NCBI GenBank assembly: GCA_030613025.1
Contig: JAUWMT010000030.1
Span: forward strand, 1-33,684
Length of the DNA stretch: 33,684 bases
Direction of reading: 5' to 3'
From: Candidatus Cloacimonadota bacterium
Lineage (GTDB): Bacteria > Cloacimonadota > Cloacimonadia > JGIOTU-2
In this document: piece by piece, positions 1 through 33,684 of the stretch
Layout: every line of letters begins with the position of its first letter
Numbering within the stretch: the first letter of the stretch is position 1
Translations under genes and position numbers: made by a program
The notes under the pieces: model-generated
Told to the model about the DNA's origin: nothing
What the model saw: only the letters and a program-made list of their open reading frames with translations
Databases searched by the model: none

Positions 1-77
1 TGCTTTTCTATTAACTCATCCAAATAGGGTGGCAACGCCAATCCCTGATCCTGACTGTAAGCTCTAAATTTTATCAT
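1..77 (-). CDS. Transposase N-terminus, IS1182-like (partial, runs off the window)
   Basis: The minus strand from position 77 down to 1 reads open without a stop, starting MIKFRAYSQDQGLALPPYLD and continuing ELIEK to the edge. This resembles the conserved start of IS1182-type transposases, which typically begin with a basic 'KF..Y.Q.Q..L.P..L..LIPE' block. Only 25 codons are visible, so the family call rests on that short similarity as I remember it. No catalytic residue can be checked. The DNA just upstream of the start (positions 78-140) would then be the end of the element. No clear Shine-Dalgarno is visible before the ATG. Confidence 0.55.
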   Translation of the reverse strand, partial: MIKFRAYSQDQGLALPPYLDELIEK

Positions 78-142
78 GTGCTAAAGATAACTAATACCAT
101 ATTTATTGTAAATATTATTGAGGTTATGGGACAGCCCCGGGG
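1..142. mobile_element. Probable insertion sequence end
   Basis: If the transposase start at 77 is real, the terminal inverted repeat should lie shortly upstream of it, and the GC-rich block around 125-142 (ATGGGACAGCCCCGGGG) is the best candidate. It stands out from the AT-rich DNA around it. The partner end and the target duplication are outside the window, so the exact boundary is inferred. Confidence 0.35.
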
Positions 143-165
143 AAAAAAAGTTCCCCTTCTCTTTT
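139..165 (+). terminator. Hairpin followed by T-rich tract
   Basis: GGGGAA at 139-144 pairs perfectly with TTCCCC at 151-156 over an A-rich 6-base loop, and a T-rich tract (TTCTCTTTTT) follows at 157-166. This has the form of an intrinsic terminator reading left to right. The overlapping pair TCCCCT (152-157) and AGGGGA (167-172) could form an alternative stem. The hairpin may instead be part of the IS end. The rest of 167-350 is AT-rich and I see no gene in it. Confidence 0.35.
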
Positions 166-365
166 TAGGGGATGAGGTAAAATAGAATGAAAAATATAAT
201 TCTACTAGATTTTCAAGTTTACGGATGGACACTAATTAAGCTCATAAATTATCATAAATCTATACAAATTCATAAATTACTTGATTAAAAATTTATCTCT
301 TACAAATCTTAAACAAATATTTTTATAATTATAATAAATAAAATATATACATGTCAGGAGGAAAG

Positions 366-1994
366 GTGAAAATAAAAAAAGTCATCTTATCTGTAATTAT
401 ATTTTCCATCACTCTTCAGCTCCTTTTCTGTTCATCGGCAGCAGTTGCCAAAAAGAATGAACCTGAAGAAGGAGTCCGCGTTGCCGTGTGGGGCTTTCAT
501 TACAATGACCTCGATAGCCGCACCATGTGCAACAAATATCTCCCCGCTGATTTTCAGGAAGTAGGAAAAGAAAATCCCGGGATCGTGATGATCTCAAAAA
601 AAGATGTGGGTAAGGCGCTTGGGAAAATTAAGATCGAAGAACTTGATCAAGCCATCGTTACCGAGTTGGCACAAAAGGTCGATTCCCAGATCAATATCTG
701 GGGAAATATTTCCGAGATAGAATCCACGCTTTACAAGCTTATAGTATTCATTTTTGATGTCCAGACAAATGAGATCAAATATGAGCAGATGCAGGTTGAG
801 AAGAAAAAAGAAGAGCGTCAGAGTGCTGCTCAAAAAGTTATTGATATGGCTATCGAAATGTGTGGTTCTGCAGAAACCAAAGCTATGGAAATCGCTATGA
901 ATTTCTTCAATTCGGAGCAATATCCAGATGCAAAAAAGGCGTTCAGAAAAGTGCTGGAGCTCAATCCAAACGAAAAGGAAGCACATCTTTACCTTGCTTA
1001 CATCAGTGCACTGGAACGAGATTACACCACTGCGATCGAATATTATGACAAAGCACTCAAGATCGATCCAAACTATATCATAGTTCTTGAAGGACTTGCC
1101 TGGTCATATAAAATGATCGAGGATTATGAGCTTGCATCGGAGACCTACCAACAACTTGCTGAACTTGAAGAAAGTAACATTGATTACATGCTCTGCATTG
1201 GCGAAATATGCAATATGACCGATAATTTTGATGGTTCCGTTGATGCATACAATCTTGTGCTTGAAATTGATTCCAATTGTGTTAAAGCTCATCAATCACT
1301 CGGAATTCTCTATTTTGGAGAAGGTATTTATGATGATGCGATCCCTCACCTTCGCGCAGTGATCGATGCAGGTGTAGATGATAGTGATATCCTTAAAAAA
1401 CTGGCTATTGCGTATCAAAAAACCGGCAGGATTGGCGAAGCTATTCAGCAGAACATTGAGATAATCGAGAAAAATCCCAATTCCACTGCTCCTTATCTGA
1501 ATCTTGCTGCCATTTATGTCACTCAACAGAATTTCACAGAAGCCCTCGATGCATTGAACAAATATATCAAACTCATGCCTGATTCTGAGATCGGGTATAA
1601 CCGAATTGCCGATGTTTACCGTCAGATGAAGGAGTATGATAAAGCTGTTCAGTATGCACAAAAATCAGCGGAGATCGCACCAAGCCAGCCGGAACCCTAC
1701 CTGATTCTTGGCGAAATCGATAATGAGCGTGGATACCAGCACTATCAGCTTTTTATCAATTATGATGAAAAGGCAAAGAACCCGGAATTCAGTGCAGAAT
1801 ATGATAAAAATCACAAATTGCGTGGCGAAAATAAAAAGAAATCAAATGCTTATTTCAAATCCGCAAAAGCATATTACGAGAAAGCAAATACATTGACTTC
1901 CGATTATTTCATGCAGAAACGCCTGAAAGATAAGATCGAGCTGGTAAGCAAGCTTATCGAAGAAACAAAACATGATCCCTTCTACGATGAATAA
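366..1994 (+). CDS. Secreted TPR-repeat protein
   Basis: The protein has a hydrophobic export signal (about residues 6-25) ending in AAVA before KKN, which fits signal peptidase I cleavage. LFC lies close by, but F before the Cys is a poor lipobox. Residues of about 35-160 form an alpha/beta region that loosely resembles TolB-N/LpoB-type periplasmic domains (inference). From about residue 180 to 460 there are roughly eight TPR units, recognisable by repeated 'A...Y..AL..DP' spacing (e.g. [16 protein letters not shown]). The Lys-rich tail resembles a degenerate TPR. I place the start at GTG 366 because AGGAGG at 356-361 sits just before it; an in-frame ATG at 351 precedes that Shine-Dalgarno and would give five extra residues. 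Its 3' end overlaps glyQ. TPR proteins usually scaffold envelope complexes; the partner is unknown. Confidence 0.8.
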
Positions 1995-2850
1995 AGCATT
2001 AACTTTTCAACAGATAATATTCCATCTACAAAAATTTTGGAATTCACAGGGCTGTATAATACGCCAGCCCTATGATGTAGAAATGGGCGCCGGCACTTTT
2101 CATCCAGCCACCTTTTTCGGGGCTCTTTCCAATAAAGATGAACGGATTGCTTACACTCAACCCTCAAGACGCCCGAAGGATGGACGCTATGGCGATAATC
2201 CTAATCGTTTGCAGCATTATTACCAATTTCAGGTCATCATAAAACCTTCACCTGATGATATTCAGGAGCTGTATTTGAAGAGCTTGGAAGCCATCGGAAC
2301 ACCAATTAAGGAACACGATGTGCGTTTCGTGGAAGATGACTGGGAATCACCGACACTTGGTGCAGCAGGTCTCGGCTGGGAAGTGTGGCTTGACGGAATG
2401 GAAATTTCGCAATTCACATATTTCCAGCAGATAGCAGGATACGAGCTGAAATCCGTACCTGTAGAACTCACATACGGTTTGGAGCGGATCGCTATGTACA
2501 TTCAGCAGGTCGATCATTTCAAGGATATCAAATGGAATGATACCATGACCTATGAAGATGTGTATATGGCAAGCGAAAAGCAGTACTGTGAGTTCAATTT
2601 CAAAACTGCAAATGTTGAGATGCTCTTCGGCGAGTTTGACAGATGCGAAAAAGAGGTTTTCAGGCAGGTGGAATTCGGACTTGTATATCCCGCTTATGAT
2701 TATGTACTGAAATGTTCGCATATATTCAATCTGCTCGATGCGCGCGGTGCGATCAGCGTTTCGGAAAGAGCATTGTACATCAAACGCATCCGTAACCTTG
2801 CACTTGCCTGCGCAACCGCTTTCATTGAATCCCAGAATAACAAAAAATAA
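1987..2850 (+). CDS. glyQ: Glycyl-tRNA synthetase alpha subunit
   Basis: The alpha subunit of the bacterial alpha2beta2 glycyl-tRNA synthetase makes glycyl-adenylate and charges tRNA-Gly together with the beta subunit in the cytoplasm. Family blocks are intact: [78 protein letters not shown] and [11 protein letters not shown], then [20 protein letters not shown] near the end. Length (287 residues) is normal. I chose ATG 1987 (MNKALTFQQ) because relatives begin a few residues before TFQ; an in-frame ATG at 1972 lies deeper in the TPR gene. Either way the start lies inside the preceding coding sequence, which suggests translational coupling. Unusually, no beta-subunit gene (glyS) follows; an unrelated nucleotidyltransferase-like gene does. 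Confidence 0.96.
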
Positions 2851-2858
2851 GGATAAAT

Positions 2859-3575
2859 ATGCCCAAAAATACTGAAACAATATATGCAGAGATACTCGAT
2901 TGTTACACAGATACTTTCAAAGATTCTCTGCACTCGATTTACATATACGGAAGTGCGACCACCGATGATTTTAATGAGAAATATTCAGACATCAATGTTG
3001 CGATCATTCTTGATGATATCTCGATTCGGAATCTCATTAAAGCAAGGAGCTGCATAAAAACGCTTCGCAAGAAAAATGTGACTGCCCCGCTCTTTCTTAC
3101 TAAAGAATACATAATGGATTCGCTGGATTCCTTTCCAATAGAATTTCTTGCAATAAAAAGTTCTCATCTTACGCTCAAAGGAGATGACCTTTTTGCAGAT
3201 ATCTCGATCGAACCGGAACACGTTAGACTTGAGGCAGAACGCGAACTAAAAGGAAAATTGCTTTTACTTCGTGCTTCATTTATTGAGAACATCGACAAAA
3301 AAAATGTATTGACCGCACTTGTCGTGAACTCCTTTTCTGCCCTCATTCCCGTTTTGAAAGGTGTTCTGTTTTTCAAGGGTTCGGAAATTCCTAGAAATGC
3401 ATTAGATGTCATAAAAAGAGCATCAGAAGTATGTGAGATCGATCTGTCATCCTTTGAGTCTGCTTACAAAATAAAGAACCGTTATCTCAAACTAAAGAGC
3501 GAAGAATTCATAACCTTTTTTGAATCCTACATATCCGCAGTAGATTCACTAACTGAACTCGTAGATAAGTTTTAA
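2859..3575 (+). CDS. Nucleotidyltransferase-fold protein with degenerate active site
   Basis: Residues 27-52 (IYIYGSATTDDFNEKYSDIN, then VAIILDD) match the polymerase-beta-type nucleotidyltransferase signature: a GS turn (G31, S32) followed by the Ser-Asp-x-Asp metal motif. Here the second Asp is Asn (S43-D44-I45-N46). Minimal nucleotidyltransferases need both carboxylates, so activity is doubtful. The C-terminal half (about 110-238) looks all-helical, like the partner or substrate-binding half of two-domain members. The ATG follows glyQ by 8 bases with AAGGAT before it, so it is probably co-transcribed with glyQ. Its function is not recognised; neighbouring glyQ hints at, but does not show, a tRNA- or nucleotide-related role. 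Confidence 0.7.
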   Translation: MPKNTETIYAEILDCYTDTFKDSLHSIYIYGSATTDDFNEKYSDINVAIILDDISIRNLIKARSCIKTLRKKNVTAPLFLTKEYIMDSLDSFPIEFLAIKSSHLTLKGDDLFADISIEPEHVRLEAERELKGKLLLLRASFIENIDKKNVLTALVVNSFSALIPVLKGVLFFKGSEIPRNALDVIKRASEVCEIDLSSFESAYKIKNRYLKLKSEEFITFFESYISAVDSLTELVDKF

Positions 3576-3633
3576 TTTTTTCATATTTGATAATGAATGC
3601 TGTAAGCACAGTATGTGTGGCAATATAGTTATT

Positions 3634-4884
3634 ATGAAGAGAATCGTAGTCATCGGAGGAGGTCCTGCCGGCATGATGGCAGCTTGCAGAGCTGCTGAAT
3701 GCGGAGCCAGAGTAACACTTCTTGAGAAGATGAACAAGCTCGGACTAAAACTTTCACTTACCGGCAAGGGCAGATGTAATATCACAAACACCGAACCTGA
3801 GATAATGACATTTATCGAGAAATATGGAGAGAACGGAAAATTTCTTATTAATGCCTTCAATACATTTTTCAATAAAGAATTGATGGAATTTCTTCAGAGA
3901 CGCGGTCTCGTTTTAAAAGAGCTTTCGGGCGGACGCATCTATCCTGATTCCGATAATTCGTGGAATGTTGTAGATGTCTTCGCAGACTACCTAAAGGAAC
4001 TGGGAGTTCACATAGAGCTGGAATCTCCGGTAAAAGAGCTGCTGCATTATCAGAATATTATTGGTGGTGTCGTTCATGAAAGTGGAACACAACTTTGCGA
4101 TGCTGTCATTGTCGCGACAGGTGGGAATTCCTATTCAAAAACCGGCTCCTCTGGGGATGGATATCAGCTTGCTCGTGTCACTGGACACAAAGTTACTGAT
4201 CTTTATCCCGGATTGGTTCCTTTTAATCTGCTAGATATAGATCCAAGATTGAATGGCTTAAAATTGAAAAATGTAAAGGGCACTGTCACTGTAGATGATG
4301 AAATACTGTCAGAAGCTTTTGGTGAATTCTATTTCACGGAATGGGGCGCTGACGGTTCTGTGATACTTCGTTTAAGCAGAGATGTAAAAGAAGAAGTTCA
4401 AGAAGATTACCTGATATTGCATATTGACCTCAAACCAGCACTAGATGAGCAGAAAGTACATGAGAGAATACTGAGAGAGATAAACAGTAACGGCAAAATA
4501 TCATATAGGAATATGCTGAAGGAAATGCTTCCTGAAAAGATGATCTCGTACTTCATCACCAGAACTCAAATACCGGAAGATACTAAAATTGCAAATATCA
4601 CAAAAGAGCAACGTGAAACCACTGTTAAAAATTTGAAAGACCTTACTTTTACGATCACTGGCACCAGATCCTTTGATGAAGCCATCGTTACTTCCGGCGG
4701 AGTAGAGCTTTCACACATCGATCCCAGAACAATGGAATCCAAAAAAATAAAAAATCTGTACTTTGCGGGTGAGGTGTTGAATATCGATGGTGACACTGGG
4801 GGATACAATCTGCAAGCAGCATTTTCAACAGGATATGTAGCAGGGGAAAACGCAGCAAAGGAAAAAGATAATGAAGAAAATTGA
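3634..4884 (+). CDS. HI0933/YhiN-family FAD-dependent oxidoreductase
   Basis: This is a flavoprotein of the HI0933-like family (YhiN; BaiN is a characterised relative). The N-terminal dinucleotide fold shows GGGPAG at residues 8-13 and an acidic end (LLEKMNKLGLKLSLTGKGRC), followed by the family hallmark GKGRCNITN. Further family blocks are GGNSYSKTGSSGDGYQLA in the middle and YFAGEVLNIDGDTGGYNLQ plus AFSTG near the C-terminus, where FAD is bound. Length of about 416 residues is usual. I chose ATG 3634 because relatives start M(K)xIxVIGGGPAG; an in-frame ATG at 3613 adds seven residues and neither has a good Shine-Dalgarno. The gene overlaps the next by 14 bases. The substrate is not predictable from sequence. 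Confidence 0.9.
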   Translation: MKRIVVIGGGPAGMMAACRAAECGARVTLLEKMNKLGLKLSLTGKGRCNITNTEPEIMTFIEKYGENGKFLINAFNTFFNKELMEFLQRRGLVLKELSGGRIYPDSDNSWNVVDVFADYLKELGVHIELESPVKELLHYQNIIGGVVHESGTQLCDAVIVATGGNSYSKTGSSGDGYQLARVTGHKVTDLYPGLVPFNLLDIDPRLNGLKLKNVKGTVTVDDEILSEAFGEFYFTEWGADGSVILRLSRDVKEEVQEDYLILHIDLKPALDEQKVHERILREINSNGKISYRNMLKEMLPEKMISYFITRTQIPEDTKIANITKEQRETTVKNLKDLTFTITGTRSFDEAIVTSGGVELSHIDPRTMESKKIKNLYFAGEVLNIDGDTGGYNLQAAFSTGYVAGENAAKEKDNEEN

Positions 4885-5701
4885 TCTGCACATACATTCG
4901 AATTTTTCAGACGGCACAAGACATCCCAAAGATATAATTAAAGAAACTAAGGAAATGGGTTTTGATGTGATCTCCATCACAGATCATGATACTCTTGATG
5001 GCTACAATGCAGGTAAAAGATTGGCGAAGCATCTGGGTATTGAGCTCGTTCCCGGAGTTGAGATCAGTACATACTATCAATCTTTTGATGTACACATTCT
5101 CGCCTATTTTGTGAATATTCATAATCGGCAGCTTCTGAATATGTTGAAATATATTCAAAAAGGAAGAATAGTACGCGCTCAGAAAATTCTCGATAAATTA
5201 GACGAATACGGCATTTGCCTTAAGATCAAAGATGTATTCGAACATGTCGAAAATAAAAAAGTGGTTGGACGTCCTCATATTGCAACTGCAATGGTAGAAA
5301 AAGATTATACAACTTATGAAGAGGCGTTCTGGCACTATATTGGTAATGATAGACCGGCTTATGTACGCAAGCCCACTTTCCCTCCGGAAGAGGTGATCAA
5401 GATCATCAAGGAAGCCGGAGGTGTCTCGATACTTGCACATCCGGGAGTCATCAAAAATGATTTCATTATTCCCGATCTCGTAGATTTTGGTCTGGATGGT
5501 CTTGAAATTTTTTATCCGCTGCATAGTTTGTATCAAAGACAGAACTACCTCGAACTTGCCGAGCGCTACGGACTTCTTGTTACTGGCGGTTCTGACTATC
5601 ATGGATTTGCCAGAAAGAACGAGGAATACGGACAAGCGATGCTAAAAGAAAGTTACTATAACGAGCTCTTGGCACACAAGGATCGAAAATATGCCAATTA
5701 A
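4871..5701 (+). CDS. PHP-domain phosphoesterase (RNase AM / YciV-like)
   Basis: The PHP metal-binding motifs appear in order: DLHIHSNFSDGT (residues 4-15), ITDHDT (about 36-41), GVEIS (about 60), GRPHIA (about 136), LAHPG (about 188) and GGSDYHG (about 250). These supply the His/Asp/Glu ligands of the three-metal site. Whole-length similarity and the central helical insertion fit the YciV group, which includes 3',5'-nucleotide bisphosphate phosphatase and the 5'-to-3' exonuclease RNase AM. The exact substrate cannot be decided here. The start lies 14 bases inside the flavoprotein gene and the stop lies 11 bases inside the next gene, so the three are translationally linked. Confidence 0.9.
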   Translation: MKKIDLHIHSNFSDGTRHPKDIIKETKEMGFDVISITDHDTLDGYNAGKRLAKHLGIELVPGVEISTYYQSFDVHILAYFVNIHNRQLLNMLKYIQKGRIVRAQKILDKLDEYGICLKIKDVFEHVENKKVVGRPHIATAMVEKDYTTYEEAFWHYIGNDRPAYVRKPTFPPEEVIKIIKEAGGVSILAHPGVIKNDFIIPDLVDFGLDGLEIFYPLHSLYQRQNYLELAERYGLLVTGGSDYHGFARKNEEYGQAMLKESYYNELLAHKDRKYAN

Positions 5702-6314
5702 AAGATTAGTACTGCTGGCGGAATATGAGACAAATACCTATCTCATCTGGGATAAGGATTCGAAAGCCGGAGTAGTTATTGATCCTGCGAATAATGCCCG
5801 GAAAATTGTGGACGAAGCAAAAAGACTTGGTTTCACAATAAAATATATTATAAATACTCACGGGCATGCCGATCATATCGGAGCGAACTCCGAACTGAAA
5901 AAACTAACCGGTGCAATACTCTGCATACATGAAGATGACAGCGAGAAATTGGGGAATCCCGACCTGAATCTCAGTTCTTTTGTAGGATTTCCTATTACAA
6001 CTGTAAACGCTGACAGATTATTGAAAGATGGTGATGTAGTAAATATCGGAAATATTTCATTAAATGTGATGCATACTCCGGGTCATTCAAAAGGAGGAAT
6101 CTGCCTGTTGGGTGATGGATTTGTGTTTAGCGGAGATACACTATTTTTTGAGAGCATCGGTCGTTATGATTTTCCGGATAGCAATGGCGAGCTTCTGAGA
6201 AAAAGCATTGAAGAGAAGTTATTTGTACTGCCCGATTCGACAAAAGTTTATACAGGTCATGGGGGACCAACCACAATTGGTCATGAAAAAAAGCATAATG
6301 CCTTTTTCTTTTAA
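5691..6314 (+). CDS. Metallo-beta-lactamase-fold hydrolase (glyoxalase II-like)
   Basis: The signature HGHADH (within INTHGHADHIG, about residues 58-68) provides the zinc ligands. It is followed by HTPGHS (about 127-132), FSGDTLF (about 146) and YTGHGGPTTIGHEKKHN at the C-terminus, which give the remaining His and Asp ligands. Length (207 residues) and the short C-terminus match the stand-alone GloB-like group, not full glyoxalase II with its extra helical domain. It may cleave thioesters such as hydroxyacyl-thiols, or have another substrate. It overlaps the PHP gene by 11 bases and closes the operon that begins with the TPR gene. Confidence 0.9.
   Translation: MPIKRLVLLAEYETNTYLIWDKDSKAGVVIDPANNARKIVDEAKRLGFTIKYIINTHGHADHIGANSELKKLTGAILCIHEDDSEKLGNPDLNLSSFVGFPITTVNADRLLKDGDVVNIGNISLNVMHTPGHSKGGICLLGDGFVFSGDTLFFESIGRYDFPDSNGELLRKSIEEKLFVLPDSTKVYTGHGGPTTIGHEKKHNAFFF
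6286..6312 (+). terminator. Possible weak terminator at operon end
   Basis: An A-rich arm with GCAT (6286-6296) faces ATGC and a T-rich arm (6298-6309), forming a short imperfect hairpin that ends in CTTTTTCTTTT across the stop codon of the hydrolase gene. A second hairpin, GACCAA/TTGGTC (6265-6270 with 6277-6282), lies just before it, within the coding region. Both are short, so this is tentative. Confidence 0.3.
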
Positions 6315-6399
6315 ATTATGATTTTACTCTAAAAAGGTTATGATTAAAAATATGTTAGAAAAATTTTCAAATATTTGGAAACCCTTAATCTCTTATTCT

Positions 6400-6425
6400 C
6401 GTTCCCAAAGCCCACTTTGGGAACG
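6400..6425. repeat. Intergenic palindrome, GTTCCCAA type
   Basis: The arms CGTTCCCAAAG (6400-6410) and CTTTGGGAACG (6415-6425) form a perfect 11-base-pair stem with a CCCA loop. It lies in the 250-base gap between the hydrolase gene and guaA. Similar elements occur at 6444, 12745, 14359 and 33384. There is no T-run after it, so it is not a standard terminator. Confidence 0.75.
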
Positions 6426-6443
6426 CAATGTCTTATCGTCTTC

Positions 6444-6469
6444 CGTTACCAAGCAGGGGCTTAGTAACG
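6444..6469. repeat. Intergenic palindrome, TTACCAAGC type
   Basis: The arms CGTTACCAAGC (6444-6454) and GCTTAGTAACG (6459-6469) pair with one C/A mismatch around an AGGG loop. The architecture (11-base arms, 4-base loop) equals that of the element 19 bases upstream, but the arm sequence differs. A smaller palindrome, AACCGTT/AACGGTT (6508-6514 with 6517-6523), lies between it and guaA. Confidence 0.7.
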
Positions 6470-6563
6470 AGAGTAGAAGGTGGTGGTTAATGAAACAACA
6501 AAACATTAACCGTTTTAACGGTTTCTCGTTTATTAAATCTGGCTTTTTAGTGTGGACTCAACT

Positions 6564-8096
6564 ATGATAATAATATTAGATTTCGGTTCTCAATACACGT
6601 ATTTGATCGTGAAATCAGTTCAGCAATTGAACGTATCATGTAAAGTGATGCCTTTTGACGTTGCTATTTCAGAGATTCTTAAGATCAAACCTGAAGCGAT
6701 CATTTTATCCGGCAGCCCGTTTAGCGTGCTGGATGACGATGCACCTTTTTGCGATAAGAGAATATTTGAGCTTGGAATTCCAATACTCGGGATATGCTAC
6801 GGCATGCAGCTAATTTGTCATCTGCTGGATGGCAGAGTTGAGCATTCATTGAAAAAGGAGTTCGGGTACGTTGAGCTTATCGTTGATGAAAAGCATGGGC
6901 TTTTTGAAGGACTGGAAACTGGAGATGTCGTGTGGATGAGCCATTCGGATAAAATTGAGAAAGTGCCCATCGGTTTTGAGACTTTTTCCAGCACTGTAAA
7001 CACTCCATTCGTTGCCATGCAAAATAAGGCGGAAAAGATTTACGCAGTTCAGTTCCATCCTGAGGTATCTCATACGGAAAAGGGACTGTTCATTTTTAAG
7101 AATTTCATCTACAATATTTGCGGATTAAAACCGAATTGGACACCGGGTTCATTCATAGAGAAGGCATCAAAAAAGATACGAGAGAAGGTCGGAGATGCAG
7201 GTGTTGTGCTGGGTTTGAGCGGCGGAGTGGATTCATCTGTGACTGCTGCCCTGCTGCATGAAGTGATCGGTGATAAACTCATTCCAATCCTTGTAGATAC
7301 CGGCTTGATGAGAAAAAACGAAGTCGCAGAAATTTTAAAGATTTTCGAAAATGTTGGAATCCATATTGAAGTGGTGAATGCAAAAGGTATTTTTCTCGAG
7401 CAGTTAAAAGGGGTTACCGATCCCGAAGAAAAAAGAAAGATCATCGGAAGATTGTTTATAGAAATTTTTGAAAAAGAAGCGCTCAAATTCGACAATATTC
7501 AATTTCTGGCACAAGGTACTCTGTATCCAGATGTGATTGAGAGTTCTTCGTCAAAGACAAAAGATGGTCCTTCAGTTACGATCAAGTCGCATCATAATGT
7601 GGGCGGTTTGCCGGAAAAACTCAATCTAAAACTTATAGAACCGATTCGGGAATTATTCAAATATGAAGTAAGAGTAATTGGCAAAGAGCTTGGATTACCT
7701 GATGAAATCCTTTTCAGACATCCATTCCCGGGACCCGGTCTGGCTGTTCGTATTATTGGAGATATTACCGAAGAAAAGGTTGCTATTCTTCAGGAAATTG
7801 ATTTCATATTCATCGATGAATTGAGAAAGAACTATTATTATGACCGTATCTGGCAGGCATTTGCAGTATTGCTTCCTGTACAAACAGTTGGCGTGATGGG
7901 AGATGACAGAACTTATGAAAATGTATGTGCACTCCGTGCAGTCAACAGTCTGGATGGCATGACAGCAGACTGGACCAAGATACCCTACAATATCTTAAGA
8001 AAGATCTCAAACAGGATCATCAATGAGGTTAAAGGTGTTAATAGAGTAGTATATGATATTAGCTCAAAGCCGCCGAGTACGATCGAGTGGGAATGA
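6564..8096 (+). CDS. guaA: GMP synthase (glutamine-hydrolysing)
   Basis: The enzyme converts XMP to GMP using glutamine and ATP, the last step of guanine nucleotide synthesis. The N-terminal class I amidotransferase domain shows GICYGMQLI with catalytic Cys78, and [11 protein letters not shown] with His165 and Glu167. The ATP-pyrophosphatase domain shows the P-loop SGGVDSS (residues 219-225), and the C-terminal dimerisation domain ends in KPPSTIEWE as usual. Length of 510 residues is normal. I chose ATG 6564 ([12 protein letters not shown]), which matches relatives; an in-frame GTG at 6552 adds four residues. The next gene starts six bases after the stop. It sits apart from purC at 29278, the other purine gene in the window. 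Confidence 0.97.
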
Positions 8097-8102
8097 TCCA
8101 TT

Positions 8103-10946
8103 ATGAAGAAATATTGTATTTTTCTTTTGTTATTGCTGATACCAAGCTTTGGGTTTGCCCAATTTAATATTGTTGCAGAAGTTGCAGGAGAACCTCTTAC
8201 ATGGCTTGAGTTGCAAAATCGGTACGAATCGGTCTGGCATGAGTATTTGCACGACCCATCTCTATTTCCTGAAGTATCGCAACAATCTATTCATGGGGAT
8301 CTGAAAAAAAATGCTCTTGATCAGCTTATTACGGAGCGACTTTTCGAGATATATGCTGATGAAAATAATATCTTCATTAATGAAGAAGAACTGGAAACGA
8401 TTTTCAAGCAGATCTATTCGGATAATGACCTTTTTCTTACAAACGGATACTTTGACGAAACAAAATTACAACGCTTCAAGATGCAATACCCCACACGATA
8501 CAGGGAGATAATAGACAGAATTCGCGATGATATGCTCGATGATAAGATCAAGGAGATAATAAAAGAGCAGTTCTATCTTAATGATAGAGAATTGTACGAT
8601 GCCTATATGCGTGATAATTCAAGAATTCAACTGAAATATCTCATTATTCCTGACAGTTTAATGCCCACAAATTTTCCTTCAAGTCCGGCTTATGTGAAAG
8701 AATTTCATAAAGAGCATAAATATTCCTATCAAGCCCCGGACAAGGTTCGCATCGGTATCATATACATACAGGATGATGATTTTTTCCCTTCATCCAAGCC
8801 ATATTATAAATACGTTCCTGCCTACCGCAGAGATGCTCATGCACAGTCGAGGATTTATGCGGAGCAATTAGCCGATTTGCTTAATTCGGGCTATGATGAA
8901 AATAGTCCCATTTTAAGTACCCATCATGTATTCGAAACAGGATATTTGGAAACAGATGATCACATTGGCAAGCTTGAGCATAGCGATGATATAATTAAGA
9001 AAGCATTGCAGTTGTGCCCAGGAAGATATCATCCCTCTCCCATCGAACAGGAAAATGGCTGGATAATTTATAAGACAATTGGGAAAAAAGGTGATGGCAT
9101 CGCTGATTTTGAGGATGCTGCTCTTTCGATCTGGAAGGATTATATCTCAGTAGGGCGTGATTATTATTTCGATTGTGAAACTGAAAATTATTATGATAAC
9201 AATATAGAGCACGAACTGCTCTTCGAAATTAATGTGAGTTATATCAGTATCGATGCAGAAGACCTTCAGTTCGATATATATTTTTCTGAGGACTCTTTGT
9301 GGAATTATTACGAGTATAATCTTGAGGAATTTGTCACTGTGCGGGACACTATGTCTTTTGAAAAAGTGCGTGAAGATATTATCGAAGAGCTTACCAAAAA
9401 AGCGAAAAAGAAGCTATCAGATTCAACTATAACTCACATTAAAGAGAGGGTTTCCGAGCATGATTTTCTTTTGGGTTATCCAAGCGCAGAGATTAAATTG
9501 TTCCAGAAATATATTGAAAACATGCCATATTATAGAGAGCCCTATCCCCTCGTTCAAGATACCATTTTCAAAACTCCTATCGATTCCATGTTTTTCGCAA
9601 AAAAAGGAACACATTATGTGATCGGGCTGGTAAATGACAGACGACTGGTCCTGTCGAAAGAAAAAAACTCACTCAAAGATGAGGTACAAAATCTTCTTGA
9701 AAATAAATGGGATACAGATTGGCAGGATGGATTTCAGGAATTTTATTCACAAAATAAAAACGCCTATTTTGAGCCCAATCTCTATCGCTTTTCCTATATC
9801 TTTATTCCAATTGATACTTCGCAGGTGATTATCGATTCTTCAGATGCGAGAGCATATTTTTCTAAAAATAAGGATAAATTTATTCAATCCGATCGAGTTA
9901 AACTGCAGTCACTTTTCGTTGCTGAAAGTCCTCTTATCTACAAGAAAGTTCAAGACATTCAGAATGCAGTGCTTGATGGAGTAGATTTTGAGATCATCTC
10001 GGATATGTATTATGAACCACATCCATTTATTGAAAAGGACAATACATTCATTAATATAAACGATCTCAATGAAATGATATATTCATGTGTTGATACTCTT
10101 GGTCTGAACGAGGTCTCTTCACCGATTTGCACAGACGAGGGGTGTTTTTTCATTAAAATCATTGAAAGAGAAAAAAATGATGAGAATATTTTTGAGCTAA
10201 AGAAATCGCAGGTCCTATATGAAATGAAACTTCCCCTTGCAGACAGCACAGCGTACCGTACCGTAAAAACAATTTATGATAACATCTACAGCAATAAAGA
10301 TATGCTATTCAACACTCATCATGAGGATACCTATTATACTGATTACCTGAAACTGGATGATGGATATACGGTTATAGATAATTTGATCCCCTTGCCAAAA
10401 AGAGAATATGATGAGTTGAATTCTCTTAGAATTGGAAATAAATTTCCTAAGATTTTTACAGTCAATGGTGGATATGCCATCCTCTTTCTTGAAGATAAAG
10501 TCTCAGGTAGGAAGATCGTCGGATATGATGCATACACAAAAGCCCGTGATGAATTTCTTTCCAAATTGCAATTCAACGAAGGAAAGATTTTTACGGAATA
10601 CCTTACACTTGAACTTATGAACCGGCAGAAGGGATATCTTACCTATATTTTCGGAGGATTACGTGAAACTCCGCTTATCAGTTATGATGACATGATCAAC
10701 AACCTGCAGGGCAGCAATATCATTGTGCGAAGTGCTTTTACAAAGGAGCAATACACATACAGCCATCCAATCCGATTTACTGATCACGGTTGGGGATTTT
10801 ATTATATTGAGAAAAAGGAAGTTGAAACCCCGCAAAACTTCGCATCCATCAAGCAGAAATACCGTCAGGAATATGTTGAGAAGAAGTTCAAGGGCTGGAT
10901 GGAAAACTATAAGATGCAGAAACAGGTGAAGGTTTTTGTGCAGTAA
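8103..10946 (+). CDS. Large periplasmic parvulin/SurA-like peptidyl-prolyl isomerase
   Basis: A clear signal peptide (MKKYCIFLLLLLIPSFGFAQ) targets it to the periplasm. Residues of about 20-160 resemble the helical SurA N-terminal chaperone region (LITERLFEIYADENNIFINEEEL). Two parvulin-like regions follow, about 205-345 (ending ENGWIIYKTIGKK) and about 565-720 (ending EGCFFIKIIEREK). Between and after them are further SurA/PpiD-type helical segments. At 947 residues it is far longer than SurA (about 430) or PpiD (about 620), as though two such proteins had been joined. The parvulin cores are divergent, so a chaperone role in outer-membrane protein folding is more secure than isomerase activity. 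It follows guaA by six bases without an obvious functional link. Confidence 0.7.
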   Translation: MKKYCIFLLLLLIPSFGFAQFNIVAEVAGEPLTWLELQNRYESVWHEYLHDPSLFPEVSQQSIHGDLKKNALDQLITERLFEIYADENNIFINEEELETIFKQIYSDNDLFLTNGYFDETKLQRFKMQYPTRYREIIDRIRDDMLDDKIKEIIKEQFYLNDRELYDAYMRDNSRIQLKYLIIPDSLMPTNFPSSPAYVKEFHKEHKYSYQAPDKVRIGIIYIQDDDFFPSSKPYYKYVPAYRRDAHAQSRIYAEQLADLLNSGYDENSPILSTHHVFETGYLETDDHIGKLEHSDDIIKKALQLCPGRYHPSPIEQENGWIIYKTIGKKGDGIADFEDAALSIWKDYISVGRDYYFDCETENYYDNNIEHELLFEINVSYISIDAEDLQFDIYFSEDSLWNYYEYNLEEFVTVRDTMSFEKVREDIIEELTKKAKKKLSDSTITHIKERVSEHDFLLGYPSAEIKLFQKYIENMPYYREPYPLVQDTIFKTPIDSMFFAKKGTHYVIGLVNDRRLVLSKEKNSLKDEVQNLLENKWDTDWQDGFQEFYSQNKNAYFEPNLYRFSYIFIPIDTSQVIIDSSDARAYFSKNKDKFIQSDRVKLQSLFVAESPLIYKKVQDIQNAVLDGVDFEIISDMYYEPHPFIEKDNTFININDLNEMIYSCVDTLGLNEVSSPICTDEGCFFIKIIEREKNDENIFELKKSQVLYEMKLPLADSTAYRTVKTIYDNIYSNKDMLFNTHHEDTYYTDYLKLDDGYTVIDNLIPLPKREYDELNSLRIGNKFPKIFTVNGGYAILFLEDKVSGRKIVGYDAYTKARDEFLSKLQFNEGKIFTEYLTLELMNRQKGYLTYIFGGLRETPLISYDDMINNLQGSNIIVRSAFTKEQYTYSHPIRFTDHGWGFYYIEKKEVETPQNFASIKQKYRQEYVEKKFKGWMENYKMQKQVKVFVQ

Positions 10947-10965
10947 ATTTGGAAAAGTGTAAAAC

Positions 10966-10994
10966 TTGACAGCAAACTGATGGATAAAAAAACA
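10966..10994 (+). promoter_or_regulatory. Candidate promoter for tRNA-Phe/pdxA
   Basis: A perfect TTGACA lies at 10966-10971, 59 bases before the tRNA, in otherwise AT-rich intergenic DNA. The -10 element is unclear: a spacing of 17 gives AAAACA. The same -35 hexamer recurs upstream of several other genes in this window (12806, 14596, 21980, 30642 minus, 33345 minus), which strengthens the call. Confidence 0.4.
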
Positions 10995-11024
10995 GTGTCT
11001 ACCGCAATTTTTTTTACTAAGGTT

Positions 11025-11100
11025 GCCGGGATAGCTCAGACGGTAGAGCAGGGGCCCGAAAAGCCCTGTGTCCGTGGTTCAATTCCGCGTCCCGGCACCA
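11025..11100 (+). tRNA. tRNA-Phe (GAA), with C at position 33
   Basis: This is a complete 76-base cloverleaf with an encoded CCA end. The acceptor stem is GCCGGGA/TCCCGGC, the D stem GCTC/GAGC, the anticodon stem GGGGC/GCCCT (one G-U pair), the variable loop five bases, and the T stem CGTGG/CCGCG with loop TTCAATT. The anticodon loop CCGAAAA (11056-11062) gives anticodon GAA. Phe identity bases known from E. coli are present: U20, G34-A35-A36, G44, U45, U59, U60 and A73. Position 33 (11057) is C, whereas elongator tRNAs almost always have U. A run of eight T follows the CCA directly, and pdxA starts 19 bases later. Confidence 0.95.
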
Positions 11101-11119
11101 TTTTTTTTACCACCAAATT

Positions 11120-12067
11120 ATGGCAATAATCGGAATAACGATCGGCGACCCAACCGGCATCGGTCCAGAAATTATTAAGAAAGTACTATCGGCAGACGCA
11201 CTTAACCACAAGTTAGTTATTTACGGAGCGCTTCCTGATTCGGTAGTATTAGATAATATTGCAATTATTTCCAATTCAAAAGAGATCAAGCAAGCCGATT
11301 CTAATGTGCTTTGGTATCCTGTCATGAAGGAGGAAAAATTTATTTTAGGGAATCCATCGAAAGCAAGTGGACTTGCCGCATACTCTGCAATAAAAAAAGC
11401 AGGCGAGGATGCCTTGAATGGTTACATTGATGCGATCGTGACAGCTCCCATTAGCAAACACCATATACAGCTTTCTCATTCAGATTTTATCGGGCATACT
11501 GAATTTTTTGCTCGTCAGGCAAATTGCCCTGAATTTGTAATGAGCTTCTTTAGCGATAAACTGAATGTTGGCTTACTTACGACCCATTGTGCATTATATG
11601 ATGTTTCTTCTCATCTTAATATTGAAATGATAGTAGCAAAAATTCACATCATTAATAATTCATTAATAAAATTCTTTCACGTAGCAAATCCCAAATTAGC
11701 TTTGCTCGGGCTCAATCCCCATGCCGGTGAAGAAGGGGCATTTGGCAATGAAGAATTACATGTCCTGCTGCCCGCAATGGAAATGCTTCAAGATCAGGGT
11801 GTTGATATAACCGGTGCCTATCCTGCAGATACCTTCTTTGCATGTGACTATTCTACTTATGACATGATAATTGCTTCATATCACGATCAGGGCTTGATAC
11901 CCTTTAAGATGCTTGCTTTTGATACTGGAGTTAATGTTACTCTTGGGCTGCCATATATACGTACTTCTGTTGACCACGGCACTGCATTTGCAATTACCGG
12001 CAAGAATAAAGCATCTGAAAGAAGTCTATTAAGTGCAATAGCACTCGCTGAAAAAATGCTTTCATGA
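11120..12067 (+). CDS. pdxA: 4-hydroxythreonine-4-phosphate dehydrogenase
   Basis: The enzyme oxidises 4-phosphohydroxy-L-threonine with NAD in pyridoxal 5'-phosphate synthesis (DXP-dependent route). Family blocks are all present: ITIGDPTGIGPEI at the N-terminus, TAPISKHHI with DFIGHTEFFA (metal His), LLGLNPHAGEEGAFGNEE and IASYHDQGLIPFKMLAF with further metal His residues, and GLPYIRTSVDHGTAF near the end. Length (315 residues) is typical. It lies 19 bases after tRNA-Phe with no good Shine-Dalgarno, so it may be read from the same transcript. It overlaps rnhB by four bases (ATGA). A related enzyme acting on other hydroxy-acid phosphates cannot be excluded from sequence alone. Confidence 0.93.
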   Translation: MAIIGITIGDPTGIGPEIIKKVLSADALNHKLVIYGALPDSVVLDNIAIISNSKEIKQADSNVLWYPVMKEEKFILGNPSKASGLAAYSAIKKAGEDALNGYIDAIVTAPISKHHIQLSHSDFIGHTEFFARQANCPEFVMSFFSDKLNVGLLTTHCALYDVSSHLNIEMIVAKIHIINNSLIKFFHVANPKLALLGLNPHAGEEGAFGNEELHVLLPAMEMLQDQGVDITGAYPADTFFACDYSTYDMIIASYHDQGLIPFKMLAFDTGVNVTLGLPYIRTSVDHGTAFAITGKNKASERSLLSAIALAEKMLS

Positions 12068-12681
12068 TATCAGAATATCAGCATTTTCCTGAATATAAAA
12101 AAATAATTGGAATTGATGAAGCCGGCAGGGGACCCGTTGCCGGTCCGGTTGTGATCGCTGCTGTGATATTACCACAGGAATGTGATATTATTGGCATTAA
12201 TGATTCCAAAAAACTATCAGCTAAAAAGAGAGATGAGCTTTTCAAACAGATAACATTTCAAGCACTTCATTATGAATACAAGATTATCCAGCATACAATA
12301 ATTGATGAAATAAATATACTTCAGGCGACTTTTCTGGGTATGAATGAACTTTTACAACCTTTTCTTTCATCATCTCATTTAGCGCTCATCGATGGTCCTC
12401 ACTTACCCAAAAAAGAATATGATGAAAACTGTAAGTTGATTCTCAAATCAGTAGTATCCGGTGACAGTACATACATGTGTATTGCTGCAGCTTCTATCAT
12501 TGCCAAGGTTGTAAGGGACTCAATTATGGCCAACTATCATAAAAAATATTCGGTTTATGACTTCAGCAATAATAAAGGTTATCTCACCAGGAAGCATAGA
12601 ACTGCAATTGAAAAGCACGGCATTTGTCCTATTCATAGAAGAAGTTTTTCGCTGGTGAAGGAAATATATAAAACACAATAA
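12064..12681 (+). CDS. rnhB: Ribonuclease HII
   Basis: The enzyme cuts the RNA strand of RNA-DNA hybrids and removes single misincorporated ribonucleotides. The motif GIDEAGRGPVAGPVV gives catalytic Asp18 and Glu19. LALIDGPHLP gives Asp110, and AAASIIAKVVRD gives Asp152. The further family blocks NDSKKLSAKKR and NKGYLTRKH, plus the C-terminal HRRSFSLVK, are intact. The length of 205 residues is usual. The start codon overlaps the pdxA stop (ATGA), so the two are translationally coupled. The 180 bases after it carry palindromes and the promoter of the next gene. Confidence 0.96.
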   Translation: MISEYQHFPEYKKIIGIDEAGRGPVAGPVVIAAVILPQECDIIGINDSKKLSAKKRDELFKQITFQALHYEYKIIQHTIIDEINILQATFLGMNELLQPFLSSSHLALIDGPHLPKKEYDENCKLILKSVVSGDSTYMCIAAASIIAKVVRDSIMANYHKKYSVYDFSNNKGYLTRKHRTAIEKHGICPIHRRSFSLVKEIYKTQ

Positions 12682-12718
12682 TTACAGTTTTCTAAATCAA
12701 CCTCCAACCCGCCACACT

Positions 12719-12770
12719 CTTTACCAAGCCCTGCCCTCCAACCTCTTTACCAAGCCCCAGCTTGGTAAAG
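12719..12770. repeat. Intergenic palindrome, TTACCAAGC type, plus half copy
   Basis: CTTTACCAAGC (12745-12755) and GCTTGGTAAAG (12760-12770) form a perfect 11-base-pair stem with a CCCA loop. A lone left arm with the identical 11 bases lies at 12719-12729. The loop is the same as that of the GTTCCCAA-type element at 6400. Confidence 0.75.
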
Positions 12771-12805
12771 CATATCAATCTATCCCAAAATACAGCATGA
12801 ATTTA

Positions 12806-12854
12806 TTGACAGCACCTTGCAATCTTCCAAATAAATTAAATCCCAACTGGGAGG
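12806..12854 (+). promoter_or_regulatory. Promoter -35 box and ribosome binding site
   Basis: TTGACA at 12806-12811 is followed by an AT-rich stretch (AAATAAATTAAAT, 12829-12841) that probably holds the -10 element. GGGAGG at 12849-12854 is the Shine-Dalgarno, seven bases before ATG 12862. The -35 to start distance (56 bases) equals that of the gene starting at 14652. Confidence 0.5.
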
Positions 12855-12861
12855 TTTAGAT

Positions 12862-14088
12862 ATGAAAAGAATTATTGTTTTAATAGTCATATTAAATGCT
12901 TTAGCATTTTCTCTTTCAGCATCAAGCCACCATGCACTCGTAATAGGTAATGGCAATTATGAAGGAGTTTATCTTCGCATCTCTGTTAAAGAAGAAACCA
13001 ACAACAAACAGATTCCTTGGGATTCCTCCTACCTTACAGATAATTTTATCTTTGCTATGAGTTGTACACCTAAACCTAAAGAACCAAAACAAGAAATTGA
13101 GGTTGAAACAGAATATACTTATGGGCAAATAAAAGTTGAGAGCAATGCAGAGGGATCTGTGTATGTTGATAATGAGTATGTATGCTCCATTACAACAGAT
13201 TCTATTAAAACTTTAAAAAATATACGAACCGGTTCTAATACAGTAAAAGTAAAAACAGATAATGAAACAAAAACTGAATATGTAACTGTACAGAAAAACA
13301 GCACCTCCTCAGTTTCCTTTTATTTTACACAAGAAACAATAACCGAAGACAACATGGTTTTCGTCCAATGTGGAACTTTCCGTATGGGCAGCGATGATGG
13401 AGAAAGTGACGAGAAACCTATACACAGTGTTACTGTGAGCGATTTTTATATTGGGAAGTATGAAGTGACAAACAGAGAATTTATTGAATTTCTAAACACA
13501 AAGAAAGTAAGTTCAAACGGGAGTTATAGTGGGAATGAATATATTGATATGGATGCTGAGGATTGTGCAATTGGCTATAGAAATGGGAAATTTTATTTTA
13601 AGGGCAGCCAATATGCGAATGACATAGATTGTCCTGTGATAGTGATAACCTGGTCCGGAGCTGATGCATATTGCAGATGGAAAGGAGGACGCCTGCCCAC
13701 AGAAGCGGAATGGGAATATGCAGCAAGAGGAGGGAATTGTAGCGGAAAATGCACATTCTCTGGGTCGAATAACATAGGCGATGTCGCGTGGTATAAGGAT
13801 AATCCAGGGAGTAAAGCCCAAAAGGTAGGCACAAAACATCCAAATGAACTTGGCATCTATGATATGAGCGGCAATGTGTGGGAATGGTGTTCTGACTGGT
13901 ATGATAAGAATTATTATTCAAAGAGTTCAACGAACAACCCAACCGGACCAGGTAGTGGTGCGTACCATGCCTTGCGTGGTGGTGGTTGGACAGACTTCGA
14001 ATATCACTGTCGGGTTACTTTTCGCGGCGATGGTAGCCCGAACAGTAGCAATGTTGATATCGGTTTTCGTCTCGTGATGACTCCCTGA
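12862..14088 (+). CDS. PEGA plus FGE-fold protein with remnant of a caspase-like domain
   Basis: The signal peptide (1-20, ending LSA) is followed by SSHHALVIGNGNYEG, the start of a C14 caspase-like domain. Residue 36 onward (VYLRISVKEETNNKQIPWDS, then SYLTDNFIFA) reads as the end of that same domain. The roughly 200 residues between, including the catalytic His and Cys, are missing without a frameshift. Residues of about 85-155 form a PEGA domain (GSVYVDNEYV). Residues 165-405 form a formylglycine-generating-enzyme-type fold (MVFVQCGTFRMGSDDG, GGRLPTEAEWEYAARGG, GNVWEWCSDWYD, LRGGGW, GFRLV). Compared with true FGE, the first active-site Cys is Asp378; only Cys383 remains. It is therefore probably a surface ligand-binding or structural protein, not a sulfatase activator. 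Confidence 0.8.
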   Translation: MKRIIVLIVILNALAFSLSASSHHALVIGNGNYEGVYLRISVKEETNNKQIPWDSSYLTDNFIFAMSCTPKPKEPKQEIEVETEYTYGQIKVESNAEGSVYVDNEYVCSITTDSIKTLKNIRTGSNTVKVKTDNETKTEYVTVQKNSTSSVSFYFTQETITEDNMVFVQCGTFRMGSDDGESDEKPIHSVTVSDFYIGKYEVTNREFIEFLNTKKVSSNGSYSGNEYIDMDAEDCAIGYRNGKFYFKGSQYANDIDCPVIVITWSGADAYCRWKGGRLPTEAEWEYAARGGNCSGKCTFSGSNNIGDVAWYKDNPGSKAQKVGTKHPNELGIYDMSGNVWEWCSDWYDKNYYSKSSTNNPTGPGSGAYHALRGGGWTDFEYHCRVTFRGDGSPNSSNVDIGFRLVMTP

Positions 14089-14184
14089 AGTATTACATTT
14101 TTCCTTTGCTTCGTTTTAAAGAGATGGATCATAAATTATGAACGAATACAGAAGCGGGGGGGGTTCTTTAATTAAATAGTTCTT

Positions 14185-14232
14185 CGAGGCTCTGCCTCGG
14201 GGTTTCCAATTTCTCCATCTCCATTTTGGAGA
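14185..14232. repeat. Two short intergenic palindromes
   Basis: CGAGGC/GCCTCG (14185-14190 with 14194-14199) surrounds a TCT loop. TCTCC/GGAGA (14218-14222 with 14228-14232) surrounds ATTTT and is followed by GGGCTGGGGTGAGGT. The second has the look of a widespread bacterial intergenic repeat ('CTCTCCAATTTGGAGAGGG...GGGGTGAGG'). They sit in the 563-base gap 14089-14651, which holds no gene I can support. Confidence 0.55.
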
Positions 14233-14358
14233 GGGCTGGGGTGAGGTAAAATAATGAAAATTCGGTTTTCAATCATTGGATTGAAATAAAATTGGCGAAA
14301 TACTCCTTGGCTCTGCCACGGGGGATAGTCAATTTTAAGAAATTTCTTTATTTAGCAC

Positions 14359-14384
14359 CTTTACCAATTTAGGAATTGGTAAAG
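14359..14384. repeat. Intergenic palindrome, TTACCAATT type
   Basis: CTTTACCAATT (14359-14369) and AATTGGTAAAG (14374-14384) form a perfect 11-base-pair stem with a TAGG loop. Size and outer arm sequence match the element at 12745, while the inner bases changed from AGC/GCT to ATT/AAT on both arms. Confidence 0.75.
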
Positions 14385-14460
14385 AGGAGAAAGATGGAAT
14401 TAGAAAAGAAGAACCCATCCCAATCTTTCCTCGTTTCCAATCCCCAATCTCCTCACCCTC

Positions 14461-14513
14461 GTTACCAAGCCCAAGCACCCACAACCTCGTTACCCAAGCC
14501 CCTGCTTGGTACC
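14461..14513. repeat. Decayed TTACCAAGC-type palindrome cluster
   Basis: GTTACCAAGC at 14461-14470 is a lone left arm. CGTTACCCAAGC (about 14489-14500) followed by CCCT and GCTTGGTACC (14504-14513) is a near copy of the palindrome with small insertions. It resembles the pair at 12719-12770 in layout: half copy first, full copy second. Confidence 0.6.
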
Positions 14514-14595
14514 GCATAAGATGTATTATTTACTAATCTCCACTCCTGCGAAACTTGAGTTAAATTATAATTCAATTTATAGTAAACTGAAAAAA

Positions 14596-14646
14596 TTGAC
14601 ATTAACTCTGAAAATTGTCTTTTTGCCTTAAAAGAAATGGACGGAG
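14596..14646 (+). promoter_or_regulatory. Promoter -35 box and start-deciding ribosome binding site
   Basis: TTGACA lies at 14596-14601; the -10 element is not clear. GGAGGT at 14642-14647 sits five bases before ATG 14652. It decides that start over the in-frame ATG 14637, which lies upstream of the Shine-Dalgarno and has none of its own. Confidence 0.5.
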
Positions 14647-14651
14647 GTGCC

Positions 14652-17264
14652 ATGAAGAATTACAAAATACTTTTTATTTTTGTTTTATTAATGCTACTAT
14701 CATCTTTTTTATATGCTCAGGGGTCCTGGCATCCTGAGAAAACCTATTGGCCAAGAACGCTTATTGACAGCAGCCAGACAGCTATCAATGAAGTAAAAGC
14801 AAGGGTTACAGTACAGCCATTCCTTTCAATCTATAATGATATTAAAACAAAATCAGACGTGGATTATACTACATGTACTACAGAACTTCAAAAAGCAGTT
14901 GTTGCTCGTTGTGCTGCATTTCGCTTCTTCATCGAAGATGTAACATTTTATGGAGATAAAGCAAAAAATTATCTCCTTGTAATGCAACGTGCATCCTATT
15001 CAAATATAGAAGAACAATATAAAAACATTCTCTGGGATTCTGAAATGCTGTCACTGGCTTGTATTGCGTATGATTTTTTAAAAGGGAACAGCTATGACTT
15101 TGGTGGATATGAAGCAGAGGTTCGTGCCAAAATCCAGGATATTGCAGGAGATATGTATTATGATTTAGTTACGAGCAATCCGTGGACAAATCCTTTGCAT
15201 CTTATGTGGGATATCGGTTTTGGTGAGCAGATAAACTATGGCGTAAAATTTGCTTCTGCTCTCGGTATGTGTGCGATAGTTTTGAACACGGAAACCACAG
15301 GTGATACCGATAAACAGCCGGAAACATGGATAAATTATTGCATGCAGAAAACAAATTTGCAGTTTAATGATTGGCTTGTGAATGAGCAAGGCATGTGGGC
15401 AGAAGGTCCACACTATCTGTCATTCACTGCTTCCAGTTTTTTGCCTTTTGCGATATCACATGATAATTTTGTGAACAGTCAGTCCGAGTATTACGACGGT
15501 GAATTCTTACCTCCACTTACACAGAATGATAATTTCCAGGCAATCCCCGAGTGGGGTGTAAAAATACGCCAACCCAACGGAGCACGTCCCAATTTTGATG
15601 ACAGTTTCCTAAATCCCTTCTTCTTCAACGGCATGCTCGCTGAACTATACAACGATGATGTGCTTGCATGGGATTTTGTTGATTCTTCAGACCCATATTT
15701 TGTGGGTGCAACTTCGGGCAATATTGATGTGGAAATGATCTGCACTTATGATGATATTGATTTTCCCGGGACAACACCTCCTGATTTTTCTCCCACACAG
15801 TTCCTACCTGATGCCGGGCAGGCAATATTTAGAAGTGATTGGAGTGAGGAAGCGACCTATATGTGTGTGATCGCTGAAAACGGACAGGCGCGTGAAGGCG
15901 GACGAACACACGAACATCCTGATAATGGCAGTTTTATTATTTATGCACTCGGAGAACTGCTCGCTATGGATTCCGGTTATATCAGTTGGGATAAAAGAGA
16001 CAGTGTGCGTTATGCAAAAAATCACAGTATGATACTTGTGGACGGAGAAGGTCCACCTGCATCCACACTTACTACTGCGGAAGGAACCGATGCAACTATT
16101 GGTCAATATTATGATACCGAAGGATTAGATTTTACAAGTGTGTTCACTAATTATCAAGACACAGATTTTTTGAGAATGTTCACTTTTATTAATAATTCAT
16201 ATTTTACAATAACAGATATGATTGGTTCATCATCAACTCATGATTATTCATTTCTCCTTCATGGAAATGGTGGAGGATCAACAGGGAACGGTTTTTTCCT
16301 TGGCACAGACGGTTCGGTGTATTCTGTTAATGATGTTGATCTGAACTTCTTTATAAATTCCGCACATCCAATAACTCTCGACAGTTTGGATGATTATCAT
16401 GATGACGGGACCTATGATGTGCCGGCAACCCATACAGTTACGAGAGCCCAGGTAAATGCCCGATTCGGACTTTTTACATCCTTCCTTATACCCACTCTGG
16501 CAACTACAAAAGATATTACCTATACCCCAATAGACACTGATAGCACTTGTGGAGGTACGATAGAAATGGGTAGTGAGCAAGCAATCCATATGGGAAATGG
16601 TGCCAATTCTTTGCAAACCATAGATTTTTTCGGAACTACCCTGGGGTATGATTCGATGGTACTTCATGTTGTGAGAACTGGGGATATTCCAATTAATATT
16701 CAGCTCACATATGGGCAGACTTTTATTTATGGAGATAAAACACTCATCTATAGTGATGTCGATAACATTATTGCTTTGAATATTGGCGCAGCATCTGCTG
16801 ATGGCTATGTGAGCGAAGCATGCACTGTGGAATTCTTTACAGGAAATGCTCCATCAGGCGTAACCGGCGGAACGTTCATCGGTTTCGATCAAGGTGTTTC
16901 AACTATTTCGTTTGATGGTGATGATAATTTTGAAATAGAAGTTGTATGGTCATTGGACTATGCTGTAAATCCTGAGCCATCACAAAATCTCTATGATCTT
17001 TCTGTATATCCAAACCCATTCAAGCAAACTAATGAGATCTCCTTTACTCTTTCCGTTCCACAAAATGTAAAAATTGAGGTTTTCAATATTAGAGGACAAA
17101 AAATCGCAACCCTTACTGACGAAGATTATGCAATCGGTTCACATTCCGTCACATGGAACAGAAAGAACGAGGCTGGCAAGTATGTTGCAAATGGAACATA
17201 TTTATACAAAATATATTTTGATAAAGGCGACACAATTTTAAGAAAAGTAAATATCCTAAAATAA
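14652..17264 (+). CDS. Secreted heparinase II/III-like polysaccharide lyase with C-terminal sorting domain
   Basis: The signal peptide is MKNYKILFIFVLLMLLSSFL plus YAQ. Residues of about 35-330 form a helical region like the (alpha/alpha) toroid of alginate/heparin lyases. Residues of about 400-470 hold the heparinase II/III core (GGRTHEHPDNGSFIIYALGE, LLAMDSGYISWDKRDSVRYA, NHSMILVDGEG), in which His-Pro-Asp-Asn-Gly and the Tyr and His residues are typical of the site. A beta-sandwich region follows. The last 85 residues (DLSVYPNPFK ... FNIRGQKIATL ... NGTYLYKIYF) form a type A sorting/FlgD-like domain used for type 9 export in the FCB group. It probably cuts uronic-acid polysaccharides outside the cell. 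The substrate is unknown, and no sulfatase or sugar transporter lies beside it. Confidence 0.8.
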   Translation: MKNYKILFIFVLLMLLSSFLYAQGSWHPEKTYWPRTLIDSSQTAINEVKARVTVQPFLSIYNDIKTKSDVDYTTCTTELQKAVVARCAAFRFFIEDVTFYGDKAKNYLLVMQRASYSNIEEQYKNILWDSEMLSLACIAYDFLKGNSYDFGGYEAEVRAKIQDIAGDMYYDLVTSNPWTNPLHLMWDIGFGEQINYGVKFASALGMCAIVLNTETTGDTDKQPETWINYCMQKTNLQFNDWLVNEQGMWAEGPHYLSFTASSFLPFAISHDNFVNSQSEYYDGEFLPPLTQNDNFQAIPEWGVKIRQPNGARPNFDDSFLNPFFFNGMLAELYNDDVLAWDFVDSSDPYFVGATSGNIDVEMICTYDDIDFPGTTPPDFSPTQFLPDAGQAIFRSDWSEEATYMCVIAENGQAREGGRTHEHPDNGSFIIYALGELLAMDSGYISWDKRDSVRYAKNHSMILVDGEGPPASTLTTAEGTDATIGQYYDTEGLDFTSVFTNYQDTDFLRMFTFINNSYFTITDMIGSSSTHDYSFLLHGNGGGSTGNGFFLGTDGSVYSVNDVDLNFFINSAHPITLDSLDDYHDDGTYDVPATHTVTRAQVNARFGLFTSFLIPTLATTKDITYTPIDTDSTCGGTIEMGSEQAIHMGNGANSLQTIDFFGTTLGYDSMVLHVVRTGDIPINIQLTYGQTFIYGDKTLIYSDVDNIIALNIGAASADGYVSEACTVEFFTGNAPSGVTGGTFIGFDQGVSTISFDGDDNFEIEVVWSLDYAVNPEPSQNLYDLSVYPNPFKQTNEISFTLSVPQNVKIEVFNIRGQKIATLTDEDYAIGSHSVTWNRKNEAGKYVANGTYLYKIYFDKGDTILRKVNILK

Positions 17265-17309
17265 GGAGCAAAATGCTGAACCACACGTCTTCACTTCGTT
17301 ACGCCGTTG

Positions 17310-17380
17310 CAGGCGAAACACACCAGCCTTTGTTGCAATACGCCTTGGTTTTTTTATTAAACAGGTGTGCTTTTTGCCTG
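17310..17380. repeat. Imperfect inverted repeat in 172-base gap
   Basis: CAGGCGAAACACACC (17310-17324) is mirrored by GGTGTGCTTTTTGCCTG (17364-17380), which reads CAGGCAAAAAGCACACC on the other strand. A long T-run (17349-17355) lies between them. No gene is visible in the gap. It could be a transcription-end structure for the lyase gene or a decayed mobile palindrome. Confidence 0.5.
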
Positions 17381-17436
17381 TCACGACATAGCGCAGCGCA
17401 GTCGGATGGTAAAAATATTTATATGTAGGAGAAAAC

Positions 17437-20406
17437 ATGAAAAAAACTTATCTCTTTCTATTACTTTGCATCGTACTACTGATCTTCAGTTCTTGTACGA
17501 TAAAGAAATGGGATCCGCCGGAATGGGATGTGATCCTGGAAATTCCCGTGATCAATAAGCATGTATATATGCATGAACTTGAAGATACCACGGACACCTA
17601 TATTATTCGACTGGATAACGATACTCTCTTCTTTTCAATGTCCGAGGATATAGAATCCAAATATGTGGGCGACGAACTCAAGGTGGACGGTAAAACCGAA
17701 ACAATGGACAAAGAGATTGGTGACGAACTCGAGATCGATGGTCGCGATGAAAGCTTCAGTGTGAATGTGGGCGACAAGTTGAACATTGACGGACAGTCGC
17801 GGTATTTTGAACGTGCTCTTGATAAGATCGAGGTGGATGAAACTGGTAATTCTGATTCAAGAGTATATGTTCTCGACTTCGCCCGTTCAGCAGTACCCGG
17901 TGTCGGAGAGATTCATGATGAAGCAATCCCGCCAATCTATAATTTTCCGCCAATCGATACCACCTTTTCTGTCTTTGAAAATGATAATATTCAATATGTT
18001 GTCATTGACTCAGGTTTTGCCTATATTGATTTCACGAACAATACGGAAATTCCACTGAGTTCTACAAATCCCAATTATTATATGCGGCTTGAAATCTATA
18101 GTGGTGCAATACCCACTCTTGATGACCCGATCCTTACCTATGAGATCGATCATGTAATTGCAGCTAATGCTACGGAGTATATCGTGCTGGATCTCTCAGG
18201 CGCTCAGGTATTTAGAGATAATTACCTTCGCATTTTCCTTTCTACGGATGGCACCGGCGGACAGCTGATCGATGTGCTTGAAGAACATAATTTCTACGTA
18301 ACATTTAGCGTCTCTGAAATGACCGTTAGCGAAGCAAGTGCGAAATTGCCACAAGAAAGTATTACTCATGATGAGGCAATTTCCATTAAGGATGCTGCCC
18401 AGGAAATTTCTCTCGTGTCGGCAACAATTGATAGCTGTGTCGGGAATATTCATATTGATAATTACCTTCCAATCGATGCACACGTGACTATTGATTTTGT
18501 TGAGTTGCTTGATGATAACGGCATTCCTTATCAAGTTGCATTTGATATTGATGGAAGTTCTACGCAGAATGATTTTCCCTTGAATTTCAAGAATTTCCAA
18601 ATACTATCAACCCAAGAAAATGTTATCGATTCACTTCATTTCTCTTACATAGTAATAACAGATGCAACTGAGGGTTATGTTACAATTTCAGAAGATATGG
18701 TGGTTTCTACGGATATCCAATTTGGTGAGATGAAATTCCGTAAAGTAACCGGCTACCTTACTCAAACCTTTACGCAGGATGATACTCTTTCTCTTGCAGA
18801 TGCAACAGATAAGATACTTCTTCAGGAAGCTCACATTCGCAGCGGAATGATGAATATTGATCTGTCCGGTCTTTCGTTTGATCCTCAGATCTCGATCATT
18901 TTTGATGAGCTGAGAGACCAATTCAACAATCCTGTGCATATCACAAACGAAGATTTCAGCGGCTACAACTTTGCAGATCATAAAATTCTCGTCGGGGAAG
19001 ATCAGATCGTGCATTATCATGTTGAAGTCGATATGCCGGCTACTGAACTGATAACAGTCTTGAATGACGATATTGTTACTGCAGATATTCATCTAAGTAA
19101 TCTGATCTTCGACAGTGTTTATGGCAAGTTCGGTGTAATGACCTTAGAGGATGAAAAAGCTGTTGAAGTAGATACCACAGGAGAATATTCACTGTGTTTT
19201 GCTGAAATAGATAGCTGCGATGTAACGGTCAGTATCCCCGAAGAATATTATACACTTCCATTCGGTGCTCAAATAGAAATAATATTTGAGGAGATCTTTG
19301 ATGAATTTGGCGATACCCTTAAAATCAATCTCTCCTGTCCGGGTGATGCGACGTTCTCATTTGATGGATATACTATTGGCAATGATCCTTCCTCGACTAC
19401 ACCGATCGACTCACTTCACTACTCCTACATTGTGACAACCGAAGCCACACAGGGGTATGAAACAGTTTATTATGAAGATGAAGTTCGGGCTGAGATCGAG
19501 ATGGGAGAGTTGATGTTCAGTTCGATAAAAGGTATTATCGATCATAAACATTTTGAGATGGATGATATAGAGGAAGAGCTGGATATTGCTGACCTTCCGG
19601 ACAGCATTGCGAATGTGATGACATTCCAGAATGCAGAGCTTCATCTCGATGTTTATAATGGAACCGGGTTTAATTGCTGGCTGAACATTGATATGATCGG
19701 AAGTAATGACGAAGGTGACACCGTAACGATACATATTGATGAAACAAGCGGTACAATTCTTCCAAATCAGATGAACCATATTGTGGTTACAGAAGGCGTA
19801 TCCGAGATGCTCAGTATTGTACCAAAGCGAATAACAGCGCTTTCTCCCTATGCCGTTTTAGGAAACGGTTTTTCAGTTGGCACGATCACAAAGAATGATT
19901 CAATTAGCGGTTCCTATACAATAGAGACGCCTTTTAAATTCATAATAAATGATCATACGGTGCAACTTGATTCCCTGAATCACATGGAGCTTGATGAAGA
20001 CACACGTGATGCAATTCGTGATAACTTGAATGGGGTGGTTATGAATCTCACGGCTGAAAATCTGATGCCCTTTGGTGCAAATCTTGAACTTCATTTCGCT
20101 GCGGACACCTCGGAGGTGTGGACTAATCCCGAACTTGTTATTGACTCCTTCTATGTAGCACCTGCAACTATCGATCCGGTTCATCATACAAGCGGAGATA
20201 TGGTTGTAAGTGAGATTGAAATAACATTGACTCATGATCATGGAGATTTTAGTGTTTTTGAAAATCCTGATGTGTATGTGGGAGTTAAAATGCACTTGAT
20301 CGGCACAGGCGGTGAGGTAGTTATCATTCGTGGCTCAGATAATCTAAGGATATTCGGGTATGCGACTGTGGATGTTCATATTCAGGATGCAGGGGGTGAA
20401 AAATGA
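17437..20406 (+). CDS. Large repeat-containing lipoprotein of unknown function
   Basis: The N-terminus MKKTYLFLLLCIVLLIFSSC ends in a lipobox-like FSSC, so Cys20 is probably lipidated. Residues 78-128 are three tandem 17-residue repeats starting GD(E/K)L-x-(V/I)DG. From about residue 300 on there are four to five beta-rich modules of about 130-140 residues. Each contains an 'A.I.S...I.I' strand, a 'I.I.F.EL.D..G' strand, 'IDSLHFSYIV(I/T)T(D/E)AT(E/Q)G' and a 'V.(T/A)(D/E)I..(G/S)(E/N)(L/M).F..(V/I).G' strand. These suggest repeated immunoglobulin-like or adhesin-like sandwiches. AGGAG lies six bases before the ATG. Its stop overlaps the next start by four bases (ATGA), coupling it to a barrel-like protein. 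I do not recognise a named family. Confidence 0.75.
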   Translation: MKKTYLFLLLCIVLLIFSSCTIKKWDPPEWDVILEIPVINKHVYMHELEDTTDTYIIRLDNDTLFFSMSEDIESKYVGDELKVDGKTETMDKEIGDELEIDGRDESFSVNVGDKLNIDGQSRYFERALDKIEVDETGNSDSRVYVLDFARSAVPGVGEIHDEAIPPIYNFPPIDTTFSVFENDNIQYVVIDSGFAYIDFTNNTEIPLSSTNPNYYMRLEIYSGAIPTLDDPILTYEIDHVIAANATEYIVLDLSGAQVFRDNYLRIFLSTDGTGGQLIDVLEEHNFYVTFSVSEMTVSEASAKLPQESITHDEAISIKDAAQEISLVSATIDSCVGNIHIDNYLPIDAHVTIDFVELLDDNGIPYQVAFDIDGSSTQNDFPLNFKNFQILSTQENVIDSLHFSYIVITDATEGYVTISEDMVVSTDIQFGEMKFRKVTGYLTQTFTQDDTLSLADATDKILLQEAHIRSGMMNIDLSGLSFDPQISIIFDELRDQFNNPVHITNEDFSGYNFADHKILVGEDQIVHYHVEVDMPATELITVLNDDIVTADIHLSNLIFDSVYGKFGVMTLEDEKAVEVDTTGEYSLCFAEIDSCDVTVSIPEEYYTLPFGAQIEIIFEEIFDEFGDTLKINLSCPGDATFSFDGYTIGNDPSSTTPIDSLHYSYIVTTEATQGYETVYYEDEVRAEIEMGELMFSSIKGIIDHKHFEMDDIEEELDIADLPDSIANVMTFQNAELHLDVYNGTGFNCWLNIDMIGSNDEGDTVTIHIDETSGTILPNQMNHIVVTEGVSEMLSIVPKRITALSPYAVLGNGFSVGTITKNDSISGSYTIETPFKFIINDHTVQLDSLNHMELDEDTRDAIRDNLNGVVMNLTAENLMPFGANLELHFAADTSEVWTNPELVIDSFYVAPATIDPVHHTSGDMVVSEIEITLTHDHGDFSVFENPDVYVGVKMHLIGTGGEVVIIRGSDNLRIFGYATVDVHIQDAGGEK
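17668..17820 (+). repeat. Three tandem 51-base repeats inside the lipoprotein gene
   Basis: Residues 78-94, 95-111 and 112-128 align without gaps: GDELKVDGKTETMDKEI, GDELEIDGRDESFSVNV and GDKLNIDGQSRYFERAL. The conserved GD-x-L-x-(V/I)-D-G core and exact 17-residue period are seen directly. Confidence 0.85.
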
Positions 20407-21701
20407 AAAAAGCAATAACACTCCTTTGTTTACTTCTGATTACCTGTTCATTGCATGCAAAAGCTCTTTCAAATCCTGTCAGTGTTGCCCTGGGTGATGC
20501 ATTTATTACAAAAGCAAGAGGTTTCCAGTCCCTGCATTGGAATCCTGCTAATCTGGGAATACCGGATAATGATATGACTTTCAATCTCATTCAGATCTCA
20601 TCGGATGTAAGAAACAATGCTTTCGATCTTGGATATTATAACGATCTGATGGGGAAATACCTTAATGAAGATGATGAGCAGGAATTTCTCGACAAGATCC
20701 CGGATGATGGGCTTTCGCTGAATGTGAATGCCGGTGTGCACTTGCCTCTCTCGTTTTCAATTTGGAAATTTGGTATGGCAATTAACACTGTTGCTCACTC
20801 ATCTATTAACCTCAGCAAGGAATATTTTGATATTGCGTTGACTGGCAATGAAATTGGCGAAACTTACACTTTTGAGGACAATCAAGGTTCAGCAGTTGCG
20901 TTTGCAGAAATCCAGCTTGGATATGGAGATAGAATTCCTATTGAGAAAATTTCCAGTTCTTTTGCTGATCTTCCACCGATCTATGGGGGTGTAAGTTTAG
21001 GTTTAATACATGGTCTTGCCTACGGCGAAATATTGGATTTTACTACAGAATTCTCCACAAATGATAGTGTGATGAATGTGCATAATAATCTGTTGATACG
21101 CACTGCTGGTTATGATACTGATAAGGAAGAGATCATTGCATCATCAGTATTTCCTGGAGCTGGTTCGGGATTTAGAATGTCCGTTGGGCTCACCTCGCTG
21201 ATCACTGATAAAATTACTGCATCCCTTGCTATCAACAATTTGTTTGGTAAGATCAACTGGACTGAAGCAACTGAGGAGCATCAGATAAGTATTGAAGCCC
21301 CTGGTCTTACAATTGATTCATGGGATGATTCTCTTCTCGTAGATACAACCTATACTGTAGATGAATTTTCACAAACAATTCCTGTTGAAATTCATGTAGG
21401 CGGTTCTTATAAACTCAATCAATTTACATTCTATGGTGATTATGTACAGGGATTTGACAATAGCTTGCTTACCTCAGCGAAGCCCAAATTTGCTTTTGGT
21501 GCAGAATATATGCCTTTGAATTGGTTGCCTGTACGCGCAGGTTTTGGATTTGGCGGTGATGAAAAACCTCATTTCTCACTTGGTTCCGGATTTGAGTTTC
21601 AAAGTTTTGAATTCAGCTGGGGGTTGAGTTATTATACCTCACCATTATACACGACCGCAACCGGATTGAAAGTATCCTTTGGTGCGCTTCTCGCATTCTA
21701 A
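20403..21701 (+). CDS. Outer-membrane beta-barrel-like protein (DUF5723/PorV-like)
   Basis: A signal peptide (MKKAITLLCLLLITCSLHAK) is followed by NPVSVALGDAFITKARGFQS and LHWNPANLG, a start typical of FCB outer-membrane proteins of the PorV/DUF5723/FadL-like kind. The rest alternates hydrophobic and polar residues in many short strands, with glycine turns. The C-terminus (FEFQSFEFSWGLSYYTSPLY, TATGLKVSFGALLAF) ends in aromatic/hydrophobic strands and a terminal Phe, as barrel-assembly signals do. The ATGA overlap with the lipoprotein gene strongly suggests that the two products work together. No enzyme motif is visible. A strong terminator follows. Confidence 0.65.
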   Translation: MKKAITLLCLLLITCSLHAKALSNPVSVALGDAFITKARGFQSLHWNPANLGIPDNDMTFNLIQISSDVRNNAFDLGYYNDLMGKYLNEDDEQEFLDKIPDDGLSLNVNAGVHLPLSFSIWKFGMAINTVAHSSINLSKEYFDIALTGNEIGETYTFEDNQGSAVAFAEIQLGYGDRIPIEKISSSFADLPPIYGGVSLGLIHGLAYGEILDFTTEFSTNDSVMNVHNNLLIRTAGYDTDKEEIIASSVFPGAGSGFRMSVGLTSLITDKITASLAINNLFGKINWTEATEEHQISIEAPGLTIDSWDDSLLVDTTYTVDEFSQTIPVEIHVGGSYKLNQFTFYGDYVQGFDNSLLTSAKPKFAFGAEYMPLNWLPVRAGFGFGGDEKPHFSLGSGFEFQSFEFSWGLSYYTSPLYTTATGLKVSFGALLAF

Positions 21702-21718
21702 AGATAAAAACTATATTG

Positions 21719-21741
21719 AAAGGGAGCTTCGTGCTCCCTTT
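21719..21741 (+). terminator. Intrinsic terminator after the lipoprotein/barrel pair
   Basis: AAAGGGAGC (21719-21727) and GCTCCCTTT (21733-21741) form a perfect 9-base-pair stem around TTCGT, followed by TCTATTTT. It lies 18 bases after the stop of the barrel gene. Confidence 0.85.
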
Positions 21742-21789
21742 TCTATTTTCATATAAGTACTTATCATAAGTCGAAGAGCTGGTGACAAG

Positions 21790-21928
21790 AACAAAGGAAA
21801 ATTTCATCCTCCATGTAATGCAAAACTTGATTCGCAGTGAACGTAGTGAGCGTGAATCAAGAATTGCGAATATGGGTCTCATCATTCTCGCTTCATGCTT
21901 CGCCACGAAGCAAGTCTGATCCTTTGTT
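21790..21928. repeat. Nested palindromic intergenic element
   Basis: The outer arms AACAAAGGA (21790-21798) and TCCTTTGTT (21920-21928) are perfect inverted copies 121 bases apart. Inside lie CTTGATTC (21826-21833) with GAATCAAG (21854-21861), and GCTTCG/CGAAGC (21897-21902 with 21906-21911). The three nested or serial stems suggest a structured element or a decayed miniature transposon. No protein can be supported here. Confidence 0.6.
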
Positions 21929-21979
21929 ATTTTATTAACGAAAAGATCGGGAATAGTTATGCATTCTCAATAAAATATT

Positions 21980-22027
21980 TTGACATTATCTGCTTCTTAA
22001 AATAAAAGTAACTTACACCATGGAGGT
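21980..22027 (+). promoter_or_regulatory. Promoter and ribosome binding site
   Basis: TTGACA (21980-21985) and TAAAAG (22003-22008) are separated by 17 bases, the best-formed promoter in the window. GGAGGT (22022-22027) lies four bases before ATG 22032 and selects it over the in-frame ATG 22020. Confidence 0.55.
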
Positions 22028-22031
22028 GCGT

Positions 22032-22985
22032 ATGAGAAATAGAATTTTATTATTATTTATTTCGCTATTATTGATTGGGACTATACAGTTGACTGCAGAT
22101 ACCCTCATAGATACCAGCTACAGTGTTCCTGAAATGGATGGATGTATTGATTATAATACACAGTGGAATACATACTATGTTGACATTCTCGGTAGTATGC
22201 TAGCAGGAGATTTTTGGGATTGGTATAATGGCGGAAACTGCTATGTCCGGTCTTTTGTTTCCTTTCCACTTCCTGAAGTTCCTTATGGTTATGAGTTAGA
22301 TAGCGCGTATATCAATTTATATCAAGGTGCTTCATTTGGTAATTCAGTACCCGAAGTGTTCCCGATCTGGGATATGACCTCGGGAAGTTATGAAGTGCCT
22401 TGTTATATTGATCATGTAGATTATGGATACACTTTGGATGTAGGAGATTTTAATTCAGGTGTATTAGAAAATTGTATTGGAATTATATCTGAGACTCCGG
22501 GAGATGGGTGGAGGGAGCTCGAAATTACTCAATATGTACAAGGGGATATTCAAGAAGAACGAGAATACTCCCAATACCGCATACGTTTTCCAATAAATAC
22601 AGATTATGATGATCTTGATGATCTTTTGTTATATGGCTCTGGGGAAAATACAGCAGGATATAAACCTTATATTCGGTTTATTTTTACTATCAATAATCCT
22701 ATTGATGAAGTTTATCCTTCGTCCGTTAACGGTTTGGTATCCATTTATCCCAATCCAGTGAGAGACAATTTTACTATTGTGTTTGAGAATCCAAAGCAGA
22801 AGCGGATGCAGATATCCTTTTATAATGTGCGAGGTGAAAGAGTGAAGAACCTTCATAAAAGATTTTCTGTTATAGGGAAGAATTCTTTTACCATTCAAAC
22901 CGATAACTTATTACCGGGTGTATATCTTATCAGGATAGAGAGTAAAGATGTGAATGTCATAAGAAAGGTGATGAAGATAAATTAA
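22032..22985 (+). CDS. Secreted CBM96-like protein with C-terminal sorting domain
   Basis: The signal peptide (MRNRILLLFISLLLIGTIQL, cut near TAD) is followed by a beta-sandwich of about 210 residues. Its pattern (NCYVRSFVSFPLP, then YELDSAYINLYQ, DGWRELEITQYVQGD, YKPYIRFIFT) resembles the DNRLRE/CBM96-type fold found in surface proteins. The last 80 residues (VSIYPNPVRDNFTI ... FYNVRGERVKNL ... LLPGVYLIRIES ... VRKVMKIN-type ending) form a type A sorting domain for type 9 export. The carbohydrate-binding role is a family inference. It is transcribed alone from its own promoter and is the second protein in the window with this export signal. Confidence 0.7.
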   Translation: MRNRILLLFISLLLIGTIQLTADTLIDTSYSVPEMDGCIDYNTQWNTYYVDILGSMLAGDFWDWYNGGNCYVRSFVSFPLPEVPYGYELDSAYINLYQGASFGNSVPEVFPIWDMTSGSYEVPCYIDHVDYGYTLDVGDFNSGVLENCIGIISETPGDGWRELEITQYVQGDIQEEREYSQYRIRFPINTDYDDLDDLLLYGSGENTAGYKPYIRFIFTINNPIDEVYPSSVNGLVSIYPNPVRDNFTIVFENPKQKRMQISFYNVRGERVKNLHKRFSVIGKNSFTIQTDNLLPGVYLIRIESKDVNVIRKVMKIN

Positions 22986-23044
22986 AAATCACATTCTCAA
23001 TCTCTAGTCCTGATAAAAGAATCCAATTTGCAAAATACAGCATT

Positions 23045-23434
23045 CTATTCATAAGTTTCTATTAAAATTGTAAGTAAAGAAAATAGTCTTTTATGATATT
23101 TTGCTATAAAAACATCTCCAAATCCATACCAACCTCTCACCCCGATTATTATTTTTCCTTCTTGAAAATAAATAGGGAAACGGTAAGACTGGTGAAAAAA
23201 TCCCATTGGATATGATAATAATACCATATTCGGTTCCACAAATTCTAAGGTGTATTTTTTATTCAAACAAAGATGTCCTATTATTTTTAGAAGGGAATTT
23301 TTTGATAAATTTGTGCTTATCGATAAAATTCTTTTAGGTATTTTCTTTATAAGCTTTTTTCCTGAATAAGACTCATCGATCATAATTAAGATCAATAAAA
23401 ATATGACGATTACTGCAATATTCATGATATTCAT
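23045..23434 (-). CDS. Small membrane-anchored protein, unknown
   Basis: The first 20 residues (MNIMNIAVIVIFLLILIMID) form one hydrophobic segment, followed by a basic stretch (SGKKLIKKIPKR), which is the pattern of an N-terminal membrane anchor with the rest in the cytoplasm. The C-terminal 70 residues look beta-rich (YTLEFVEPNMVLLSYPMGFF and so on). Support for a real gene comes from AAGGAG placed nine bases before the ATG on the minus strand and from TTGACA at 23529-23524. No opposite gene overlaps it. I recognise no family. Confidence 0.6.
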   Translation of the reverse strand: MNIMNIAVIVIFLLILIMIDESYSGKKLIKKIPKRILSISTNLSKNSLLKIIGHLCLNKKYTLEFVEPNMVLLSYPMGFFHQSYRFPIYFQEGKIIIGVRGWYGFGDVFIAKYHKRLFSLLTILIETYE

Positions 23435-23499
23435 TATTGCACTCCTTATAGATGATCATCATTAATCATCGGGCTTGTTTTCCTTTTTCATCGCAAAAT

Positions 23500-23529
23500 A
23501 AACAAAGGTCTGTGAAATAATTTTGTCAA
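23500..23529 (-). promoter_or_regulatory. Candidate promoter of the small membrane protein gene
   Basis: On the minus strand TTGACA lies at 23529-23524. At a spacing of 17, TTTGTT (23506-23501) falls in the -10 position, which is poor. The -35 is about 90 bases before the start codon, farther than elsewhere in the window. Confidence 0.3.
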
Positions 23530-23675
23530 ATTTTTCTGATCTTCCTTGAAAGTATGCACCTTTTTTTGCTATGATTTCAACATGTATGCACCGATTAAAA
23601 TCTTTCTCAACATAAGAATCTTCTAAAAAACTTGAACAAATTTATACATCATAAGCTATTTCGTACGGAGGCTTC

Positions 23676-24908
23676 ATGGATTTGAAAAAGTTGTTTCTGC
23701 TGATAATAATACTCTTGAGTATCAATTTTGCGGTACTCAAGATCAGTGATATTCATAAAGATAGGTCATCCCGAAATGAGATGGTTGAGATTTCTCAACC
23801 ATTAATAAAAAACTACGCACTTCGGGATACCCTTGATTTCGAGGAAAGACTGCAGAAGAATGAGATAGTAACTCTCTCTCGACGAAACGGGATAACCAAT
23901 GCAATTGAAAAGGTCAAACCTGCTGTTGTAAGTGTCAATGTGATACGCACAGAAGTAGTACAAACCAGTCCATTCAATTCATTCTTCAATGATTTCTACA
24001 GGGGATTTTTGCCACGAACTTATAAAAGGGAAGTGCAGAATCTTGGTTCAGGAGTAATAATCAGCGAGGACGGATATGCGATCACGAACAGCCATGTAGT
24101 TCAAAATGCCACAGAAATAAAAGTATTTCTTTCTGATGGAAGAAGTTTTGAAGCTGAACTTATCGGAAGTGATGTTGTAAATGATATAGCAGTTGTTAAG
24201 CTTAAAGACATCGAAACTGAATTGCCGCATGCTTATCTGGGAGATTCTGACGGAATTATCATAGGAGAATGGACAATTGCCCTTGGAAATCCGTTTGGAT
24301 ATCTTATTAAAGATTCTAAACCGACAGTCACAGTCGGTGTGGTGTCTGCAATGAATAGGAATTTTCGTAGTAATGAAGACAGAATATATAAAAAAATGAT
24401 ACAGACTGATGCAGCGATCAATCCGGGTAACAGCGGCGGACCGCTTGTAAATATTAACGGAGAGATCATCGGCATCAATACTTTTATATTCTCAAAAAGC
24501 GGAGGTAGTCTTGGAATGGGCTTTGCGATCCCATCCAATAGAGTCAAAAATATCGTGCAGGAGATCATAAAGTACGGAGGTATAAGGCCGATCTGGTTCG
24601 GTTTCAAAGTTCAGGATATCACTCCGTCACTGGCGAGCAGTCTGGGTCTCGATTCATCAGATGGCGTGATCGTGTCTTATATTGATGAAGATGGTCCAGC
24701 TGATGATGCCGGTCTTAAAAGAGGAGATTTAATCATAACTATTGACGGACAAATAATAAAAATTGTCAACGATGCAGAAATTGCAGTATCAGACATTCGA
24801 ATCGGTGAGATCTTAAAAATTGAGATCATTCGTGATGGCAAAGAAATGTCAAAAGAACTCACACCTCAGGAATATCATGATAAGAAAGGCACTTTTTTTA
24901 AGTTGTAG
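23676..24908 (+). CDS. HtrA/Deg-family serine protease, membrane-anchored
   Basis: This is an envelope quality-control protease. The N-terminal hydrophobic segment (residues 4-20) lacks a clear cleavage site and probably anchors the protein. The trypsin-like domain holds the triad His140 (ITNSHVV), Asp170 (NDIAVVKL) and Ser253 (NPGNSGGPL). One PDZ domain follows at about 300-395 (PADDAGLKRGDLIITIDG). With a single PDZ and an anchor it resembles DegS or YycK-type HtrA more than DegP, which has two. The Shine-Dalgarno GGAGG lies five bases before ATG 23676, and a weak TTGAAC at 23632 may be its -35. The gene for MurJ follows six bases after the stop. Confidence 0.93.
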   Translation: MDLKKLFLLIIILLSINFAVLKISDIHKDRSSRNEMVEISQPLIKNYALRDTLDFEERLQKNEIVTLSRRNGITNAIEKVKPAVVSVNVIRTEVVQTSPFNSFFNDFYRGFLPRTYKREVQNLGSGVIISEDGYAITNSHVVQNATEIKVFLSDGRSFEAELIGSDVVNDIAVVKLKDIETELPHAYLGDSDGIIIGEWTIALGNPFGYLIKDSKPTVTVGVVSAMNRNFRSNEDRIYKKMIQTDAAINPGNSGGPLVNINGEIIGINTFIFSKSGGSLGMGFAIPSNRVKNIVQEIIKYGGIRPIWFGFKVQDITPSLASSLGLDSSDGVIVSYIDEDGPADDAGLKRGDLIITIDGQIIKIVNDAEIAVSDIRIGEILKIEIIRDGKEMSKELTPQEYHDKKGTFFKL

Positions 24909-24914
24909 GAAAGC

Positions 24915-26486
24915 ATGAGCAAAAGTAAAGAGAACCTAACACAAGATGTCGGTAAGATATCAAGCGGAACTTTTCTCAGTAGAATTTCGGGATTGGTTCG
25001 CGATATTTTTCTCACTCATTTTCTTGGCGTGACAGCCATCGCAGACAGCTTCGGAGTGGCTTTTGTTATTCCCAATATGCTTCGAGGACTTTTCGGGGAA
25101 GGTTCACTTGCCGCTGCATTCATCCCAACCTACACAGAAATAAAAGAGACTCGCTCAAAAGAAGAAGCAGTTGCCTTTGCCCTGAACCTTTTATCAATAT
25201 TGGTGCTCATTCTTATCGGACTGGTTTTACTCGGACTGCTCCTGGCGCCATATATAATTCGGATAATGGCGCCGGGCTTTAGCGCTGAAGTTCAGGAGCT
25301 GACAATCCATCTTACGAGGATTCTCTTTCCATATCTTTTTCTGATCGGGCTGACTTCCAGTATTATTGCAATTCTAAACGCACATAAAATATTTTTCTTT
25401 CCATCGCTTTCACCATTGGTGCTGAACCTTGGCATTATCCTGCCCATACTTTTTGTTTCCTTTTTCACTCATACAGATATTGTTTATCGAGCATATCTAT
25501 TTGCCGGCGGCGTGCTTCTTGGTGGTGTGTTTCAGCTTTTTGTAAATATTCGCCTTCTCAAAACGATAGGATATACTTTTCGGTTAAGGATAAATCTTAA
25601 ACAGAAGGAATTAAAGGGAGTATGGAACAGAATGATACCCGGCATATTAAGTTTGGGTATTCGTGAGGTAAATGTTGTAGTGGATACATTACTTGCCTCT
25701 CTTCTTATCACAGGAAGTGTTGCAGCTCTGCATTACGGCAACCGGCTCATGCAGCTTCCTCTCGGTGTTTTCGGAGTTGCTATAGGCGCCGCACTTCTGC
25801 CCATGTTTTCCCGTCAAACTGCTCACAAAAAGGCAGACGAACTCATACACTCCATTCAGGAAGCATTTCAGATGATCATGATAATTATGATGCCGATCAT
25901 AGTACTAATACTTGTGGTTGGCAAAGATGCGATCTCGCTCGTGTATCTGCATGGCGCCTTTAACCAACAAGCCCTTATTATGACCTATTCGGCGCTGGCT
26001 TTCTATTCGATCGGATTGATCTCACACAGCTCGGTGAAAATATTTGCATCAGCTTTTTTTGCACTGAAAAACACAAAAACTCCGATGATCATCGCAGGGA
26101 TTTCCGTAGTGTGTAATATTATTCTCAATCTCATTTTAATGCGTTTGCTTCAGCTCAGAGGACTTGCCCTGGCAACTTCAATTGCTGCAACCTTGCAGGC
26201 AACCATTCTCTTTTTCACGCTTCAGGCTAAGATCGGGCGCATCTCTTTCAGGAAGATCGGAATGACATTTATAAAGGTTGTAGTATTATCAGTTATTGTC
26301 GGCTTGGTTGCATATTATTTAAATGTCCTTTCATATCACTACTTGCCTGCCGCAAGAATTTATATTTTCATTAAATTACTCATAATATTTACTGCCAGCT
26401 TGATGATTTACTTGTTTGGATTGAAACTGCTCAACGTTACCGATTTACAAAAAATCAAACACTCCATTTTCAGAAAAAATAAATGA
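24915..26486 (+). CDS. murJ: Lipid II flippase MurJ
   Basis: MurJ moves lipid-linked peptidoglycan precursor across the inner membrane. The N-terminus has the family signature: GTFLSRISGLVRDIFLTHFL, then GVTAIADSFGVAFVIPNMLR and GLFGEGSLAAAFIPTY, which carry the conserved Arg residues of the central cavity. The protein is strongly hydrophobic throughout, with about 14 predicted membrane segments and 523 residues, as expected. The basic end LQKIKHSIFRKNK is cytoplasmic in type. Its stop overlaps the uvrC start by four bases (ATGA). Confidence 0.94.
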   Translation: MSKSKENLTQDVGKISSGTFLSRISGLVRDIFLTHFLGVTAIADSFGVAFVIPNMLRGLFGEGSLAAAFIPTYTEIKETRSKEEAVAFALNLLSILVLILIGLVLLGLLLAPYIIRIMAPGFSAEVQELTIHLTRILFPYLFLIGLTSSIIAILNAHKIFFFPSLSPLVLNLGIILPILFVSFFTHTDIVYRAYLFAGGVLLGGVFQLFVNIRLLKTIGYTFRLRINLKQKELKGVWNRMIPGILSLGIREVNVVVDTLLASLLITGSVAALHYGNRLMQLPLGVFGVAIGAALLPMFSRQTAHKKADELIHSIQEAFQMIMIIMMPIIVLILVVGKDAISLVYLHGAFNQQALIMTYSALAFYSIGLISHSSVKIFASAFFALKNTKTPMIIAGISVVCNIILNLILMRLLQLRGLALATSIAATLQATILFFTLQAKIGRISFRKIGMTFIKVVVLSVIVGLVAYYLNVLSYHYLPAARIYIFIKLLIIFTASLMIYLFGLKLLNVTDLQKIKHSIFRKNK

Positions 26487-28300
26487 AACCAGCAATTCGG
26501 GAAAAAGTAAAGCTGATCCCTCACAGTCCAGGCGTGTATCTGATGAAGAACAGCAAGGGTGCGATCATCTATGTGGGAAAAGCAAAAAATCTAAAGAAAA
26601 GGGTTTCATCATATTTTAACAGAACCAGCTTTGACCTGCCCCGTACCGAAGTTCTTGTGAGCAGAATTGCTGATCTTGATTATATCGTAACCCGCAGTGA
26701 GCTCGATGCGCTTATTCTCGAAGACACGCTTATAAAAAAGCACCGTCCCAAATTCAATGTTTCATTAAAGGATGATAAGCGTTATCCATATCTGAAAATT
26801 ACAATGAAGGATGCATTCCCACGTGTATTTGTGACAAGAACTCTTGCTCGTGACGACTCAAAATATTTCGGTCCATATACTGAAGCTCATTCAGTCCGGA
26901 ATACGTTGATTCTTCTTGAGAAGATATTCAAATTGAGGACCTGCAGCAAGTTCATTCCCAAAGAGTTGAAAAATAACGGAACTGAGGATCGTGCGTGCTT
27001 GAATTTTCAGATCAATAAATGTGATGCCCCTTGTATTGGAAATATCTCTTATGAAGAATATCGTGAGAGGATCAATCAGGTGATACTATTCTTAAAGGGA
27101 AAAACCGATGCTATTATTTCTCAATTAAGATCACAAATGGAGAGAGCATCTGAAAGCCGGCAATACGAAAAGGCATCCCGGTATCGCGACCAGATTTTGG
27201 AAATTACTCATGTAACCAAGAAGCAGATCATGAGCAGCCAATCTCTATCTGATGCCGATGTGATAGGGATAGGTAGATGGGAGTCGGAGTGCTGCAGCGT
27301 TATTTTGAAAATTCGAGATGGAAAACTAATCAAAAAGGAGCACTATTTTCTTGAGAATACCCAGCAGGAAACTCCGGCTCTTATTCTCTCGCGCTTTATT
27401 ACACACTATTATAATTATCATGAGGATATTCCACCGATACTTATGATGCAGCAGGAGCCACAAGATAGCGAGCTGCTTACAGAGTTATTAAAAACAAAAA
27501 TCCATATTCCGCAACGTGGTGATAAGAAAAAGCTGGTTGATATGGCAAATCATAATGCATTTTTACTTGTCGAAGAAAAGAAGCTGGCTCATATAAAATC
27601 CTCGCAGAGAACGGTTTTTGCAGTAAAGGAATTGAAAGAGAAGCTTCATCTTGCCCGACTTCCAAGAAAGATCGCTGCCTTTGATGTGTCCAATCTTTTT
27701 GGGAAAGAAGCTGTTGCGTCGATGGTGTTCTTTTTTAACGGGAAACCCAAAAAGAGCCAGTATCGCAGGTTCAAGATAAAAATGGTGCCCGGTATCGATG
27801 ATTATAAAATGATGAATGAAGCGGTGACCCGATACCTGAGTCATCTCGATGATAAGGATGTTGAGCAGCCGGATCTTATCCTTATTGATGGAGGAAAAGG
27901 ACAGCTTTCTGCTGCTTTGAAAGCATTGAAAAAAACAACATTCTCAGTCTCACTTTTTTCCCTTGCTAAGCGGTTAGAAGAAATATTCGAACCCGGTAAA
28001 AAAGAGCCGATAATTATTCCTAAAACTTCCTATGCGCTCAAGTTACTTCAACAAATTAGAGATGAAGCTCATCGGTTTGCTATTACATATCATAAAAATT
28101 TGCGTGATAAAAAAACTCACTATTCGGAATTAGATGGGATCGAGGGTATTGGTGAAAAAAGGAAGATGCTTCTTCTTTCTTATTTTGGCTCGGTGCAAAA
28201 GATCAGGGATGCAACTGTGGAAGAGCTATCTTTAGTGCCCGGAATAAGTACTAAAATTGCAAAAATGATCATAGACTCATTACAAGTAATTTCAAAATAA
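26483..28300 (+). CDS. uvrC: Excinuclease ABC subunit C
   Basis: UvrC makes both incisions in nucleotide excision repair. The GIY-YIG domain is at 15-48 (PGVYLMKN, IIYVGKAKNLKKRVSSYF). A cysteine set, Cys154, Cys172, Cys180 and Cys184 (RTCSKF, RACLNF, KCDAPC), matches the position of the iron-sulfur cluster described for E. coli UvrC. A UVR motif follows at about 200-235, then the RNase H-like 5' incision domain (FDVSNLFGKEAVASMVFF, LILIDGGKGQLSAAL, HRFAITYHKNLR). The C-terminus has two helix-hairpin-helix units (LDGIEGIGEKRKMLLLSYFG, LSLVPGISTKIAKMI). Length (605) is normal. It is coupled to murJ by overlap, an unusual pairing. Confidence 0.97.
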   Translation: MKPAIREKVKLIPHSPGVYLMKNSKGAIIYVGKAKNLKKRVSSYFNRTSFDLPRTEVLVSRIADLDYIVTRSELDALILEDTLIKKHRPKFNVSLKDDKRYPYLKITMKDAFPRVFVTRTLARDDSKYFGPYTEAHSVRNTLILLEKIFKLRTCSKFIPKELKNNGTEDRACLNFQINKCDAPCIGNISYEEYRERINQVILFLKGKTDAIISQLRSQMERASESRQYEKASRYRDQILEITHVTKKQIMSSQSLSDADVIGIGRWESECCSVILKIRDGKLIKKEHYFLENTQQETPALILSRFITHYYNYHEDIPPILMMQQEPQDSELLTELLKTKIHIPQRGDKKKLVDMANHNAFLLVEEKKLAHIKSSQRTVFAVKELKEKLHLARLPRKIAAFDVSNLFGKEAVASMVFFFNGKPKKSQYRRFKIKMVPGIDDYKMMNEAVTRYLSHLDDKDVEQPDLILIDGGKGQLSAALKALKKTTFSVSLFSLAKRLEEIFEPGKKEPIIIPKTSYALKLLQQIRDEAHRFAITYHKNLRDKKTHYSELDGIEGIGEKRKMLLLSYFGSVQKIRDATVEELSLVPGISTKIAKMIIDSLQVISK

Positions 28301-28468
28301 TGAACTTGTCATTTCATATTTTCTTATTTGATTCCAAAATTATTGAAAATACTACCCGTTCAAGTATTTAACTTCTTAAATCTCAAGTCGTTAATCGACA
28401 TTCGATATTCGCTAAGAAAATGTTGATTTAAGAACAAGGAACACCGATTGAAGATTTCAAGAATAAAA

Positions 28469-28494
28469 AAGAGGTGATCCGAAAATCACCTCTT
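28469..28494 (-). terminator. Intrinsic terminator of the OsmC-purC operon
   Basis: AAGAGGTGAT (28469-28478) pairs perfectly with ATCACCTCTT (28485-28494) around CCGAAA. On the minus strand the stem is followed by TTTTTTATTC, a proper T-run; on the plus strand the trailing bases are not T-rich. It therefore ends the minus-strand operon, though it may also stop uvrC transcripts. Confidence 0.85.
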
Positions 28495-28517
28495 CAAAGA
28501 ACAAATTATATTAGAAA

Positions 28518-28856
28518 CTAATGATTTTCGAGTGACCGGTTTTTGATATCTTCAAAATTTCTATCTTCAAATTTTACTTCCACTCCATTGAACTGCCGCT
28601 TTATGTCCTCGATCTCTAAAGCTGGATTTTTGCTGTATAAAAGTTTTATATGGTTGTATCTATTACATAATGTGATGATATTTTTTGAGGGATTCTTTTC
28701 AAGGATGATATAGATATGATGCAGATCATCACGTTCTTCCAGGTAATGTTCAAGCTTAATGATATCATCGCCCTGAATGTCATGGGCGTAGATGAATGCG
28801 ATTGCCTTTTTGTGACTTTTGGGGGAGACTTTACTTCTAGTGAATCTACCTTTCAT
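28518..28856 (-). CDS. Small protein of unknown function
   Basis: There are 112 residues, charged and apparently alpha/beta: AIAFIYAHDIQGDDIIKLEH, then DDLHHIYIILEKNPSKNII and HIKLLYSKNP look like strand-helix alternation as in a small Rossmann-like or receiver-like fold. The basic N-terminus (MKGRFTRSKVSPKSHKK) could bind nucleic acid (speculation). GGAGGT lies three bases before the ATG on the minus strand, and the terminator at 28469 follows 24 bases after its stop. Both support a real gene. It lies 56 bases after a response regulator gene and may share its transcript. I do not recognise the family. Confidence 0.65.
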   Translation of the reverse strand: MKGRFTRSKVSPKSHKKAIAFIYAHDIQGDDIIKLEHYLEERDDLHHIYIILEKNPSKNIITLCNRYNHIKLLYSKNPALEIEDIKRQFNGVEVKFEDRNFEDIKNRSLENH

Positions 28857-28912
28857 TTTACCTCCGTGCTTTGGTAATAATTAATATTCTCAAATTGCCT
28901 TTCAATTAGTTC

Positions 28913-29281
28913 CTAAGTTTTTTTTAATGCATTTTTGATCATATGAACAAGGTCATCGATCTCAAATGGTTTAAAAATTATGTCGTGCAAGCCATCCTTT
29001 CTGGCTTTAACCAGCACATGATTCGGATCATATCCAAAACCCGTCATCATGATTATCGGAATTGTGTCATCAAAATCTCTGATCTGTGAATAAAGCTCGT
29101 ATCCATCCATATCCGGCATCGCAATATCGCTGAGCACAAGGTCAACATGCTGCTCCCGAACGATCTGTAACGCATCAAATCCATTATCGGCAGTGGTCAC
29201 TTTATAGTTCTTTTTCGGAAGCACATAGGAAAGATAGTCCAGTGTGTCCTGCTCGTCATCAACAATAAGTATAGTTTTCAT
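28913..29281 (-). CDS. Single-domain response regulator (CheY-like receiver)
   Basis: The 122-residue receiver domain is complete: acidic pair Asp8-Asp9 (IVDDEQ), phospho-acceptor Asp52 (LVLSDIAMPDMDG), Thr80 (PIIMMTGFG) and Lys104 (IFKPFE). There is no output domain, so it acts by protein contact or in a phosphorelay. No histidine kinase lies in the window. Its start overlaps the purC stop by four bases (ATGA), so it is translationally coupled to a purine-synthesis gene. Confidence 0.93.
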   Translation of the reverse strand: MKTILIVDDEQDTLDYLSYVLPKKNYKVTTADNGFDALQIVREQHVDLVLSDIAMPDMDGYELYSQIRDFDDTIPIIMMTGFGYDPNHVLVKARKDGLHDIIFKPFEIDDLVHMIKNALKKT

Positions 29282-30168
29282 AAAGATGATTTTCCTGTGA
29301 TCTTAGTGTATGCCTGCATATATTTTTCGCGTGTCTTTTCGATAATATCTTTTGGAAGATGAAGAATGTCATCATCGGCTGAAATATCCTTTTTATGTTG
29401 TATTCCCTTAGATAAAAGATAATCCCGTACAAACTGTTTATCATAACTTTTCTGAGATCTGCCCGGTTCATACTCATCTTTGTCCCAAAAGCGTGAGGAG
29501 TCAGGAGTGAATATCTCATCAATCAGAATGATCTCATTATTATAAAGACCAAACTCAAATTTAGTATCCGCAAGAATAATATTTTTCTTCTCAAGAATAT
29601 CGTGAGCAAAGGCATAGAGTTGAAGACTTATCTCTTTTATTTTTTCTGCAAGGAGAGGATCGACTACACGTTTCATCTCTTCATAGCTGATATTTTCGTC
29701 ATGTCCTTCTTCGGCTTTTGTAGAAGGTGTGAATAAGGGTTCGGGAAGTTTTTCAGATTCTACAAGTCCTTCAGGCAATTCAATTCCACAAACCCTTCCG
29801 GACTTCTTATAATCCTTCCAGCCAATGCCTGTAATATAACCGCGAACAATGCATTCAATGGGAAATTTCTCAGCTTTTTTGACCAGCATCGAGCGTTTAT
29901 CAAGGTCATCAAAAGCATCCTGAATATCTTCAGGGAAGTCTTTCACATCGGTTGAAATGACATGATTCGGAGTGATTGAAGCAGTGTGATCAAACCAGTA
30001 AGCTGATATCTGATTAAGGATTTTACCCTTATCCGGAATCTCATCACGAAGAATGTAATCGAACGCAGAAATTCTGTCAGATGCAATGATAAGAAGCTTG
30101 TTTCCCAGATCGTAAATATCTCGCACCTTTCCTTGCTTGAGAGGAAATAAGTCTCTAAGTTGTGCCAT
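29278..30168 (-). CDS. purC: SAICAR synthetase (phosphoribosylaminoimidazole-succinocarboxamide synthase)
   Basis: PurC joins CAIR and aspartate with ATP in purine synthesis. Family blocks are present: GKVRDIYDLGNKLLIIASDR (ATP loop), ISAFDYILRDEIPDKGKILN, KAEKFPIECIVRGYITGIGW, LPEPLFTPSTKAEEGHDENI, ILADTKFEFG, and IDEIFTPDSSRFWDKDEYEP with metal-binding Asp/Glu. The length (296 residues) matches the longer bacterial and yeast-like form instead of the 235-residue E. coli form. It starts nine bases after the OsmC-family gene and overlaps the response regulator gene. Confidence 0.96.
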   Translation of the reverse strand: MAQLRDLFPLKQGKVRDIYDLGNKLLIIASDRISAFDYILRDEIPDKGKILNQISAYWFDHTASITPNHVISTDVKDFPEDIQDAFDDLDKRSMLVKKAEKFPIECIVRGYITGIGWKDYKKSGRVCGIELPEGLVESEKLPEPLFTPSTKAEEGHDENISYEEMKRVVDPLLAEKIKEISLQLYAFAHDILEKKNIILADTKFEFGLYNNEIILIDEIFTPDSSRFWDKDEYEPGRSQKSYDKQFVRDYLLSKGIQHKKDISADDDILHLPKDIIEKTREKYMQAYTKITGKSSL

Positions 30169-30177
30169 TATTTACGA

Positions 30178-30603
30178 TCATTCCCCTTGCTTTTTTTTCT
30201 GAATAATATATGAATGAGTGATCCTCGCAGATTTTCCGATCATTGAAGTTACACCACAATAGCGTTCCATAGAAAGTGTAATTGCTTTCTCAACATTAGA
30301 TTCATCAATGTTATCTCCAATAATTGTATAGATAATGTGGATCTTTGTGAAAATTTTCGGATGTTCTGTAGAGATTTCTGCATCAGCAGAGACCTTGATA
30401 TTCTTGTAGGGAACTCTCATTTTTCTGAGTAGAGATACAACATCCATGCCGGTGCAACCGATCAAACCCATGAGAACCAATTCTTTCGGTCTGCATCCTT
30501 GATCGTAGCTCATGTCTTTACCTGCATCGAGTATAATTGCATGATTGGAATCTGAGACTGCGCTGAATTGTAGCTTATCGATCAATGTCACTTTTGCTTT
30601 CAT
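30178..30603 (-). CDS. OsmC/Ohr-family protein
   Basis: OsmC-fold proteins reduce organic peroxides with two cysteines. Both are here: Cys50 in GLIGCTGMDVVSLL and Cys116 in MERYCGVTSM, with Glu41 (PKELVLMGLIGC), so peroxidase activity is possible. The overall pattern fits the YhfA/OsmC-like subgroup. The length is 141 residues. It is the first gene of an operon with purC; its start codon lies only 39 bases after a TTGACA box, leaving little room for a leader, and no Shine-Dalgarno is visible. Confidence 0.9.
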   Translation of the reverse strand: MKAKVTLIDKLQFSAVSDSNHAIILDAGKDMSYDQGCRPKELVLMGLIGCTGMDVVSLLRKMRVPYKNIKVSADAEISTEHPKIFTKIHIIYTIIGDNIDESNVEKAITLSMERYCGVTSMIGKSARITHSYIIQKKKQGE

Positions 30604-30613
30604 ATTTCACAAA

Positions 30614-30648
30614 AAGGTTACAAGGGATAGAATTGTTGTCAAATTTAT
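30614..30648 (-). promoter_or_regulatory. Promoter of the OsmC-purC operon
   Basis: On the minus strand TTGACA (30642-30637) lies in the block AAATTTGACAACAATT, which is repeated exactly upstream of prmC. TAACCT (30620-30615) is the best -10 at a spacing of 16. Transcription would start about 10 bases or less before ATG 30603. Confidence 0.5.
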
Positions 30649-30669
30649 TTTATATATTTTGTAAAAAAA

Positions 30670-31140
30670 TTAGAAAAATTGCGGGAAGATTATCAGAAGT
30701 ATCTGAATTATTATATTTGAACAAATACCTGCGGCAATATCGTCGGCAAGCACACCCCATCCATGAGGAAGTTGTTGCAATTGATTGATGGGAGTTGGTT
30801 TTACGATATCAAAAACACGGAACAGAACAAGTGCATAGATAAAGACCATCAAAGTGTGGGGCAGGAACATAACTGCGAAGCAAAAACCGATAAGTTCATC
30901 AATAGTGATCTTTCTGCTGTCATGTCCCAAGTCTTTTTCAGCACTTTTTATGATGGGAACAAATATCAAGCTTGCGACCAACAGAATTCCGATCAGTAAT
31001 AGGTTACCAACAACACTGAGAGGTGGAATTAGATAATAATACAGAATAGCAGTGAAAATTGAAGTAAGCGTTCCTGAGGCAATAGGAAAGTAACCGATAA
31101 AACCAACTGAAACCAGTAAATTTCTAAAAAATTTCAGCAT
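30670..31140 (-). CDS. pgpA: Phosphatidylglycerophosphatase A
   Basis: PgpA removes the phosphate from phosphatidylglycerophosphate to give phosphatidylglycerol in the inner membrane. PgpA-type motifs are all present: FPIASGTLTS, ITIDELIGF, FRVFDIVKPTPI and GWGVLADDIAAGI, with Asp/Glu residues for the metal. About four hydrophobic segments lie between them. I chose ATG 31140 (MLKFF), two bases after the murA stop; a TTG at 31146 would add two residues. It is the last gene of the prmC-murA-pgpA operon; no good terminator is visible after it. Confidence 0.92.
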   Translation of the reverse strand: MLKFFRNLLVSVGFIGYFPIASGTLTSIFTAILYYYLIPPLSVVGNLLLIGILLVASLIFVPIIKSAEKDLGHDSRKITIDELIGFCFAVMFLPHTLMVFIYALVLFRVFDIVKPTPINQLQQLPHGWGVLADDIAAGICSNIIIQILLIIFPQFF

Positions 31141-31142
31141 GA

Positions 31143-32408
31143 TCAATAAAGAGCGTCGGTTTCTATCCTCTCAATATCTGCACCAAGTGAAGCAAGTTTA
31201 TTCTCAAAATATTCATAGCCACGATCAAGATGATATACTCTGGATATTTTTGTTTCTCCATCTGCAGCGAGAGCAGCAGTAATGAGTGCAGCAGCAGCAC
31301 GAATATCAGGAGCCATAACAGGCGCGCCGGAGAGTTTGTTGCCTCCATTGATACTGATCATGTTTCCCGATAATTTTATATCAGCCCCAAGGCGCTGCAG
31401 TTCGCTTATATACATAAATCGGTCAGAAAAGATATTTTCATTTATAATGCTCTTGCCCTCAATTGTAGATAGCAAAGCGGCAAAGAGCGGTTGAAGGTCG
31501 GTCGGGAATGCGGGATAGGGATTAGTGGATATTTCGACGGGATATTTTTTTCCTTTATTATAGATTGTGATTGAATTCTCCTGCGTTTCAACCGTATAGC
31601 CAATATCCCGGAGTTTATTGAGCACGATGCCTGAATGCTGGGGAATGCAGTTTGTGACTGTGATCTTCCCATTAGTTATCGCCCCTGCAACAAGAAGCGT
31701 ACCCACTTCGATCCTGTCGGGAATAAGCGAATAGTCAGCAGGATGGAGTTCTTTCACACCATGAACTGTGATGATCTCAGTACCGTGTCCATCGATCTGT
31801 GCTCCCATTTTATTAAGAAATTCAGCAAGTCCGCTTATCTCCGGCTCGCAGGCAGCATTCTCTATGACAGTCGTGCCTTCTGCAAGAACTGCAGCCATGA
31901 GCACATTTGCAGTGGCGCCGACAGTTTTATTCTCAAAAAATATTTCAGAACCTTTCAGCCCTTTGGTTTTCGCATATATGTAACCATGTTTTATCTGGAT
32001 GGTCACACCCAGTTTATGAAGCGCTTCCAGATGATAATCTATTGGACGGGCACCAAGTGCGCAACCTCCGGGAAAGGATACTTTTGCCTGTCCGCAGCGA
32101 GCGAGTAATGGACCAAGTGCGTAGATCGAGGCACGCATTATTTTCACAAGTTCATATGGGGCTTCATGATTTTTTATTTTTTTTGTAGTGATGCGCAGCT
32201 CATGGTCTGTGAATTCAGCTTCAGTGCCGATCGTTCTGAGCAGTTTTATCATTGTTCGTATATCGGAGAGATTCGGAATGTTCTTTATGTGATATTCTCC
32301 ATCGGCAAGGAGTGTGGCAGCCAGAATAGGTAACCCGGCATTCTTCGATCCGTTTGCAGCAATTGTTCCTGTGAGTTTGCGTCCACCGCGTACTAAAATT
32401 TCATCCAT
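31143..32408 (-). CDS. murA: UDP-N-acetylglucosamine 1-carboxyvinyltransferase
   Basis: MurA transfers enolpyruvate from PEP to UDP-GlcNAc, the first committed step of peptidoglycan synthesis. Lys22 (GSKNAGLP) and catalytic Cys116 (FPGGCALGARPIDYH) are present; the Cys form is the one fosfomycin normally alkylates. Further blocks are TVGATANVLMAAVLAEG, YPAFPTDLQPLFAALL and APDIRAAAALITAALAADG. Length (421) is standard. It starts 14 bases after prmC and its stop is two bases before pgpA, so all three are on one transcript. Confidence 0.97.
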   Translation of the reverse strand: MDEILVRGGRKLTGTIAANGSKNAGLPILAATLLADGEYHIKNIPNLSDIRTMIKLLRTIGTEAEFTDHELRITTKKIKNHEAPYELVKIMRASIYALGPLLARCGQAKVSFPGGCALGARPIDYHLEALHKLGVTIQIKHGYIYAKTKGLKGSEIFFENKTVGATANVLMAAVLAEGTTVIENAACEPEISGLAEFLNKMGAQIDGHGTEIITVHGVKELHPADYSLIPDRIEVGTLLVAGAITNGKITVTNCIPQHSGIVLNKLRDIGYTVETQENSITIYNKGKKYPVEISTNPYPAFPTDLQPLFAALLSTIEGKSIINENIFSDRFMYISELQRLGADIKLSGNMISINGGNKLSGAPVMAPDIRAAAALITAALAADGETKISRVYHLDRGYEYFENKLASLGADIERIETDALY

Positions 32409-32422
32409 TTTGTAACCAACTT

Positions 32423-33307
32423 CTATGTATTATTTATGAGTATTAAAACTCGATCTAAATCATTGTAGTCCTTCTTAATGTCAATGATTTTGTAATTATA
32501 TTGTTCTGTCAGCTTAGAGAGTTCTTCTTTTTGATATGCTCCGATCTCAAAAAATATTCGACCATTCTTTTTGAGATATTTCTCAGCATTCTGTAAAATT
32601 TTGTCATAGAATTCCAGCCCGTCCTCTTTCGCAAAAAGCGCCTCTCTCGGTTCGTGATCCCTGACCTCTTTTGGTAATTCCTTGAATTCCTTTTCACTGA
32701 TATAGGGTGGATTGGAAATGATACAGTCGTACGTACCTGTGACTTTATCAAAAATATTGGAATGCAATAATGAAATATTCTCGATTTTCATATTATCAAT
32801 ATTCTTCTTGGCGAGTTTTAATGCTTTTTCTGAAATATCCGTTGCAACAATTTGAATATCCTTTTCTGAATCTTTGAAAGAATTACTTATCGAAACAGGA
32901 ATATTTCCAGAGCCGGTACCGATGTCCAGAAGCGACCACGTATTTTGGGATGACTCCTTAATATATGAGATAAATGCATCGACAAGGATCTCTGTTTCCG
33001 GTCGCGGAATTAGAACTCCTTCCTCAACGAAAAAAGAAATTCCATAGAATTCTGTAGAGCCGAGAAGATATTGAATAGGATAGTGGGCAGCCCTGCTTTT
33101 GATAAGTTTTTTTATGTTTGATAAATTTTTCTCAGCAAGGGGTTTGTCGTATTTCAGATATAGATCGAGGCGGGAGCATTCCAGCACGTGAGCAATGAGC
33201 AGTTCTGCATTCAGGTGGGGGGAAGGAATATCTTTTTCTGTGAAGTAATCCGATGTCCAGAAAAGCACATCTTTGACTGTCCATATTTTATTGTCTTGCA
33301 ATGCCAT
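32423..33307 (-). CDS. prmC: Release factor glutamine methyltransferase
   Basis: PrmC methylates the glutamine of the GGQ motif in release factors RF1 and RF2 with S-adenosylmethionine. The N-terminal helical domain (1-95) is followed by PRPETE (101-106), the SAM loop LLDIGTGSGNIPVSI (127-141), ATDISEKAL and the catalytic SNPPYI (198-203). I chose ATG 33307 (MALQDNKIWTVKDVL) because it gives the normal length (294) and the expected start; the frame stays open back to 33400, but that extra part contains the promoter block and has no family similarity. It heads the operon with murA and pgpA. In many bacteria prmC sits with prfA; here it does not. Confidence 0.95.
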   Translation of the reverse strand: MALQDNKIWTVKDVLFWTSDYFTEKDIPSPHLNAELLIAHVLECSRLDLYLKYDKPLAEKNLSNIKKLIKSRAAHYPIQYLLGSTEFYGISFFVEEGVLIPRPETEILVDAFISYIKESSQNTWSLLDIGTGSGNIPVSISNSFKDSEKDIQIVATDISEKALKLAKKNIDNMKIENISLLHSNIFDKVTGTYDCIISNPPYISEKEFKELPKEVRDHEPREALFAKEDGLEFYDKILQNAEKYLKKNGRIFFEIGAYQKEELSKLTEQYNYKIIDIKKDYNDLDRVLILINNT

Positions 33308-33311
33308 AGTA

Positions 33312-33351
33312 TGAGTAAAGAAGAGTGGAGAGAAATTGTTGTCAAATTTAT
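33312..33351 (-). promoter_or_regulatory. Promoter of the prmC-murA-pgpA operon
   Basis: On the minus strand TTGACA (33345-33340) lies in AAATTTGACAACAATT, identical to the block at 30648-30631. The -10 is uncertain: TTCTTT at a spacing of 17 or TTTACT at 20. The -35 starts 38 bases before ATG 33307, so the leader must be very short. Confidence 0.45.
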
Positions 33352-33383
33352 GTGGATTGATGGTGTTGCCAATAGCTCTGATG

Positions 33384-33412
33384 CTCGTTCCCAAGTTCAA
33401 CTTTGGAACGAG
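33384..33412. repeat. Intergenic palindrome, GTTCC type
   Basis: CTCGTTCC (33384-33391) pairs with GGAACGAG (33405-33412); AAGTT and AACTT form an inner stem after one C/T mismatch. It is a relative of the element at 6400. The rest of 33308-33655 is AT-rich intergenic DNA in which I see no gene. Confidence 0.65.
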
Positions 33413-33655
33413 ATAAGTTTATATGAAAAGCTATTATATGATAATGTATTTCGTTGATGAATTAATTTATCTTGCTATTTAAGAATTTCTATATTAGACA
33501 TTGAAAACTAAGATAGTTCTATTAATCTTTTATTTTTTCAAATATTGATGAGTTCACTCTAAAAACCTTTCAATATAGTTCACAAAATACTTTACACAAA
33601 GTAATGATCAAATATTAGTATGGTTAAATAAGTAATATTTTTTAAGGAAATCACT

Positions 33656-33684
33656 ATGTTTCATACGAACGAAAATCATATACA
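33656..33684 (+). CDS. Possible start of a coding region (runs off the window)
   Basis: ATG 33656 begins MFHTNENHI and stays open to the edge. AAGGA at 33644-33648, seven bases upstream, is a reasonable Shine-Dalgarno, and the DNA before it is AT-rich as expected for a promoter. Only nine codons are visible, so neither reality nor function can be judged. Confidence 0.35.

Follow-up and report, generated by a model that had tools for sequence, protein, structure and literature searches.

How does a bacterial protein come to open on the first strand of a caspase-like domain and run straight on into the end of that same domain? This question is raised by a gene in a 33,684-nucleotide stretch of a Candidatus Cloacimonadota genome (hereafter the window), whose product starts MKRIIVLIVILNALAFSLSASSHHALVIGNGNYEGVYLR and continues directly with ISVKEETNNKQIPWDSSYLTDNFIFAMS in the translated open reading frame. 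Codons 1-39 abut the last ~25 residues of a peptidase C14 domain (ISVKEETNNKQIPWDSSYLTD), after which come a PEGA-like domain and then an FGE-fold domain. The parts of the gene are:

12862..14088, + strand: the whole caspase-deleted gene, a single open frame of 408 aa
12862..12978, + strand: codons 1-39, ALVIGNGNYEGVYLR, a signal-peptide-like hydrophobic N-terminus and the first C14 caspase strand, with 79% identity to residues 1-39 of a full-length homologue
12979..13056, + strand: codons 40-65, ISVKEETNNKQIPWDSSYLTDNFIFA, the C-terminal tail of the C14 domain, with 80% identity to residues 213-242 of the full-length homologue
13117..13317, + strand: PEGA-like beta-sandwich, residues ~86-152, with 76% identity to the G006 protein over residues 38-157
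13345..14076, + strand: FGE-sulfatase / SUMF1-fold domain, residues 162-405, matching PF03781 (E=1.8e-59) and FGE entries in the PDB

The frame reads as a sequence-only reading of this DNA had claimed, with the first caspase strand joined straight to the C14 domain end, and both pieces match one C14 domain. The same reading held that frame and downstream domains were kept, and this is borne out: the frame contains no stop codons, the PEGA-like and FGE-fold parts are present and the signal-peptide-like N-terminus is retained. The FGE-sulfatase domain at 162-405 is the sole domain called by a Pfam scan of the protein; the peptidase C14 profile PF00656 gave no match to it, and the p20 catalytic His and Cys are missing.

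Two full-length homologues from the same genus, G006:C24 (440 aa, PF00656 E=1.9e-45, with a PDZ domain at the end) and G001:C161 (a 516-aa open frame, PF00656 E=4.4e-45, plus FGE), have the same start and the same continuation around an intact caspase domain, so that the homologues on which the sequence-only reading depended do exist, the one in G001 being syntenic. In the codon alignment, 175 codons (525 bp) are absent from the window gene relative to both. R39 is common to the window and the homologues, matching resumes at I215 in both of the latter, and their His94 (YYSGHG) and Cys144 (LDACRDN) fall inside the absent segment. The earlier estimate of about 200 lost residues including the catalytic His and Cys was thus right about the two residues and too high for the length, and the junction, which it had placed at residues 34-37, lies at residues 38-40 (12974-12980). 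When the full-length G006 N-terminus was used as query, the window returned two abutting matches in one frame, to residues 1-39 (79%) and 213-242 (80%), both beyond chance (E = 5e-13 and 1e-8 per genome), while the majority of the fetched caspase homologues align across the core as one piece. With its flanks in register with one C14 protein and with an orthologue at the same locus, the window protein descends from a C14 protein.

The ends of the missing segment can be located to within a few bases:

12974..12980, + strand: breakpoint interval TTCGCAT, from codon comparison with the homologues, read from the assembly

Its left limit is set by CTT (L38), where the right parental site has GTN, and its right limit by ATC (I40), where the left parental site has AAY. 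In the G001 allele, which belongs to a diverged relative and is not the parental allele, both parental sites read CGTA exactly at the breakpoint, a 4-bp identity that is compatible with illegitimate recombination without proving it. The C-terminus has a history of its own. The window FGE part is only ~50% identical to that of G001 and the PEGA-like part is absent from the G001 protein, which indicates that the C-terminus was also exchanged and that the history comprises more than one event. On G006:C24 (L147, 8098-11780), two tandem caspase genes have a post-caspase segment and a PEGA-like domain in common and differ at the C-terminus (PDZ versus none recognised), a case of rapid C-terminal domain exchange.

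The chromosomal site is defined by two anchors, and REP-like palindromes of the form TTACCAAGCCCC(A/T)GCTTGGTA lie on both sides of the deleted gene:

12064..12681, + strand: rnhB (RNase HII), upstream anchor, with 88% identity to the G001 rnhB, which adjoins the full-length caspase gene
12747..12767, no strand assigned: REP-like palindrome TTACCAAGCCCCAGCTTGGTA, upstream of the deleted gene
14491..14511, no strand assigned: second REP-like palindrome, degenerate, located downstream where G001 has the partner gene
14637..17264, + strand: secreted heparinase II/III-like protein carrying a Por sorting tail (PF07940, PF18962), downstream anchor

In the window the order is pdxA, rnhB, the deleted gene and the heparinase-like gene; in G001 it is pdxA, rnhB, the full-length caspase-FGE gene, an IS200-like (Y1) transposase, a 511-aa partner gene and the heparinase-like gene, and DNA identity between the two is ~79% from the upstream palindrome into the breakpoint. 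A full-length paralogue was looked for in the same genome; neither it nor any second copy of the gene was found in this 98.45%-complete assembly, and the full-length counterpart is instead the orthologue that a sister species (G001) carries at this locus. The site is empty, with rnhB followed directly by the heparinase-like gene, in G007, both rnhB-bearing G006 contigs, G003 and G004. Since it is full-length in G001 and empty in these others, the caspase cassette would be either an addition common to the window and G001 or a loss in the remaining relatives. The partner gene, whose product has weak, sub-threshold similarity to FlgT_N and DUF4384, adjoins full-length caspase genes in G001, G006, G034 and G114. 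Its nearest relative in the window's genome is just 25% identical, and a search of the window for a remnant of it matched intergenic repeats alone, so the window lineage either lost the neighbouring partner gene along with the caspase core or never had it. The joint absence of core and neighbour hints that the two may function together.

The palindrome TTTACCAAGCCCCWGCTTGGTAAAG is dispersed, occurring in the window at 12747-12767, 14491-14511 and 6447-6467 and on the G000 contigs C74, C35, C98, C16, C24 and C76, with 8 genome copies at <=2 mismatches versus 0 for the reversed control. One copy on C35 is ~350 bp away from a match to an IS200-like (Y1) transposase, and a REP palindrome near a Y1 transposase is what is expected of a REP/RAYT system.

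The window's genome holds other C14 proteins, on C17 and C88, with other architectures (CARDB and WD40), and a third ORF, C14-like and bearing His and Cys motifs as read from sequence, adjoins the FGE paralogue on C74 (L004). L004 (C74 of G000) and L010 (C113 of G005) are caspase-free FGE-fold proteins beside a separate caspase-like ORF; set against the fusion proteins, they represent the neighbour form of one caspase/FGE pair that also occurs fused. PADLOC left the window protein unmatched and assigned its relatives to the generic caspase model alone, and a literature search on caspases in Cloacimonadota found no paper.

How rare such a scar is was assessed by searching 125 genomes of the phylum with a joined-scar profile, built from artificially joined relatives and the window sequence. 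The window gene matched at 1.7e-34, a value inflated by the inclusion of its own sequence, and the informative part is therefore the absence of other end-to-end matches: among the 125 genomes, positions 1-64 of the profile were matched in one piece by the window gene only. Other matches cover one side of the junction or end soon past it, and in the closest relatives the two halves appear as separate matches ~500 bp apart. The description of this scar as rare thus holds within the phylum, at 1 of 125 genomes.

What the shortened gene still encodes bears on what the loss meant. The FGE-sulfatase part fits its family by profile (PF03781, 201.9 bits against a cut-off of 23.3) and by fold, with formylglycine-generating enzymes in the PDB matched at E=3e-32 by sequence and 1e-12 by fold, although the superposition is poor overall (TM about 0.5). 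The LCHDSYC motif of a solved FGE, whose cysteines near the C-terminus we take to be the copper-binding pair of true formylglycine-generating enzymes, aligns with TDFEYHC in the window, where the first Cys is replaced by Asp. With the first of the two copper cysteines missing, the FGE-fold part is probably a binding domain. A diversity-generating retroelement (DGR) target was considered as an explanation for this domain and rejected, as the sole reverse transcriptase found in the genome belongs to a Cas6-RT-Cas1 CRISPR fusion. That protein, L137 (G000:C43, 439-3126, - strand), is a CRISPR adaptation protein with Cas6, reverse transcriptase and Cas1 fused (PF10040, PF00078, PF01867). PF08308 finds no match in the window's own PEGA-like domain; the neighbouring G006 gene carries a homologous domain that scores 22.3 bits against a cut-off of 20.8. 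An AlphaFold model built on a thin alignment (mean pLDDT 59.5) predicts a helix at residues 2-17, disorder at residues 14-86 and PEGA strands at 87-143 with mean pLDDT of 71-83; the fold matches to solved FGE structures come from the FGE part of this model.

Taken together, we consider it very probable that a resident caspase-PEGA/FGE gene between rnhB and the heparinase-like gene lost its core by one in-frame 525-bp deletion and that a non-proteolytic product was retained. The comparison itself shows the deletion, its frame, the loss of residues 40-214 with His94 and Cys144, the synteny and the lack of the partner gene. The event itself was most likely an illegitimate recombination at a very short match, through replication slippage or end-joining. 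Its product would still be exported with its PEGA-like and FGE-fold domains, the leftover caspase pieces forming a disordered linker, and would be at most a non-proteolytic envelope or secreted binding protein. Of the two options that the sequence-only reading had offered, a precise deletion or recombination between gene copies, the simple in-frame deletion is the better fit, with no second copy left in the assembly.

A possibility that we take seriously without favouring it, and that agrees with the deletion, is recent pseudogene formation: the gene would be in the course of being lost, its frame not yet decayed. In its favour, the window also lacks the partner gene found after the full-length caspase in four relatives, and the caspase tail carries 4 private amino-acid changes in the window versus 1 and 1 in two relatives, a hint of relaxation in counts too small for significance. 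Against this, the PEGA and FGE parts are intact across 340 codons, the upstream region is conserved and pairwise dN/dS with relatives in the PEGA part is ~0.11, near the 0.09 between two undeleted genes; this pairwise comparison shows purifying selection on the retained part.

Unequal recombination between two tandem caspase genes, fusing the beginning of copy 1 with the tail of copy 2, we judge improbable. The tandem pair in G006, with its common post-caspase segment and PEGA-like domain, shows that tandem copies occur in the genus, but homologous exchange would retain the domain and an illegitimate junction would be needed anyway; moreover, the syntenic site in G001 has one caspase gene and the window's genome lacks a second copy. 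A bolder extension of the deletion reading, to which we give slender credence, is that the event released a secreted PEGA-FGE module for sensing or binding from both protease and partner gene, and that selection maintains this module to compete with the caspase system or act as its decoy; if true, it would be a natural split of sensor from executioner. An assembly artefact, in which the core is present in the organism and was skipped or collapsed, is very unlikely. The assembly is a draft in 98 contigs, but the junction repeat is at most 4-6 bp, far under any assembler word size, so that a collapse is not expected; the junction lies within a contig, with no Ns and the frame preserved, and a search of the 98.45%-complete assembly found the core sequence at no other site. 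The core might also be excised in a programmed or phase-variable manner within the population, as the flanking REP-like palindromes and the IS200-like (Y1) transposase gene that separates caspase from partner in G001 could suggest. We find this hardly credible: no long repeat or recognisable site marks the breakpoint, both palindromes are extragenic and the assembly does not contain the core.

Losses of middle domains are usually deduced from phylogeny. The in-frame deletion described here can be followed directly in sequence: both breakpoints and the frame, several empty sites, and an orthologue that retains the core at the corresponding locus.

Among known systems, the closest are the bacterial metacaspase/orthocaspase-FGE fusions (C14-PF03781), FGE-sulfatase being present in 4.9% of 671 putative prokaryotic metacaspases (PMC3501461). 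Like them, the window protein has a signal peptide, first strand, caspase tail and FGE domain in order; unlike them, it lacks the 175-residue catalytic core, with both residues of the dyad. It resembles the pseudo-orthocaspases (PMC6426788) in having no His-Cys dyad and in being presumed inactive in proteolysis, but these retain the p20 fold with the dyad substituted, whereas here the fold itself is removed. A caspase homologue on L184 (G032:C279, ORF near 1555), with FYYTGYT for YYSGHG and FLENRS for LDACR as aligned by eye, is by these motifs a putative pseudo-orthocaspase with both dyad residues substituted. Caspase-free PEGA-FGE proteins also occur naturally in the class, such as L011 (360 aa), which shares with the window protein an export signal, a PEGA-like domain and an FGE domain; L011 differs in its lipoprotein-type signal and in lacking caspase remnants, whereas ~41 residues left over from the caspase still mark where the window protein came from. 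In the window gene, the caspase-FGE fusion common in bacteria exists naturally without its protease. Bacterial caspases fused to FGE and caspases inactivated by substitution are both known, and a core removed in full, with both ends still readable, is a variation on these. The event stands as one well-documented instance of domain loss and does not amount to a new system.
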